IMG/VR virus record: IMGVR_UViG_3300027741_000002
Location: 1-64,000 of that record
Reading direction: 5' to 3' (one strand)
Source: a virus
DNA length: 64,000 nt
Below, one piece after another: positions 1 through 64,000 of the stretch. The notes beneath the pieces were generated by a model. It was not told the origin of the DNA and did no database searches. It saw only the letters and a program-made list of their open reading frames with translations. How positions within the stretch are numbered: position 1 is the first letter of the stretch; each line of letters opens with the position of its first letter. The position numbers were made by a program, and so were the translations under genes.

Positions 1-2328
<2,328 letters not shown>

Positions 2329-2344
2329 CCCCTTCTTAAAGGAA

Positions 2345-2381
2345 GCTGCCCGTTCTTCTTCGGAAGAGCGGGCAGTTTTTT
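2345..2381 (+). terminator. Rho-independent terminator after fibre 1
   Basis: A 12-bp stem (CTGCCCGTTCTT, 2346-2357, with AAGAGCGGGCAG, 2364-2375, one G-U pair) is closed by CTTCGG, giving the very stable C(UUCG)G tetraloop, and is followed by six T residues. It sits 17 bases after the fibre stop codon and separates it from the next fibre gene. Confidence 0.92.
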
Positions 2382-2410
2382 ATGCTCGTCTTTAAGATAA
2401 ACATCGAGAT

Positions 2411-2425
2411 TTATAGTATAGTATG
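2411..2425 (+). promoter_or_regulatory. Candidate promoter for fibre 2 (overlapping -10-like hexamers)
   Basis: Two overlapping TATAGT hexamers (2412-2417 and 2417-2422) lie between the terminator and the fibre start at 2457. No good -35 is visible. The position after a strong terminator makes a promoter here likely; the exact site is a guess. Confidence 0.35.
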
Positions 2426-2447
2426 CCCCATACCATTGCAGTAGTGA

Positions 2448-4208
<1,761 letters not shown>

Positions 4209-4244
4209 AATAAAAATATAACAAACCGAAAGGCGTAGTAACTA

Positions 4245-4562
4245 ATGGCTACAACCTCAAAGGTTCTTTTTCGCGGAGCAGCGACAACGAACACAGCAAC
4301 AACCTTGTACACCGTCCCAACGACAAGTACAACAACGGTCGTCACCAGCATCATCGTGACAAACACCGCGGCGTCCGGCGCAACATATACGCTTGCCATC
4401 GACGGAGTTGCAATTGCGACAACCGTTTCTATCGCCGCAAATGATACGGTCATCATGGATCTTAAGCAGGTCATTCCTGCAAACGCAACACCAAAAATTA
4501 TCGCGGGTGGAGCGTCAGCGATTACCGTCAACTTTCACATCTCGGGAGTTGAAATAGTCTAA
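4245..4562 (+). CDS. Small beta-rich virion-associated protein, paralogue of 9689-10027
   Basis: A 105-residue protein with alternating hydrophobic and Ser/Thr strands (TTLYTVPTTSTTTVVTSIIV early; IPANATPKIIAGG late), predicted all-beta with no membrane segment. A homologue of the same size sits in the same relative position after fibre 3, so each complete collagen fibre is followed by one. Small proteins of this type are common next to phage tail fibres and may be decoration or trimerisation proteins; that role is inference. It overlaps the next gene by one base (TAATG), implying translational coupling. Confidence 0.7.
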   Translation: MATTSKVLFRGAATTNTATTLYTVPTTSTTTVVTSIIVTNTAASGATYTLAIDGVAIATTVSIAANDTVIMDLKQVIPANATPKIIAGGASAITVNFHISGVEIV

Positions 4563-5401
4563 TGCCCATTCAACGTCTCTCGAACGCGGGACAGAGTGGA
4601 TATCGCTATAAGTCTCTTATAGCGGGAATCACGCCTGTTGCGTCGGTGCCTACCATTGGAACCGCTACCGCGCTTACGTACTCTACCGCGTCTGTTACGT
4701 TCACCGCACCTGGCGCTTACGGGGCGACTACGTTCACCGCAACGTCGAGCCCAGGAGGACTTACAGGAACAAGCGCAACGTCTCCTATCACTGTAAGTGG
4801 ACTGTCTGAGCAGACCGCGTATACGTTTACTGTCACCGCGACGAATGCTACAGGGACATCGAGACCAAGCGCTGCATCAAGCTCGATTACTACGCCTGTT
4901 GCTTGGTTTCCCGATAGTGGATATGACTCTCTTGCAACTGTAACTCTATCAACTTCTGCAACATCAATTACCTTTGCAGGTATTCCTGTGGGGTATAGCC
5001 ATTTGCAGATTAGAGGAACATATACAGGAACGGATGTTCCAATTCCTCGCTTTAATGGAGATAGTGGTTCTAATTACTCTTTTCACGGTTTAAGAGGTAA
5101 TGGAAGTGCCGCGTCTGCTTATGCAGTAACTAATAATAATAATTTACAATTAGGCACCGTTGTTTCTCCAACTTCAACATATCCACTTTCTTTTATTTTT
5201 GATATTTTTGATTACGCCAATGTAAATAAATACAAGACTACAAGGTCTTTAGGTGGTTCTGATCAAAACGGTTCTGGTGGACCTGATTTTTCTTCTGGAG
5301 TGTGGATGAATACATCTGCGATTACTTCTATAACTATTCCAATAGGTGGTTCTGGTACTGCTTATCAATACTCAACCTTTGCTTTGTATGGGATTAAATA
5401 A
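4562..5401 (+). CDS. Fibronectin type III domain tail protein with lectin-like C-terminal domain
   Basis: Of 279 residues, about 30-115 form a fibronectin type III domain (VPTIGTATALTYSTASVTF, ending TAYTFTVTATNATGTSRPS). Residues about 118-279 are a beta-rich domain with FNGD and a terminal FALYGIK that recurs in the next two genes. Base composition changes within the gene near 4905: the FN3 half is GC-richer and the C-terminal half AT-rich, suggesting a recombination junction between domains. The TAATG overlaps with both neighbours indicate one transcript. FN3 domains in phage tails often contribute to surface adhesion; here this is inference. Confidence 0.75.
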   Translation: MPIQRLSNAGQSGYRYKSLIAGITPVASVPTIGTATALTYSTASVTFTAPGAYGATTFTATSSPGGLTGTSATSPITVSGLSEQTAYTFTVTATNATGTSRPSAASSSITTPVAWFPDSGYDSLATVTLSTSATSITFAGIPVGYSHLQIRGTYTGTDVPIPRFNGDSGSNYSFHGLRGNGSAASAYAVTNNNNLQLGTVVSPTSTYPLSFIFDIFDYANVNKYKTTRSLGGSDQNGSGGPDFSSGVWMNTSAITSITIPIGGSGTAYQYSTFALYGIK

Positions 5402-6690
5402 TGGCTACTAATACTTATGTTGCGCTACAATCTACAACTGTAACGGGAAGTCCTGTATCTAGTGTTACTTTTGATTTAACTACAATTAGCGGTTATACAG
5501 ATTTAGTAGTAGTAATTAACGGAACAACAACTGATGCAAGTACCTCTAATCTATGTATTCAATTTAATGGAGATACTAGTTCTACCAATTATTCAGCAAC
5601 AAGAATTTTGGGTGATGGCAGTTCGGCTTCTTCAGGAATACTTTCTAATCAAGCTTATGTAATGATTGGCGATGTAAATAACGCTAGATTTTCTTCTATT
5701 GTTAATATTCAAAACTATTCAAATAATACTACTTACAAAACCGTTCTTGCTAGAACGGGAAATGCAAGCGCTTATTTAGGTGCTTATGTAGGATTATGGC
5801 GCAATACTGCCCCTATTACTAGCGTTATATTTTCTAGGGCAGCAACTACTTTTACTGTAGGTACAACCTTCTCCCTCTACGGCATCCGCGCACAAGCAGT
5901 ACCCACTGCCAAAGCAACTGGTGGAACTATTACTTATGCAGCAGATGGATATACCTATCACGCATTTACATCATCAGGAACCTTTACTCCTAACCAAGCA
6001 CTATCTTGCGACGCACTTGTAGTTGCAGGTGGTGGCTCAGGTGGTCGTTCATACGGCGGCGGTGGTGGAGCAGGTGGACTACTTGGCTTTACTGCTCAAG
6101 CATTTAGCGCAACAGGTTACGCAGTAACTGTAGGCGCCGGTGGCGCTGCTCAAACAGCAGATACTTTTAGAGGCAACAACGGTAACGACTCACAGATTGC
6201 TGGACTCACACTTGTTAAAGGTGGCGGTGGCGGTGGTTATGACGCCGGTGGTGGAACTGGAGCAACCGGTAATACTGGTGGTTCTGGTGGTGGCGGTTCT
6301 CGCACATATGCTGGAGGCGCAGCAACATCCGATCAAGGTAATCGTGGTGGAAATATTTCTTCCGGTAACGCAGGAGCCGGTGGTGGTGGTGCAGGAGCAC
6401 AAGGCACAGATGGCTCTGGTAGTGCAACAACAGGTGGCGTAGGTTCTTCTTCTTATTCACAGTGGGGCCTTGCAACTACTACTGGTCAGAATTCCAGTGG
6501 AACTGTTTACTACGCCGGTGGCGGTGGTGGACAAAGCGCTGCTGGTGGTCTTGGTGGCGGTGGTCAGAACGTATCAGGTTTACCTTCATATAACTCATCA
6601 GGAACTATCAACACTGGTGGTGGCGCAGGTGCTGACTCAACAGTTGGTTCCGGCGGTTCAGGCATTGTCATTATCAGATACGCGTCATAG
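5401..6690 (+). CDS. Glycine-rich tail adhesin A
   Basis: A 429-residue protein. Residues about 1-165 are homologous to the C-terminal domain of the previous gene (CIQFNGDTSS, ending FSLYGIRA). A short beta region follows (YTYHAFTSSGTFTP), then about 220 residues very rich in glycine, with blocks such as GGGGGAGG, and a closing GIVIIRYAS. Glycine-rich C-terminal lattices of this kind are known from distal adhesins such as gp38 of phage S16, where polyglycine helices carry variable loops that bind the receptor. The arrangement fits receptor binding, but the fold is inferred from composition only. It starts directly on the previous stop (TAATG). Confidence 0.75.
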   Translation: MATNTYVALQSTTVTGSPVSSVTFDLTTISGYTDLVVVINGTTTDASTSNLCIQFNGDTSSTNYSATRILGDGSSASSGILSNQAYVMIGDVNNARFSSIVNIQNYSNNTTYKTVLARTGNASAYLGAYVGLWRNTAPITSVIFSRAATTFTVGTTFSLYGIRAQAVPTAKATGGTITYAADGYTYHAFTSSGTFTPNQALSCDALVVAGGGSGGRSYGGGGGAGGLLGFTAQAFSATGYAVTVGAGGAAQTADTFRGNNGNDSQIAGLTLVKGGGGGGYDAGGGTGATGNTGGSGGGGSRTYAGGAATSDQGNRGGNISSGNAGAGGGGAGAQGTDGSGSATTGGVGSSSYSQWGLATTTGQNSSGTVYYAGGGGGQSAAGGLGGGGQNVSGLPSYNSSGTINTGGGAGADSTVGSGGSGIVIIRYAS

Positions 6691-6702
6691 GGAGATTAAC
6701 TA

Positions 6703-8052
6703 ATGCCAGCAAATTATGTATTACTAGAACGCATTCAACTTAACGCCTCGGCAGCATCAGTCACATTCAGCAACATTCCACAATCTGGCTATACCGATTT
6801 GAAAATTGTTGTATCTGCGCGTGGCACAAATACAGGAGCCACCAATGATTCCCCTGCATTGCAATTTAATGGTGATACTGCAACTAATTATACTTATCGC
6901 AGACTTTATGGAACAGGTTCGGTTGCTGGTAGTGACACAACAAGTAATGGTTATGCTTATACGGCTTACACAGGTTATGCAAATGCTACGGCAAATACTT
7001 TTGGTAATTCTGAGATATACATTCCTAATTATTCGGTTTCGGGAATACAAAAATCCATATCTTCCGATGGTGTTTCAGAAAATAATGCCACTACGGCTTA
7101 TATGGCTTTAATGGCAAATATTTGGACTGGAACTGCGGCAATATCAAGTATTAACATAGCGCCTGTAAATGGTAGCGGTTGGGCTCAATACAGCACCTTC
7201 TCACTCTACGGACTAGCCGCAGTAGACACTACACCCGCTATCGCTCCAAAGGCTAGCGGTGGAAACATTCAGACTGACGGTACGTATTGGTACCATACAT
7301 TCCTTAGCAGTGGAACATTTACCCCTGCTACATCATTAAGTTGTGATGTGTTACAAGTTGCTGGAGGCGGTGGAGCGGGTGGATATGGTGGTGGCGGTGG
7401 AGCAGGTGGAGTATTAAATTCTAATACTCAATCATTTGCATCATCAACTGCTTATGCCGTAACTGTTGGTGCAGGTGGTACTGCTGGGGCCAATAATGCA
7501 AACGGTGGGCAAGGAAATAACTCATCAATTATTGGCGGTTCACTTTCAATAACCGCTACTGGTGGTGGTTATGGCGCGGGACAAAGCGGAACTGTTGGTG
7601 GTAATGGCGGTTCAGGCGGTGGTAGCGTAAAAGGTAATTCAGGCGGTACTGCAACATCAGGCCAAGGTAATAATGGTGGTAGAGGTTATACAGATTATTC
7701 ACAATACAACTATGGCGGTGGTGGTGGCGGTGCTGGCGCAGTAGGTGGTAATAGCGCAAATTCTTATGGTTATCTTTCAGGTAGCGGTGGTAACGGAACT
7801 AACACTTATTCATCTTGGCTTAGCGTAACTGGAACTGGTGTTGGTGGTTATATCGCTGGCGGTGGCGTTGGTGCTTTCTACGATTGGGAAAACGCTTCTG
7901 CGGGTACTGCTGGTTTGGGTGGCGGCGGCGCAATTAATACTGCTGGTAAAGTTAATACAGGTGGTGGTGGCGGTAGTAAAAATACATCCGTTGGCACAGA
8001 TGGAACTGCTGGCGGTTCAGGCATTACAATTATTAGATACTTAGCATCATAA
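6703..8052 (+). CDS. Glycine-rich tail adhesin B, tandem paralogue of adhesin A
   Basis: A 449-residue protein with the same plan as its upstream neighbour: an N-terminal beta domain of about 170 residues (ALQFNGDTAT, ending FSLYGLAA), a linker YWYHTFLSSGTFTP, then a glycine-rich region ending GITIIRYLAS. The linker and end motifs are conserved whereas the glycine-rich loops are quite different, as expected after duplication with diversification of receptor-contacting loops. AGGGAG lies 8 bases before the ATG. No reverse transcriptase or template repeat was found, so a diversity-generating retroelement is not indicated. Confidence 0.75.
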   Translation: MPANYVLLERIQLNASAASVTFSNIPQSGYTDLKIVVSARGTNTGATNDSPALQFNGDTATNYTYRRLYGTGSVAGSDTTSNGYAYTAYTGYANATANTFGNSEIYIPNYSVSGIQKSISSDGVSENNATTAYMALMANIWTGTAAISSINIAPVNGSGWAQYSTFSLYGLAAVDTTPAIAPKASGGNIQTDGTYWYHTFLSSGTFTPATSLSCDVLQVAGGGGAGGYGGGGGAGGVLNSNTQSFASSTAYAVTVGAGGTAGANNANGGQGNNSSIIGGSLSITATGGGYGAGQSGTVGGNGGSGGGSVKGNSGGTATSGQGNNGGRGYTDYSQYNYGGGGGGAGAVGGNSANSYGYLSGSGGNGTNTYSSWLSVTGTGVGGYIAGGGVGAFYDWENASAGTAGLGGGGAINTAGKVNTGGGGGSKNTSVGTDGTAGGSGITIIRYLAS

Positions 8053-8056
8053 ATTC

Positions 8057-8087
8057 TTAATCATTCTAGCTCAAAACGCGCTATAAT
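8057..8087 (+). promoter_or_regulatory. Candidate promoter for the fibre 3 module
   Basis: A perfect TATAAT lies at 8082-8087, 24 bases upstream of the fibre 3 GTG start. The -35 region (TTAATC near 8057) is poor. AAAGGAG just before the GTG is a good ribosome binding site. Confidence 0.5.
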
Positions 8088-8110
8088 ATGCACATCGCAA
8101 AGGAGTAACC

Positions 8111-9685
<1,575 letters not shown>

Positions 9686-9688
9686 ACT

Positions 9689-10027
9689 ATGGCAATACAA
9701 TATAAAGTCCTAGGGCAATCTGCTCCTAGTGCATCAACAGACACAACTGCTTACACAGTACCAGCGGGTACAGGAAACTATGCGGTTGTTTCTACAATAA
9801 ATATAACAAACACTGGTTCATCTTTTACAGATGAAATCAGAATTGCGGTAGTTCCTTCTGGTCAATCATTAAGTTCTAAACATTATATTGTTTACAATGT
9901 GGGTGTATCTGTAGCATCATCTCAATCTTATACATTGGGTATTGGTCTACAACCTGAAGATGTAATAAATGTTTGGAGCACATTAGGAACTTCATCATTT
10001 AGCATATTTGGAACGGAGAACTCATAA
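9689..10027 (+). CDS. Small beta-rich virion-associated protein, paralogue of 4245-4562
   Basis: A 112-residue protein with TTAYTVPAGTGNYAVVSTIN near the N-terminus, corresponding to the TTLYTVP segment of the 4245 protein, and a predicted all-beta fold. It begins 3 bases after fibre 3 and overlaps the next gene by one base (TAATG). The repeated position behind a collagen fibre suggests a fibre-associated structural role, which is inference. Confidence 0.7.
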   Translation: MAIQYKVLGQSAPSASTDTTAYTVPAGTGNYAVVSTINITNTGSSFTDEIRIAVVPSGQSLSSKHYIVYNVGVSVASSQSYTLGIGLQPEDVINVWSTLGTSSFSIFGTENS

Positions 10028-10569
10028 TGGCTACAAATCAATTACAATCAAATTCAAAGTTACGGCATCTTGCTACTTTCACTTCATCAGGAACTTTCAC
10101 CCCACCTGCTGGTTGCAATCTAGTTTATGTAGCAATTCAAGGTTCATCAGGCGGCGGCGCAGCAGGCGGTCCTGAGCGTTATGGCCAATACACGGGTACC
10201 TCTGGTCAAAATGGAATTTGGGGCGCTGGCTATGTTCAGGTAGCACCTGGTGTTGGATGTTCCGTTGTTGTTGGCGCAGCAGGTCCTAGAAGCGGAACCA
10301 GTACCAACGCAGCAGGCGGTAATGGTGGTACTTCATCATTTGACAATGCCATTACTGTTGTTGGTGGTAGGGGTGGAAACAATAACCCAGGTGCATCATT
10401 GTCTGCGCAAACAAGTTTACCAACAGTTAACCCTGGTGCATCAACATTGACTCGTGCTTCTTCAGCAACAACATCTAGTTCAAATGTTACTACTGGTGGT
10501 TCTGGTGGCTATGGAAATGCTCAAGGCGGCATAGGGACACAAGCAACTATTTATATTTACGCATACTAA
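10027..10569 (+). CDS. Glycine-rich tail adhesin C
   Basis: A 180-residue protein with an N-terminal segment (LATFTSSGTFTPPAGCNLVY) equivalent to the linker of adhesins A and B, then a glycine-rich region (GSSGGGAAGG, GGRGGNNNPG) ending in TIYIYAY. It lacks the FNGD beta domain of the larger adhesins, so it looks like a minimal polyglycine-type adhesin tip. A receptor-binding role is inferred from composition and context. GGAG precedes the next gene. Confidence 0.7.
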   Translation: MATNQLQSNSKLRHLATFTSSGTFTPPAGCNLVYVAIQGSSGGGAAGGPERYGQYTGTSGQNGIWGAGYVQVAPGVGCSVVVGAAGPRSGTSTNAAGGNGGTSSFDNAITVVGGRGGNNNPGASLSAQTSLPTVNPGASTLTRASSATTSSSNVTTGGSGGYGNAQGGIGTQATIYIYAY

Positions 10570-10577
10570 GGAGAAAA

Positions 10578-10772
10578 ATGAAAACATTTGCAGTTTTAAA
10601 AGATAATGTAGTAGAAAATGTTATTGTTGCAAACACATTAGAAATAGCAGAACAAGTTACTTCTAGTTATTGTGTTGAAGTAAAGCCTGAAACACCAGCA
10701 CACATAGGCGATACATGGGATGGTACAACATTTATTCATGCACCAGTAGTTGAGGCACCAGTAGCAGAATAA
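10578..10772 (+). CDS. Small fibre-associated hypothetical protein
   Basis: A 64-residue protein (starts MKTFAVLKDNVVENVIVA; contains HIGDTWDGTTF), with AAGGAG 7 bases before the ATG. Similar short proteins with a vIvan...GdtwdG pattern occur at the ends of phage tail-fibre operons and are often unannotated; some resemble C-terminal fibre domains. No enzyme motif is visible. It overlaps the next gene by one base (TAATG). Confidence 0.65.
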   Translation: MKTFAVLKDNVVENVIVANTLEIAEQVTSSYCVEVKPETPAHIGDTWDGTTFIHAPVVEAPVAE

Positions 10773-11251
10773 TGCTTTGGTCTGAAAAGGTTATTAATTT
10801 TATAGGCTTGCCTAGACCTTTTTTCTTTACTCAATCAAAAGATTGGTTTAGAAATAACAAAAGGTTTGTTTATAAAAAATCACCAGTTCCATTTCAATCT
10901 ATGCCAGGTTTGCCAGAAGGTAGTGTTATTCGCCTTAACATTGAAAACGAAGAAAGGGCAGTTAAAGAAAACCTTTGTCCGTTTTGCGGTATTAAGATAG
11001 ATGAAGAAGAAACATCTATTAGGCGGAAGATTGAAACAGCAGTATTTAAATCAACCAGTGATTATGTTCCCTCAGATTTTTACCCGTTTCATATTACATG
11101 TATGAAACAAGGTAGAATTTATTGTCCATTTATGAGAGAACTTAAAGACAAAGATTTTCAAATTGCTTCTACTAAAGAACACTTAAAGTTTTTAAAAGAA
11201 AACTTTGATAAGTATTTTGTAATAGACTGGAAAAATAAAAAAAGGGGATAA
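10772..11251 (+). CDS. Hypothetical protein with putative zinc-binding cysteines
   Basis: A 159-residue protein not assigned to a family. It has CPFCG (about residues 70-74) and later Cys and His residues (FHITCMKQGRIYCPF), consistent with a treble-clef or zinc-ribbon site, flanked by basic and aromatic segments. It opens the AT-rich cassette and sits one base after the stop of the upstream gene set (TAATG), two bases before the kinase gene. Function is unknown. Confidence 0.6.
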   Translation: MLWSEKVINFIGLPRPFFFTQSKDWFRNNKRFVYKKSPVPFQSMPGLPEGSVIRLNIENEERAVKENLCPFCGIKIDEEETSIRRKIETAVFKSTSDYVPSDFYPFHITCMKQGRIYCPFMRELKDKDFQIASTKEHLKFLKENFDKYFVIDWKNKKRG

Positions 11252-11252
11252 C

Positions 11253-12005
11253 ATGATTGTTCAGATTATAGGATTACCAGGCAGTGGCAAGACAACCCTT
11301 GCCATTGAACTATCAGATAGAATCAATGCTGTTCATTTAAATGCAGATTATGTTCGCTCTACTGTTAATTCAGACTTAGGCTTTACTGTCGAAGATAGAA
11401 TTGAGCATGCTCGGCGTATGGGTGAAATGGCTCGTATGCTTTCTGGTCAAGGGTTAGATGTTGTAGTTGATTTTGTATGCCCAACACAAACAACTCGCCA
11501 ATCGTTTGGAAAACCAGATATTCTTATATGGATGAACACAATTCAAGAAGGTCGTTTTGAAGACACTAATAAACTGTGGGAAGACCCAATTGAATTTGAT
11601 TATCGTTGGATGAGCTATGACGCAGAGGGTCAAACAGATGCAATCATTAACCAATCTGGGTTATACGATTGGAAAGAACCAACTACTCTTATGCTAGGTC
11701 GATACCAACCTTGGCACGAAGGGCATCACGCGCTTTATAACGAGGCAAAAAAGCGCACGGGGCAGGTAATGCTTGGTGTTCGCAATACTCAGGGAACAAG
11801 TCCTAAAGACCCACTTTCTTTTGATGAAGTAAAAGACTACATTTCCCAAGACCCTCACATGACACGCGCAATGATAGTAAAAATGCCTAACATTACTAAC
11901 ATTGTGTATGGTAGAGATGTTGGTTATAAAATTGAACAAGTATCGTTAGGAGCAGACATTGAAGCCATTTCAGCAACTGAAAAACGCAAGCAGCTCGGCA
12001 TTTAA
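11253..12005 (+). CDS. APS-kinase-like P-loop kinase fused to a HxGH nucleotidyltransferase
   Basis: A 250-residue two-domain protein. Residues 1-130 carry a Walker A (GLPGSGKTT, about 7-15) and the LNADYVRSTVN / GFTVEDRIEHARRM signature of adenylylsulfate kinase (CysC-like). Residues about 148-250 have GRYQPWHEGH (an HxGH nucleotide-binding motif), YGRDVGY and ISATEKRKQ (an ISxTxxR-like motif), as in NMN adenylyltransferases, cytidylyltransferases and ATP sulfurylases. The order resembles PAPS synthetases, which make the sulfate donor PAPS, and two sulfotransferase-like genes follow. Whether the second domain has sulfurylase activity cannot be told from motifs; a sugar- or polyol-nucleotidyl activity is the main alternative. 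Confidence 0.78.
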   Translation: MIVQIIGLPGSGKTTLAIELSDRINAVHLNADYVRSTVNSDLGFTVEDRIEHARRMGEMARMLSGQGLDVVVDFVCPTQTTRQSFGKPDILIWMNTIQEGRFEDTNKLWEDPIEFDYRWMSYDAEGQTDAIINQSGLYDWKEPTTLMLGRYQPWHEGHHALYNEAKKRTGQVMLGVRNTQGTSPKDPLSFDEVKDYISQDPHMTRAMIVKMPNITNIVYGRDVGYKIEQVSLGADIEAISATEKRKQLGI

Positions 12006-12021
12006 ATATTGGTGGGTTGGA

Positions 12022-12288
12022 ATGGAAAATATTGGTAAAGCAGAAGAAAGATTATGGTCACAGCCGACAAAAGTAAACTCAATTTTTTGGGCATCCCATG
12101 CTCGATCACTTGCTAAAGCAGTTAGTTGGAGATTTTTTGGCAATTTAATTTCTTTTATAATTATTTATGAACTAACGCATAAAGCTAAACTAGCTCTTAT
12201 TGCTTCAGGTATTGAGTTAGTGGTTAAAATTGTTCTTTATTATTATCACGAAAGGGTTTGGAACAAAATTAAATGGGGTAGAGAGTGA
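12022..12288 (+). CDS. DUF2061 small membrane protein
   Basis: It matches the DUF2061 pattern: RSLAKAVSWRFFGNLISF, a hydrophobic helix, a second helix with ELVVKIVLYYYHERVWNKI at the C-terminus (HER-W-I core). Two membrane helices are predicted. The ATG at 12022 gives 88 residues, normal for the family. An alternative TTG at 11959 has a better AGGAG upstream but would overlap the conserved end of the kinase gene. DUF2061 genes are often found beside cysC-like genes, which fits here; the function is unknown. It ends in a GTGA overlap with the next gene. Confidence 0.72.
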   Translation: MENIGKAEERLWSQPTKVNSIFWASHARSLAKAVSWRFFGNLISFIIIYELTHKAKLALIASGIELVVKIVLYYYHERVWNKIKWGRE

Positions 12289-12956
12289 TTTACTCCCCCG
12301 ACCATAATTTTCTTCTATTAAAAAACCATAAAGTAGGTGGCACTTCTCTTGAAGTTCCTCTTTCTATGATTGTTCCAGATAATGCAATAGTAACCCCAAA
12401 GACTTCGGATAATCCAGCATGGAAATTAGATGAGCCTAAAATTGCTGGGTATAAACCTCGCAATTATGAAATTGGTTTTTATAACCACATCCCTTATGTG
12501 GATATTGCAAACAAACTTGATTTAAGTAAAGCCAATGCCTATGTATTTGTTCGACACCCCTATAAAGCAGTTTTGTCTGATTTTTTTCATAGATTATACT
12601 TTATTCAAAAAAATTTTATTTGGAACACGCTAGAAAAAGAAGAACGGCAAAACTTGGTCGACAGATACTTTAATGACGATTTAGGGTGGATTTGGTACAG
12701 AAGCTCAAAAAACATATACCTGCACTATGACGGAAGCCTTGCTGTTAATAAAATACTATACTATGAAAACGGAATAGAAGACGAAATTAACGCAGTTTTG
12801 CCCTTACACAATTTACCAAAAATACAATTAAAAATAAGAGAAAAAGCGTTTAGGCCAACTAATATTGTATACACAGATGTTTTTAATCAAAGCCACTTAA
12901 ACATGATTCAAGATAGTTGGCAATGGGAGTTTGAAAATTTAGGATACAGCATATGA
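12285..12956 (+). CDS. Sulfotransferase-family protein 1
   Basis: A 223-residue protein with the two PAPS-binding signatures of the sulfotransferase superfamily: an N-terminal phosphosulfate loop LLLKNHKVGGTSLE and the 3'-phosphate-binding YVFVRHPYKAVLSDF near residue 90. The layout resembles the carbohydrate (Sulfotransfer_2-like) sulfotransferases. The GTG start at 12285 overlaps the upstream TGA, so it is coupled to the DUF2061 gene; the 3' end overlaps the next glycosyltransferase (ATGA). The likely job is transferring sulfate to a glycan or protein; the substrate is unknown. The family also contains members of uncertain activity. Confidence 0.72.
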   Translation: MIYSPDHNFLLLKNHKVGGTSLEVPLSMIVPDNAIVTPKTSDNPAWKLDEPKIAGYKPRNYEIGFYNHIPYVDIANKLDLSKANAYVFVRHPYKAVLSDFFHRLYFIQKNFIWNTLEKEERQNLVDRYFNDDLGWIWYRSSKNIYLHYDGSLAVNKILYYENGIEDEINAVLPLHNLPKIQLKIREKAFRPTNIVYTDVFNQSHLNMIQDSWQWEFENLGYSI

Positions 12957-13672
12957 CAAAAAAAATATTAGTCTCATTACCTGTGTACAACGAAGCTCGT
13001 TTATTAAAACGGGCTGTTCATAGCATCCTTGAGCAAACACATGAAAACTTTTCTTTAGTTATAATCAACGATAACTCTTCAGATAACTCTTTAGAAGAAG
13101 CAAATAAATTTTTATACGATCCAAGAGTTCGTGTTATAAGCAATGAAAAAAATAAAGGGTGTTTTTATAGTAAAAATCTTGGAATACGTTTTATGGAAAC
13201 AGAAGATTACGACATTTATACAACTCACGATGCCGATGACTTTTCACAACCAACAAGGTTTGAAGAAATTTTAAATGTTTTTAATGAAGATGAAAATATT
13301 TTAAACGTTCAAGATTTAGAAATAAGAATAGGAAATCCTCCACCAGAATGGTACAACCCACCTTTTACACCAATGATAAATATAGCCCACGGATTTTTTA
13401 GCAAAAAAGCTTTTGAAATATTTGGTTATTTTGATAATACAGAGTACAGTGGTGACGAAGACTACTGGCAAAGAGTAGTGCGCTACTGTAAACAAAATCC
13501 ATTTACTTGGAGAAGGTTAGATAAGGTTTTATATTATGCAGAAGTTACTGATGATAATATGATTTTAAGATACGATGACGATTTAAGAGTAGTGTACAGG
13601 GAAAAGTTTTTTAATGAAATAAATGGCATGTCAAAAACAAACAATTTTTATAGAAGCTTTTTTGAAAAATGA
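12953..13672 (+). CDS. Glycosyltransferase family 2
   Basis: A 239-residue GT-A enzyme. The N-terminal SLPVYNEARLLKRAVHSIL and VIINDNSSDNS are typical of GT2, and THDADDFSQPTRF supplies the DxD-type metal site. GDEDYWQRV near residue 165 resembles the catalytic ED region. It probably transfers a sugar from a nucleotide donor to a growing glycan. It overlaps both neighbours by four bases (ATGA) and is AT-rich like the rest of the cassette. Confidence 0.85.
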   Translation: MTKKILVSLPVYNEARLLKRAVHSILEQTHENFSLVIINDNSSDNSLEEANKFLYDPRVRVISNEKNKGCFYSKNLGIRFMETEDYDIYTTHDADDFSQPTRFEEILNVFNEDENILNVQDLEIRIGNPPPEWYNPPFTPMINIAHGFFSKKAFEIFGYFDNTEYSGDEDYWQRVVRYCKQNPFTWRRLDKVLYYAEVTDDNMILRYDDDLRVVYREKFFNEINGMSKTNNFYRSFFEK

Positions 13673-14508
13673 TCCCACTTTTTGTTGGTGGAACAGGAAG
13701 AAGTGGAACAACTGTTTGCTTAGAGTATTTAGGAAGCCATTCAAAAATTTATGCAAGTAACCCAATAGAAATAAGAGTTCTAACAGAAAAACACGGCCTT
13801 TTAGATTTATTTGAAACAAAAAATATTTCTACCTTTAACACATACTTTGAAAAAACATGGAAGTATGGAACTAATAAAACTATAGGGTTACAAAATTTTA
13901 TAGATATTGAAGAACTCTTTGACGACTTAAAAAAAATAAATGCAAATATAACTGAAGAAACAATTAAAAATTTTTATTTTAATCTTATTATAAAACAAAA
14001 GGGGTTTAAGCAAGGATCTTTATATATAGGTGACTCAACCCCATCAAATATAAGGTATTCTCACAGAATAACTCAAATAATGCCAGATTCTAAGTTTATT
14101 CATATGTTTAGAGATGGCAGAGACTCTGCCTATTCTATCTATAAAATGAGAGACTACTTTTCTGTAGAGGGGTCTAAAAATGAATTTGACTGCCTTGATT
14201 GGTGGTACGATAGGATTACACAGTCTTTTGAGTCATTAAACCAGATAAATAAAGAGCAATACATAAACGTACGATTAGAAGATTTTGTTGAAAAACAATC
14301 AATTTTTGAACAGGGTAAAATATTAAAGTTTTTAAATATAAATAATGAAGAAAGATTAAAAAAATATTTTGCTAAAAACATTAATAAAAATAGCATGTCA
14401 ATTGGTGAATGGAAAAAACTTAATTCGTGGGAAGAGTTTGATAAAGCGTATTCTAATATCCTTGTAAAATTAAATAAAAAAAATATTAATATAGAAAAAT
14501 ATTATTAG
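13669..14508 (+). CDS. Sulfotransferase-family protein 2
   Basis: A 279-residue protein with FVGGTGRSGTTVCLEYLG (PAPS 5'-phosphosulfate loop, residues about 5-22) and FIHMFRDGRDSAYSIYKM (3'-phosphate motif, about 144-161), the pattern of Sulfotransfer_1/3 proteins. GDSTPSNIRY lies between. Family and domain arrangement differ from the other sulfotransferase in this operon, so they were probably acquired separately and may modify different positions. One of the most AT-rich genes in the window, with many AAA, ATA and TTT codons, consistent with transfer from an AT-rich source. Confidence 0.8.
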   Translation: MIPLFVGGTGRSGTTVCLEYLGSHSKIYASNPIEIRVLTEKHGLLDLFETKNISTFNTYFEKTWKYGTNKTIGLQNFIDIEELFDDLKKINANITEETIKNFYFNLIIKQKGFKQGSLYIGDSTPSNIRYSHRITQIMPDSKFIHMFRDGRDSAYSIYKMRDYFSVEGSKNEFDCLDWWYDRITQSFESLNQINKEQYINVRLEDFVEKQSIFEQGKILKFLNINNEERLKKYFAKNINKNSMSIGEWKKLNSWEEFDKAYSNILVKLNKKNINIEKYY

Positions 14509-14515
14509 GAGCAAT

Positions 14516-15412
14516 ATGAGAGCACTGGTTACAGGCGGAGCTGGATTTATAGGCTCTAATTTAGTAGATGCGCTTATAAGTCAGGGTCACGAAGTAGTGG
14601 TCATAGACAATGAATCGGCTGTTTCTAATGAAAAGTTTTATTGGAACTCAAAGGCTGAAAACCACGTATTAGACATATGCGATTACGATCAAACCAAAGG
14701 ACTTTATTTTAAGGCAGATTACGTGTTTCATTTTGCTGCCCAAGCTCGTATTCAAAGAACGATAAATGAACCTCTTGAAACTATACGTGTAAACTCTTTG
14801 GGAACAGCAACTGTTTTAGAATGTGCAAAAGAAGCGGGCGTAAAAAGGGTTGTTTATTCGTCTACTTCTTCCGCTTATGGAAAAAACCTAGTGCCCAATG
14901 TGGAGACTCAACCTAACGATTGTTTAAACCCCTATTCTATTTCTAAAGTAAACGGTGAGGATCTATGCCGCTTTTATACAAATCACCACGGTTTAGAAAC
15001 TATTTCTTTACGTTATTTTAATGTCTATGGAGAACGCCAACCAGTAAAGGGTATTTATGCGCCCGTTGTTGGTACGTTTAAAAGACAAAAAGAAATTAAG
15101 ATGCCGCTTACTATTGTAGGGGATGGTGAACAACGCCGTGACTTTACGTATGTTAAAGATGTAGTTAACGCCAATATTTTAGCTGCAACAAAAGATGTAG
15201 ACCCCACATTTTTGGGACAAGTATTTAACATTGGTAGTGGAGTAAACTACTCAATTAATGAAGTTGCTAGCATGTTTAATCACAACGTTATTTACACTAA
15301 ACCGCGTCCAACGGAGGCAAAAGAGACTCTTTCCAACATAGAAAAAGCAAAATCTGTATTAAACTGGTCTCCACAAGTGGGTCTTAAAGAATGGATTTCT
15401 AATAATGATTAG
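14516..15412 (+). CDS. NAD-dependent nucleotide-sugar epimerase (extended SDR)
   Basis: A 298-residue extended SDR. GGAGFIGSN (about 7-15) is the NAD-binding GxxGxxG, VIDN follows, HFAAQARI is the adenine-side motif, SSTSSAYG carries the catalytic Ser/Thr, and NPYSISK is YxxxK. The GalE-like C-terminal motifs RYFNVYGERQ and GDGEQRRDFTYV are present. UDP-glucose/GlcNAc 4-epimerase or dTDP-glucose dehydratase-like activity is plausible; the subfamily cannot be fixed by eye. AGGAG lies upstream of the ATG. It would supply a nucleotide sugar to the neighbouring glycosyltransferases. It is slightly short at the C-terminus compared with about 310-340 for GalE. Confidence 0.88.
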   Translation: MRALVTGGAGFIGSNLVDALISQGHEVVVIDNESAVSNEKFYWNSKAENHVLDICDYDQTKGLYFKADYVFHFAAQARIQRTINEPLETIRVNSLGTATVLECAKEAGVKRVVYSSTSSAYGKNLVPNVETQPNDCLNPYSISKVNGEDLCRFYTNHHGLETISLRYFNVYGERQPVKGIYAPVVGTFKRQKEIKMPLTIVGDGEQRRDFTYVKDVVNANILAATKDVDPTFLGQVFNIGSGVNYSINEVASMFNHNVIYTKPRPTEAKETLSNIEKAKSVLNWSPQVGLKEWISNND

Positions 15413-16391
15413 GCACATAAACATAGACCCAAATGGATTATGCAACGCAAAATGTTGGTTTTGCCCAGTAGCATATTTGGGCAATCCAAAAGAAAATCGG
15501 GGAACTATGACCATAGAAACTATGGAAAGTATCCTTAAGCAAATTGATGAAGGTCGCGGAGATTTTGTTGCCGACAATATTGAAATATATAATAACCCAA
15601 TTCATTATAATGAAACTCTTTTATACCCTCATTTTGAAGAGATGCTTGCCCTTCATCGTAAATACAACATTAAAATGTATTTATTTTCAAACGGTGTTAA
15701 TTTGACGCCGAACAAATCAGATTTGATAAATGATTATCGAGATGTTGTAACAGATATTATTTTAAATGTTCCTTCTATAGAACGAGAACAGTGGTCAAGG
15801 TTTACGGGATTTAATCCAAAAATTTTTGATAAGTTAATTGCCAATTTGCAATACGCAAATGACACCTTGTATCAAACTTTTAGCGGAAAAAAATTAATGA
15901 TATTAGTTAATGGAATTAGTCCAGAAGCTAAGTTTGAAAATGGTGGATGGATGGAAGTTTTGGAAAATGCTCCATTTTATAGCGATGAAGAGCATAAAAA
16001 AATAGTGAATACAATGCAATCAATGTTTCCAAACATTATGGTTTTTTTAAGAAACAATTTATCTGATAGAACAAACATTCTCTCTAGCTTAAAAGTCATC
16101 TCAAACCAAGCAGCAATTAAAACCCAACAGCATGGAAAAGTTATTGGGTGTGGATTTAACTACACAGAAGAAGAATTATTTATTTCTGCTACAGGAAACG
16201 TTTATTTGTGTTGTGCAGATTTTAATTATGAAACAGTGTATGAAAACATAAATAATAGAACAATTAAAGATATTTGGAATAGTCAAGAAAGAAAAAATGC
16301 AATTCAAAAAGCATATGAGGGTGTATGCAAAGAGTGCTTTAGGGCTGTGTGGGATGAAGGCGTAACACCGCCATTAAGTTCAAGTATTTAA
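15405..16391 (+). CDS. Radical SAM protein with SPASM-like C-terminus
   Basis: A 328-residue protein with CNAKCWFC (residues about 12-19), the CxxxCxxC that binds the SAM [4Fe-4S] cluster. The C-terminal third has GCGFN, GNVYLCCADF and CKECF, the SPASM/twitch pattern holding auxiliary clusters, with the typical IKDIWNSQE segment. SPASM enzymes modify peptides or carbohydrates by radical chemistry; the substrate is not predictable here. It overlaps the epimerase by eight bases and precedes another glycosyltransferase, implying involvement in the same glycan or fibre modification (inference). Confidence 0.85.
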   Translation: MIRHINIDPNGLCNAKCWFCPVAYLGNPKENRGTMTIETMESILKQIDEGRGDFVADNIEIYNNPIHYNETLLYPHFEEMLALHRKYNIKMYLFSNGVNLTPNKSDLINDYRDVVTDIILNVPSIEREQWSRFTGFNPKIFDKLIANLQYANDTLYQTFSGKKLMILVNGISPEAKFENGGWMEVLENAPFYSDEEHKKIVNTMQSMFPNIMVFLRNNLSDRTNILSSLKVISNQAAIKTQQHGKVIGCGFNYTEEELFISATGNVYLCCADFNYETVYENINNRTIKDIWNSQERKNAIQKAYEGVCKECFRAVWDEGVTPPLSSSI

Positions 16392-16393
16392 AA

Positions 16394-17053
16394 ATGATAA
16401 ATAAAATAATTTGGCAAACATATGAGTCTGAATATGACGAGCTTCCAGATAAGGCTAAAGAGTGTGTTGAATCTTGGAAATCTTTAAATCCAGATTGGGA
16501 ATTTAAATATGTTTCTGGAAAAGAAAGAGCCATATTTGTAGAAGAGCATTTTGGTGAAGAGTGGAAAAATATATACACCTCCTATAAATTAGACGTATTA
16601 AGGTCAGATCTATGGAGGTATATGTGCCTTTATATAAATGGGGGTTTATATACTGATCTTGATATGATTTGTAAAAAACCAATAGAAAGTTGGTTAAAAA
16701 CAGATTCAAAATTTGTTGTTTCTAGCGAACCTAATATATGGGGATATACACAGTCTATTTTTGCATCAGAATCATCTAGTATTTTTTTAAAAGAGCTTTT
16801 AATTAGCATTAAAAACAAGTACTATGAAAATATAACGTATAAAAGCGTAGTTGATTACGAAATAAATGAGGTTGGGTACATAATTTTTACAAATTCAATA
16901 TTAAAAACGTTAGAAAAAACTAAAGAGGGCGTACAAGAGTTTTTAGGTGCGAACTCTTACATTATTCATAAAGAGTCCATACAACATTATCGTGCGGGAA
17001 ATGGAAGTATATTTGGACCGGCTTATAAAGCATGGAAAACAGAGTCATTTTAG
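16394..17053 (+). CDS. DXD-containing glycosyltransferase (Och1/Gly_transf_sug type)
   Basis: A 219-residue enzyme. KIIWQTYESEYDELP, SWKSLNPDWEFKYV and DLWRYMCLYINGGLYTDLDM form the signature of the GT32/Gly_transf_sug family, with DLD as the metal-binding DxD (residues about 92-94). These enzymes transfer mannose or other hexoses. HKESIQHYRAGN near the end is the usual late histidine region. It is the last gene of the AT-rich cassette; 110 bases follow before the next ORF. Confidence 0.85.
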   Translation: MINKIIWQTYESEYDELPDKAKECVESWKSLNPDWEFKYVSGKERAIFVEEHFGEEWKNIYTSYKLDVLRSDLWRYMCLYINGGLYTDLDMICKKPIESWLKTDSKFVVSSEPNIWGYTQSIFASESSSIFLKELLISIKNKYYENITYKSVVDYEINEVGYIIFTNSILKTLEKTKEGVQEFLGANSYIIHKESIQHYRAGNGSIFGPAYKAWKTESF

Positions 17054-17054
17054 G

Positions 17055-17083
17055 TTTTTAACGCAAAAAAAATGTGGTATATT
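17055..17083 (+). promoter_or_regulatory. Weak promoter candidate upstream of the fibre remnant
   Basis: TATATT at 17078-17083 follows a T-rich stretch (17055-17059). It is the only -10-like element in the 110-base gap and would drive the short ORF at 17163 and perhaps the glycosyltransferases beyond. No reliable -35. Confidence 0.25.
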
Positions 17084-17162
17084 TACACCTACAAAACCCC
17101 ATAACAATGAGAGAATGGTCTTATAAAAAGCGCAATAAAAACATAGTAAAGGACATAGATAG

Positions 17163-17456
17163 ATGACAAAGGCAAGAGCAACTGGAACCACTGGTGGAGA
17201 TAAAGGCGCCCTCGTTGTAAGAACAGGGTCTACTACTGCTGCTCCTCTTACAGTGGGCACTGATGGTCAAGTACTGACCGCATCATCTTTATCTACAACA
17301 GGTCTGGAATGGACTACAGTCTCTACTACACCAACTCTTAAACAAGTCTTTACTACATCAGGTAGCACATCCTTACCAGTTGGCTCAAGTTCAAGTCCAG
17401 CAAATGTGTCAGTTATTGTTGTTGGAGGAGGCGGTGGCGGGGGAAGCTGTTTCTAA
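17163..17456 (+). pseudogene. Truncated glycine-rich tail fibre/adhesin (5' fragment)
   Basis: A 97-residue ORF with a normal start (AAAGGA upstream). VRTGSTTAAPLTVGTDGQVL is a common fibre N-terminal module, and KQVFTTSGSTSLPVG leads into VIVVGGGGGGGS, the beginning of a glycine-rich adhesin region like those at 5401, 6703 and 10027. The frame then ends abruptly at SCF-stop, exactly where 100-200 more glycine-rich residues are expected. The following sequence encodes, in another frame, the end of a methyltransferase. So this is the 5' part of an adhesin gene joined to foreign sequence. Confidence 0.6.
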
Positions 17457-17640
17457 GCAAGCTCGACACGCGATGATCTCTATACCTATCGGTCATCATC
17501 CGCAAGGTGCGTGGGGCGGAAACCCTTACGAGATCCACCACGAGGAAGATTGGTCTACCGAGAGAGTTCTTCAGGCTTTCCCTGGAATCATTGAACATAA
17601 AGAGTTTGACATTACTGGCGTATTTATAGCAAAGTTTTAG
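17440..17640 (+). pseudogene. 3' fragment of a class I SAM-dependent methyltransferase
   Basis: In frame +1 relative to 17380, the sequence from about 17440 reads AVSKQARHAMISIPIGHHPQ, GAWGGNPYEIHHEEDW, FPGIIEHK, FDITGVFIAKF. That is the usual C-terminal strand-loop region of small phage and bacterial SAM methyltransferases (ISIPIGHYPQG...NPYE.H...W). The N-terminal SAM-binding half is absent, and upstream in this frame is out-of-frame adhesin sequence. No independent ribosome site or start is evident. It is therefore called a remnant. Confidence 0.6.
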
Positions 17641-17686
17641 TAAGTAAAAGAACACTTTCTAAATATATTCTTGATAAGGTATCCAC

Positions 17687-18751
17687 ATGAAAGTTGCCGC
17701 ATACGCCATCTCGTTGAATGAAGAAAAACACGCTGCCCGCTGGGCTGAAACTACAAAGGGTGCGGACTTCCGCCTTGTATGCGACACTGGATCCACAGAC
17801 CGCACCGTTGAGATCCTACGCGAGCACGGCGTGACTGTCTATGAGATTAGCGTCAAGCCTTGGCGCTTTGATGTCGCCCGTAACACCGCACAAAGTCTGC
17901 TGCCTAACGACATAGATGTCTGTTTGAGCTTAGACATGGACGAGCTCGTAGATGAGAACTTCTTTGAGGAAGTTAAGAAGCAGTGGGTAGACGGAGCTAC
18001 AAAAGGTTGGTGTGAGTTTGACACCGGACACGTTTGGTGGGGTTGCCGCCTTCACTCACGACACAAGATGTATTGGAAATATCCAATTCACGAGGTTTTT
18101 GTTCCTTCGCTTGATACGGAAGCTATCAGCTGCCAAATTCACGGAGTTAAGATGTATCACAAGCCTGACGATACAAAATCTCGCGGCCAATACTTGCCTA
18201 TGCTTGTCGCCGCGTCAAAAGAGTTTGGCGAGGATCACCGCATATGGGTTTACCTATGCCGTGAGTATTACTTCTATAGACAATGGGAACTTGTTATTAG
18301 CGCGGCTGAAAAGGTAACTGAGTTTAGTAAAGACTGGTATATCGAACGCGCGGCAGTCTGTCGTTGGGCGTCGGAGGCTTTGCGCAACATCGGCAAGAAG
18401 GAAGAAGCGCACGCCTGGGCAGACAAGGCAATTGAAATTGATCCTTGTGGAGAAAATTACTACGAAAAAGTTCGCTGCTACTACGACTCCGGCGACTGGG
18501 GCGGAGTCTGGGAAACATGTAAGCTTGTCGCCGCATGCGCTAAGACAGATCACTATCTTTCATCCGAGGCGCTATGGCGTTGGCAACTTGACGACATGCG
18601 CGGACTATCTGCACATTATTTAGGTGACAGAGATAAGGCTGTACAATATGGAGAGTTAGCGCTTGCCGGTAACCCTGACGACGAACGTTTAAAGACAAAC
18701 CTAAGATTTTATCGAGCAGGAATTGAGGCACAACTAAATGGAACAGCCTGA
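17687..18751 (+). CDS. Glycosyltransferase family 2 with C-terminal TPR-like repeats
   Basis: A 354-residue protein. The N-terminal 140 residues are GT2: AYAISLNEEKHAARW, VCDTGSTDRTVEIL, then LSLDMDELVDENFF with the DxD (DMD). KMYWKYPIHEVF follows, as in the WaaE/SunS-type branch. The C-terminal half (about 190-345) is helical with TPR-like motifs (EEAHAWADKAIEIDP; AVQYGELALAGNPDDERL), probably for acceptor-protein binding. GT2-TPR fusions often glycosylate proteins. Composition here returns to the GC-richer backbone. It overlaps the next gene by 14 bases. Confidence 0.85.
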   Translation: MKVAAYAISLNEEKHAARWAETTKGADFRLVCDTGSTDRTVEILREHGVTVYEISVKPWRFDVARNTAQSLLPNDIDVCLSLDMDELVDENFFEEVKKQWVDGATKGWCEFDTGHVWWGCRLHSRHKMYWKYPIHEVFVPSLDTEAISCQIHGVKMYHKPDDTKSRGQYLPMLVAASKEFGEDHRIWVYLCREYYFYRQWELVISAAEKVTEFSKDWYIERAAVCRWASEALRNIGKKEEAHAWADKAIEIDPCGENYYEKVRCYYDSGDWGGVWETCKLVAACAKTDHYLSSEALWRWQLDDMRGLSAHYLGDRDKAVQYGELALAGNPDDERLKTNLRFYRAGIEAQLNGTA

Positions 18752-19601
18752 TGTATTTGTTGCACTTCTTGTAAAGCAAAAGGAAGCGGTACTACCTCTA
18801 TTTCTTGAGTCGCTTGAGGCGTGGGATTACCCTAAGGAAAAATTATTTTTATATATCCGCACAAATAACAACACCGATAATACCCTTCAAATCTTAAATA
18901 ACTGGGTTGAAAAGAACGGGCATCTATATAAGGGTTACAAGTACGAGACTGAAAACGTCGAGCAGGCTGTCGAGCGCTTTAAGCAACACGAGTGGAATGG
19001 CGAACGTTTTAGGGTACTTGCAAAGATTCGCCAGCAAAGTTTTAACGAGTGTCTAGAAACCAACTGCGAATACTACTTTGTAGTTGACGTCGATAACTTT
19101 ATTTTCCCAGAGACGTTGAACGAGCTTATTAAACTTAACCTGCCAATCGTTGCTCCGTTTATTCGCTATGCTGTTGCGTTTGGTGATAACGTAGATGACG
19201 AGGAAACCGCCAAGGAGCGCGAAGGACACCTTGGACAGTATTACGCTAACTACCATCACATCGTAGATGACTACGGTTCAATCGTGGCAAACGATAGCTA
19301 CTACCACATACTGGATCAAAGAGTTAAAGGAATAGTCGAGTGCATGTGTGTTCACTGCACATACCTCATTAAGCGTGAGTATCTTTCAGAGCTTTCATAC
19401 CTAGAGGATTCTGACCGCTGGGAGTACATGGTCTTTTCTAACTCCGCGCGCGATAAGAAAATTACACAATACTTAGATAACAGAACTATCTATGGTATCC
19501 TGACGCTATCAGAAAATGCACGCGCATCGCGTTGGTGGTACGAGTATCTAAAGGATAAGGAAGATAGAGCTGCGGCGTATAAGGATCGCTGGCTACAGTA
19601 G
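18738..19601 (+). CDS. Glycosyltransferase resembling the collagen galactosyltransferase N-terminal domain
   Basis: A 287-residue protein. VFVALLVKQKEAVLPLFLES, EAWDYPKEKLFLYIRTNNNT and DNTLQILNNW, then FVVDVDNFIFP (DxD at 117-119), LPIVAPFIRY and VHCTYLI, follow in order the conserved pattern of the N-terminal GT domain of animal COLGALT/PLOD proteins (ALLARN...LP..L..LERLDYP...N.DNT...W; D.DN; LPVVAP; VHSTFL). I recalled this family pattern and did not align it. Such enzymes glycosylate collagen hydroxylysine in animals. Three collagen-like fibres lie on the same strand; the phage repeats have Thr rather than Lys, so O-glycosylation of Thr is more likely. It converges with the WhiB gene, overlapping by 9 bases. 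Confidence 0.75.
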   Translation: MEQPDVFVALLVKQKEAVLPLFLESLEAWDYPKEKLFLYIRTNNNTDNTLQILNNWVEKNGHLYKGYKYETENVEQAVERFKQHEWNGERFRVLAKIRQQSFNECLETNCEYYFVVDVDNFIFPETLNELIKLNLPIVAPFIRYAVAFGDNVDDEETAKEREGHLGQYYANYHHIVDDYGSIVANDSYYHILDQRVKGIVECMCVHCTYLIKREYLSELSYLEDSDRWEYMVFSNSARDKKITQYLDNRTIYGILTLSENARASRWWYEYLKDKEDRAAAYKDRWLQ

Positions 19602-20111
19602 AGGTTTTCCCTTCTTAGGCTTCTTTTTCTTTTCCTTGTCGCGCTCGCTCTTTGCTAATTTTTCCTCGCGTTGAACATGATATGCATCAACCGCATTTGC
19701 ACTTGTTCGTGAGCGCCAGGTAAAATCACAAGCCTCACATTGAACAAGACGCATTGTTGCCCAACGCCCTCCGCCTGGAACGTCTAAAACTAATGTCTTA
19801 AGTTTATTTGGTCGTGCATTACAAAATGGACACTGCGGAAAACGTTGACGTCGAGATTCCTGCCCGTTCCATGATACGGAAAGTGTGCGACGAATTTCTC
19901 CTTCGTCCTTTCCTCCCCAGATACCCCAGATCTGCTTATGCTCTAACGCCCACTTTAAGCATTCTTTTCTTACAGGACATGAGAAGCAAAGATTCTTTGC
20001 TTGATATTTTTCTGCAGGCTCAGATGAAAAGAAGAAGTCCTTAAACTCGTCGTTTACCTGTTGCCCACATGCAGAATCTTTTTGCCAGCCTAAGTCTAAC
20101 GATCCGCTCAT
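19593..20111 (-). CDS. whiB-like: WhiB-family regulator with C-terminal zinc-ribbon extension
   Basis: A 172-residue protein. The WhiB core (residues about 1-85) has four cysteines: DSAC (15), LCFSC (Cys at about 42 and 45) and ECLKW (about 51), plus GIWGGKDEGE, the turn that contacts sigma factor. WhiB proteins bind a [4Fe-4S] cluster and occur only in actinobacteria and their phages, making this the best host indicator in the window. The C-terminal half is unusual: CPFC...CEACDF forms a second, zinc-ribbon-like site and is followed by a lysine-rich tail that may bind nucleic acid. Most phage WhiBs are about 80-120 residues. It is the last gene of the leftward operon, coupled to 20108-20452 (ATGA). 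Confidence 0.9.
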   Translation of the reverse strand: MSGSLDLGWQKDSACGQQVNDEFKDFFFSSEPAEKYQAKNLCFSCPVRKECLKWALEHKQIWGIWGGKDEGEIRRTLSVSWNGQESRRQRFPQCPFCNARPNKLKTLVLDVPGGGRWATMRLVQCEACDFTWRSRTSANAVDAYHVQREEKLAKSERDKEKKKKPKKGKPLL

Positions 20112-20452
20112 TCTGCGACTACCTCAACCCATGTAACAGGAGTTAGGTTGTCTACACCGTCGCCTTCGCGTGTTTCGCCATCTTCATCACATGCTGTTAA
20201 CTCGTTGTCGCCATCTACTTCTCCCGCATAGCCATAGTTAATCAATGAAGAATCAAGATACTTAAATCCGTTGCCTAATGACACGGATACACCGTCACGC
20301 TGGAGGGCAGATGCCAATGCGCGACGAATAAGCTCGTTCTCTAGATCTACATGATCCTCTGTGAAGAAGGTAACCGAATAGTCGTGAAGAGGCTCGTAGC
20401 CTTCACCCGTCCATTCCTTCCACAAAAGCTCACCTATACGTGAGTCTTTCAC
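20108..20452 (-). CDS. Hypothetical acidic protein
   Basis: A 114-residue protein starting with GTG at 20452 behind AAGGGG. The C-terminal half is very acidic (CDEDGETREGDGVDN). No family recognised. Its ribosome site is inside an inverted repeat (20458-20481). It overlaps the WhiB start (ATGA), so the two are co-translated and its expression may set WhiB levels. Confidence 0.65.
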   Translation of the reverse strand: MKDSRIGELLWKEWTGEGYEPLHDYSVTFFTEDHVDLENELIRRALASALQRDGVSVSLGNGFKYLDSSLINYGYAGEVDGDNELTACDEDGETREGDGVDNLTPVTWVEVVAE

Positions 20453-20457
20453 AATTC

Positions 20458-20481
20458 CCCTTAGCGTGCTGTCGTTAAGGG
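20458..20481 (-). promoter_or_regulatory. Leader hairpin sequestering the ribosome binding site
   Basis: On the minus strand CCCTTAACG (20481-20473) pairs with CGCTAAGGG (20466-20458) across a six-base loop, nine pairs with one G-U. The 3' arm contains the AAGGGG ribosome binding site of the GTG at 20452. Pairing would block initiation; opening could be controlled by translation or a ligand. The 139-base leader between the two genes is the longest in this half of the operon and may also hold a promoter (TAATAT near 20490). Confidence 0.45.
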
Positions 20482-20591
20482 AATATTACACTACAAGGTA
20501 GATGTTTGCGCGGATAAACGCAGATTATTTTTAAGTAATAAATTACCTCAGGATAGGTATGAAAGTGTCTCTAAGAGTCACTGAGCAATGC

Positions 20592-21119
20592 CTACATATT
20601 GTTGTAGGTGCCTAGTTGCAGGACACCGTTGACGTCAGGCCATAGATATTGATAATACTCAGGGCGATAACCTTTATCCTCTGGCCAGCCAAACTGTGAG
20701 TACCACTCGTAGTCCTTACGCAGTAGCGCAACCCTGTGGGTAGATGCGATTTGCTCGTATGTGTCTTTATCCTTAAACCAGTAAGGGAATGTTAGCTCGT
20801 CGCTGATGCGATCTAGCTCAAGCGCGCGAGTTAATGTTCCTTGAATCTTAGGAATCATCGTAGATTTGTAACCGCGCTTAAGCCACTCGTCACACATTGT
20901 AGTTGCGTATAAGGCTAGGGCTTTTTCGTGGCCTTCCCACATCTTCGCCGCAGGGTGATTGCGCCAGCCTTTAGGGTCACGGTGCTCGCCTTGTGGATTT
21001 AGCGAGGTAAGGACAAGCATAAGCTGCCATGCCTCAAGTACCTGTTTGTTAAGGCGCTTGTTATCTAGCTCCTGAGCAATACGCTCAAAGGAGTCAGTTT
21101 GTGGTACAAATGTTTGCAT
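20592..21119 (-). CDS. MSMEG_6728-type protein (annotated as pyrimidine-dimer glycosylase-like)
   Basis: A 175-residue protein. QTFVPQTDSFERIAQELDNK, RLNKQVLEAWQL, GWRNHPAAKMWEGHEKALAL and CDEWLKRGYKS match the actinobacterial MSMEG_6728 family (TFVPYPDF...LDNKRLGKQRVEA...WRNHPAV.MW.G....L). That family is frequently annotated as pyrimidine dimer DNA glycosylase/endonuclease V by remote similarity to T4 DenV. A repair role after UV damage would suit a surface-water phage, but activity is unproven. ATG start at 21119; 39 bases separate it from the upstream gene. Confidence 0.72.
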   Translation of the reverse strand: MQTFVPQTDSFERIAQELDNKRLNKQVLEAWQLMLVLTSLNPQGEHRDPKGWRNHPAAKMWEGHEKALALYATTMCDEWLKRGYKSTMIPKIQGTLTRALELDRISDELTFPYWFKDKDTYEQIASTHRVALLRKDYEWYSQFGWPEDKGYRPEYYQYLWPDVNGVLQLGTYNNM

Positions 21120-21158
21120 GTATTCGTCCGTTCGTCATTGTGTAAATTATAACAGGAA

Positions 21159-21458
21159 CTATAGCTCGTCGGGCTTAGGCTCCTCCTGTGCCGGTTCTTC
21201 CTCAAGTTCTTCCTCTAAGTCTAGCCCATCAAGTTCACTGGATGAGACATATATTCCAACAACGGTTAGACGGCCACATATGTAGCAATCGCCAACTGCA
21301 CCAGGGGATAGCTCGATGGGTATGGTGACGTTAATAAGACGGGTAATGATGTTGCCGTTGATATCAACGCTGTCAGCTTCCCACAAACTGTTTTCTTCAA
21401 TCCAACAGCGCTCGCAGACTGGCACGGGATCACTATCATACGTGCGCAGATTTCTCAT
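21159..21458 (-). CDS. Small zinc-finger-like hypothetical protein
   Basis: A 99-residue protein with CERC (about 14-17) and CYIC (about 58-61), two knuckles that could bind one zinc ion, and a Glu-rich C-terminus (LEEELEEEPAQEEPKPDEL). No enzymatic motif. It starts on the stop of the methyltransferase gene (TAATG), so translation is coupled. Confidence 0.65.
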   Translation of the reverse strand: MRNLRTYDSDPVPVCERCWIEENSLWEADSVDINGNIITRLINVTIPIELSPGAVGDCYICGRLTVVGIYVSSSELDGLDLEEELEEEPAQEEPKPDEL

Positions 21459-22720
21459 TAACTAGCAGTCTCCATAGGGCTACTGTACCACTTTTTCTTA
21501 GCGTAGTGTCTAGAGAATCCCTTATCTGCGTCGATAAGATATTCACGATCTCCGATTAACTCTGCGTCTGGTCCTTGTGGATTCCCATCAAGTGAATCCT
21601 TAACAGCATTTCCAAGCCAGTTGGCAGCCTGCACTGGAACAGCCTTTCCCCATACAGCCGCAAGAAGTGAGTAGTCGCGTGCAGCTTCAATATTCCAATC
21701 ATCAGGAAGTCCCTGCATACGAGCAGATTCTCGATGTGTAATAAGTCGTGGCTGCGTCGGGTGAACAACGTGATCTAGCGCGGAGCCAGTCAATACGTTA
21801 CACCAGTGATCTTCTTTCCAACGATACGGCTGTGAAAACCCTAGCTTAAAGTTATTACGAATAACGCGAGGAGAAATGTCAATCCATTTTTGCGGAAACT
21901 TACCGTCGTTTAAGTCTACCGCTTTCTTTAGCGCTTGCCCAGTGTCGCCATTTCCTTCCCAGCCGTCATTTCCGATGATACTAAAGATCTCTTCAATGCG
22001 CTGCGCATGAATATTTGTTTTACCGATGTGACCGTCAACCATTCCGTCCTTTGTGCGTAGATGCTTAACCCACTTAGAAGGAGCAGGCGCGGTGTACTTT
22101 TGCTTGTTCCATGTCTGAGGCATCTCCGCAAGATCACCGATGATGTCCATAATGCGTGGAAGTTCTTTTGGCTCGGTAATCGGAGTTGAAAACTTAAGCC
22201 CTGATTCAACTGCTACCCAGAAGTAGCGAGGACGATACGAAAATCCACCAACCTGTAGGTTGTTTTCTTTAACGTGGTATAGGTCATACTTTTTACCTGA
22301 GATCTGTTCAACCATGTCGCGATACTTAACCATTACATCGCGTCCCTGTGTATACGCCTGTTGAACACACTCAAAAACAATAGCGCGTGGTTTCACTCGT
22401 CCTGCGTATTTCATAAAGGCTACGGTGTGCTCGTGCGCCTTAGAGTCAGGTCCACGATTTGCTGGGCCAGACCATACGGACCAACCAGAGCAGGGAGGAC
22501 AGCCCATAACTATGTCTGCTTTTTGCACGCGCCATTCGTTAGGATCATCTGAAAATTCTGCTGTCCAGTCATCTCCAAGAAGATGACGGTTGTTATCTGC
22601 GACAGCATTTCCAAAGTTTAATGTTCCAGTGCGTTGAATCATCTTCATGTCATTTTGCACAAAGCCGAGACTCATGAACGCGGCAAGGCCGTTGCAGTCA
22701 ATAAAGGTATGTTGTGACAA
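21458..22720 (-). CDS. DNA cytosine-C5 methyltransferase
   Basis: A 420-residue protein with the ordered motifs of C5 methyltransferases: FIDCNGLAAFMSLGF (diverged motif I), CPPCSGWSVWSG (motif IV, catalytic Cys in PCS), IVFECVQ (motif VI), FSYRPRYFWVAV (motif VIII RxR), ESARMQGLPDDW (motif IX region) and NWLGNAVKDSL (motif X). The start is TTG at 22720; an in-frame TAA lies just upstream and motif I begins at residue 6, so no longer start is possible. The region between VIII and IX (about 220-310) is the likely recognition domain. No partner restriction enzyme is nearby. It may protect phage DNA or take part in base hypermodification. Confidence 0.9.
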   Translation of the reverse strand: MSQHTFIDCNGLAAFMSLGFVQNDMKMIQRTGTLNFGNAVADNNRHLLGDDWTAEFSDDPNEWRVQKADIVMGCPPCSGWSVWSGPANRGPDSKAHEHTVAFMKYAGRVKPRAIVFECVQQAYTQGRDVMVKYRDMVEQISGKKYDLYHVKENNLQVGGFSYRPRYFWVAVESGLKFSTPITEPKELPRIMDIIGDLAEMPQTWNKQKYTAPAPSKWVKHLRTKDGMVDGHIGKTNIHAQRIEEIFSIIGNDGWEGNGDTGQALKKAVDLNDGKFPQKWIDISPRVIRNNFKLGFSQPYRWKEDHWCNVLTGSALDHVVHPTQPRLITHRESARMQGLPDDWNIEAARDYSLLAAVWGKAVPVQAANWLGNAVKDSLDGNPQGPDAELIGDREYLIDADKGFSRHYAKKKWYSSPMETAS

Positions 22721-22784
22721 GGCTTAGCCCTTCGTAGTTCCTAGGGTAGGACCTTATACCGACATCTTACTTACCGCGCGTTAT

Positions 22785-23105
22785 TTACGCAGAAAGATTA
22801 GCGTTCTTTTCTAGCTCCAACATACCTACCTCATACCCGCAACCCGCGTATCCCGCGATGTCAATCCAAGTGTCTCCCTGGAACCCAGACTTGTTTGCGT
22901 AGCGTGCAACCTTTAACCCGACCATCATCATTGCAACGTCTTCGGTAGATATATCGACTCCAAGAATCATTGACCATACCTTCGATATACGTGCAAAGTT
23001 TTCCTCAGGTCTTCCGTATTGCGCGTCCCTATCACCTGCAATTATTTTTGCGGCCTCGCGTAAAGCCTCAACGCGATACTGAACTACTGCATCATTTTCT
23101 GTCAT
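22785..23105 (-). CDS. DUF6378-type phage protein
   Basis: A 106-residue protein with the family pattern GDRDAQYGRPEENFARISKV, LKVARYA and DTWIDIAGYAGCG. These small helical proteins are common in phages and resemble the MazG-like fold, but the function is unknown. It is coupled to the upstream small gene (ATGA). Confidence 0.75.
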   Translation of the reverse strand: MTENDAVVQYRVEALREAAKIIAGDRDAQYGRPEENFARISKVWSMILGVDISTEDVAMMMVGLKVARYANKSGFQGDTWIDIAGYAGCGYEVGMLELEKNANLSA

Positions 23106-23305
23106 TTGTCTTCTACCTTCGTGCGAATAGTGATGATCCCTGTAAGTATGTTGCCGTCATCAAGTTTATCCTTGATCTGCAACTCTGAGTCCGTAGGCAA
23201 GGTTGCGCTTTCGTCACCGCAAAAATCTTGCCAACGCTTCTTAGCACCTTCCATAATCTCAGTTAAGGTAGATCCTGTAATGTAGAACTCAACTGTAGAT
23301 CTCAT
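23102..23305 (-). CDS. Hypothetical protein (67 aa)
   Basis: A short protein (starts MRSTVEFYITGSTLTEIMEG) with a ferredoxin-like beta-alpha-beta feel and a predicted amphipathic helix EIMEGAKKRWQDFC. No family recognised. Overlaps both neighbours by 1-4 bases in a tightly packed operon. Confidence 0.6.
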   Translation of the reverse strand: MRSTVEFYITGSTLTEIMEGAKKRWQDFCGDESATLPTDSELQIKDKLDDGNILTGIITIRTKVEDK

Positions 23306-23724
23306 TATTGAACTTTCTTCTGAAGTTGATAAGGCGCGTAGTGTGAGCCATCAAGTACAGGCTGCTTGTCGTCATTAGACTTAAAGATAATATCGCCATA
23401 GCGAATTCCAACAACCTTACCTCTGCGTCCGTTATGCATCGCACCAGTAGATCCTTGATATGCGTCAAGTTTTACGCGTACCTGATCTCCAACAGTAATC
23501 GCTCCTGGTTGTGCGTCAACCCATATCTCATTAGCAACCTCTGGTGTTATAGCGTAGCCAAGTGCAAGTTGGTTAAATAGCGCTAATACCTCTTTTTGCT
23601 GAGGATTAGATAACTTCAAAGGTTCCCACGCGGAAAGAAGTTTTAGTAGTGCATTTCCAACTCCTACCTTAACCTTTGCCTCCTGCATTTGTTCTTTAAT
23701 CCACTCTTTGTTAATCTCAGGCAC
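23305..23724 (-). CDS. Hypothetical protein with SH3/KOW-like C-terminus
   Basis: A 139-residue protein. The first 80 residues are helical (EWIKEQMQEAKVKVGVGNAL). Residues about 85-130 (GDQVRVKLDAYQGSTG, RRGKVVGIRYGDIIF) have the beta pattern of KOW or SH3-like barrels that bind nucleic acid or protein. Function unknown. It overlaps the MazG-like gene by 8 bases. Confidence 0.62.
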   Translation of the reverse strand: MPEINKEWIKEQMQEAKVKVGVGNALLKLLSAWEPLKLSNPQQKEVLALFNQLALGYAITPEVANEIWVDAQPGAITVGDQVRVKLDAYQGSTGAMHNGRRGKVVGIRYGDIIFKSNDDKQPVLDGSHYAPYQLQKKVQ

Positions 23725-24202
23725 TGTAATCTACCTCCTTAGGCAAACATTTAGCACACATATCCGGGCTTGCGCCGCGGCCGACGTCATCAATTGCGCG
23801 CTGACATAGAGTACACTTTACTCCTACGTCCTTAACCTTGTACCCATTAAGCTGGCGTTCCTTGTTGCGTTCCATCTTTTCAAGATAGAACTTATCGAGC
23901 ATCTCGTCAGTTCCGCCCGCCGCAACGATGATATTTGCGACAAAGTGCAAGACGTCAACAGCCTCCTTGATGATCTCTTCACGATCTGCGTATGGAGCAT
24001 CATGTTGCCAAGGCTTCCACGATATTGCCTGACGCATCTCTGCAAGTTCGTCATCGATGGCGAGCATGTTCCAACGCATATACTCAACTAGACGACGAAT
24101 ATTTTGAGGCTTATCGCCTTCCATTTCTTCATAGTTAATAAAGTACACATCTTTTTGTAGATCACGTGTACGTCTTAACCAGTTATTGAACAAGATAGAC
24201 AT
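23717..24202 (-). CDS. MazG-like all-alpha NTP pyrophosphatase with C-terminal zinc knuckle
   Basis: A 161-residue protein. NMLAIDDELAEMRQAISWKP and REEIIKEAVDVLHFVANIIV give the ExxxE...ExxxD metal-binding helices of the dimeric dUTPase/MazG superfamily. Members hydrolyse dNTPs to dNMPs. In T4 the related gp56 destroys dCTP so that hydroxymethyl-dCTP is used instead, which makes this a candidate dCTPase given the hydroxymethylase-like gene at 34842. The C-terminus adds CTLC...CAKC, a zinc knuckle not usual in the family. Substrate is inference. Confidence 0.78.
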   Translation of the reverse strand: MSILFNNWLRRTRDLQKDVYFINYEEMEGDKPQNIRRLVEYMRWNMLAIDDELAEMRQAISWKPWQHDAPYADREEIIKEAVDVLHFVANIIVAAGGTDEMLDKFYLEKMERNKERQLNGYKVKDVGVKCTLCQRAIDDVGRGASPDMCAKCLPKEVDYSA

Positions 24203-25229
24203 TGGTTTGCTCTTTTCTCGTAAATAAACCTAACGCCTGTGTTAGGTTTATGGTTGCTTCTCTTCGTGTAGGAATGCTCGCTAGATACGTCTTACGTTGT
24301 TCTAGTGCAAGCGTAGTACGCTCCTCCTGGGACATACTTTCAATACTTGAGGCAAGATGCGTCCAGGAAGACCCAAGAATACTACTTTCTTTCCAGTCTG
24401 TAGCGATTGCAGTTAATGCGTTCATGCATTGAGCGTATCTATAACTCCACCACGTGCTTGAAGAATACGGTGGAATAAGAGCGCCTATGCTAGCTGCAAT
24501 TTGTACATCAACCTGCGCGTCGCTCCATGACTTGTTCCACTTCATAGGGACAGTAGGATTTGACAATGTAGCCGTAGTTGTTTTAACCCATCGCGTAGAG
24601 TAATTTTCCACTGCCCACTTATCACGACGCTCTGTCTCAATCATGTCCTGTGTTGAGATTAAAAATGAATCTAAGTTAATTGCCTTAAGAGAATCACGCG
24701 CTCCTTCAGGTAAAAGATTTGCAACGTGCTCTTCCTCGTTTGTCCATGGCAATGACGGATACAACGTTACAGGCCAAGGCTTTGTGAGAAGGTCCTCTAT
24801 TACCTCTATAAGGTTATTAAGCATGTTCGATTCCGACGCGTGGCTAAATCCCTTGCGGTACGAGTAAAAAGGCTTGGTGAGGTTGTCAGGCGTCTTAACC
24901 ATTGCGCGTAGGCTTGCAGTAATCTTTGCAGGCTCTGGCGCGTCAATAAATAGATGCAGCTTAGGTGAATCAAGCAGCACATCCATAACACTTAACGCAC
25001 CATAGACATGATTTGCACTTAAACTTGTAATAGGGCTGATGCCGACAAGTACCGCGTCGTATTGTTCAAGATCCTTTGTGTTCCAGGATACCTCTGGGTT
25101 TTCCTGAATAACCTCGTGACCTTGTTGTTCAAGAACACGTCTCATTACTCCGGCAAAAGATAACGAGCGCAGGTTAGCCTTCTCTGACGCATGAGATGCA
25201 GTCATACCTGTGATAAGAATTTTACTCAT
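24183..25229 (-). CDS. Putative GT-B glycosyltransferase (DNA-base type candidate), paralogue 2
   Basis: A 348-residue protein. The N-terminal strand and loop KILITGMTASHASEKANL, then EVIQENPEVSW and YDAVLVGISPITSL, match those of the adjacent 25226 protein (IIVTGFTALQIN; AAWVNLAPLNSL). The C-terminal segments IGALIPPYSSSTWWSYRYAQ and LEQRKTYLASIP also match. The two-Rossmann layout resembles GT-B enzymes such as the T4 hydroxymethylcytosine glucosyltransferases, with a late donor-binding region. Sequence similarity to T4 enzymes was not tested. It overlaps the MazG-like gene by 20 bases and the upstream paralogue by four (ATGA). Confidence 0.6.
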   Translation of the reverse strand: MSKILITGMTASHASEKANLRSLSFAGVMRRVLEQQGHEVIQENPEVSWNTKDLEQYDAVLVGISPITSLSANHVYGALSVMDVLLDSPKLHLFIDAPEPAKITASLRAMVKTPDNLTKPFYSYRKGFSHASESNMLNNLIEVIEDLLTKPWPVTLYPSLPWTNEEEHVANLLPEGARDSLKAINLDSFLISTQDMIETERRDKWAVENYSTRWVKTTTATLSNPTVPMKWNKSWSDAQVDVQIAASIGALIPPYSSSTWWSYRYAQCMNALTAIATDWKESSILGSSWTHLASSIESMSQEERTTLALEQRKTYLASIPTRREATINLTQALGLFTRKEQTNVYLVQ

Positions 25230-26437
25230 ACGAGAGTACCGTCTGCATTTCTTGCTATGCCTTTATCTTCTGCAACTGCACGCTTAATGATACGGTCACA
25301 GTGTTCAACAAATGCGGAGTATTCTGGTAAATATGGAGCAAGAGCGGCGCGTTGCGCCATTGCTGCTTCATGCAATTGCGTGTCTGTCATCTTTTCAACA
25401 TCAGGAATCTTTAACTTATACGCATCACCTAATGGATCGCCCTCACCCTTATCGGTTACAAGAATAGAGCCGACATGCGCTGCGTAGAGGAAACGTGAGC
25501 GCCACCAACCAGAACCAGCGTGTGGATACGGTGGAGAAAGAATTCCCCAGTGCTTGTTGTAAAATTCAAGTACATCTTGTTCGGTATCAAAACGTTGGCC
25601 GCCAAGCTTCTTAATAAGTTTACGACTGCCTACAATTTCTACATGCCAATCAGGATTTTTTCTTTCAAGCCAGGTGTCATGTGGCATAAGAGCTCCAAGA
25701 ACCCAAGCCTTTTTCTTGTGCTCTGGCTGAAGCGCAGTTACTGGTTGAAGTGTTGGAATTACAGTTGATGTTGGGTCAAGAGCTTCAATAGGTCCTAGCT
25801 CAACAGGCATGCGCTTGCGCACGATAGATCTATCACCGAAAGAATACATAGGACAAACTGGAACCATACCTGCAGTCCAACGATCTGCTATGAGATCACG
25901 TGCTGCCTCTACTAAACGTTTTTCATAAGGCTGAACGTTCTCGTCTGTATCCATCATGTAGTAACGTTCAACGTAGCACTTCTTAGCGGCCGCCGGGTTT
26001 AATTCTCTGACACGCTCGAGAGCTGCGTCAATATCTGCACGACTAAAGTAAGTTGCGCCTTCGTCACCGCGATGTTCAGTTCCTACAAGTAGATGCTTAT
26101 ACAACATCTCTGGTTTACGAATTAAAGCGCGAGCGCCGTTAAATACTGTATTTGTTTGCCAATCATCAAAGAATCCTACGCAAGGCAAGCCTGATGATAA
26201 AACGTATAGCGCACCCATAGCGCCTTGACGTCCGTTAAGTGAGTTTAACGGTGCAAGGTTTACCCACGCTGCATCATAAGACGACAGATCCTCGCCAGGA
26301 GTAACCTTGCGCCAATCAACATCGTGACCAGCTTCTCGTAATGCTTTGACGATAGAAGCAGGCACGTCAATTTTTTGGATTGTGCGCTTCTCAGTGTTAA
26401 TCTGGAGCGCAGTAAAACCCGTAACGATTATCTTCAT
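25226..26437 (-). CDS. Putative GT-B glycosyltransferase (DNA-base type candidate), paralogue 1
   Basis: A 403-residue protein. The ATG at 26437 is chosen because AGAAAGG lies at good distance; a GTG two codons upstream is too close. MKIIVTGFTALQIN and YDAAWVNLAPLNSL form the first Rossmann half. YAFGD-like and LGALMPHDTWLERKNPDW begin the second, and LSPPYPHAGSGWWRSRFLYA then ILVTDKGEGDPLGDAYKL look like a nucleotide-sugar binding site of GT-B enzymes, where a conserved acidic residue contacts the donor. Together with its tandem paralogue and the hydroxymethylase-like gene, transfer of sugar to modified cytosine is the leading hypothesis. Cell-surface glycan synthesis is the alternative. Confidence 0.65.
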   Translation of the reverse strand: MKIIVTGFTALQINTEKRTIQKIDVPASIVKALREAGHDVDWRKVTPGEDLSSYDAAWVNLAPLNSLNGRQGAMGALYVLSSGLPCVGFFDDWQTNTVFNGARALIRKPEMLYKHLLVGTEHRGDEGATYFSRADIDAALERVRELNPAAAKKCYVERYYMMDTDENVQPYEKRLVEAARDLIADRWTAGMVPVCPMYSFGDRSIVRKRMPVELGPIEALDPTSTVIPTLQPVTALQPEHKKKAWVLGALMPHDTWLERKNPDWHVEIVGSRKLIKKLGGQRFDTEQDVLEFYNKHWGILSPPYPHAGSGWWRSRFLYAAHVGSILVTDKGEGDPLGDAYKLKIPDVEKMTDTQLHEAAMAQRAALAPYLPEYSAFVEHCDRIIKRAVAEDKGIARNADGTLV

Positions 26438-26467
26438 ACCCACTACCTTTCTAAGTAGATTTGGAAT

Positions 26468-26499
26468 ATCACCTATTCACTGTACCAGGAATAGGTGAT
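26468..26499. promoter_or_regulatory. Perfect 11-bp inverted repeat between the SSB-like and glycosyltransferase genes
   Basis: ATCACCTATTC (26468-26478) is exactly complementary to GAATAGGTGAT (26489-26499) with a ten-base spacer. No U-run follows on the minus strand, so it is not a standard terminator. It could be an operator for a dimeric repressor, or an attenuating hairpin that lowers expression of the downstream glycosyltransferases. It sits in an 87-base gap, the largest between 22.8 and 30.6 kb. Confidence 0.55.
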
Positions 26500-26524
26500 A
26501 AACCAGACGTACTTAGCGTACTAT

Positions 26525-27055
26525 TTAGAAGGGTGCTGAAGGTGGAGCAGCAGCAACTACTGGCGCTGGTGCAGGTGCAGGCGCTGGTGCAGGTGCAGGC
26601 GCTGGTGCAGGCGCTGCAGCTGCAGGGGAAGCAGGAATACCTGCTGGCGCTGTAGCTACATAGTACATCTTAATTTCGTTCTTCTTTTGGCCTTGCCATG
26701 TGCGAGAGCCAACTTGTGCACGAAATGCGCGACCCTTAACTGCCTGCTCGATTGCAGCGTTAGAAGGACTGGTTGCAAAGAACTCACGGCCTAGACCGAG
26801 AGCTGCCATCTTGCGGAAAAACATACCAAGAGCAGCAGGTGATTCTGGAGTAACAACTAAGTTATCCCAAACAAGACGCTTGTTATGTGCGCCGCCCTGG
26901 ACCTGTGCTTTAAGCGAGAACATAGTCTTGCCTGATTGTGAAACCTTTGCAACAGCTTCCTGAACTACGAGATCGTAGTCACCATCTGGTAGTGGTTCGA
27001 AACTGCCTACATCTCCGGCGTCTTTTACAAGATCGCCCCAATTGAGTGAACTCAT
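26525..27055 (-). CDS. DUF669-like / single-stranded DNA-binding protein candidate with Pro-Ala tail
   Basis: A 176-residue protein. The N-terminal 130 residues (SFEPLPDGDYDLVVQEAVAK, SGKTMFSLKAQVQGG, KRLVWDNLVVTPES, GRAFRAQVGSRTWQG) fit the OB-fold-like DUF669/phage SSB group that usually neighbours RecA-like ATPases. The last 40 residues are an Ala-Pro repeat linker ending in PPSAPF; SSBs also have a flexible linker and a short C-terminal Pro-Phe tip that recruits partners, though the acidic residues of that tip are missing here. It lies five bases after the RecA-like gene, so the pair probably acts in recombination-dependent replication. Confidence 0.68.
   Translation of the reverse strand: MSSLNWGDLVKDAGDVGSFEPLPDGDYDLVVQEAVAKVSQSGKTMFSLKAQVQGGAHNKRLVWDNLVVTPESPAALGMFFRKMAALGLGREFFATSPSNAAIEQAVKGRAFRAQVGSRTWQGQKKNEIKMYYVATAPAGIPASPAAAAPAPAPAPAPAPAPAPAPVVAAAPPSAPF
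26555..26640 (-). repeat. Ala-Pro coding microrepeat
   Basis: A hexanucleotide-like ggtgca/ggcgct pattern on the plus strand encodes about 13 Ala-Pro units near the C-terminus of the SSB-like protein, a length-variable flexible linker. Confidence 0.75.
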
Positions 27056-27060
27056 CTGGT

Positions 27061-27837
27061 TTATTCTCCTGACTTAGTTGTTGGTGGTGTTACTGCTGGT
27101 ACACTTGGACCGAAAATCATGTCAAGCATGCGTTCGATTCCAAGGTTTTCTTGTTCAACGATCTTTCCAAGTCGACCTTGTACTCGCTCGCCTGCTTCGT
27201 ATTCGTCTGTGCGTTCTACGTACATACGACGTGCCTTAAACGGTGATTGCAGTGGGTCCGGATTAGGAAACGTTTCTACTGTAATTGCGCCAAGGATGTC
27301 ATAGAAGTAAGGTGCTTGAATTGCAAGCTGACCCTGTAGGTACGGACGTGAACGACCGTCTGCTCCAGGGCGTGCCATAGCAGTCAATACAACAGCTTCT
27401 AATGGTTGTGTAGGGTGCATTGTTAAGTCACGCAGATCACGCAATAGCGCACCCATGTGACGAAGTAGCTCGCCCCATTGTTGCATCTTCATTTGTTCAG
27501 TGCCTGCAATTGAATCCATGCACTTCACTTGAAGTTCAGAGATAGAGTCAATGATAAGTGACTTGAACTGATGCTTTCCAGTTTGTAACCACTGGAATGT
27601 TTTGAGAACAACATCGTAGTCGCGAACGTTAACGACTACAGTATCCCAGGTGCCATCAGCAACTGGAGGTTCTTCTCTAATAGGGTCCCAATACTTAACG
27701 GTGATAGGTAGGAATCTGTGCCCACCCTCAACGTCAAGCATGAGACGCGGATATGGTGCGGTTACTGCGAAGGTTGATTTACCAACCTTTGATTCGCCGT
27801 AAACCATGATTGTCAACGAACGTTGTACGTCAGACAT
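27061..27837 (-). CDS. RecA-like/Sak4-type AAA ATPase
   Basis: A 258-residue protein starting at ATG 27837 (AAAGGA seven bases upstream; a GTG immediately before is less well spaced). GESKVGKSTFA is Walker A, YPRLMLDVEGGHRFLP follows as in AAA_24 proteins, and FKSLIIDSISELQ is Walker B. AVVLTAMARPGADG is the sensor-like strand and AYFYDILGAI follows in the core. Sak4-type recombinases of this size anneal single strands with help from an SSB, which is the next gene. Replication and recombination role is by family knowledge. Confidence 0.82.
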   Translation of the reverse strand: MSDVQRSLTIMVYGESKVGKSTFAVTAPYPRLMLDVEGGHRFLPITVKYWDPIREEPPVADGTWDTVVVNVRDYDVVLKTFQWLQTGKHQFKSLIIDSISELQVKCMDSIAGTEQMKMQQWGELLRHMGALLRDLRDLTMHPTQPLEAVVLTAMARPGADGRSRPYLQGQLAIQAPYFYDILGAITVETFPNPDPLQSPFKARRMYVERTDEYEAGERVQGRLGKIVEQENLGIERMLDMIFGPSVPAVTPPTTKSGE

Positions 27838-27876
27838 CACTGTTTCCTTTCATCTCTTTGTTTGTTTGTAACATTA

Positions 27877-28806
27877 TTAAGCGTTACCCTTCTTCTCTTC
27901 AACGCCGTAATAGGCATATGGATCCGAAGGTTGGAACGCGTCTTCAAGTGCAGCTTCAGCTGCTGAACCGTCGTCAAACATCGGACATATTGAGAAGAAT
28001 GAGCATTTCCACTTGCAGTCGCGCGAAGGACTAGGGTACACGATAAAACGATGATCTCCACCTTCTTGAAGCGCCTTACGTGCGTCCATCATGTTTGTTA
28101 AAACACCGTGGATACGTTGCCAAAACGAGCGCAAGGCAAAAACATTATGTCGTACCTCAATTTGCTCATAGAAAGGAGGCTTTGCATTTGCAGAGCGCTT
28201 AACCTTCTTAAGCATAGTAAAGATTCCGCCTTCAGAGCGTTCACCTTCTTTATTTTGCGCTGTTTCAAGCATCATATAAGTAAGAATCTGTTCGTTCATG
28301 TGCGCCATGGCAGAGAAGTCGGTAAATGAGCCGCCGACTGTCTTAAAGTCTCTAAACATGCGCACTCCGTCAGCCTTGCGACGAACACGCATATCAATCT
28401 TACCTTGAAGGATAACCTCACCGTTAAGCAAAGGCATCTCGATGATCTCTTCAGTAGAAATCATCTCTAGTTCTGCGTCAATTCCATTTTCATCTACCCA
28501 TTGAAGGTAACCCTCGAGCATAATGCGTCCAAGCTCTGCCTCAGAGTCTAAATCGTAGGTATCGCGAAATGATTCCTCAAGAATGAGCTTATCTTTTGCA
28601 ACAAGTTCAGAGTGAGCCTCAAGAAGTGGAATACCTTTGCCGTAGTACATATCAAGAGCTTCGTGAACACGAGATCCAAGTGCAAGAGCACCAGTCATCT
28701 GCTGAGTTCTAGGTTGAAGGCGACGGTAGTAGCTAAGCCACCATCGTCTGCGGCAGTCCTTGAAGGTTTGAATCTCCGAGTTTGAGATTCTTATTGGATC
28801 GGTCAT
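27877..28806 (-). CDS. Cas4/RecB-like PD-(D/E)XK nuclease with Fe-S cysteines
   Basis: A 309-residue protein. ISNSEIQTFKDCRRRWWLSY opens the domain with its first cysteine. LGSRVHEALDMYY carries the motif I histidine, GEVILQGKIDMRVRR the catalytic Asp, and FRDFKTVGG the D/E-x-K. CKWKCSFFSICP near residue 275 supplies the other three cysteines of a [4Fe-4S] cluster. The arrangement equals Cas4/AddB-type nucleases used in phage recombination. There is no CRISPR array or cas1, so this is a replication/recombination nuclease. Overlaps the helicase gene by four bases (ATGA). Confidence 0.88.
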   Translation of the reverse strand: MTDPIRISNSEIQTFKDCRRRWWLSYYRRLQPRTQQMTGALALGSRVHEALDMYYGKGIPLLEAHSELVAKDKLILEESFRDTYDLDSEAELGRIMLEGYLQWVDENGIDAELEMISTEEIIEMPLLNGEVILQGKIDMRVRRKADGVRMFRDFKTVGGSFTDFSAMAHMNEQILTYMMLETAQNKEGERSEGGIFTMLKKVKRSANAKPPFYEQIEVRHNVFALRSFWQRIHGVLTNMMDARKALQEGGDHRFIVYPSPSRDCKWKCSFFSICPMFDDGSAAEAALEDAFQPSDPYAYYGVEEKKGNA

Positions 28807-30605
28807 AGTTTTCCTGCCTTATCGTCTTTGAGTAGTGAGAGAAGCTTATCCTTGTCCTTTACGATTTGTTCAAAGTTATCAGCCTTAGTTGACAGGACCT
28901 GAATAACTCTTTCCTCGATGGAGCCATCTGTGACGTAGTCTGTGACGATAATCGAGTCATGAATTTCAGATCCAATACGGTGCACACGGTCAAGTGCCTG
29001 CTTGTGATCTACAAGTGACCACGGACGCTGTAACATTACTAAACGACGAGCTGCAGTAAGTGTAATTCCAACACCGCCAGCCTGTGCTGTAAAAAGTATC
29101 CACTTGATCTTGCCGGATTGGAAATCGTCAACTGCTTGTTGACGCTCATCTTCATCCTGGGCGCCAGTGATGAGACCATGTGGAATCTTAGCCTTAGTCA
29201 TTTCTGCACTAAGTAAATCTATAAGTTGTCGTGATACAGCGCAAACCGCAACTGAGTCATCGCCAAAGTCACCGTTTGAGATATCGTCCATAAGAGAATC
29301 AACCTTGCACGAAGGCTCGGCAAGAATTGCACGCATCTCTCCAGTTTCCTCGTTTACATCCATTTCTGCGTAAGAACTTGCAAACTGAAGCAGACGGATT
29401 GTCTGTGTTAGTGCTGAAGGCGCGGTAATTGCCTCGCCGTTTTCAAGCTCTGCAATCATAGTGTCACGCATCTGGTCATAAGCTTTCTTTTGCTTAGTAG
29501 ACATTTCAATATCGCGACGTTCAAACATCATTTCAGGAAGCCAAGGCAATACCTTTGCCTTAAGCATACGACGCATGCGAGGATTTACAGTTGCGTAGAA
29601 TTCTTCCTCCATGTGAGGCTTTACGCCTAACACCATCATGCCGCCGAAGGCATTCAACATAACGTTAACCATACGGTCAACCCAACGTGTCTTGCTTGGC
29701 CACTCTTCAGGTGATAACCAGTGAAGGATTGACCATAAGTCTAATACGTTGTTGGCAATAGGCGTGCCTGTTAGTGCAAAACGAATATCTGCATCTCCTG
29801 TTGCAGCCCATAGGGCACGAGATTGCTTTGATTTTGGCTCCTTAGAGCGGTGGATCTCATCTGCGACGACAGACTTGAAATCAATCATGTTAAGCTCGCG
29901 CTTGTGAACCTCACAGCGATTTACAGTAACCTTTTCATCATGCCCGCCGCACTCCTGACACCGCGCAAGGGCAATAGACCCGTAGGACGCAAGACGAGAA
30001 TGTGAGCGCAAGGACTCCCAGTTAATAACGTACACATCAGCTTCGTTTTCAAAGATCTTGCGACGTGCGGTAGCTGAACCTTTAATAACTTCTACATCAA
30101 CTCCAGGCCACCACATGTCGAACTCACGCTTCCAGTTCTTTTTCAATGTGTTAGGGCATACGATAAGCGCAGGGAATACTTCTTCCCCGTCATCTTGAAG
30201 CTTCTTTAGTGCTCTAATTGCCTGCGCTGTTTTACCTAGACCAGGCTCATCGGCAAGTAATGCTCTACGGGCTACTGATAGGAATTTAACGCCTGCGCGC
30301 TGGTGGGGAAACAGGTCCTCGTTGCCCTCTTCCAGGGTTTCTAGGTCACGCAAAGTGTTCGCTGGGGTAATACGTGTGGTAACTTCGTTGGTTGCCCACG
30401 CGGTCAATCTAGGGCCAATTTGAAGGTCAGTTTTGAAGGTACTGCGTAACGCTAAACATGTTGCCCAACTTGTAGGCACGTTCCAAACCTGAGTTTTTGC
30501 ATCCCACTTTGCTCCTGGAATACTCTTGCAAAGTTCCTTAAGACGCCACTCAGTATTGATAACTACGTGCTTGCCTGATTCATCAAGCTCTACGTCAACT
30601 GGCAC
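28803..30605 (-). CDS. SNF2-family DNA helicase/translocase
   Basis: A 600-residue helicase with GTG start at 30605 (AAAGGA upstream). It has an N-terminal HARP-like segment (VINTEWRLKELCKSIPGAKW, WNVPTSW). Helicase motifs follow: LLADEPGLGKTAQAI (I), VYVINWESL (Ia region), VVADEIHRSK (II, DEIH), LTGTPIANN (III), and in the second lobe LITGAQDEDERQQAVDDF, LFTAQAGGVGITLTAA (V) and QALDRVHRIGS (VI). SMARCAL1/HARP-type enzymes remodel forks and anneal strands, so a replication-fork role is likely. It is followed by the Cas4-like nuclease. Confidence 0.9.
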   Translation of the reverse strand: MPVDVELDESGKHVVINTEWRLKELCKSIPGAKWDAKTQVWNVPTSWATCLALRSTFKTDLQIGPRLTAWATNEVTTRITPANTLRDLETLEEGNEDLFPHQRAGVKFLSVARRALLADEPGLGKTAQAIRALKKLQDDGEEVFPALIVCPNTLKKNWKREFDMWWPGVDVEVIKGSATARRKIFENEADVYVINWESLRSHSRLASYGSIALARCQECGGHDEKVTVNRCEVHKRELNMIDFKSVVADEIHRSKEPKSKQSRALWAATGDADIRFALTGTPIANNVLDLWSILHWLSPEEWPSKTRWVDRMVNVMLNAFGGMMVLGVKPHMEEEFYATVNPRMRRMLKAKVLPWLPEMMFERRDIEMSTKQKKAYDQMRDTMIAELENGEAITAPSALTQTIRLLQFASSYAEMDVNEETGEMRAILAEPSCKVDSLMDDISNGDFGDDSVAVCAVSRQLIDLLSAEMTKAKIPHGLITGAQDEDERQQAVDDFQSGKIKWILFTAQAGGVGITLTAARRLVMLQRPWSLVDHKQALDRVHRIGSEIHDSIIVTDYVTDGSIEERVIQVLSTKADNFEQIVKDKDKLLSLLKDDKAGKL

Positions 30606-30692
30606 TGTTTGTCGTTCCTTTCGTCATTATTTCGCTATACTAACAGGATTTAACAGAAAATGTTTATCATTTCTGCTTAGTATCTACTTTAT

Positions 30693-31145
30693 TTATTGTA
30701 GGAGCCTTCTAGGGATCCATCCGAGCTTTACACACTGAAGAAGGGCATGTCGTATCGCATCGAGTGCGTGTCCGTCACCGCCAACAAACCAGTATTCTAG
30801 CTTCTTAAGTTTAGGATTATCAAACATCGCCTTGGCGTCGGAAGGTGACTGGAAGATAACATCATCTGCCTTTCTTCCTGCGTCCATAAGACATTGCTTA
30901 AGAATGCCAATTTGCTCAAGGCTGTAGGGAGCCTGTGTCTTTTTAGCAGTCTGGGCGTTAATGATAAAGCGCTCACAGACAACGGTCACATCAGGATATT
31001 CAACAAGTGTGTCGCGAATAGGCTTAGCATATTCTTCTTGTTGATATTCCCCAGCCCAGAGTAAGACAGGTTCTTCACCGCGCTCAAACGAGAATAAAGT
31101 CATGCCTGTTGCCTTGCCTGGGTCTACAGAAAGAATATATTTCAT
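30693..31145 (-). CDS. RuvC-like Holliday-junction resolvase
   Basis: A 150-residue RNase H-fold protein. ILSVDPGKATGMTLF has the first catalytic Asp, VVCERFII the Glu, and GGDGHALDAIRHALLQCV the C-terminal H-x-x-D pair, in the order of phage RuvC-like resolvases. It would cut branched intermediates before packaging. Overlaps the DUF1232 gene by four bases; an 87-base AT-rich gap separates it from the helicase and contains a possible -10 (TAGTAT). Confidence 0.82.
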   Translation of the reverse strand: MKYILSVDPGKATGMTLFSFERGEEPVLLWAGEYQQEEYAKPIRDTLVEYPDVTVVCERFIINAQTAKKTQAPYSLEQIGILKQCLMDAGRKADDVIFQSPSDAKAMFDNPKLKKLEYWFVGGDGHALDAIRHALLQCVKLGWIPRRLLQ

Positions 31146-31357
31146 TTTGCTACTTTCTTTATGTCAAGATCAATGTACTTTGAGGCCCAGCGAAGAACTG
31201 CCGCACTGATTAGTATGTCATCAAGTTGACCCAAGACAGGAATAAAGTCTGGAATTAGATCAATAGGATTAAGTAAGTACAAGACAAGAAGCACAAGAAC
31301 AACTTTGACTCTTAGCGGCGCCTGCGCATCTCTTACTTGGCTCCATATACGTTTCAC
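31142..31357 (-). CDS. DUF1232 small membrane protein
   Basis: A 71-residue protein with the DUF1232 core VVLVLLVLYLLNPIDLIPDF followed by IPVLGQLDDILISAAVL. One or two membrane helices are predicted. GTG start overlapping the polymerase stop (TAGTG). Function unknown; such genes appear sporadically in phages. Confidence 0.85.
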   Translation of the reverse strand: MKRIWSQVRDAQAPLRVKVVLVLLVLYLLNPIDLIPDFIPVLGQLDDILISAAVLRWASKYIDLDIKKVAK

Positions 31358-33180
31358 TAGTACTTCTCTCCCCAGTTCTCCATAGGACCATCAATGCCTG
31401 CTGTAAGTGGAACTGCCCACCCTTCGGTAGTAGTCATACATTCCTTAACAATGCGTTTGATTTCATCAACGTCCTTACGTGGCGCGTTGAGAACAATTTC
31501 ATCGTGTACAGGAACGATAAGAAGTTCGGTTAAGTCTGCCTGATCTAGTTTTACAAGATTTGCCTTAAAGATCTCAGCCGCGCCTCCCTGAGCTAGATAG
31601 TTAAGCAGCGTGTAAACTCGATCTTCATCGCAAGGAAGCCTGCGACCTGTCCAGGTATAAACATACCCTTGGCCTTCTGCTTTAAGACGACGCATTCCAA
31701 CGTCTTCAATTTTCTGCTGGAATCCAGTCATGCCAGGGAAACGCGCATCAAATTGGTTAACTACAGTCTTCATAATGCTCTCGGGAACTCCTGCGGTAAG
31801 CGCTTGTTTTGCGACGCCTGCGCCGTAGAGACGACCGTAAATCATTCCTTTTATAAGACCTCGTCGCTTGTCTGAACGCTGGAAGTTTGGATCGCTGTAT
31901 ACTTCTTTTCCAATTTCAGTAAACGGATCTGAGCCAGTAAGGTCTGCCTGATGAAACATACCGATAAGGTTTGGATCTCCTGTAAGAGAAGCCACCATTC
32001 GAAACTCTACCTGATCTAAATCTGAGGTAACAATGACGTGGTCATCATCCTTAGGAATAAACGCACGGCGGACAACGTCGTCGCCCTTAGGCAATGTCTG
32101 TAGCGCTGGGTTTTGGATAGACATGCGAGACGTGCGAGCGCCAAGCGTTTTTACAGATGGGTGCACAAATCCATTAACGTTATCATTAAGGAAGTTAGCA
32201 AAGTATGTGTTAGCAAGTTTATCTGCCTTACGTTGCTTTAACACAATCTCGGCTAAAGCCTTTACCTCGTCATTGCCTTCAATGGTAAGCAGCTTAAGTT
32301 GATCTTTTGAAGCTGATTTTTGTCCTGAAGGCGTAAATTCGTTAATCTCTGCGCCAAGTGATTCTAGCAAGCGCACTAGTTGAAGGTTACTGCCGATAGA
32401 GACGCCGTTGTATTTTTCTTTAGCCCAAGTCTTAACTGAGCCTGCGTACTCTGTTAGCTCATCAAACTTCTTTTTAGAGTAATCAAGGTCGATACGTGCG
32501 CCGTTAATTTCCATACGGGTAACAATGCGACGTGTTGCCATTTCTAGCTCGTATGCCTGGTTGTACACACCGCCAGGGCCACATTTTTCATAAAACTTTT
32601 CCCATAAGCGCATAGTCAAGATGCAGTCTAAGGCGCCGTATGCCCAGTAAGGCTGAAAGTTAGTAGGAACAGTTCCCCACGTCCAGCCGTTAGTTGCTAG
32701 CTCTGTATCTAATGTATCCTGCAATGCAACCGCACGCCCATCGACATATAAAGCTGCAAGACGTTTTAATGCGCCAACACCAAGTGGATCAATGATGTGT
32801 GCCATAATCATAGTGTCGTGCGCACGGTGCCAAGGCAATTTCCAACGTGATTGAATGTCAAACCATCGTGCCTCGAACGCAATGTTATGACAAACGATTT
32901 GTCCATCAAACTTATCCATAGCTTGATAGAACGCGCCAGCCCACTCGTCCCACGCCATTGCCCATGCCTGTTGCCCATCGCCAACCTGCACTAAACGTAA
33001 GCGTCCATGCCAAGGAGATAAAGCGTCCTTACGATCTTGTCCTGGATACTCTCCAGTTTCAGTATCAATCGCAATCGCATCGTGAGGACGTCGCTCACCA
33101 AGCCAGGTTAGAAACTCGCCTGCCTTTTCAACGCTATCTACGAGGTGAAGTTGTACGTCACCTAATCCTTCAACTGTCAT
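31357..33180 (-). CDS. polA-like: DNA polymerase I family (A-type) with 3'-5' exonuclease
   Basis: A 607-residue polymerase. AIAIDTETGEYPG (about 36-48) is the DEDD exonuclease motif I, HNIAFEARWFD motif II, and WAYGALDCILTMRL motif III. The polymerase domain has SRMSIQNPALQTLP, VTSDLDQVEFRMVASL (motif A), RRGLIKGMIYGRLYG (motif B, O-helix Lys and Tyr-Gly) and VPVHDEIVLNAP (motif C). No 5'-3' exonuclease domain is present, as in most phage A-type polymerases. It is the replicative polymerase of this phage. In the O helix the position aligned with E. coli Phe762 appears to be Met or Ile rather than Phe, which would affect dideoxy discrimination; exact alignment is needed. Confidence 0.93.
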   Translation of the reverse strand: MTVEGLGDVQLHLVDSVEKAGEFLTWLGERRPHDAIAIDTETGEYPGQDRKDALSPWHGRLRLVQVGDGQQAWAMAWDEWAGAFYQAMDKFDGQIVCHNIAFEARWFDIQSRWKLPWHRAHDTMIMAHIIDPLGVGALKRLAALYVDGRAVALQDTLDTELATNGWTWGTVPTNFQPYWAYGALDCILTMRLWEKFYEKCGPGGVYNQAYELEMATRRIVTRMEINGARIDLDYSKKKFDELTEYAGSVKTWAKEKYNGVSIGSNLQLVRLLESLGAEINEFTPSGQKSASKDQLKLLTIEGNDEVKALAEIVLKQRKADKLANTYFANFLNDNVNGFVHPSVKTLGARTSRMSIQNPALQTLPKGDDVVRRAFIPKDDDHVIVTSDLDQVEFRMVASLTGDPNLIGMFHQADLTGSDPFTEIGKEVYSDPNFQRSDKRRGLIKGMIYGRLYGAGVAKQALTAGVPESIMKTVVNQFDARFPGMTGFQQKIEDVGMRRLKAEGQGYVYTWTGRRLPCDEDRVYTLLNYLAQGGAAEIFKANLVKLDQADLTELLIVPVHDEIVLNAPRKDVDEIKRIVKECMTTTEGWAVPLTAGIDGPMENWGEKY

Positions 33181-33649
33181 TTACGTCCTCTGTTATTACT
33201 ACCTCGATGTTGCATTTCTTAAAATAATCTACAGTTGCATCCGGCAAACGATGAGCCGACCGCTCTCCAATACGCATAACGACACGAGTAATTCCAGAGT
33301 TAGAGATTAACTTAGCGCACTGATAGCATGCTGCATCTGTTATGTATATGGTACCACCTTCTACGCGAGAACGGTCAACGTATAACAACGCGTTAGACTC
33401 CGCGTGAATCGACGGGCACGAATCATATGTGTTATCGAGTGCAGTTACGCCTTGCGCGCGGGGGCACCAGTCTATACAGTCTCCTTCAACGGGAAACAAA
33501 GCTGCAGGGCCATTGTACCCAGTCGAGCTTATACGTTGGTCCTTAGACACAACAACAGCTCCAATGTGAGCACGACTGCAGCGAGATCTTTGCGCGATTG
33601 CATCTGCAACCTGCATCCAGACCTCGTCCCAAGAAGGGCGATTACTCAT
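33170..33649 (-). CDS. dCMP deaminase-family enzyme
   Basis: A 159-residue cytidine-deaminase fold protein. RCSRAHIGAVVVSKDQRI and STGYNGPAA are the substrate loops; IHAESNALL gives the zinc His and catalytic Glu; TDAACYQCAKLI gives the two zinc cysteines. dCMP deaminase makes dUMP for thymidylate synthesis and lowers dCMP pools. Beside the hydroxymethylase-like gene it would set the split of dCMP between two fates. Overlaps the polymerase by 11 bases and the next gene by 8. Confidence 0.9.
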   Translation of the reverse strand: MSNRPSWDEVWMQVADAIAQRSRCSRAHIGAVVVSKDQRISSTGYNGPAALFPVEGDCIDWCPRAQGVTALDNTYDSCPSIHAESNALLYVDRSRVEGGTIYITDAACYQCAKLISNSGITRVVMRIGERSAHRLPDATVDYFKKCNIEVVITEDVNDS

Positions 33650-33809
33650 CTATTTCCTTAAAAAGCGATGTTGTAAGAATTTTTGACACTAAGTGTAGTG
33701 CCTCCTTCTTGCTAAAACCCGCGGACTTAAGCTCAATGTACATCTCGTGCAATTGAACTGTTGCCTCTCGAAGCGGACTTTGATCAAACCCCTCTAGTTC
33801 CTTACTCAC
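33642..33809 (-). CDS. Small hypothetical protein (55 aa)
   Basis: GTG at 33809 is chosen because AAAGGAG lies six bases upstream; a GTG at 33845 would lie within the glycosyltransferase gene without a ribosome site. The protein is helical (REATVQLHEMYIELKSAGFS, KKEALHLVSKILTTSLFKEI), resembling a short helix-turn-helix or ParD-like unit, without a recognisable family. Confidence 0.55.
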   Translation of the reverse strand: MSKELEGFDQSPLREATVQLHEMYIELKSAGFSKKEALHLVSKILTTSLFKEIDE

Positions 33810-34845
33810 TGCGTTCTCCTTTCTGGTTTGCCCATAGCCGATCACATTTGTTTATATATTTATTTGTAATTGAGACTGCAAACTCTATTGCCTCAGATGA
33901 TATTCTGTACATCACATTATGGTGTTCTGGAGCAAGTATTTTCCCCCAGTAAGGAACCAGCTTATCAACTAGAGGCTTAAAGCTGTCAGAGAACGAGTTG
34001 TCACGAACAAGAAGAGGGTTGTCATCTCCAGGCTTCATCTGAAGTCTATCCCACATCTGTGCGATATCTTCTTCTGGTGTTATTGTTTTTGCGAATACTC
34101 TATTTGCAAAGTTGTTGTTAATTCTTTCGTGTACTTCCTTACGCGCCTTAAACCTCTTAAGACTTGTGTAAGGTAGATGACATATTAACCAATCTTCCTT
34201 ATTAGACGCGGCAACAGTTGTATCCCATAACTCCCAGAACTTGCCGTCGCCATATTTAAGTTGATGCTGTCCTGCATCAACAAAGTCACCGGAGTTGTTT
34301 TTTACCAGGATCTTTGAGGGAACCCTAAACTCGTGAAGAAGTTTCTCGTTTCTCTTAACCTGCTCGTGGAACTCGTCACGATCTCCTACGTGATTTACAG
34401 ACGTCACATAGTGATCTACAAGCTGGTAATCATCTAGTCTAGTGTCAATAAATCCTGCAGGTACTATGTAGTTTTCTAGCTGCATAGCTATGGCATTCCA
34501 TTTTTCACCTAGATTAGATAAAAGATCCTCTATATCTTTGTCGGTAGGGCTAACTAAAAACTCGTCCGCGTCGAAGATAAAGTTCCAGTCAGGATTTTCT
34601 TGATTACTGATATGTAGAAGAATATTAGTTAAGGCTTCCTGGTCAAATAGGTTATCCTCATATCTAAATACCTCTATCTGATCCGGCCAAACCTTTTGCA
34701 GCTCGGCAAGACCATTTTTTGTGTCGTCGGTGCTGGAGTGGTCAATAACAAAAACTTTATCAACATGGTAAAAAAGCGCATGTGAGATAGAGAGACCCAA
34801 CAAAGGCCACTCGTTTCTTGCTACGACTACTCCATGAATTTTCAT
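33802..34845 (-). CDS. Glycosyltransferase family 2 (Glyco_tranf_2_4 type)
   Basis: A 347-residue protein. IHGVVVARNEWPLLGLSISH, VFVIDHSSTDDTKNGL and WNFIFDADEFLVSP (DxD, about residues 92-94) are typical of GT2/GT92-like enzymes. The C-terminal portion (LICHLPYTSLKRFKARKEVH) is as in that family. It is embedded between the hydroxymethylase-like and deaminase genes and overlaps the hydroxymethylase gene (ATGA), so a role in DNA-base glycosylation deserves thought; glycosylating a virion or host glycan is equally possible. Confidence 0.82.
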   Translation of the reverse strand: MKIHGVVVARNEWPLLGLSISHALFYHVDKVFVIDHSSTDDTKNGLAELQKVWPDQIEVFRYEDNLFDQEALTNILLHISNQENPDWNFIFDADEFLVSPTDKDIEDLLSNLGEKWNAIAMQLENYIVPAGFIDTRLDDYQLVDHYVTSVNHVGDRDEFHEQVKRNEKLLHEFRVPSKILVKNNSGDFVDAGQHQLKYGDGKFWELWDTTVAASNKEDWLICHLPYTSLKRFKARKEVHERINNNFANRVFAKTITPEEDIAQMWDRLQMKPGDDNPLLVRDNSFSDSFKPLVDKLVPYWGKILAPEHHNVMYRISSEAIEFAVSITNKYINKCDRLWANQKGERSE

Positions 34846-35693
34846 TTTTTATTGACTGCCTTAATCATGGCGTTTGCATACCACTGCTCGAAATGGTGAA
34901 GGCCGTACAGAAGAGCTTTTTCCTCGTGATGAATTGCTGCAGTTAGTGCGTCCATGGCAAAGTTTGAAACTTCTCCCCAAGAGTTGCCCACTATCGCAGG
35001 GATCTTTTCGTACGGAACGTACGTATGCTTTAGACTTTCTGCAGAGTCGTAGTGTTGCTCGTAGATATGAAGAGATCCGACGTGATGGTGATACGTTCCT
35101 GGCTCGATGCCCAGGATAGATGCTATAGCAAGTTGAACGCGGGTAAACTGGAAGAAGTCATACGCCGCTCCTAGCCATACGTCATTTGAACGCATGTACA
35201 CGCTCATGTTAAGTTTGTTGTTGCGAATTCTAAATTGATGCAGGATAGTGCACGGGTAATCTCGCTTATTTGCAAGAAGATCTAGCTCCGGATTCCAAAT
35301 CGTAACGACCGCCTGTCGTGTATCTGGGTCTGCCTTAAGTCTTTCAACTATAGGAGCATACTGTGACTGTGTGCGAATTCCATATGCTCCGTGAAATAGT
35401 CCGTTGTCCTCGGTATAGTTAGCAAACTGTGGGCCGATGGCAATAACAAGTTTAGGTGTGCTTGCACCTGCGATAAGCTGGCAAGCCTCAACCGCACCGA
35501 TACCTGGAACAGTTCCACGTCCTACACCTAAAGGTAAGGTGTTATACACGTCTTCAATGCGAATAATCGCATCCTCAATCTCGCGGGTCTTCATACCGCG
35601 AGGAGCTGCCTCCTTGCCATACTTAAGAACGTGCTGAACAAGGTCAACGTATCCGTTAACTCCGTCAGGTATATTGATTATCGCAGTATCCAT
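34842..35693 (-). CDS. dCMP hydroxymethylase-like protein (thymidylate synthase superfamily)
   Basis: A 283-residue thymidylate-synthase-fold enzyme. HGAYGIR, ADPDTRQAVV, YPCTILHQF (catalytic Cys148), YMRSNDVWLGAAYDFF and LHIYEQHY (His209, Tyr211) follow in order. In thymidylate synthases the LG-x-PFN motif has an Asn that selects dUMP; here the matching residue is Asp179 (LGAAYD). Cys148/Asp179 are also the numbers known for T4 gp42, the dCMP hydroxymethylase, where Asp179 reads cytosine. So hydroxymethylation of dCMP with methylene-tetrahydrofolate is the best call; an ordinary thymidylate synthase is less likely. It overlaps the kinase by 16 bases. Confidence 0.82.
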   Translation of the reverse strand: MDTAIINIPDGVNGYVDLVQHVLKYGKEAAPRGMKTREIEDAIIRIEDVYNTLPLGVGRGTVPGIGAVEACQLIAGASTPKLVIAIGPQFANYTEDNGLFHGAYGIRTQSQYAPIVERLKADPDTRQAVVTIWNPELDLLANKRDYPCTILHQFRIRNNKLNMSVYMRSNDVWLGAAYDFFQFTRVQLAIASILGIEPGTYHHHVGSLHIYEQHYDSAESLKHTYVPYEKIPAIVGNSWGEVSNFAMDALTAAIHHEEKALLYGLHHFEQWYANAMIKAVNKK

Positions 35694-36694
35694 TGATCAT
35701 CCCTATCTTTTTTGTTAGATAAACGTGTAATAGCTTCGCCGTACTCTTCTTTTCTTGAGTTAAAGAACCGTCGCACATATTGCGGGTGAGATGTAACGGT
35801 ATACATGTAGTCTGGAATGTTTGCGTTACGTAACCCGCGCTCTGCAAGACGCCCTAGTGCAAGTATAGGAGGTCTGCGTAGAGTAGCCCACAGATCATCA
35901 AAACGCTCTGCGGACATGTCATTGATGTTGACAATACCCATCGTCTTCCATGCGTCAGACTCTAGCGCGGTAAGTAGAAATTCGCCAGAGTTTCCATCAA
36001 CAGGCATAAATGGCAGGATAGTTTCCTCGCCGTATTTCTTAGTGATGTTTCTTGTATCTCCTACAAGTAACACGCGTGGAAATCTTTGTCCGATGTACTC
36101 TGGAAATTTTACCAGTGCCCTTGCGTCCTCCTGAAATACCTCGGCGCGACTGATTACATGCGAGGCAAGTTTTGGTATCTCTTCAATTGAATCAGGGGAG
36201 GGTGTTAGACGCGCGGCAAGTCCTGCAGAGTTTGCAGCAGCGGTATGATACAGCTCTAAGATTTGTTCGAGCTCATTTGCCTGTATGTAATCGTCACCGC
36301 GAGTGTTAAGACGACGAGTAATAACATCAAGAGGTTGATACAACCAAAATTGAGCTACACCGCGGGATTTAAGAAAGAGCTCTGTCCAACGCCACCCTGC
36401 AACACCAAGTAAACCGTATCCGTCGCCAGAACCAGTCTCAGGACGTTTAACAGCGGCATATGTTACCTCGCCCCAGTGCCAACGGTCTGCAACCGCAATA
36501 CGTTGAGACCAATCTACCTTTTCAATAGACGTAACGTAGTCGTATAAAACCCATCGACGCGACATCTCTTCTGGCTTAGACTTATGGTAGAACTCGATTT
36601 CCTGCTTAGGAAATTTGTCAGTAAGTTGTTTTTGTATCTCAGACACAAGGGTAGATTTACCTGAGGCGTCTGTACCTTCAACTACTATAAACAT
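35678..36694 (-). CDS. Thymidylate-kinase-like dNMP kinase fused to a UDG-like C-terminal domain
   Basis: A 338-residue protein. Residues 1-190 are a TMP-kinase-like domain: VEGTDASGKSTLV (Walker A), IAVADRWHWGEVTY (DR-x motif) and FWLYQPLDVITRRLNTRGDD (LID region). Residues about 205-325 form a second domain: PRVLLVGDTRN, GNSGEFLLTAL, MGIVNINDM, ILALGRLAERGL, TSHPQYVRRF. That order (GxxxG/N loop, ALG-A, HP-R) recalls the uracil-DNA glycosylase superfamily. The kinase could phosphorylate hydroxymethyl-dCMP. The glycosylase-like part is inferred from motif order and may be an inactive nucleotide-binding domain. Confidence 0.75.
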   Translation of the reverse strand: MFIVVEGTDASGKSTLVSEIQKQLTDKFPKQEIEFYHKSKPEEMSRRWVLYDYVTSIEKVDWSQRIAVADRWHWGEVTYAAVKRPETGSGDGYGLLGVAGWRWTELFLKSRGVAQFWLYQPLDVITRRLNTRGDDYIQANELEQILELYHTAAANSAGLAARLTPSPDSIEEIPKLASHVISRAEVFQEDARALVKFPEYIGQRFPRVLLVGDTRNITKKYGEETILPFMPVDGNSGEFLLTALESDAWKTMGIVNINDMSAERFDDLWATLRRPPILALGRLAERGLRNANIPDYMYTVTSHPQYVRRFFNSRKEEYGEAITRLSNKKDRDDQWILR

Positions 36695-36741
36695 TCACTA
36701 CGTCCTTTGTCTCTAAGAAAATTATAACACTAAATAGTTGT

Positions 36742-37212
36742 TTAAGGAATAAGCTCTATCCTATACACCGACTCAATTCCACGGTCAATATCAGACGCGT
36801 CCTCTAAAAGTCTCTGGGCAACATTGGTAAGGTATCGTGCGCCGCCTTGGTCGTATTTATATAACGCATCTAAGACAGGAGTTGGCTCCTCGGATACCTG
36901 TGCCCAATAGCGATGCTTCTCCGGAAAGATAATCGCAACACTACGTGTAGGACGACACTCCTCGCAGGGAAGAGAATCATCTACCAACGTAGAGATAGGC
37001 ATTTCCGTAAGAGCGTATCTTTTTACCAACGGGCATGCAGCTCCGTGGAAGATTAGGGATATGCCTATACGAGAAAGAATATACGAGCCGTTATCCGTTT
37101 TATATAGCTTAAACTCGATCCAGCGATACGTCCCTGGTCGCCAGGAAGATGATTCAGCAAGAAGCTTACCGCTAAACTGCAGCGTGCGTGACCCATCTTT
37201 TACTTCATGCAC
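36742..37212 (-). CDS. Hypothetical protein with putative zinc site
   Basis: A 156-residue protein. Beta-rich N-terminus (GTYRWIEFKLYKTDNGSYIL), a Cys-x-Cys-type stretch (HGAACPLVKRY; LPCEECRPTR) and a helical end (LTNVAQRLLEDASDI). No family recognised; actinophage genomes often have such proteins in the early region. Overlaps the next gene by 8 bases. Confidence 0.6.
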   Translation of the reverse strand: MHEVKDGSRTLQFSGKLLAESSSWRPGTYRWIEFKLYKTDNGSYILSRIGISLIFHGAACPLVKRYALTEMPISTLVDDSLPCEECRPTRSVAIIFPEKHRYWAQVSEEPTPVLDALYKYDQGGARYLTNVAQRLLEDASDIDRGIESVYRIELIP

Positions 37213-37390
37213 TAGTTATCTCTTCTCGTCGTTCGTCTTGTGTTTGATTAACTATATCATTAACGTTCATTATTTGCGTTAAATCTGCACGCAAAGATGC
37301 GATAGTTCCTTCGTACTGCGAGGTGATCTCGCCGATACGCTGTTGAAGTGCAATAATCATAAGTTCGTGTTTTGTCTTTGGCGTCTCCAT
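37205..37390 (-). CDS. Small coiled-coil hypothetical protein
   Basis: A 61-residue helical protein (ELMIIALQQRIGEITSQYEG; TIASLRADLTQIMNV). It resembles the repeated unit of the two following small proteins in size and helix periodicity, and may be a third diverged copy. No function assigned. Confidence 0.55.
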   Translation of the reverse strand: METPKTKHELMIIALQQRIGEITSQYEGTIASLRADLTQIMNVNDIVNQTQDERREEITSA

Positions 37391-37399
37391 GGAGGTATA

Positions 37400-37624
37400 T
37401 TACTCTGACTCTATGGATGTGTATTGAGCCTCGAGCGCGGCTATTTGAACATTGTAGTTCCCAATTACCTTGTTTGCACTGGCCACTATTGAGGCTTCAG
37501 GTGCATCTAGGGCATTTTGCTCGATAAGGTTTAACTCGGCGTTAAACTTATCAACTTTTATTCCTCGAATACGAGAAGCAACTATAGTTAATTTTTGCTC
37601 CTTAGTTATATCTTTATCTGACAT
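37400..37624 (-). CDS. Small hypothetical protein, paralogue of 37668-37889
   Basis: A 74-residue helical protein beginning MSDKDITKEQKLTIVASRIR and ending NVQIAALEAQYTSIESE. Its plan (MSD, two helices, an IGNYNVQI-type turn) equals that of the upstream protein (IIGDYSLQISTLES), so they arose by duplication. Function unknown, possibly a short-lived early protein affecting the host. Confidence 0.62.
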   Translation of the reverse strand: MSDKDITKEQKLTIVASRIRGIKVDKFNAELNLIEQNALDAPEASIVASANKVIGNYNVQIAALEAQYTSIESE

Positions 37625-37667
37625 TTTCTTCCATTTCTATTGTAGTTATTTATTTTATTTTTAGTAT

Positions 37668-37889
37668 TTATACTGCCAAATTAGACTTTAAAGATTCTAA
37701 AGTGCTAATCTGTAAGCTGTAATCTCCGATTATTCTAGTTATATTCGTGTGTATTTCATTATCTACACTTCCTATAGTCTCTAACTCTACTTTTCTGAGT
37801 TCATGACTGTACTGCTCAGCCTTAAGTTCCATAATATGGGCGTTAATTATTGCTATTTTTTGATCATTATTAAGTTCTATATCTGACAC
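37668..37889 (-). CDS. Small hypothetical protein, paralogue of 37400-37624
   Basis: A 73-residue protein with GTG start at 37889 behind AAAGGAG. It begins MSDIELNNDQKIAIINAHIM and has IIGDYSLQISTLES. It is the first gene after the structural block on this strand and lies behind a TATAAT (37938-37943), so it probably heads the early/replication operon. Confidence 0.62.
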   Translation of the reverse strand: MSDIELNNDQKIAIINAHIMELKAEQYSHELRKVELETIGSVDNEIHTNITRIIGDYSLQISTLESLKSNLAV

Positions 37890-37937
37890 GATTGCTCCTT
37901 TTCTTTTTTATATTCTCTAGTATATGGTGTAGTTGTT

Positions 37938-37943
37938 ATTATA
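37938..37943 (-). promoter_or_regulatory. Candidate promoter of the replication-side operon
   Basis: A perfect TATAAT on the minus strand lies 49 bases before the 37889 start and overlaps the stop of the last virion gene. The -35 region (CACATC near 37966-37961) is not a match. The position at the boundary between structural and replication genes supports it. Confidence 0.42.
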
Positions 37944-39822
37944 CGCTTTGTGAGAATCCAGATGTGTATGTTTGTCCATTAGTTCCTAATATTGTTGCTT
38001 GGTAGCTTCCCCACCTGCTAGCGGTAGTTGTTGGAGTATCTCCGTCTGTTGTTCCTATTCTATAGTTCCACGGTATACCGTTAATATTTCTAGAGCTAGT
38101 TGTATAGGACCTAGTGCCACTTGCAATGATAGTTCCAGTAGAGCTTCCAGAACGAATTCTCCACGGGTAGCTAGGGTTTCCAGACGTACTTCCACTCCAA
38201 TAGGCGTTATCCCATCCCCAGTTAAACGTAGATCCAGACCTAAAGAAATACGGAGGATTAGTGTTTAATGATATAGACGGTGTAACAAAAGAGGACGCGG
38301 TAATAAATCCGACGCTAGCACTTGCCGTGTCATTAGTGATAGACGTTAAAGTCACCGTAATATTGTAAAAAGTACTTGCAGATAGACCGCCTAAAGATAC
38401 TGACGTGGCAGTAGTACCGGTTAAAAATACCGGCCCTCCGCTTATGCTATATGTGTCTTGATTTGTAGATGACCAAGAAATTGTTGCGCTACTAGTTGTT
38501 ATTGAAGTTGCATTAAGTCCGCTTATAGTAGGAATAATTGGTGCCTGAGTTACAGTAAAAGAGAATGGAGAACTCCAATCACTAAATGTTGAACTAGGAA
38601 CGGTATCACCACTAGGAACGGTGCTTCCATCATTTACAGCAACAGATCTGACATACGCATACCAAGTGCCAGCGCTAGTAGGTCCAGAACTATCTGTTAC
38701 AGGACTAGATGCCCCAAAACCGTCTGGTGTAAATGAAGGACTTGGTGTTGATGTAGTAGATTGCCACCAAATTTGATAGTAAGGTCCCGAGCCACCAGAA
38801 AAATAAACGGATACAGGCTGTGAATTAGAGTTTCCAGCGGACACAAAAGAAATACTTGGAGGAGTCAGTACGGACGTAGTAGAAAATGTAACACTTCCAT
38901 AGTTAATTCCAGTAAAATAGTAGTTGTTTGCTCTCACTAAAACCGTGTACGAGGTGCCACCTGAGAGACCGGTAATATTGGCAGAGGTGTTTGCTCCTGT
39001 AGATGTCCAGCTTGCTCCTCCGTTTGTAGAGTAGTCATAGCTTTGAATCGCGGACATTCCTGTACTTTCTCTAACAGGAGCTGTCCAAGACACAGTGGCA
39101 GAAGTTCCGGTAATGCTAGAAGCGGTAACTGAGGTTGGTGCCTGGGAAGATGAACCTTGATCTGCAAGTACACTAAAGTATCCGTCATCGTTAGATCCGG
39201 AGGTAACAGACGACGAGGCAAGCCACACCGGATGAGTTGACGTACCAAACTCTGTAAACGATGTAGCAAATGCATTTGTAGTTCCAAAATAAACCCTATA
39301 CTCCGCACCGACAGTTCTGCTGGTAGTAATCGTACTATTGCCAGTTCGTGAGCCGTCAATATAGTATGCGGTGGCAGCGTATGTGGAAGAAGGAAAAGAA
39401 ACTAATTTAATTAACGCATAGTCTTGTCCGTTAATAAAATGAACCTCGTACTGGATTTCAAAATCAGTCCCGCCTGAGAAACGTTTTCCACGCCAAAAAA
39501 CGTAAAATCTTGTGTCACTTGAGGCCCAACGTACAGAGTTCATCACGAGGTCCGCTGGAAGTATGCCTAGTACACGACCTACAGTATCTGATATACTTAT
39601 AGCAGACTGTCCCGAATCAAGTGCGATATAGCCGTTTGTTCCAATATGCAACGTGCTCCCGAAAGAGAAAGTGCTGGACAGCCCAGTTCCTGGCCAAACT
39701 TGAGTCCAACCTGTTGTTTTTTTAATATAAGCTGCAGAGGCAGAAACCCAGCCGGTAGTTTTCTTAAAGTGTACACCTGTGGCAGCGACCCAACCGGTGG
39801 TTTTCTTAAAGTGTACTGTCAT
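37939..39822 (-). CDS. Tail protein with fibronectin type III domains and a triple N-terminal repeat
   Basis: A 627-residue protein. The first 40 residues repeat a KKTTGW unit three times (VHFKKTTGWVAATG; VHFKKTTGWVSAS; AYIKKTTGWTQVWP). A PilC-like beta region follows (IALDSGQSAISISD), then two FN3 domains (APTSVTASSITGTSATVSWT, about 225-315; and about 425-510 with ISGLNATSITTSSATISW) and Ser/Thr-rich beta segments. It ends the virion operon and is likely a tail-tip or adhesion protein that binds carbohydrate or protein on the host surface. Not essential features such as peptidase motifs were seen. Confidence 0.72.
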   Translation of the reverse strand: MTVHFKKTTGWVAATGVHFKKTTGWVSASAAYIKKTTGWTQVWPGTGLSSTFSFGSTLHIGTNGYIALDSGQSAISISDTVGRVLGILPADLVMNSVRWASSDTRFYVFWRGKRFSGGTDFEIQYEVHFINGQDYALIKLVSFPSSTYAATAYYIDGSRTGNSTITTSRTVGAEYRVYFGTTNAFATSFTEFGTSTHPVWLASSSVTSGSNDDGYFSVLADQGSSSQAPTSVTASSITGTSATVSWTAPVRESTGMSAIQSYDYSTNGGASWTSTGANTSANITGLSGGTSYTVLVRANNYYFTGINYGSVTFSTTSVLTPPSISFVSAGNSNSQPVSVYFSGGSGPYYQIWWQSTTSTPSPSFTPDGFGASSPVTDSSGPTSAGTWYAYVRSVAVNDGSTVPSGDTVPSSTFSDWSSPFSFTVTQAPIIPTISGLNATSITTSSATISWSSTNQDTYSISGGPVFLTGTTATSVSLGGLSASTFYNITVTLTSITNDTASASVGFITASSFVTPSISLNTNPPYFFRSGSTFNWGWDNAYWSGSTSGNPSYPWRIRSGSSTGTIIASGTRSYTTSSRNINGIPWNYRIGTTDGDTPTTTASRWGSYQATILGTNGQTYTSGFSQSV

Positions 39823-39831
39823 AGTGTATAA

Positions 39832-41226
39832 CTACCCTCTAAGCCAAACGTCACCGGCAACACCGTCGTATACCGTAGGAGCAGCGGTATTAAAATATAT
39901 ATTTCTTATAGATACAGAATTGTTTGATGAATCTGAGCTATAGTTACCAAACTGATATAGTTGAAATGTCCCTGGTGAAACTCCAGTACCTAATTGAATT
40001 GACATATTAGTTGCGCCAATCTCCATGTATGACGTGCCACTTGTGCCTTGATTCATTTTTATAAATGGATATGAAGCAAAAATACCGTAGGTTGTTGCCG
40101 CTGGCCTCATAAAAAGACTTGCAGTTTCTACAAGGGTGTCTTGAAGTGTTATAGACTCTATGCCGTTAGATATTTCTCCAGGATTTGGAAATGAAGCGGA
40201 GGAAGAATAGAAGCTAATTGTATTTGCTTGACTAGACGACATCACTATTCTGTCAGTGCTTCCGCTTGTACTTAAGTTTAGTGATCCTCCATTGATCGTT
40301 CCTCCGTTAATGGTTGGCGATGTAATGGATACTGATGCCATAACTGTGCCTGCAGTAATTTGATTTGCGTTAATCTGACCTGTATAAATTGTTCCCGTGC
40401 GGAGAGTGCCTGCGGTTAGAACATTTACGTCAAGCGTGTTTGCTTGGATGCGACTGGCGGATATAAAACCTGATGTAATTTTTGCCGCGTCAAGATTAGC
40501 AATCACAGCGTTAGCAAGAGTGTTAGCTACCCAGGCGGTTCCATTGAATGTGTACTGAGCTAGCACCTCTGAGGCGACATCTGTGCTCGCCATCTTCCAC
40601 CAAAGATCACCATTTTTATATGCTATGCCTCCGCTGTCAGAGGTGCCAGATGCGTCTGCAGTAGAACGAATAATTCTATTTTTACCATTAGCTGTATTTG
40701 TAGCGGCAGTTGCTGCCTGCGCTGCCGCAGTAATTGCGGTGTCTTGAATATTAGTCCAAGCGGTGCCGCTCCACACATACAACTTGTTGCCGTCATCCGT
40801 GTCGTACCAGATGTCGTTTGTCTTTAGACTTGCGCCAGAAGGTGCGGTAGTCTGTGCATATATTGTATTTTTTCCATCAGCGGTTAGCTGAGCGTTTGCA
40901 TCTGTGACAGGGACAAAATCATTAAGTGTTGCACTGTACACATTTGTTGCACCGTCATCTGGATTTACCCAGGTAAAACCTTCTTTTAGATATTCTGTTG
41001 GCTGCGTTGGTGAGACAACGGTAGTGCCAAACGCTGCCTCGTTAGGAGTAATAGCATCAGCTGCAACTGTTTTTGTAGTTACCGCGCGAAAGCCAAGTTT
41101 CTCAGTTGTTACAACGTTTGCTTTAAGACGTTTTGGTGAAGGATTTTTTTCAATCTTTCTAACACGACTTTCAACGCTAACTATAATCTTGCCGATTCCT
41201 TGACGGCGTCTTCTTCTACTGACCAC
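39832..41226 (-). CDS. Minor tail protein / tail-fibre-like
   Basis: The GTG at 41226 is preferred over the TTG at 41235 because AGG lies nine bases upstream; it gives a 464-residue protein. A short basic N-terminus (SRRRRRQG) is followed by a repetitive helix-strand region (AVTTKTVAADAITPNEAAFG), modules such as TNDIWYDTDDGNKLYVWSG, and a parallel-beta-looking stretch (ITAGTVMASVSITSPTINGG, TINGGSLNLS) of the kind seen in phage tail-tip side proteins. C-terminal lectin-like domain ends GVAGDVWLRG. Overlaps the hub gene by 11 bases. Confidence 0.72.
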   Translation of the reverse strand: MVSRRRRRQGIGKIIVSVESRVRKIEKNPSPKRLKANVVTTEKLGFRAVTTKTVAADAITPNEAAFGTTVVSPTQPTEYLKEGFTWVNPDDGATNVYSATLNDFVPVTDANAQLTADGKNTIYAQTTAPSGASLKTNDIWYDTDDGNKLYVWSGTAWTNIQDTAITAAAQAATAATNTANGKNRIIRSTADASGTSDSGGIAYKNGDLWWKMASTDVASEVLAQYTFNGTAWVANTLANAVIANLDAAKITSGFISASRIQANTLDVNVLTAGTLRTGTIYTGQINANQITAGTVMASVSITSPTINGGTINGGSLNLSTSGSTDRIVMSSSQANTISFYSSSASFPNPGEISNGIESITLQDTLVETASLFMRPAATTYGIFASYPFIKMNQGTSGTSYMEIGATNMSIQLGTGVSPGTFQLYQFGNYSSDSSNNSVSIRNIYFNTAAPTVYDGVAGDVWLRG

Positions 41227-43183
41227 GCTTATCAACCTGCGCTTCCGTGACTAGTGTTAACTCAACTTCCTCGCCAAAACTTGGAGTGTCTGGAACCGTT
41301 ACCTTGTATCCGTCTATCTTGCGAACGATAACGGTGTCACGCACCTCAAGATCACTTGCAAGACGCATGCGAATAAACTCGTCTTCAACTATAATCGAGC
41401 ACCAGTCTCCCGGAACGTATTCCCCGATAACAGGTGATAAAGATCCGTTAACCCTAACCTTGATGTCTGATATTGGAGGACGTGCCTCTGTTAGATAGCG
41501 CTCCGCGTGTGAGTAAAGCAGCTCTTCATCTTGAACCTCGCTGCGAGTTTCATTGGCGTCAAGGATAGGCCAACCGTTAAGAAGCATGTCCGTTGCGGTT
41601 GCAACCGCATACGGTTGGCTAATGTTACTGCCTAGATCCGGGATATTTCCTACGACAAAGAAACGTGTTGCCGCGTTCTCGGCGTTCTCTTCCATGGTAA
41701 CGTTAATGATGCTTCCAGGATACTCGAAGACAAGTTGATCCGCGCCATAACGACTAGGAGGAGATACCTCTCCTGCGGCAGGAGGATTTGGATAGTCAAT
41801 TGCAATTAAGACAAACGTGCGGGTAAACGTAGGTATATCTCCAACATAGACAAGATCACAGTCAATGCGATACTCGAAGCCGTCAACTGTATCCGAGTAC
41901 GCGTCTAGTTCCTCACCTGCGGACTTTAGTTCGTATCCACGGTAGTTGGTATTTGGCACGTTCTTACCGCTATACGCATCTGTAGAGTACTGTAGGTCAA
42001 TGTCAGAATTTCCAGGATACGGTCCGTACGTTCCGTATTTAGCCGTAGGTTGAACTACAGCGGTGCCTGCCGCAACTGCGGTTGATGCCATGTCACTATC
42101 CGAGACATATATAGTAAATGTAGTAGCGGTAGGCGTTGCTAGTATGTATTGCTTGCCGTCAAAAACGGTAAGGAACGTTGTAGGATCATCTACACCGGAC
42201 AGCGTAACATATTTACCGGCGGTAAATCCATGCGAAGTAGACGTAGTTAATGTTGCAACATAGTCTACGACCGACTTAGACGTAACTGTCTTAGTTATAG
42301 TTGATACTGAAGCCGTAGCCGATGAGGCTATGGTAAACGTAGTAGTAGTAGGAGTTGCAATGACATCCCACAGACCGTCCAAGGTCCCGTTAACGTTATA
42401 GATCTCCACCGTCTGCGTAGGTATAACGTCGTGTGCGGTAGCCGTTGTAATCCTAGTTACTCCTCCGGGGGCGGTGACTGAAGTAATCTGTAGCTCTGTC
42501 GCAAGTGCAGGTTCGATATCCGTGTTAGGGAAACTGATCCCGCTAAAATCAACGAGGATCTCGTCAAGAAGTTGACGTACAAAATCATAGGTATCAACGC
42601 GCGCGTAGACCGTTACACCTGGGTATGAACCGTTAGGTACCGACGTTCCGGTAATTGTAAACGTCGTGTTGCTGGGAGAAGTTGCAATTGTATAATACCC
42701 GCTATATTGAAAATCTCCAACTTCTACGAACGAGATTCTTACCGCCGACCCCACAGGAAAAGCGTACTCTAAGGCTTGAAGTGTTCCGGTAATAGTTCCG
42801 CCTGAGACAACAAGATCCGCGCCAAAATCATGTGTCCATGTCTTCCAGATATCACGGTGGTGGAAGTAGCTTGTAAACTCTGAAGCCGAGACGTTAAGTG
42901 AACGTGAAACTACGTCGTATGACCGGTGCCACACTATACCGCCCCAGATACATACGCCGTCGCGCACTACGTATAGTCCTGTTTTTCCAGGCATGGTGCT
43001 GTTATATATGTCCATAGACGAGGTATCTGGAATTACCGGAATAGTTCCGCCAAACGAGCCCGCGGCCTTAATCGAACGCTCGAATGAGACACCGCGAAAT
43101 GGAATTTCAGCAAGTACCTGGTTTGTTAAAAGATCGGTAGTAAAATAGCGGTACTCTACGGATACCGTATCGGTCATTACCAT
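41216..43183 (-). CDS. Tail hub/baseplate-like minor tail protein
   Basis: A 655-residue protein. The first 120 residues (EIPFRGVSFERSIKAAGSFG, GLYVVRDGVCIWGGIVWHR, SASEFTSYFHHRDIW) correspond to the siphovirus gp37-like/hub proteins that seal the tail and carry the central spike. A long insertion at about 215-375 holds two beta modules (HDVIPTQTVEIYNVNG; THGFTAGKYVTLSG-like), each ending with a VxPTxTTFTI strand, the same module as in three other virion proteins. The C-terminal third (EENAENAATRFFVVGN; ISDIKVRVNG) resumes the hub fold. Confidence 0.78.
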   Translation of the reverse strand: MVMTDTVSVEYRYFTTDLLTNQVLAEIPFRGVSFERSIKAAGSFGGTIPVIPDTSSMDIYNSTMPGKTGLYVVRDGVCIWGGIVWHRSYDVVSRSLNVSASEFTSYFHHRDIWKTWTHDFGADLVVSGGTITGTLQALEYAFPVGSAVRISFVEVGDFQYSGYYTIATSPSNTTFTITGTSVPNGSYPGVTVYARVDTYDFVRQLLDEILVDFSGISFPNTDIEPALATELQITSVTAPGGVTRITTATAHDVIPTQTVEIYNVNGTLDGLWDVIATPTTTTFTIASSATASVSTITKTVTSKSVVDYVATLTTSTSHGFTAGKYVTLSGVDDPTTFLTVFDGKQYILATPTATTFTIYVSDSDMASTAVAAGTAVVQPTAKYGTYGPYPGNSDIDLQYSTDAYSGKNVPNTNYRGYELKSAGEELDAYSDTVDGFEYRIDCDLVYVGDIPTFTRTFVLIAIDYPNPPAAGEVSPPSRYGADQLVFEYPGSIINVTMEENAENAATRFFVVGNIPDLGSNISQPYAVATATDMLLNGWPILDANETRSEVQDEELLYSHAERYLTEARPPISDIKVRVNGSLSPVIGEYVPGDWCSIIVEDEFIRMRLASDLEVRDTVIVRKIDGYKVTVPDTPSFGEEVELTLVTEAQVDKRGQ

Positions 43184-43230
43184 CTAAGTTGTACCTCATT
43201 AAGTAGATTTGTCGTTGAATACATTGTATA

Positions 43231-44868
43231 CTATCCAAGCCAGGCAGATCTGTAGTAGACAGCTAGAGATGCGGTGCTTGTTGCGGTCCCGGAATCTACA
43301 AAGCTAAAGTAGTTATCGCCTGGAGCTAGAAGAGTCCACTCCGCAAGAACGTCGACAAGACTACGCTTGCCGACCGCGTCTCCGTTAAGTGTAACTACGT
43401 GGTCGCGCGTATCAATCTCAAGAACATCCGCGGTAGACGTAATTGTTCCAGAGGCAGCCGACGATACTACGTTTGTAGCTGTCTTAGCGTAGGTTAGCGT
43501 AGTAGTTGTCGGGACAGTTAATATCGTAAAGGTACCGTTGAACGTAGCGTTTACGCCGGATACAACTACAACGTCACCTGCAAGAAGGCCATGCGCTGCC
43601 GCCGTGGTTAGCGTGGCAATGTTACCTGTTAGAGCCTTGTTAGAAACGGTAGGTGTCAGGACTCCGCGCAGAGACTCGATAATTGTAAGAGACTCGTTTG
43701 TAGTCTGGTTGAAAATAGTTGCGGGTCCTGTTAGCGGACCTGAGATCTGCAAGATCACCGGCGCGTATGCATTACCGGTGTTAGTTATCGTGCCGGCACC
43801 TGAGCCTTCAACACCCGAGTTTGCTCCTTGGATAGTTACGTAGCGATAGCCAAGCTCGTCCTCCGCGTACCACTCGTACTTAAGAGGGTCCGGAGCACGT
43901 AGTCCGATAGAAAACTCCGTGCGTCCTCTTGCGTTAATTGTTTTAATATCAGGACGCCCACTAAGACGCACATAGGAAGCCTTGGTTGGCTCCTCGTCAA
44001 CCTTAATCCACGCGCCTACGTAGACTAGATCAGTTTCCTTAATAAGCTTATCTCGCGACACCTGAACTAGCGAAGGGTCAGGAGTAAGGAACACTCCATT
44101 AAGGGTTAATTGACGCGCTTGATAGCGTCCACGTACATCGTAGGACCCGTCTCCCCAACCACGTGGAATATCACGAACCTCCGGCTCTGGGTGCACCCAC
44201 CAGCCTTCAATGTCCGTACACACCCATACCACGCCGTTCTCATCGATAGTATTAAGAATAAGATCTCCGATAGCAATATCAGCGTTAAGCTTCATTCCCG
44301 TGATATGAGGAATTGGCAAAGGTGTAAGACCTAGGTTTACCTGTGTGTTCTCGTATGACTGAGTTACATCGTCAAAGTATTCTCCAACGTATGATGCATT
44401 CTCAAGAAGAATCGCATCAACTAAGAACTTCTTACCAGCCGTTCCAGCTAGAGGTTGAATTACAGATATGGTAGCTGCAACCGCAAGTGCAGGCGCTACC
44501 ATTACGCCTTCTAGACGAGTAAAATCACTGCCTGTAGGAATTTCTATCGCATTAGTTGAACTTGTCGAGATAAGCGTCCCACCGGAGACAGCGGTATACC
44601 ACTTGACGTCAATTCTTAGCGTGCCTGTTTCTTGATTATCAGGCACCTTTACGTATGCGGACACCGCATATGAAGACGCAGCTGTCACCGCGATTCGTGA
44701 AGCTGTAACAACACCGGAGTTAATAGAGGCAGCCTTTGTAATCTGCAAGCATGACGTTCCGTAGAACGAGTCGGTGGTGATACGCGCGATGGTTGATGAT
44801 CCAGTAGAAGACCAACCGGTTATGTCTGTCTTAAATGAAGGATTAGTTACTAAGTTAACTCTTGACAT
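43231..44868 (-). CDS. Distal tail-like protein with N-terminal carbohydrate-binding-type domain
   Basis: Start at ATG 44868, one base after the tape-measure stop, gives 545 residues; the longer reading from 44925 overlaps the conserved tape-measure tail. Residues 1-170 (NLVTNPSFKTDITGWSS, SFYGTSCLQI, SYAVSAYVKVPDNQETG) have the NPSFE-gW...G jelly-roll look of CBM_4_9-type domains. The middle (VRGRYQARQLTLNGVFLT; LYVGAWIKVD) and later APDPLKYEWYAEDE resemble distal tail (Dit) proteins. A repeated beta module (HGLLAGDVVVVSGVNATFNG) lies at about 415-475. It probably links tail tube and hub and may bind host glycans. Confidence 0.74.
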   Translation of the reverse strand: MSRVNLVTNPSFKTDITGWSSTGSSTIARITTDSFYGTSCLQITKAASINSGVVTASRIAVTAASSYAVSAYVKVPDNQETGTLRIDVKWYTAVSGGTLISTSSTNAIEIPTGSDFTRLEGVMVAPALAVAATISVIQPLAGTAGKKFLVDAILLENASYVGEYFDDVTQSYENTQVNLGLTPLPIPHITGMKLNADIAIGDLILNTIDENGVVWVCTDIEGWWVHPEPEVRDIPRGWGDGSYDVRGRYQARQLTLNGVFLTPDPSLVQVSRDKLIKETDLVYVGAWIKVDEEPTKASYVRLSGRPDIKTINARGRTEFSIGLRAPDPLKYEWYAEDELGYRYVTIQGANSGVEGSGAGTITNTGNAYAPVILQISGPLTGPATIFNQTTNESLTIIESLRGVLTPTVSNKALTGNIATLTTAAAHGLLAGDVVVVSGVNATFNGTFTILTVPTTTTLTYAKTATNVVSSAASGTITSTADVLEIDTRDHVVTLNGDAVGKRSLVDVLAEWTLLAPGDNYFSFVDSGTATSTASLAVYYRSAWLG

Positions 44869-44869
44869 T

Positions 44870-47800
44870 TTATGAACCGCCCTTACGCATCTGGAATGCA
44901 ATCTGGCGTGAAACCATATTGGCAAGCTCTGATTCGTTCATACCTGGAGATGGATAAACGTTAATAATGTTCCCACCTGAGCCACCAGCAAGAAGTTTAA
45001 TCATTGACTTGTCACGCTTAGATAGACCGTCTGGGTCAAGAGGCTCAACGCGCTCTGGACGACCAGCTTCTCCGATACGCGCAATAGTTCCTCCAAGTGA
45101 AGGATTAACTACGCCACCTAAAGCAAAGTTAGGTATTTGTGGAATGTTAATTCCAAACTGAGTACCACGACCAGGAACACCAACGATATCTGGGATCTTA
45201 AACGAGATCTTGTTCATTGCACGAATAAGAACGTTTATCAAATTTATTACCATATTGATAGCGCCTTTAAGGCCGTCTGTTAGCCAGCCCCAAATATTTC
45301 CTGCGCCTCTAGCAAATCGTGCGCCAAGACCAGAAACAAAGGTTACTATAGTCTCAAATATAGCCTTCGCGCCAGTCCATGCAGCGTCAAGTCCTGTCTT
45401 TAGAACGTTCCATACAAAGCTAATTGCAGTTGTGACTAGTCCAATATATGTCTTTACTCCTGCAACAATAAGATCCCACACGAATTTAATTGCAATCCAT
45501 ACAGCGTCAAGAGCGGTCTTTAGAATGTCCCAAACAAACTTAATGACAGTAGTTATAGTTGAGATGTAGAGTTTGATACCTGCGACAATGAGATCCCAAA
45601 TTATCTTAATTCCATCCCAGACAAGTTGAAGTCCTGTCTTCAGAACGTCCCAGACAAACTTAATAACAGTAGTTACAGCATCTATGTATAGCTTGACTCC
45701 TGCGACAATGAGATCCCATATTACCTTAATAGCATCCCATACTGCTGAGAGGGCTTCCTTAAATCCATTCCATGCCTTTGGAAGCCATTCAACAAGCCAG
45801 TCGATGACAGAGCCAACTGCGTCCTTAATGGCAGCCCAGACCTTTTGAACAAGCTCGCGGAAGGCTTCATTCTTCTTGTAAAGTACTACAAATATTGCTA
45901 CCAAAGCTGTTATTGCTACAACAATTACGCCGATAGGATTAGCGGAAAATGCAATAGAAAGAAGCATCCACGCAATTCTAAATCCTTCAATAATAACCTT
46001 AAATATCTTAAACACGTTCATAAGCATAGACAGTGGCTTAAGCACTAAGAATAGAAGTCCGGCGCCAAAGGTAGAAAACAGAATGCTTACTGCTGTAAGA
46101 GCTAGAGCAATTCCGTGGAACGGTGCGGTAAAGTTTAGAATTGCCTTAATCACTTTATTGTTAAGAATGGCTAGAACAACCTTTGCAAGAACATCAAAGG
46201 TACCAAAGAAGGTCTTAATTGTAGAGGTATTGGTGAGAGCGTCAATTATCTTTGTGATTGTTACAACAAGACTTGCGAGCGCAGGTGCGCCTTCGTTTGT
46301 CTTTGCTAAGATACTGCCAAACGGCTCCGCTGCCTTGCCAATTGTGTCCCAGAACTTCTTGATGTTTGGGTCATCGCCAAGCTTTAGGATTTCCTTGACA
46401 AACTTACCGACGTTACTTAAGATTGATTTAGTGTTCTCAGCAGCTCCTGCAAAGTAGGACTTAAGAGTTGCCTGACCTTCTGTTGATCCAGAGAATGCCT
46501 TAAATGCTCCTGTAATATCCTTAAAGTAGTCAAGCATGATCTGGCCGCCAGTGCCAGGACCTGTATTAGCCTTAATGATGTTACCAAGGCCACCTGCGAT
46601 GTTTCCAATGATCTTTCCAACCTCGGCAGCAACTCTACCAGCCTCGTTAAAAAATGCCTTAAGCTTCTCTGGATCTGCGTTAAGCTTTTCGTCAAGAGAC
46701 TTTGTAGTTTTAGTTAAGTAATCAAGAAACCTTTGTAGCAGTGGATCTACTGCTTGAAGAATAGAAAGAAAGACACCCCAAAGATTACCGGTAATTCCAC
46801 CAAGTTTACCGATAGCAGTTGCTGCATTAGTAAACACTGTTGTAAGCTTAGATAGATTAGCAGGAGCTGTAATTGCATTAGAAATAGATATCGCGACGTC
46901 ACCAAGTGCTGTTCCTACTTCCTTAAGACCAGTCTTTAGTATAGGGAAGGCCTTATCAACGAGAGTTGTAATCGCTGTTTGTAGTGGAGGAAGAAGAGCT
47001 CCTGCGGCTGCCTCTTTTAACTTTTTAATCTCTGGTTGAAGATTAGAAATAAAGTTAGCAAAATCTTTTTGTGATGCTGTTAAATCAAATAATGGATCTA
47101 TAGATCTACCAGAACGACCTTTTGCCGCGTCTGACTGTGCACGAGCAAGAGCTTCTTCTGCATCTTTTTGCTTCTGTAGCGCATCAACTTCAGCCTTTGA
47201 CCTGGCGTCTCTTGCGTCAGCAACTGCGCTATCTGCCTGTGCCGCGGCTTCACGCGCCGCAACAACCGAGTCAAGACCGTCAACGCCGGTTTTTGCAAGA
47301 CGCTGCTGCTCCTTGGCAAGATCAGAGTTTTTGTCCTTAGCACGACGAAGGTTAAGGTCAGCCTCCGCATACGCAAGTTGCGCCTCACGACGAGCACGAG
47401 AATTAGGTGGAAGATCTTGGACACGTGCTAAAGCTTCGCGCGCCTTTTCAAGATCAAGGCCCGCGCGCTTTTCAGCAAGTGCGGCATCCTCTGCATCAAA
47501 ACCCATTTGTTGAAGTTGCTCGTTACCATCTTTAAGCGCGGTGGTAAGAGCTTCCTGAGCTTTTGTAAACTTATTTTTTGCGTCTGTTACTTCTTTATCA
47601 GCTCTAGTTAAGGCTTCTGTGTTACTTGTAACTACTCGTAGAAGAGCTTTTTCAGCGTCTGTAACTCTACGTTTTGCAGCAGTGTCACTCGCTGCTGCCA
47701 TATTCTTTTGCTTATTAAGCGCGGTTACGGCCTTGAATACACCCGATAAGGCAAGCTTAGCTGTTATCGCACCTATGCCGATGTCTACTAGACCGGCGCC

Positions 47801-48151
47801 TAAAGCTAGAGCAGCGGGAGCAGCAGAAAGTAAAGCTCCTCCGAGAGCAACAACGCCTCCTGCAAGAGCAGCTACGCTGCCAAGTAATTCAGAAATAACA
47901 GTTCCAACTACTAGCCCTGCTGCTTGTAGACTGTATAAAGCTTTTCCTTGACTTTCTATCTTCTTTGCAAAATCAGAGCCTATACCAATTTTTGACATGT
48001 TTCGTGTAAACGATGTGCCAAATGCGTTTCCTGCATTTGACCCTACTCGAGAGGCGACACCTTCAAGTTTTTGCAAGTCTCTACGTACTGAAGACTCAAA
48101 ACCAGTCGTTATAGGCCTAACAATTATGTATGCCTCACCGACTACTGCCAT
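44870..48151 (-). CDS. Tape measure protein
   Basis: A 1093-residue protein, which by the usual 1.5 angstrom per residue would fit a tail of roughly 160 nm. Hydrophobic, Ala/Gly-rich segments at about 65-125 (LLGSVAALAGGVVALGG), long charged coiled coils at about 150-340 (KRVTDAEKALLRVVTSNTEA), a 100-residue hydrophobic stretch (FAPFHGIALALTAVSILFS-like, about 690-790), and four tandem 40-residue repeats (about 800-940). C-terminus: FKIPDIVGVPGRGTQ, NFALGGVV. No lytic domain seen. Excellent ribosome site (AAGGAGGTGA, 48156-48165). It follows the two tail chaperones as usual. Confidence 0.94.
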   Translation of the reverse strand: MAVVGEAYIIVRPITTGFESSVRRDLQKLEGVASRVGSNAGNAFGTSFTRNMSKIGIGSDFAKKIESQGKALYSLQAAGLVVGTVISELLGSVAALAGGVVALGGALLSAAPAALALGAGLVDIGIGAITAKLALSGVFKAVTALNKQKNMAAASDTAAKRRVTDAEKALLRVVTSNTEALTRADKEVTDAKNKFTKAQEALTTALKDGNEQLQQMGFDAEDAALAEKRAGLDLEKAREALARVQDLPPNSRARREAQLAYAEADLNLRRAKDKNSDLAKEQQRLAKTGVDGLDSVVAAREAAAQADSAVADARDARSKAEVDALQKQKDAEEALARAQSDAAKGRSGRSIDPLFDLTASQKDFANFISNLQPEIKKLKEAAAGALLPPLQTAITTLVDKAFPILKTGLKEVGTALGDVAISISNAITAPANLSKLTTVFTNAATAIGKLGGITGNLWGVFLSILQAVDPLLQRFLDYLTKTTKSLDEKLNADPEKLKAFFNEAGRVAAEVGKIIGNIAGGLGNIIKANTGPGTGGQIMLDYFKDITGAFKAFSGSTEGQATLKSYFAGAAENTKSILSNVGKFVKEILKLGDDPNIKKFWDTIGKAAEPFGSILAKTNEGAPALASLVVTITKIIDALTNTSTIKTFFGTFDVLAKVVLAILNNKVIKAILNFTAPFHGIALALTAVSILFSTFGAGLLFLVLKPLSMLMNVFKIFKVIIEGFRIAWMLLSIAFSANPIGVIVVAITALVAIFVVLYKKNEAFRELVQKVWAAIKDAVGSVIDWLVEWLPKAWNGFKEALSAVWDAIKVIWDLIVAGVKLYIDAVTTVIKFVWDVLKTGLQLVWDGIKIIWDLIVAGIKLYISTITTVIKFVWDILKTALDAVWIAIKFVWDLIVAGVKTYIGLVTTAISFVWNVLKTGLDAAWTGAKAIFETIVTFVSGLGARFARGAGNIWGWLTDGLKGAINMVINLINVLIRAMNKISFKIPDIVGVPGRGTQFGINIPQIPNFALGGVVNPSLGGTIARIGEAGRPERVEPLDPDGLSKRDKSMIKLLAGGSGGNIINVYPSPGMNESELANMVSRQIAFQMRKGGS
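45350..45730 (-). repeat. Tandem 120-bp repeats in the tape measure gene
   Basis: The unit DLIVAGVKLYI..TVIKFVW (40 residues) occurs three times and is followed by a fourth diverged copy (VWNVLKTGLDAAW). Copies differ at about one in five residues. Such tandem repeats let tail length change by recombination. Confidence 0.85.
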
Positions 48152-48155
48152 GGTG

Positions 48156-48165
48156 TCACCTCCTT
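48156..48165 (-). promoter_or_regulatory. Near-perfect ribosome binding site of the tape measure gene
   Basis: AAGGAGGTGA lies four bases before the ATG at 48151, fully complementary to the 16S rRNA 3' end. It is the strongest Shine-Dalgarno sequence seen in the window. Confidence 0.85.
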
Positions 48166-48187
48166 CCTTTTTTCTAGTTCTTAGTTC

Positions 48188-48559
48188 TTAGTGCCCAAGT
48201 GGAGAATCTAGGATGTCACCAAAAGGCTTAGGCGCATTTGCGTTTACACTAGTTGGTTGTAGATACGGCTTAGGCTTTTTCTTTGGTTCAAATGGTTTAA
48301 GCTCTGGTTCACTTACCTGAGGATCATCAAAGTCCATAGCACCTGAAGCGTAGCTGCTTCCTTCTTTCTTAGAAGCATACTTATACTCGCTGTTATACAG
48401 ATCTGAATAGATAGAAGATCTTGTCTTATCGCGAGCTTCAGCCTGCTCAGGAGTGCTGTAGTTCATGTCATCCTCAAGGAAGTAGTGAAGAACGTCTAGC
48501 ATGTCACTAAAATCCATGCTTGCAAGTTGTAGTCCGTTCACTAATGCTCGTCCATTCAC
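48188..48559 (-). CDS. Tail assembly chaperone, frameshift product C-terminal part (GT-type)
   Basis: Counted from a GTG at 48559 it is 123 residues, but no ribosome site precedes that codon and the same frame is open upstream to 48628, reading LLEWGIDLWPYVNGRAL across the end of the upstream chaperone. So the coding region probably continues by a -1 frameshift from 48586-48927. Conserved-looking core: ASMDFSDMLDVLHYFLEDDM, then a proline/lysine-rich tail (EPKKKPKPYLQPT). The fused form helps the tape measure assemble in many siphoviruses. Confidence 0.78.
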   Translation of the reverse strand: MNGRALVNGLQLASMDFSDMLDVLHYFLEDDMNYSTPEQAEARDKTRSSIYSDLYNSEYKYASKKEGSSYASGAMDFDDPQVSEPELKPFEPKKKPKPYLQPTSVNANAPKPFGDILDSPLGH

Positions 48560-48585
48560 ATAAGGCCATAGGTCAATCCCCCACT

Positions 48586-48927
48586 CTAGGAGACTGTAGG
48601 CTGCTCTTCCGGGCGTCCTGAGTACTCCTCAACAAGCCACGCTGTGATTTCTGCAAGTGTCTCAACTGTTACGATCTTTTCAGGGTGCTCGCATAGGATA
48701 TTAAAGCGCTCAAAGCTCTCTTCAACTAGTACCTTCTTAAAGAAGGTGTTAATCAACGCAGCAGATTTTGCAGGATCAGACGAGCTTGCATCTGTAATAA
48801 GGCTAAGCATAGTCTTACCTTGTACCTGTGCAACACAGTTAAAATCTTCCCCATGAAGCTTAAAAGAAAGAGGCTCTCTTGCCTCTTGCCCAGTACCTGA
48901 ACCAAAGTCCTTGAATCTATTAGTCAT
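48586..48927 (-). CDS. Tail assembly chaperone, zero-frame product (G-type)
   Basis: A 113-residue protein (MTNRFKDFGSGTGQEAREPL at the start, HGEDFNCVAQVQGKTML in the middle, AWLVEEYSGRPEEQPTVS at the end). Size, position between head-tail genes and the tape measure, and the overlapping downstream frame all fit the G/GT chaperone pair. The slip region is 48586-48628. Canonical slippery heptamers are not obvious there. Confidence 0.8.
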   Translation of the reverse strand: MTNRFKDFGSGTGQEAREPLSFKLHGEDFNCVAQVQGKTMLSLITDASSSDPAKSAALINTFFKKVLVEESFERFNILCEHPEKIVTVETLAEITAWLVEEYSGRPEEQPTVS

Positions 48928-48981
48928 GTTTTCTTCCTTCGTATTGTGTTAGTGTCTTTATCGAGACGCTTGTCTCAATGT

Positions 48982-49371
48982 TTATCTTATCAAATATAGG
49001 TTATCGGTGAGATACCTATTCGGCCGTGTTCCGGGATGTCGTACAGCGTGCGTATATATAACTCTTCCACCTGAAGAGAAACGCAACACGTTTGATCTAT
49101 TTGGAACGATAATGTGAGGCTTAGTGCCTTCGTGGTGCAGCAGCGCGTAATGTAAGCTAGAGCCTACCATCACATATTGACCGCCCATGCCACCGCGCTC
49201 GTGACGCATGTGAATAGAAGCTTTTAACTTTCCTGTTTTAACACCCGCCTGCATTTTTGCAGCAATAACAATACGAGTAGCGCGCTCGGCAAGATGTCGT
49301 CCTACCATGCCGGTAGGACTTTTTAACATCTCATCCATTGCTGCCTTATTAAAGACTACCTTTACTACCAT
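48982..49371 (-). CDS. HK97 gp10-like neck/tail-completion protein
   Basis: A 129-residue protein: KTGKLKASIHMRHE, VMVGSSLHYALLHHEGTKPH and AVRHPGTRPNRYLTD are the gp10 family pattern (TG.L..SI...VG..V.YA...EGT.PH...HPGT). It joins head and tail after packaging. It starts on the stop of the next upstream gene (TAATG). A small inverted repeat (48961-48977) lies between it and the chaperone gene. Confidence 0.82.
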   Translation of the reverse strand: MVVKVVFNKAAMDEMLKSPTGMVGRHLAERATRIVIAAKMQAGVKTGKLKASIHMRHERGGMGGQYVMVGSSLHYALLHHEGTKPHIIVPNRSNVLRFSSGGRVIYTHAVRHPGTRPNRYLTDNLYLIR

Positions 49372-49874
49372 TACGGAACCACCAACGTTGCCTGCATCTT
49401 AGTGGTTTGAAAGCCACCTTCAGCGGTTGCGGCCTCGACTGTAGCGATAACACCCATGCCAAACTCGCCAGGTTCCCACTGATCTAACTTGTTGATAAGC
49501 TCCATAAACATATATGCATCAACCGCGGAGATCTCCGAGCCTTCTTGAATCTTTTCACCTGTAGGGGCTTTTCCGTTAGAACCTACGACAGGTATCGCAC
49601 GAGAAATAGTAATACTCAACACCGCGCTACGAGGCGACGTTGCTCTTTGTGGTTGGCTAGCCTGATCACCTGGAAGTCCTAGGTACATCTGGACAAATGA
49701 AACGCAGAGTTGCTCGCAGTCAATCGCAGGATCACCCATCGTCCAAAATTGGCGACTAGGCACAGGAACGTTATATTCCTCATATGTTTGAACTACCTTA
49801 TAAAGAACGCTATCTAGAAAGTTCTTAAGGTGCAGTGCATCAGCACTTACCGAGGCTATGTTAACAATTTGCAT
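49371..49874 (-). CDS. Tail terminator-like protein
   Basis: A 167-residue protein placed between the connector and the gp10-like gene. GDPAIDCEQLCVSFVQMYLG and RAIPVVGSNGKAPTG, then FGMGVIATVEAATAEGGFQT, look like the minor tail/terminator proteins of actinophages, with a central disordered loop. No catalytic motif. GAGGAGGC is a good ribosome site eight bases upstream. Assignment rests mainly on position. Confidence 0.6.
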   Translation of the reverse strand: MQIVNIASVSADALHLKNFLDSVLYKVVQTYEEYNVPVPSRQFWTMGDPAIDCEQLCVSFVQMYLGLPGDQASQPQRATSPRSAVLSITISRAIPVVGSNGKAPTGEKIQEGSEISAVDAYMFMELINKLDQWEPGEFGMGVIATVEAATAEGGFQTTKMQATLVVP

Positions 49875-49884
49875 GTTAGCCTCC

Positions 49885-51249
49885 TCAGTTATCTAATGTG
49901 TAGGTAGGTGTAGTAGGTGTACCAAGTCTTAGGGAGAGATTGCCAGACGCAATATACACAGTTTCTTCGTTCTTTGTCGCGTAAAGATCCCACGTTCCTG
50001 GGTCAACAAATCCTGCGTAGGCATAGGCATCTGCGTAGGAAACCGACAACGTTAAGGTGTCGCGTGACTCGTTTGTAACAAGTGCCGTGCCTGTAGTTGC
50101 AACACGAGCAATATTACTCGCGACCTTGGCAAACATAAACGTAGTAGTCGTAGGGACATCTGCTATATAGTAAGAGCCGTTAAATGTTGCATCTACACCT
50201 GAGATTGTCACGTAGTCGCCTACTGAGAACCCGTGGGCAGTCGACGTAGTGATAATCGCCATGTTATCCGCGATTTGCTTAAATGATACTGACTTAGAGA
50301 TATCGTTAATGATAGTGTTAATAGACACGGCGCCAGATCCTAGGTCACGAGTTTTGCTGCCACTGTAGTTGCCTATCTTAAGTGTAGGAACCCAGGCATC
50401 ATCAAGAACTAAGAACGCGGCGTTGATGTAGTCAATGTTAACGTCTAGCGTTCCGCCGTCCTTGCCTGTGATATTCATATCAAGAACGCTTGGTGCAAGT
50501 GAAAGGGGCTTAGGAATGTGTCGACGTGCACGAGGAACATCTGGAGAAAATACACGAGCCTTCGCGCGCGCCTTGTCTGGGTTTGCAGACTTTAAAAATA
50601 GATCTACGATGTATAGACCTGTTCGCATGTCGGCGATGAAGTCCTGGTTGTCAAGAATAGTATAGGAGATACCTTGACGTGAAACAGAGGTGATACGTTG
50701 TGGAAGATCGCAGTCGTCACCGTTCCAAAGTTTAATAAACTCTGTCGCAAGAACGCGGGCTGCAGCTCTACCAGACGCAGGAGGAGGAGATCCGTATGTA
50801 TAGGTAACCTCGATGTTGCACGGTGCCCAGGCGGTGCCTGAACGTGCCTGAAGGGTTGAATGATCTACTAGATAATAGTTGGATGGATCAACTATCTTTC
50901 CTGTGCGGTCACGGACTGAGTCAATCTTAATAACAGGCCGTCCGCGTAGGCGTAGGCGGGTAGACGGGGACATGCCGTCTGTAGTTAGCTCCGCGTAGTC
51001 GTCAAATTCATCAAAAGGAATGTTGTACATGTCGCCGCCAACAAGCTCCGGCGTGTAGTTGCGTGCAGATGCACCTAGGCGATACGCGCGAGACGCGCAT
51101 ACATACTTCTCGCTGACTGTTGTAATTCCACCGTACTTGCGACCAGACATAGACCATAGAAGCTGAGACGCTACTTTTACGGCGTCGTATGCGTATTCAT
51201 GATCCGCATAGGAGTCAAGCTCTTCAACGCTAACCCAAAGGTTTGACAC
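49885..51249 (-). CDS. Head-tail connector/adaptor protein with inserted beta module
   Basis: A 454-residue protein with GTG start at 51249. The first 120 residues (SVEELDSYADHEYAYDAVKV, ASQLLWSMSGRKYGG) resemble the helical head-tail adaptors, and RLRGRPVIKIDSVRDRTGKI, VTYTYGSPPPASGRAAARVL follow the actinophage connector pattern. The usual adaptor ends near 250 residues; the rest is a Ser/Thr-rich extension with the repeated module HGFSVGDYVTISGVDATFNG and VPTTTTFMF at about 320-390. Confidence 0.72.
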   Translation of the reverse strand: MSNLWVSVEELDSYADHEYAYDAVKVASQLLWSMSGRKYGGITTVSEKYVCASRAYRLGASARNYTPELVGGDMYNIPFDEFDDYAELTTDGMSPSTRLRLRGRPVIKIDSVRDRTGKIVDPSNYYLVDHSTLQARSGTAWAPCNIEVTYTYGSPPPASGRAAARVLATEFIKLWNGDDCDLPQRITSVSRQGISYTILDNQDFIADMRTGLYIVDLFLKSANPDKARAKARVFSPDVPRARRHIPKPLSLAPSVLDMNITGKDGGTLDVNIDYINAAFLVLDDAWVPTLKIGNYSGSKTRDLGSGAVSINTIINDISKSVSFKQIADNMAIITTSTAHGFSVGDYVTISGVDATFNGSYYIADVPTTTTFMFAKVASNIARVATTGTALVTNESRDTLTLSVSYADAYAYAGFVDPGTWDLYATKNEETVYIASGNLSLRLGTPTTPTYTLDN

Positions 51250-51293
51250 TTATCTATCCCGTCTAATCGTCGTTAATGTATATTTTAATAGAG

Positions 51294-51337
51294 GAGCGGC
51301 ATGCCTGTGTTGGTGGTAACACATCGGCACGCCGCTC
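51294..51337 (-). promoter_or_regulatory. Strong hairpin after the major tail protein gene
   Basis: GAGCGGC (51294-51300) pairs with GCCGCTC (51331-51337); the next four bases TGCC/GGCA pair after one A-C mismatch, and TGTGTT/AACACA pairs inside after a two-base bulge, giving a 44-base hairpin with a GGTGGT loop. It lies in the 99-base gap after the gene. No U-run follows on the minus strand, so attenuation, processing or mRNA stabilisation is more likely than classic termination. Confidence 0.6.
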
Positions 51338-51348
51338 ACATTCTATTA

Positions 51349-52395
51349 TTAAGCGACTGGATCGTCTACTGACGCGATGATGAAGTCTGTTGCATTATCA
51401 GCGTTGTAGTACTTGTCTCCAGGTACGTTGTATGCAGTTGTTGAGCCCTGTGAAGTGAAGTCGGTCACCGCACGTGAGTTAGAAGTACACAAAGCTGTAC
51501 CGGCATCTGATACAGATGCGATAGAGCCTGTAGTAGTTGTTGTATATGTAAATGTTGTTGTTGTTGGTACTGTTGCGATTGTGTATGTACCATTGAGAGC
51601 AGAGTTAGTTAGACCTGCGATAACTACTGAGTCACCAACTTCAAGGGTATGAGCCGTTGATGTAGTGATTGTAGCAGTTGTTCCAGTACGAGCAACGTTT
51701 GAAACAGTCTTTGAGATATCATCGTGCCAGCGATAGAAGCCCTTGCGTCCTGTTGGAGCCCAGCCGGAACGTGCATATGAGTATGGGCGCTCTGTTGCAA
51801 CTGGGAACTCCCAGCGACCGTCTAGTCCCACTGAGAATGCTGTGTTGCCAAGACCGTAGCCCTGGAAGCTGTTTGCAAGCAAACCGTTTTCAATAACGCG
51901 GTCACCTGAAAGGCGAAGCTTGCAGTATGGGAATACCCAGTGGAAGTAAGGATATGTTGCTGCCTTCTTGCCGTCAATGATTGCGTTAGACCATGTCTCG
52001 ATAGCAACACCGTAGCCTGCAGGGTCATCGCCTACTGCAGGAGAAGACCAGCCGACTGACTTACGATCTGGTGAAGCATATGTGCCTAGGTTCTTGCGAA
52101 GTAGTAAACCACCTGAGATAAGCTGTGTTAGCTCTTGATCTGGTTCTGCGATTGCAAGTTCCATAGAGATACGCTTAAGTGTATCTGGAGACTTGTATGT
52201 TACAGCAACTGCGCCGTTAGCGCCCTTTTCTGTAATTTCATCGCCTTCTTCATATTCAGGCGTAAATGATAGACGCATGAAAGCTGATGTTGTGTAGCTG
52301 TCGCCAGGCTGATTCAGGAGGTTGCCAGATGCGTCAAGTCGAGTTACTCGAATTGATACACCCTGAATACTGGCGGCATATTCTTGAGTTGCCAT
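51349..52395 (-). CDS. Major tail protein (tail tube) candidate
   Basis: A 348-residue protein: TQEYAASIQGVSIRVTRLDA, SGNLLNQPGDSYTTSAFMRL, FTPEYEEGDEITEKGANGAV and DTLKRISMELAIAEPDQEL have the pattern of actinophage tail-tube proteins. A beta module HTLEVGDSVVIAGLTNSALN, VPTTTTFTYT is inserted at about 240-300, a common site of Ig-like decoration in tail tubes. GGAGAA lies upstream. A large hairpin follows the gene, which suits a very abundant protein. Confidence 0.8.
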   Translation of the reverse strand: MATQEYAASIQGVSIRVTRLDASGNLLNQPGDSYTTSAFMRLSFTPEYEEGDEITEKGANGAVAVTYKSPDTLKRISMELAIAEPDQELTQLISGGLLLRKNLGTYASPDRKSVGWSSPAVGDDPAGYGVAIETWSNAIIDGKKAATYPYFHWVFPYCKLRLSGDRVIENGLLANSFQGYGLGNTAFSVGLDGRWEFPVATERPYSYARSGWAPTGRKGFYRWHDDISKTVSNVARTGTTATITTSTAHTLEVGDSVVIAGLTNSALNGTYTIATVPTTTTFTYTTTTTGSIASVSDAGTALCTSNSRAVTDFTSQGSTTAYNVPGDKYYNADNATDFIIASVDDPVA

Positions 52396-52441
52396 TTTTT
52401 ATATTTCTCCTTATTTCGAAGCGGCTGCTAATACGTATATT

Positions 52442-53314
52442 TTACGCGGTTAAATCAACTCTGACTGCAAGATAAATTGAACTGTCGAAGTAGACCGAAG
52501 CTGCTCGGGTAGCCTTGATACGCATATTGTTGGCGTTCCCCGACACATCGTAGCCTTGTGCTAGATTGTCGTTTACTACATCTGGCTCGCCGAGGAGGAC
52601 CTTGACCGTGCCAGTTGCGTAAATCCATTTGTTTGTGTCTGACGCCGTTGCGCCTGTAACGCCTACCGGTCCATTACCTGAGTAGCCTGAACCGACCACT
52701 ACTGGTGTTCCACCGAGAGTTTGTAGGTGTTCTTTTTCCTTATTGTCAAAAAGCATGTTATTTGTTGAGTTTAGAAGTGCGGCCATATCACGTGTCATGT
52801 GAATAATTCCCTGCTCGCCTGCCGCAGAAACTACAGCTATTCTGTGCTCTAGTAGTGCTAGCGCGCGACGTGGAGATAGCGCTGTACCGCTGTTAAGAAC
52901 GGTTGCGCCTGAGCCACGTGTAAGATATGGATTAGATAATGATTGACCGGAAGATATAGCTCCGTCCCACAGCTCGGTTTCACAAGCATCCTGGCTGATA
53001 CCTTCAAGTTGACGGATAGCGCGTGCAAAACGATCTTCGCCTACGATGCCTAATGTCGAGCCTTGATCTTCTACTTCAATAAAGAAAGGTGTGTGATATG
53101 TGTATCTTGGTGACGCTGGGTCACTAAAAAGTACTTTAGAAGTGCTACTAGTCTCATCCCAATTACGGCCGTAGTTTGGTCGTGTATCCCATCGCTGGTT
53201 AAATCCTCGAACCCATTTGTCTTCAGCTACAGGAGAGTCAGGCTTAGCTACAACGAAAAGACCAAATGCCGATGGCACGATCTTCGGAGCTTCAAATGTT
53301 CCATCGAACGCCAT
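52442..53314 (-). CDS. Capsid-associated structural protein, unassigned
   Basis: A 290-residue protein (VPSAFGLFVVAKPDSPVAED, FFIEVEDQGSTLGIVGEDRF, ARAIRQLEGISQDACETELW, EQGIIHMTRDMAALLNS, RIKATRAASVYFDSSIYLAV). The last segment and overall layout resemble an HK97-like coat or encapsulin-type fold, as for minor or second coat proteins. It lies directly after the main capsid gene; it may be a pentameric vertex or decoration protein. This is inference. Confidence 0.55.
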   Translation of the reverse strand: MAFDGTFEAPKIVPSAFGLFVVAKPDSPVAEDKWVRGFNQRWDTRPNYGRNWDETSSTSKVLFSDPASPRYTYHTPFFIEVEDQGSTLGIVGEDRFARAIRQLEGISQDACETELWDGAISSGQSLSNPYLTRGSGATVLNSGTALSPRRALALLEHRIAVVSAAGEQGIIHMTRDMAALLNSTNNMLFDNKEKEHLQTLGGTPVVVGSGYSGNGPVGVTGATASDTNKWIYATGTVKVLLGEPDVVNDNLAQGYDVSGNANNMRIKATRAASVYFDSSIYLAVRVDLTA

Positions 53315-53363
53315 GCTCTAATTCCTAACTTAAAGTTTGTTTAATAGTGTCGTACTTCGTATC

Positions 53364-53389
53364 GGGAGCGCTCATTTCTGAGCGCTCCC
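53364..53389 (-). promoter_or_regulatory. Perfect hairpin after the major capsid gene
   Basis: GGGAGCGCTCA (53364-53374) pairs perfectly with TGAGCGCTCCC (53379-53389) over a four-base loop (11 pairs, 8 of them G-C). It lies between the capsid gene stop (53412) and the next start (53314). On the minus strand it is followed by GATACGAAG, with no U-run. Confidence 0.65.
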
Positions 53390-53411
53390 TCAACGACTTT
53401 ATCGAGTAATC

Positions 53412-55463
53412 TTAGTATTCGATAGTTGTTGCTGATGCGCCACCAAGTAGGTCGCGTAGAGCAGATGCTGTACCGTTTACGTTGATTGTTGATGTCACCT
53501 TAAGTGATTCAACTCCAACAAGTGCAACATTTTCGAAGGTTTCAACGAACATCTTGTAATCGTTAGTACCAACGAGTGTTGAGTCACGGATAATTCCGAG
53601 ATCCATTGTGCCACCATCTAGGAACAAGAATGTTCCTTCAGCGAACAAGTACCAGACAAATGTGTCTGGGAATTCGTTCATTGCGCCTGCTGATTGAGCA
53701 CCAAATGGTGATGCGCCAGCTGGTGTGTCAAGTGAGTAAGAAGCATTGATACCGCGTGCTGCGATATATGCATCAATCTCACCGTAGGCGTTCATTGATT
53801 CATCGCCAGGCATTGATAGTGTAAGGTCAGCTGCCATCGCGTCCTTGATCCATGCTGGGATGATTGCGCGAAGTGGCGCATCAGCCTCTAGACGGTGACG
53901 TGCACGGTATGCTGCCGCTGCGCGGCCAAGCTGTACTAGGAAGTCGCGACCCATACCTACGAGAGATGTGGATGTGACTGCTGTCGAAGCTGCACCGATG
54001 TTTGCTAGAAGGTTTCCTTCAGCTTCGCGTGCGTGCTGAATAAGACCAAGCTCGTTGTGACGAGCAATCAATTCAGGATAAGCACGTGTTAGAAGGTTAC
54101 CAAACTGTAGCTGTAGTGTTACTGCATCAGTTGAGACTGTTGTCTCAGATGCTGCTGTTACAGTCAAGCTTGTCTTAGCTGATGGTGATGGTGTCTGTGC
54201 TGAATCGTTTGCAGCGGTCCAGATTCCTACGGCGCTGCCGTAATCTGCTAGAACTGGTGGAACGATGTAGCGGATACCGCCACGATCTGCCTGGAAGCGA
54301 GGTAGAGCATCACGGACTGGGCGTACATTGCTGCCGAGACTGAAAATGTCGTACTTAACTTCGAATGGAGCCTGGTGTCCGCCAGATGCAACGAGTGCCT
54401 CTGGGCCGACTACAGATTGAATCTTGTTCCAGTTAGCTTCTGCATCCTGTGTAAGGGTGCGCTCTTCTGGGAACTTTGTGGTGACAGAAGCAACAATGTG
54501 CTGCTCTCCATCTCCACCGTTTACACGACGTAGTGTGTGGATACGCTTTGCCATTGCTTCGGCAACTCCACTCATGTCGTTAATTGTGCTGCCAGCTGTG
54601 TAGCCAGGAATGTCAGCGCCGGCAGTGATTGCCACTGTAGCAGCTGATACCTGAGCAACAGGGCGGCGATCAGCTGGAGCTTCGATTAAAGCGTCCAACT
54701 CGTTGTTTGCGGCGGCGGTCACTGGTGCCTCCTGATCTTCCTGCGCGATTGGCGCTTCGATTGTTTCTGGTTCTGTTGATGGTACCTCTTCTTCAGCTGA
54801 CGCTACAACTGCTTCTTCAGCAGGTGCTTCTGCAGCAACTTCAGGTTCGGTCGATTCTGTTTGTACTTCTTCTACTGTTGAAAGCTCAGCTTGTGGAGTT
54901 GCCTCGACTGTTGCTTCTGCAGCAGCTTCAACTTCTACAGCAGCCTCGGCTGCTGGTTCGGTCTCAGTTGCAACAACTTCTTCTGGAGCTGATAGTTCAG
55001 CTACAGGCTCGATTGTCTCTGTTGTTTCTGTTGGTTCTACTGAGGTTGAAAGCTCAGATCCTGTTTCCACAGATGTTGACGCTGCCATAGGCATTTCCTT
55101 CTTCTCTTCTTCGGGAGTTTCCTTAGCTTCTTCAGCTGGATCTCCTTCAGTCTCGGCAGGAGTCTCTGCAGGCATTTCGTCTGCTGGGACATCTTCTGCA
55201 GGAACATCTTCTTGGCCTTTAACACGCATTGCTGCTTCCGCAGCACGTGCTGCAAGCTCTTCAGCTGCAGCTGCGCGATTCTTGATTTCACCGCGAACGG
55301 TGTCAAGCATATCGGCTAGTGATGTCATGGCGTCTACTGTCTGAGGAGTAGGATCTTCTTTTTCAACCGTTTCAAACTCATTGACGATGGCTGTCTGTAG
55401 GTCGGCGAGTTGATCCTCGCCAAGCTCAGTCAGGCTGTCAAGCATTGTTTTAATTTGGTCCAC
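53412..55463 (-). CDS. Major capsid protein with fused scaffold-like N-terminal region
   Basis: A 683-residue protein with GTG start at 55463 (GGAGG upstream). Residues 1-270 are highly acidic, Glu/Ala/Pro-rich and helical (LDSLTELGEDQLADLQTAIV, KNRAAAAEELAARAAEAAMR; many EEA, EAT repeats), as in the delta/scaffolding domains of HK97-type capsids. The remaining 410 residues form the coat domain (RPVAQVSAATVAITAGADIP, GGIRYIVPPVLADYG, LQFGNLLTRAYPELIARHNE, FPDTFVWYLFAEGTFLFLDG). The prohead protease upstream probably removes the N-terminal part. The fused length is unusual but known among actinophages. Confidence 0.86.
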   Translation of the reverse strand: MDQIKTMLDSLTELGEDQLADLQTAIVNEFETVEKEDPTPQTVDAMTSLADMLDTVRGEIKNRAAAAEELAARAAEAAMRVKGQEDVPAEDVPADEMPAETPAETEGDPAEEAKETPEEEKKEMPMAASTSVETGSELSTSVEPTETTETIEPVAELSAPEEVVATETEPAAEAAVEVEAAAEATVEATPQAELSTVEEVQTESTEPEVAAEAPAEEAVVASAEEEVPSTEPETIEAPIAQEDQEAPVTAAANNELDALIEAPADRRPVAQVSAATVAITAGADIPGYTAGSTINDMSGVAEAMAKRIHTLRRVNGGDGEQHIVASVTTKFPEERTLTQDAEANWNKIQSVVGPEALVASGGHQAPFEVKYDIFSLGSNVRPVRDALPRFQADRGGIRYIVPPVLADYGSAVGIWTAANDSAQTPSPSAKTSLTVTAASETTVSTDAVTLQLQFGNLLTRAYPELIARHNELGLIQHAREAEGNLLANIGAASTAVTSTSLVGMGRDFLVQLGRAAAAYRARHRLEADAPLRAIIPAWIKDAMAADLTLSMPGDESMNAYGEIDAYIAARGINASYSLDTPAGASPFGAQSAGAMNEFPDTFVWYLFAEGTFLFLDGGTMDLGIIRDSTLVGTNDYKMFVETFENVALVGVESLKVTSTINVNGTASALRDLLGGASATTIEY

Positions 55464-55582
55464 TGTCCCTCCTCTGGGCCAGTCATGATGAACAAGATTA
55501 GTTAGTTCATCTCGCTAATCAGTCAAGGCCGAGGGACTTATACGCGGTTGCGTTAAGGCACTCCACCTAGATTGAATAATAC

Positions 55583-55588
55583 ATTATA
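55583..55588 (-). promoter_or_regulatory. Candidate promoter for the capsid gene
   Basis: TATAAT on the minus strand (plus-strand ATTATA) lies in the 129-base gap between the protease polyprotein stop and the capsid start. -35 is not recognisable. A second weaker TATAAG lies nearer the start. A dedicated capsid promoter is plausible. Confidence 0.4.
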
Positions 55589-55592
55589 TTTT

Positions 55593-58500
55593 CTAGGTTA
55601 ATAGTCGAAGAAGTTTACTTAACTCAGAGGAAATCTCCTGCTGAGTATAGTAGTCTCCACCGGACATAAAGGACCGCAAGCCCACGGTTGCCTCTTGAGC
55701 ATCTTTTGCACCGATCTTGTCTGTCACTCGTGACAGCATATCGTCCATAAGATTTTTTAAAGCTGGAGGAAGATCACTGTAGCGAACTTTCTCTGTTTCA
55801 CTCCCAAACGGCAACGGCAGGTTAGCAATAACCTCGCCTAAGGCTTTTGCCGAGGAACGAACATTTTCTAGTGCCTGTGGATTTAGAGCTCCAGAGTCTA
55901 GTCTATCTACGATACCAATAACATCGTTGGCAGCCTTAGCTGCGTCCTGGTAGTTACCGACCTCGTTGAGCTGCTCTGCCTTGGCTACTTTTTGCACTAC
56001 GTCTTGAAGACCAGCTGCGCCAAGATCTTGCTTAATGCGTGCTAGAACTTTACGAAACTTGCCTTTTTCATCACGCGGTTGAGTGTCAGGAGTATATTTA
56101 CCCTGCGCTTGAGCCTCAACCGCTAATGTTTTTCCCATATCATCGCCTAGCTTAGCGGAAAACTCGGCTAACCGCGTACGAAGATCATCAACGTCCTCGT
56201 CTACCGTGGATAGCGATTTCCATTCGTCGGGGACAAGATCCGGTCGGTCAAGTTTCTTAGCCATCTTCGTGATATGGCGACGAACCGCGGCCTTATGTCC
56301 AGCCTTAGCTCTACCGTACGCCTGCACCGCGTTCTTTACATCTTCAACGTTAGTGATAGGGAATGAACCGTCAGGAAGAGCTCTTCCTTCCTTGGCAAGC
56401 TGCATTCTTTTTGCTCGTGAGACAGTCGCAAATTCATCATCGTAGCGAGGCGCGCCATGAATACGGGCGTAAGCTTCAGCTGCCTTAATTGAAAGCTGAG
56501 CTTCCTTCTCTTGACGGACTATATCAAACTTTGCCTTTGCGACATCCGCTTTTGTAGAAAGTTGCGCGTTTTCTAACTGCTCCAGTTTTTCAATTCTAGA
56601 GCTTAATTCTGCGACAGGATCTGACTTCATGCGTGCAAGTACTTGAGCACCTGCCGCAACCAATGCCATAACCGCACCTGAGGCTACTCGAGCGCGTGCA
56701 ATAGGGAAGCCTGGTACGTTTACCTGGCAAACAGCCACAAGCTCGAGCTGACCCTTAATTGGACGCCAGTCACCGGAAGGCGCAGACGCACGAAGGGCAC
56801 GAACTTGCTCTGGAGATGTGCCTGGACGTAAAGCACCAGATACCCAGATACCAAATGCATCTTCTCCTGCATGGACATCTGCAATTGCTGAGCCAGTGTC
56901 GTCATAGTGACGAGCAGCTTCGTGAGCAGATGCTTCTAGTGAAGCGTGGCCTCCGGCTAATGTTAATTGGCCTACAGGAACATCTGTTCCTTCGTCTGTG
57001 CGAACAACACCCGTGTGGAAGTAGGCGTACTTGCTCTTTGAGCGCGGTGGACGAGTCCCGAATGACATTCCAATATGATCAACATGCCATGCAGCAATGT
57101 GACCAAACACTCGGCCGTCATCGTCTACAGTCAAAGGCGTTGCCTGACGCAGTTGCGGATTGTCAAACCACGAGGTAGGTGGTGTTACTGGGATAGAACC
57201 TGCAACAAGGCCACACGCAACAAGCGCTGACGCTTCAGTGGGATCCATTTCATCGGCGTATACTCCGTCTGGGATAGTCACGCTGTCCTCCTGAGTCTTG
57301 TCATTATCGACAAGGTAGATTTGGCACTCTTGAAATGCCGGTTTAGGCACTAGAGTTACCGCCATAACACGCGCATGAGTAATCATGAGCTTGTCCGTTC
57401 CGATTTTACCATCTTCTTCATTTTCAGATAATTCAGCTATATGCTGGCTTGCCTCGAATTGATCTAGGTCAGCGGAAACACCGCGGATAAATCCTTCGCG
57501 CACGAGACGCTCGGCTTCCTGTCCGTATGCACCGGAGTCAAAGACTCCTGTGGCGTTTCCAATTCCATTTTCAACACGCTCCATGTGATCAATGCGGCCG
57601 ACAACAACTGAGCCGTTGTGGCCTTCATCTGTCTTGATCTGCCACATCAAAGGAAGAGGCAGTTCACGGATCTCAATCGCGCCCTTTTCAAACTTGCGAC
57701 CGTCTCCAGACTCAAGATCCTCTGGGATAACGAGAGGAATTGTAAATGCTGCGCCATCAGGCATCTCTACCTCGGCCCCAGCTGTAATGACACGCAGGCG
57801 CGCATCGGCAGCCCTAGCAGAAAGCACAGAAGAAGATAATACGTCTTCATATGAGTTAATACCGTCGATGGCAAATACTCCTTTGTTATGGCCAGGATTG
57901 TTCTTATCGCCAGGCCACATTCCTGTCATTTCATGGTGGCGCAAGGAGCAATACCCCTTAGCACGTGGACCCATGTACTTCTTTAGGTGTCGATAGCAAC
58001 GTGTCCAATCGCCGGGAGTTCCCCAGCGAATCTTTAGTCCACCCTTACCGATTGTCCAGTAACGGCGAAGTGTTTCCGCGTTGCCTCTATTTTGATCTAA
58101 TCCACCGGCTGCGGTCATACCGTAGTCACATTCCTGAGCCATTAAATCATCATCCATAAGAAGAATAATGATCTCATCGTCAGGTTCAAATGTTGGGTCA
58201 TAGATGTCATCAGGAGTGCTGATGATGTCATCAATGTCCATTCCCATATCTTGAGGAGTAACCTCGGTAGTTGGTAGTGTTTCAGAGACAAATTCTTCTA
58301 CAGAATTATTACGAGCACGGTCACGCTTTGCATGGGTGGAGGTGTAGATACCAATCGCGTCCTTATGACGAAGTTGACAATAGCCTTTAGCGCGAGGTCC
58401 TAGGTACTTAGCGAGGTGACGAACACAACGTGCCCAGTCTCCCTTAGTGCCCCAACGAATCTTTGCCGCACCTTTTCCGCTTGTCCAATAGCGACGTAGT

Positions 58501-60704
58501 GTTTCAGCATTACCGCGATTACGATCTGGTCCTCCAGCAGCTGTCATCATCATGACGTTCCCGTTAGCACCCCATAGAACGGTAATGATGTCTGAATCAG
58601 AGTAAGCAGATGAGACTACAACTGGGATAACACCATCAACCTGCTGAATTACGCTCTGTAGTGATTCTCCGTCAAGAGGTACGACAGGCGGTGGAGTAGC
58701 GGACTTAATATCAGCAAGAACGGACTCATCTCTAACCCACTTCTTATCCTTACGTGCGTAGGTCATTGGCTCTAGTGACGTAGAGCTTGCAGGGACTAGA
58801 GAAATTAAGTCTAGAACAGCCGATGGATCATCCTGAGATACTACAGCAAAGAACATAGGCTGTACGTCGCTGCTTTCTGGTGCCATCTCTACAGAGTTGC
58901 CAGGCTTATTTTGATTAGTCTCTTGTTCCTTTATTTTCTTTGCATCTTCAGGAGACTCATAGGAGCCACTGCCACGAACTACAGGTTGGTAGTAAACCTT
59001 GTTTGGATAATAGTAGCTTCCGTCCGAGCCTTTTACCTTCTTGTTTAGAAAGCTTTTAAGAACAGGGTGCATATATGGATCTGTGATTAACTTTACGCCT
59101 GTTAACTTTTCAAGAGCTGTTAGATTTTCTGTTTTTGCAGGTTGAGGAACTTGTCCTGGTCCTGTGATAAGTTTTCTTTTCTTTTCAGGAGTAGCGTTTG
59201 GGACACCTGCGCTAGGAGTAGCAGGATTGGCGTTAAACGCATCACGTTGTGATTTAACCCACGTTGGCCAATCTGAAAGAATAGTCGCAAGGTCTCCTTG
59301 AGAAAGTGCTGGAAGAGTTCCAGGAATTCTTGCGTTAGGACGGTCAATAGGAGCTCTAGGTTGACCTAGAATTCCAGAGGTATCGAGTGGGGTTACATCA
59401 ACAGTGTTGTCTACCGGAGCTGTAACAACACTTTCAGGAGCGGTTGCAACAGCCGGTACATCAACAATACTTCCGGAGTCTAACTGGACCTTAAGTGATT
59501 GCTTTGCAGGATCTATTGAAACAATATTTCCTGAGCCTTTAGCTGCATCTCCGCCGATAACAACTCTTGATCCAACCTTAGCAAATCTTCCTGTCTTATC
59601 ACGTACCTGTTGTTGAGCCTTAGCAGAACGCTCTTCAGGAGTATAGTTTCCGTCCTGATTTACTGGAGTATCAGAAGGAGTAACAACCGCTGCTGTAATA
59701 ACTCTATCTATAAGTTTGTAATCTAGCTCTGAGGCTGCCTTCATAATCATGTCAGCTTCATCGTAGTTGATATCAAACAACGAGACGTAGTGTCCTGGAT
59801 TTTCCTGTAGACACGCAGAGATAAAGAGTGCAGACTCCGCATCAATCTCAACGTGAGTTTTTTCAACAGTGTCGTCTGGATTGTCAAGAGCTAGGTCGTA
59901 GCTTGCAAAGTCAGAGTGTACATCTGGCATAGAGTGCCAGAACCCTGCATCCCACACGGAAACGTTATAAGCATCATCTACCTTATAGAGACGGTCAATA
60001 CCAGAGCCGTCCATACGCATGCGGGCAAGAAACTCAACTGCTCCATTATCGGTGGCTGCCGCAATCTTAAATGCGTCAACGTCTGCGTCATAGCTGGTAT
60101 CTGTTGCGTAGTTATACGCGTCTTCTTCATAGCCGTGATCTGTGTAACCGTCAGCTCTTAACGCTTTTTTGTTCTCGCGCTCGACGATTGTCTGCGCCCA
60201 TTTCCATCCCGCGTCTCCGCCCCAGAGAGCCCACGCAATACGCCCGCGAGAAGGAAAGCCTTCTTCACCTGGCTTATAGCCCGTCGCCTTCTTATCAACT
60301 TCATGACGAGGAAAATACTTAGCAATATGACGAACTTTTTCAATTCCAATTTGGCCACCTTTCGCCAACGTACGCGCTGTGTTAAGACCTACAGGTGTTC
60401 CACCACGATGAAACTCCTTGTGCCAGTCTAAAGCACGGTTAGCTTCCTCCTGGGCGCCTTTAGGAATGGTATACATACGACCGGCGGATGAAACGATGCT
60501 TACGTTCAGGGTCGTTAATGCAGCCTGCGCAAGCTCGGCAGTAGACTCATCAAACTCTATGCTGTCGTCCTGCCACTTTGCAGAAGCAATAAGGGCTGAC
60601 AGTGGGCCAGAATCAACTACAACGTTTTCTTCAACGTCAATAACAACGCCGCTGTTCTCGTTAGAGAATAGAACGTGCGAACCATTCTTACCTACGATAT
60701 CCAT
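55593..60704 (-). CDS. Head maturation protease polyprotein
   Basis: ATG 60704 follows the upstream stop by one base (GGGAAG before it); a TTG 14 codons earlier overlaps that gene. 1703 residues. Residues about 150-180 contain RIAWALWGGDAGWKWAQ. A basic motif of about 60 residues (NAETLRRYW..GKG, IRWGT.GDW, GPRAKGYC.LRH) occurs twice, near 720 and 865. The prohead protease domain (about 970-1130) has VVGRIDHMERV (His1040) and RGVSADLD (Ser1077), as in the HK97/S78 protease family. A conserved extension (GRVFGHIAAWHVDHIG, GSAIADVHAGEDAFGIWVSG) and a helical C-terminus follow. The protease matures the capsid; other parts probably remain in the head or scaffold it. Confidence 0.83.
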   Translation of the reverse strand: MDIVGKNGSHVLFSNENSGVVIDVEENVVVDSGPLSALIASAKWQDDSIEFDESTAELAQAALTTLNVSIVSSAGRMYTIPKGAQEEANRALDWHKEFHRGGTPVGLNTARTLAKGGQIGIEKVRHIAKYFPRHEVDKKATGYKPGEEGFPSRGRIAWALWGGDAGWKWAQTIVERENKKALRADGYTDHGYEEDAYNYATDTSYDADVDAFKIAAATDNGAVEFLARMRMDGSGIDRLYKVDDAYNVSVWDAGFWHSMPDVHSDFASYDLALDNPDDTVEKTHVEIDAESALFISACLQENPGHYVSLFDINYDEADMIMKAASELDYKLIDRVITAAVVTPSDTPVNQDGNYTPEERSAKAQQQVRDKTGRFAKVGSRVVIGGDAAKGSGNIVSIDPAKQSLKVQLDSGSIVDVPAVATAPESVVTAPVDNTVDVTPLDTSGILGQPRAPIDRPNARIPGTLPALSQGDLATILSDWPTWVKSQRDAFNANPATPSAGVPNATPEKKRKLITGPGQVPQPAKTENLTALEKLTGVKLITDPYMHPVLKSFLNKKVKGSDGSYYYPNKVYYQPVVRGSGSYESPEDAKKIKEQETNQNKPGNSVEMAPESSDVQPMFFAVVSQDDPSAVLDLISLVPASSTSLEPMTYARKDKKWVRDESVLADIKSATPPPVVPLDGESLQSVIQQVDGVIPVVVSSAYSDSDIITVLWGANGNVMMMTAAGGPDRNRGNAETLRRYWTSGKGAAKIRWGTKGDWARCVRHLAKYLGPRAKGYCQLRHKDAIGIYTSTHAKRDRARNNSVEEFVSETLPTTEVTPQDMGMDIDDIISTPDDIYDPTFEPDDEIIILLMDDDLMAQECDYGMTAAGGLDQNRGNAETLRRYWTIGKGGLKIRWGTPGDWTRCYRHLKKYMGPRAKGYCSLRHHEMTGMWPGDKNNPGHNKGVFAIDGINSYEDVLSSSVLSARAADARLRVITAGAEVEMPDGAAFTIPLVIPEDLESGDGRKFEKGAIEIRELPLPLMWQIKTDEGHNGSVVVGRIDHMERVENGIGNATGVFDSGAYGQEAERLVREGFIRGVSADLDQFEASQHIAELSENEEDGKIGTDKLMITHARVMAVTLVPKPAFQECQIYLVDNDKTQEDSVTIPDGVYADEMDPTEASALVACGLVAGSIPVTPPTSWFDNPQLRQATPLTVDDDGRVFGHIAAWHVDHIGMSFGTRPPRSKSKYAYFHTGVVRTDEGTDVPVGQLTLAGGHASLEASAHEAARHYDDTGSAIADVHAGEDAFGIWVSGALRPGTSPEQVRALRASAPSGDWRPIKGQLELVAVCQVNVPGFPIARARVASGAVMALVAAGAQVLARMKSDPVAELSSRIEKLEQLENAQLSTKADVAKAKFDIVRQEKEAQLSIKAAEAYARIHGAPRYDDEFATVSRAKRMQLAKEGRALPDGSFPITNVEDVKNAVQAYGRAKAGHKAAVRRHITKMAKKLDRPDLVPDEWKSLSTVDEDVDDLRTRLAEFSAKLGDDMGKTLAVEAQAQGKYTPDTQPRDEKGKFRKVLARIKQDLGAAGLQDVVQKVAKAEQLNEVGNYQDAAKAANDVIGIVDRLDSGALNPQALENVRSSAKALGEVIANLPLPFGSETEKVRYSDLPPALKNLMDDMLSRVTDKIGAKDAQEATVGLRSFMSGGDYYTQQEISSELSKLLRLLT
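57905..58545 (-). repeat. Duplicated basic motif inside the protease polyprotein
   Basis: Two copies at about 58340-58545 and 57905-58105 encode the same block (NRGNAETLRRYWT, KGYC, GPRAKG) and each is preceded by MTAAGG. Identity looks about 60%. Unique acidic sequence separates them. Their basic, aromatic, cysteine-containing nature suggests DNA or portal contact. Confidence 0.8.
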
Positions 60705-60705
60705 T

Positions 60706-61299
60706 TTACTTCTTCCCTGTTTCGTTATTTCCGGGTTGAGCGTCAAACACTATATCTCCTACAAATCCGTCTGCTGTTTGACCATCCATGTAATCTAACA
60801 GCCATGCATTAGGCCCATTTGGATCTACCGAGCCAAGCGCAGCAAATACTAGTTCAATCATACCAGAGGCTGTGATTTCTTGCTCTGGATCTTCACTTGA
60901 AAGCTGCTCGTAAAGTTCAGGATAGTCTTGGAATACTTGGTCCATATCGTCTGACGCAACGGCGAGTCCTGTCCCTATATCGTGGCCTTGCTCATCTTCG
61001 TATACTCTCTGCATAGAAAGCTTTTCGCTTGAGATTGCAGTCTTTTCGCTTGCTTCGTCTATAGGTGCAGAAAAGAAAAAGTTAGATAAGCCGATAGTTG
61101 CAATAGCTAGGTAATCATCAATCTTTAAAGTTTTTGGATCTTTGTCTATCTTGCTCATGAGAAGCTCTACGCGCTTAGCGGAATCAAACATAGGATTCTT
61201 GTCATCTCTAAAGATGTAGGAAAATCCTTTATCTGTAGCCATAATTGAGAACATATGTGAATTGTCCTGTGAGTCATACCCGCGAATTACTTTTATCAT
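60706..61299 (-). CDS. Hypothetical virion-region protein (197 aa)
   Basis: Starts MIKVIRGYDSQDNSHMFSIM, contains GFSYIFRDDKNPMFDSAKRV and ends in acidic residues (GLAVASDDMDQVFQDYPELY). No family recognised. It lies between the kinase-like protein and the protease polyprotein, nine bases after the former; AGGAG is present before the ATG. A scaffold- or chaperone-like role is a guess from position only. Confidence 0.62.
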   Translation of the reverse strand: MIKVIRGYDSQDNSHMFSIMATDKGFSYIFRDDKNPMFDSAKRVELLMSKIDKDPKTLKIDDYLAIATIGLSNFFFSAPIDEASEKTAISSEKLSMQRVYEDEQGHDIGTGLAVASDDMDQVFQDYPELYEQLSSEDPEQEITASGMIELVFAALGSVDPNGPNAWLLDYMDGQTADGFVGDIVFDAQPGNNETGKK

Positions 61300-61308
61300 T
61301 ATGTCTCC

Positions 61309-64000
61309 TTAGTTCCAGAAAGATGGCTTAAGAATGCGTAGGAATCTTGCATGAACAGCGCCATTTGGCTTCAACATTGCGTCAAGACGCTGATTGATTG
61401 CATCGCGGTAGTTATTTAAGCTTCCCCACTGGGCAATAACCATGTCAAGCTCTTTTCCAGCCAGCTGAATGTTTCCATCCTTAAGACTTTCGCGTAAGTT
61501 ATTTGCTTCATTTCTAAACAATGCCAGCAAATCTTCTTCCTTCATAGCGCGAGTAAGCGCAGGCATTGTTAGATCATAAATCTTGCCGTCGCCTTCACCA
61601 AGTATAGCGTCAAATAGATACTGGTTTCTATCTCCTGGCTTTAACGCAAAAGAAGATAATGAATGGTCAATTGGGAAGATACGAATTTGAGATGGATTGA
61701 CTCCGTCAAGTGCGTAGAGGATGTTTCCATTATGGCGATCTTGATTGTTGATGAGCAGATCGAGAAGAACTACGCGTGCAGCGTCTTCAGGAGTATGCAT
61801 CTTGTTAATAAAATTATCACCGTTAAATGTTACTTTGCTACCATCAAGCGCTACAAGTGTACCGGTCGTGCCGTCATAGACCTTTGATGCAACCCGTGGC
61901 TCGCTGCCGAGAGGAAGTGTAGATCCAGCTTCCTGCATAACAAGAACATTAGGATTATCACTGCTTACTAGCGTGTTGTATGCTCCTTCAAATCCAATAC
62001 CGCGCGCGATATTAGTTGCGGCAATCTCGGAAAGAGGTCCACTAATATCATAGTTAGTTGCTAGATCATCCTTCTTGACATAGAAGCGTTGTCCCGATGC
62101 AACATGAGTAGCAAGCCATGTGTCGTTGTAACCTGACTCATACATGCCAAGACGTTTAATATCAAAGCCTTTAACCTTATTTTGCGAGATGTCTTCTATA
62201 GTAGCACTAGCAAGATCTGTTCCTACGCCAAAGTCGGTAGAATTAAGTAGAGGGTTGTCTGCCTTAGCCTCGGCGTGAAGTGCCTTACGTAGTTGGAAGA
62301 TGTCCTGCATTGGCAGATCTCTTCCTTCCTTAGTTAAAAGTTGTTTTGTAACATATGTATTAAGCGCTGTCTTTGCAGCTGGAGAAAGAACTGCTAGAGA
62401 TCTATTGTTTTGCAGTACGTCTCTGATTTCAGCTAAGTACTGCCCAAGCTCTGAGTTCTTATTGCCAAACTCGTTACTGTTTGCAGTCATGACAAATTCA
62501 CGACCGACGTTAGGCTTATTTTCTTTTGCCTCTATACGCTTACGCGCTGCACGAATCTGATCATAATTTACTGACTGTACTTGCTCCTTGACTGTAGGAT
62601 CAAGTCGCTTGACGCCCATCCAGCCATTTCTTGCCATAAGATCTTTACCGGTCCAGGTCTTTGCACCTGGATACCAACCAACAAGAGCAAGCTCCATAGG
62701 AGTTGGCGTCTTATTTAGATCTAATCCGCCGTCACGAAGTTTAGCCGCTGTTGCTTTTTCCTGTAGACGTTCAATCTGTGCAATTACACCTTTGTCCGTA
62801 GCTACACGTCGCATCAGTCTTAATCGTGTAAATACTTCACTCTCTGCACTGGCAGGAGTTTCCCAGTTAAATCCGTTTAGCGCCCAGACAAATCCACCTT
62901 GGTAGCTTCCTCCACCTGCAGCCTGCACATGAATTTCCTTAACTCCATTGGCGATATACCAATCTTCCATAAAACGGTTATACGCTGTAGCAAATCCAGA
63001 TTTTTTATCCTTAGCGTTATTTATAGCTAGGTAGTTATTCTTTACCTGCCACTCGAAGTTGTTAGCTCCTGTATTAGGATCTACAGCTGATTTACCACTA
63101 ACTGTTCTATTTATCGTTCCGATGCTTCTGCCATTAGAGTCTAAAACATTCATTGCGATACTAAGACTCACGGGCTGATTGCCAGCTTGTAGTTCTTCCT
63201 TTGTTCCGCTTAAGAATACATTAAATCCACCAAATGTTAGCGAGTAGTTATTCTTTCCAAACGTTACGCCATCGCGAACACCGTAGGTATCCTTCATCAT
63301 CGCGTCAAGCTGCTCTTTTTTCTTAGTGACTTCTAAAGATAGCGCTTCTTTTTGTGCTGCAGGAGCCGCACGGAACTCGAGGATAGCTAGTTGATGATCA
63401 ATAGCTGCCTGCTTAATACTTTCAAGAGTTACACGATCTTGAGCTGCCCTAGCAATTTCTCCCGCGCGCAGACCCCAGACAGAGTAGTCGCTTTGTTTTG
63501 CATCGGGATTTGTGAATTCTTTTAGACGATCTGGAGTAGTTCCAAGATCGTTAACACCTTGGATATTTCCTTCAGTTGCAATTGCTCCAGGGTTAAGAAC
63601 CGGTGCGTCAAGGCGTGATGATACATCTGGAACTGGCGGAGGAGTAGGTGCCTGTCGCTGAGCTTCATTAGGAACTGCCTGCTGCGCATCTCCAGTTGCT
63701 CGTACCTTAAGTGCAGAGCGAACTGCTACTGACCCGTCGTCAAAACGCACACGAACATAAGGAATACGTTCACCTGTGCGTGAGTCAATATTTTGAACTG
63801 CGATAACTGTTCCAGTGCGGCCATCACGAGAAGCACGAATACGTGTTCCCTTGCCCATAACCTTACCTGCAATATCAAGAACTGTGTTGTCTGGGTGATA
63901 CCCACGATTTTCTGGTCCCGGGTAGACAGGCGCTGGGTTATTAGCTGCAGGAGAATCTACACTTACTGTCTCTACAGGTTGCGCTACTTCTGGCGCTTGA
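61309..64000 (-). CDS. Large virion-region protein with HipA/PI3K-like kinase domain (5'-truncated)
   Basis: The frame is open to base 64000, and the upstream codons (reading ...PGPENRGYHPDNTVLDIAG, then KVMGKGTRIRASRDG) are clearly coding, so the ATG at 63858 is internal and the gene starts outside the window. A KOW/SH3-like segment (GRTGTVIAVQNIDSRTGERI; VRVRFDDGSVAVRS) is followed by a helical middle. About 62990-62900 encode an acetyltransferase-like WYIANGVKEIHVQAAGGGSY. The C-terminal third has DTWLATHVASGQRFYVKKDD (Lys strand), LLINNQDRHNGNILYALDG (catalytic D-R-H-x-x-N) and IFPIDHSLSSF (metal Asp), typical of the PI3K/HipA/FAM20 kinase lineage. Possibly injected with DNA; inference. 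Confidence 0.72.
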   Translation of the reverse strand, partial: QAPEVAQPVETVSVDSPAANNPAPVYPGPENRGYHPDNTVLDIAGKVMGKGTRIRASRDGRTGTVIAVQNIDSRTGERIPYVRVRFDDGSVAVRSALKVRATGDAQQAVPNEAQRQAPTPPPVPDVSSRLDAPVLNPGAIATEGNIQGVNDLGTTPDRLKEFTNPDAKQSDYSVWGLRAGEIARAAQDRVTLESIKQAAIDHQLAILEFRAAPAAQKEALSLEVTKKKEQLDAMMKDTYGVRDGVTFGKNNYSLTFGGFNVFLSGTKEELQAGNQPVSLSIAMNVLDSNGRSIGTINRTVSGKSAVDPNTGANNFEWQVKNNYLAINNAKDKKSGFATAYNRFMEDWYIANGVKEIHVQAAGGGSYQGGFVWALNGFNWETPASAESEVFTRLRLMRRVATDKGVIAQIERLQEKATAAKLRDGGLDLNKTPTPMELALVGWYPGAKTWTGKDLMARNGWMGVKRLDPTVKEQVQSVNYDQIRAARKRIEAKENKPNVGREFVMTANSNEFGNKNSELGQYLAEIRDVLQNNRSLAVLSPAAKTALNTYVTKQLLTKEGRDLPMQDIFQLRKALHAEAKADNPLLNSTDFGVGTDLASATIEDISQNKVKGFDIKRLGMYESGYNDTWLATHVASGQRFYVKKDDLATNYDISGPLSEIAATNIARGIGFEGAYNTLVSSDNPNVLVMQEAGSTLPLGSEPRVASKVYDGTTGTLVALDGSKVTFNGDNFINKMHTPEDAARVVLLDLLINNQDRHNGNILYALDGVNPSQIRIFPIDHSLSSFALKPGDRNQYLFDAILGEGDGKIYDLTMPALTRAMKEEDLLALFRNEANNLRESLKDGNIQLAGKELDMVIAQWGSLNNYRDAINQRLDAMLKPNGAVHARFLRILKPSFWN

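What the first reader, a model, noticed from the sequence alone, without database searches (positions are those of the whole stretch)
61309..64000. Kinase-like domain in a head-region protein, in the usual position of MuF-type effectors
NNQDRHNGN and FPIDHS define a PI3K/HipA/FAM20-like catalytic core in a gene located upstream of the protease gene, where phages often encode MuF fusions with toxin domains. The protein may be packaged and injected to phosphorylate host targets, or regulate assembly.
Basis: partly seen in the sequence, partly recalled or inferred. Interest (0 to 1): 0.6.

Follow-up and report, generated by a model that had tools for sequence, protein, structure and literature searches.

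The report
Giant phage-head protein carrying a kinase
Next to its capsid genes this phage of uncultured bacteria encodes a 1,912-residue protein that ends in an acetyltransferase-like and a protein-kinase-like domain with an intact active site, probably a package of host-modifying enzymes carried in the virus head and injected into the bacterium, a kind of cargo already known but not, in the papers I could search, with this type of kinase.

Summary
The ORF is the C-terminal 896 residues of a complete 1,912-aa gene (G000 61309-67047, minus strand), between the portal/Dps-fusion genes and the protease and major capsid genes. Residues ~1628-1892 form a kinase fold (AF2 pLDDT 79). K1658, E1674, D1770-R-H-x-x-N1775 and D1794 sit where a kinase needs them and are invariant in every one of 36 distinct relatives that covers them. 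Closest solved relatives: CotH, PI3K/Vps34, PknB, H. pylori CtkA. A GNAT-fold acetyltransferase domain (~1268-1481) precedes it; the same GNAT ends a MuF protein of phage Jera. Relatives keep the N-terminal module (~400 aa) but swap C-termini: ADP-ribosyltransferase, UvrD helicase/exonuclease, or a second kinase-like family. Similar kinases stand in other phages' head operons, once fused to MuF (L143). This protein itself has no detectable MuF domain. Most likely it is a polyvalent head-cargo protein, injected to phosphorylate and acetylate host targets; packaging, injection and activity are inferred. New variant of a known kind. By-product: motif QxRDxxG[RK][FWY], found only in these cargo, protease and related head-operon proteins, a candidate capsid-targeting or processing signal.

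The parts
61309..64000 (-). C-terminal 896 residues of the 1,912-aa head-operon protein P0001 (whole gene G000 61309-67047, beyond the window)
61312..62166 (-). Kinase-fold domain and C-terminal helical tail, residues 1628-1912
   Evidence: AF2 model pLDDT 78.6, pTM 0.78; Foldseek to CotH, PI3K, PknB, CtkA; PF00454 E 1.4e-4, below cut-off; alignment A3
62074..62076 (-). Codon of K1658 (FYVKK), beta-3 lysine
   Evidence: invariant; in strand E69-74 of the model
62026..62028 (-). Codon of E1674, alpha-C glutamate
   Evidence: invariant; in helix H85-98 of the model
61723..61749 (-). Catalytic loop NNQDRHNGN (D1770, N1775)
   Evidence: loop between helix 168-181 and strand 191-196 of the model
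61660..61677 (-). FPIDHS, D1794 in the DFG position
   Evidence: follows strand 203-207 of the model
62605..63246 (-). GNAT-fold (N-acetyltransferase-like) domain, residues about 1268-1481; acetyl-CoA motif KKSGFATA at 62983-63006
   Evidence: AF2 pLDDT 85, Foldseek top hits are GNATs, best E 0.025; one relative hits PF00583 at 4e-5; shared with the MuF protein of phage Jera
60706..61299 (-). 197-aa protein of unknown function, 9 nt downstream of P0001
55593..60746 (-). Head maturation protease-like giant protein, 1,717 aa (P0004)
   Evidence: phrog_859, 18402, 29860
59583..59609 (-). Motif QVRDKTGRF in P0004 (same motif as QWRDKKGRW, residues 206-214 of P0001, at G000 66406-66432)
56055..56081 (-). 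Motif QPRDEKGKF in P0004
53412..55463 (-). Major capsid protein, 683 aa (P0005)
   Evidence: phrog_777 E 7e-81

Best explanation
P0001 is a polyvalent head-cargo protein. A conserved N-terminal module (about 400 residues, carrying the QxRDxxGRW motif) directs it into the procapsid near the portal. The C-terminal part carries enzymes: a GNAT-fold acetyltransferase and a HipA/CtkA/PI3K-like protein kinase. After injection with the DNA these modify host proteins (phosphorylation and acetylation) early in infection, before phage genes are expressed, in the manner of T4 Alt. Shown: the gene, its position, both folds (by prediction), invariant catalytic residues, purifying selection, and replacement of the C-terminal enzymes in relatives. 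Inferred: packaging, injection, enzymatic activity, protein substrates, benefit to the phage.
For: Head operon, same strand, gaps of 2 to 11 nt between portal, Dps-fusion, P0001 and the 197-aa gene. Kinase fold with K, E, D-R-H-N, D in canonical places, invariant in all covering sequences of 36 distinct. GNAT fold. GNAT and kinase occur together in 60 proteins and the kinase domain is C-terminal. Slot proteins of relatives share the N-terminus but carry ART, UvrD helicase plus exonuclease, or a second kinase-like family instead. Comparable kinases in head operons of unrelated phages: MuF-kinase fusion L143, L144 beside portal and protease, L145 in a 3,067-aa protein before the capsid gene, L147 after the portal, Pumpernickel. 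Only two weak matches in a collection with one genome for each of 84,980 bacterial and archaeal species, so this kinase family looks essentially phage-borne. Precedent for injected ART/GNAT/kinase polyvalent proteins: PMC5512222; MuF-VIP2 fusions in Microbacterium phages: PMC7302621.
Against: No virion proteomics for this clade was found, so presence in the head is unproven. No MuF or other known head-docking domain was found in P0001 or the record. Profile scores for kinase families stay below curated cut-offs (PF00454 22.4 of 27.1 bits; TIGR03843 18.5 of 172.4). TM-scores to solved kinases are modest, at most about 0.5. The kinase may act on the phage's own proteins.
Confidence: 0.6

Rival explanations
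1. The kinase acts inside the infected cell during assembly, phosphorylating capsid, protease or Dps-like head proteins to time maturation; it need not be injected.
For: Encoded with and just before the protease and capsid genes; the kinase-GNAT pair is stably conserved within this clade.
Against: Relatives whose portals are 40-72% identical build heads with other enzymes or a different kinase-like family in this slot; similar kinases are fused to MuF or sit in head operons of unrelated phages.
Confidence: 0.15
2. The kinase-fold domain phosphorylates a small molecule or a lipid, or is an AMPylase-like enzyme or ATP-binding regulator, rather than a protein kinase.
For: Foldseek also places CotH, PI3K, LicA and other phosphotransferases near it; PF00454 and SCO1664-like similarity.
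Against: The best profile match among solved structures is the Ser/Thr kinase CtkA; the companion enzymes in the slot (ART, GNAT) are protein-modifying classes (PMC5512222).
Confidence: 0.15
3. A MuF polymorphic toxin carried by a temperate phage against bacterial competitors, with an immunity gene.
For: Position near the portal; MuF-kinase and MuF-GNAT relatives.
Against: No MuF domain; two enzymatic domains plus long conserved middle modules instead of one C-terminal toxin; the next gene is a 197-aa gene with no immunity family match. Integrase and lysogeny genes were not examined.
Confidence: 0.08

Closest known systems
Polyvalent proteins of phages (Iyer et al. 2017, PMC5512222)
   Same: Large multidomain proteins encoded among virion genes, combining protein-modifying enzymes (kinase, GNAT, ART), thought to be packaged and injected.
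   Different: The kinases described there are a separate group that lost the C-terminal lobe and occur mainly in Verrucomicrobia-Chlamydia and Bacteroidetes (pro)phages; here the model keeps C-terminal helices and the motif is DRHxGN...P[IV]D.
MuF polymorphic toxins (Jamet et al. 2017, PMC5576092)
   Same: Gene near the portal gene; head protein with variable C-terminal enzymes; a relative of this kinase and a relative of this GNAT are each found fused to MuF domains in other phages.
   Different: No MuF domain here; the word kinase does not occur in that paper's main text.
CtkA / HipA-like kinases (Helicobacter pylori CtkA, 3akj)
   Same: Best sequence-profile match in the PDB, E 0.005, aligned over the catalytic core with DRHNGN; Foldseek match with TM 0.47 on the target length.
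   Different: About 14% identity; no HipA family match over cut-off; embedded in a giant phage protein.
PI3_PI4_kinase PF00454 and SCO1664 family TIGR03843
   Same: Catalytic loop and metal-binding segment match in 14 of 16 and 13 of 14 relatives.
   Different: Scores of this protein are below the curated cut-offs; no evidence for a lipid substrate.
T4 Alt (functional analogue)
   Same: Head-packaged enzyme that modifies host proteins on injection (as summarised in PMC5512222).
   Different: Different chemistry (ADP-ribosylation) and unrelated fold.

Membership tests
Protein-kinase-like superfamily | Two-lobed fold with beta-3 Lys, alpha-C Glu, catalytic Asp/Asn loop and DFG-like Asp in order | tested here: met
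PF00454 PI3_PI4_kinase | Score over the curated cut-off of 27.1 bits | tested here: not met
   22.4 bits
HipA / CtkA kinases | HipA-family profile match over cut-off | tested here: not met
   No HipA hit for P0001 in Pfam; CtkA E 0.005 by profile only
FAM20C | PF06702 match | tested here: not met
   No hit for P0001; weak hit only in L143, E 0.027
GNAT acetyltransferases | GNAT fold and [RKQ]xxGx[GA] acetyl-CoA motif | tested here: met
   KKSGFA motif; fold search has GNATs at the top although the best E is 0.025; Pfam hit in one relative
MuF polymorphic toxins | N-terminal MuF domain (PF04233 or PF06152) | tested here: not met
MuF polymorphic toxins | Gene immediately downstream of the portal | tested here: not met
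   One gene (Dps fusion) lies between
Polyvalent proteins | Two or more disparate enzymatic or effector domains in one polypeptide, encoded among phage virion genes | tested here: met
   GNAT plus kinase between portal and protease
Polyvalent proteins | Packaged in the capsid and delivered to the host | not testable with these tools
   Needs virion proteomics
Polyvalent-protein kinase clade of PMC5512222 | Loss of the whole C-terminal kinase subdomain | tested here: not met
   Model has helices 168-181, 238-249, 252-271, 279-289, 292-307 in or after the catalytic part

The most novel reading that the evidence does not exclude
Tailed phages use a shared short head-targeting or processing signal, QxRDxxG[RK][FWY], on proteins that must enter the procapsid (cargo enzymes and the protease), and through it load interchangeable host-modifying enzymes, among them a previously unrecognised class of HipA/CtkA-like kinases.
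Probability: 0.25. Interest if true: 0.8.

Novelty: new variant of a known kind. Interest (0 to 1): 0.55.

Why it matters
If the protein is packaged, these phages deliver a ready-made protein kinase and an acetyltransferase in the first moments of infection, a route to host takeover known for ADP-ribosyltransferases but, in the papers searched, not for this kinase class. It also gives a defined slot in actinophage genomes in which cargo can be predicted, and a short motif that may mark cargo for packaging. Relatives with isolates (Pumpernickel, Zooman, Cece, Atuin, Racecar, Forza, Sixama) make the question directly testable.

Tried and rejected
tblastn of the kinase domain alone against 50,697 phage records found nothing, and phmmer of the whole protein against the PDB found nothing; profiles were needed. 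Weak matches of the C-terminal tail to Mn/Fe superoxide dismutases cover about 30 residues around a WGSxxAYR-like stretch and are rejected as chance. Membership in MuF toxins was tested and rejected. A first try at the kinase alignment failed on frame errors and was redone. Searches for papers on head-packaged HipA/CtkA/PI3K-like kinases found none; absence from this library is weak evidence. The literature search for the QxRDxxGRF motif found only general capsid-targeting and prohead-protease papers. L146 carries a related kinase but was not shown to be in a head operon; one of its neighbours is a DNA ligase, so not every relative is head cargo.

Full report
Observation. The ORF at 61309-64000 (minus strand) is real and open to the window's edge. 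The window is bases 1-64000 of a 129,506-base virus record. Reading on completes the gene: 61309-67047, 1,912 aa. Its neighbours on the same strand are, upstream, a 684-aa ferritin/Dps-type fusion protein (Pfam Ferritin E 2e-14, DUF5824) and a portal (phrog_776, E 9e-109), and downstream a 197-aa protein, a 1,717-aa head-protease-like protein and the major capsid protein.

Kinase. Pfam sees PI3_PI4_kinase at 1756-1797 with E 1.4e-4, below its cut-off, and PHROGs an unknown family, phrog_3162, at E 1e-8. An alignment of 14 relatives (A3) shows invariant K1658, E1674, D1770, R1771, H1772, N1775 and D1794. Over all relatives found, 36 distinct sequences, every sequence that covers these positions has the same residue. 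AlphaFold2 gives pLDDT 78.6, pTM 0.78, with the order beta1-beta2-beta3(K)-alphaC(E)-beta4-beta5-insert-alphaE-catalytic loop-beta7-beta8-D. Foldseek against the PDB puts CotH kinase, PknB, Vps34/PI3K and CtkA among the first hits; against viral models the first hit is a phage protein labelled phosphatidylinositol 3-/4-kinase catalytic domain. A profile search of the PDB has CtkA of H. pylori first (E 0.005). So it is a kinase-fold domain with a complete active site; which named family it belongs to is not settled, since no curated cut-off is met. dN/dS against L010 is 0.07 in this domain.

GNAT. Residues about 1268-1481 fold as a GNAT acetyltransferase (pLDDT 85; nearly all best Foldseek hits are GNATs, but the best E is only 0.025). 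It has the acetyl-CoA motif KKSGFA, conserved in most of 14 relatives, and one relative hits PF00583 at 4e-5. The same domain forms the C-terminus of the MuF-type protein (Phage_min_cap2, E 4e-40) of Microbacterium phage Jera, an independent link between this module and MuF head proteins. GNAT and kinase occur together in 60 proteins (not de-duplicated).

The slot. The portal finds relatives in 848 phage records and hundreds of uncultured contigs. In the closer ones the gene or genes between portal and protease are very large and variable: 3,289 aa in DSL-LC01, 2,235 aa in Pumpernickel, about 3,100 and 2,700 aa in Atuin and Racecar, annotated as DNA helicase, ART genes in Forza and Sixama. Homologues share the N-terminal ~400 residues and middle modules, while many contain insertions of several hundred residues at about residue 415-575 and some have different C-termini. 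Pfam finds ADP-ribosyltransferase in 3 and UvrD helicase and RNase_T exonuclease in 2 each of 16 slot proteins that lack this kinase. In DSL-LC01, six uncultured loci and the Gordonia phages Phendrix, Forza and Sixama I found a second kinase-like family (SNxGG...YYVK...NE...DAWLxNwD...DNI...RVDxGGxLxxRA), never in the same protein as the first; Foldseek independently lists the Sixama 774-residue protein among viral matches to the first kinase's model. I read this as a cargo locus in which a head-entry module is kept and effector enzymes are exchanged.

Other phages. A distant set of the same kinase type lies in other head operons: L143 is a single protein with a MuF domain (PF04233 E 8e-6, slightly below cut-off, supported by several PHROG minor head families) and a C-terminal kinase (PF00454 30.5 bits, above cut-off). 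L144 has it near a portal-head-morphogenesis protein and a protease, and L145 in a 3,067-aa protein two genes before the major capsid gene. L147 has it directly after a portal-like gene with other multidomain proteins (portal and other domains there read by eye). In a collection with one genome for each of 84,980 bacterial and archaeal species only two weak matches were found (pattern-based, so not exhaustive).

Motif. P0001 and the protease share QxRDxxG[RK][FWY] (P0001 206-214; P0004 381-389 and 1557-1565 of the stop-to-stop frame). In the whole record these are the only three occurrences; shuffled proteins gave a mean of 0.0 for the strict and 0.06 for a looser form. Among 6,323 ORFs of the loci there were 168 occurrences (not de-duplicated), all in homologues of P0001, P0004 or P0002 or in slot and polyvalent proteins of other phages; in complete DSL-LC01 the three occurrences are all in the head operon. 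The loci were chosen around head genes, so the two whole genomes are the fair test. It could be a capsid-targeting signal, a protease-processing site, or a common fold element; I cannot tell which.

Mechanism and confidence. Best: packaged with the DNA and injected, then kinase and GNAT modify host proteins (0.6 as a whole; about 0.95 for the kinase fold and 0.9 for the GNAT fold). Rivals: assembly regulation (0.15), non-protein substrate (0.15), classical MuF toxin (0.08). Known frame: polyvalent proteins (PMC5512222), MuF toxins (PMC5576092), MuF-VIP2 fusions in Microbacterium phages (PMC7302621). Those papers do not mention this kinase type in the passages searched.

Noticed in passing
window 59583-59609, 56055-56081; G000 66406-66432: Motif QxRDxxG[RK][FWY] occurs only in head-operon cargo and protease proteins, here and in relatives, and also repeatedly between domains of polyvalent proteins in L147.
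   Followed up: partly
L002 12060-14114 (G000 67059-69113): 684-aa head-operon protein with a Dps/ferritin domain, a cysteine-rich region and DUF5824, between portal and cargo gene.
   Followed up: no
L006 1659-1897 of the 3,290-aa ORF; L099, L100, L098, L074, L076, L086, L091: Second kinase-like domain family in the same slot of relatives, without a Pfam match in these scans.
   Followed up: partly
window about 57888-58540: P0004 contains two copies of a ~70-aa module (GNAETLRRYWTxGKGxxKIRWGTxGDWxRCxRHL, phrog_6439).
   Followed up: no
L143 532-2559: Direct fusion of a MuF domain with a C-terminal PI3K/HipA-like kinase.
   Followed up: partly
L147 4394-17002: Uncultured phage with several adjacent multidomain head-operon proteins whose domains are separated by KYSEDQARDxHGRF; by eye zeta-toxin-like, nucleotidyltransferase-like and other domains.
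   Followed up: no
P0001 residues about 415-575 in relatives L024, L031, L043, L051, L057, L066, L028, L068: Insertions of several hundred to over a thousand residues at the same place in homologues, with few known domains.
   Followed up: no
L150 5918-7777: Myxococcus phage Mx1 has an annotated 619-aa kinase beside a 1,479-aa NUDIX protein; similar to the L147 kinase.
   Followed up: no
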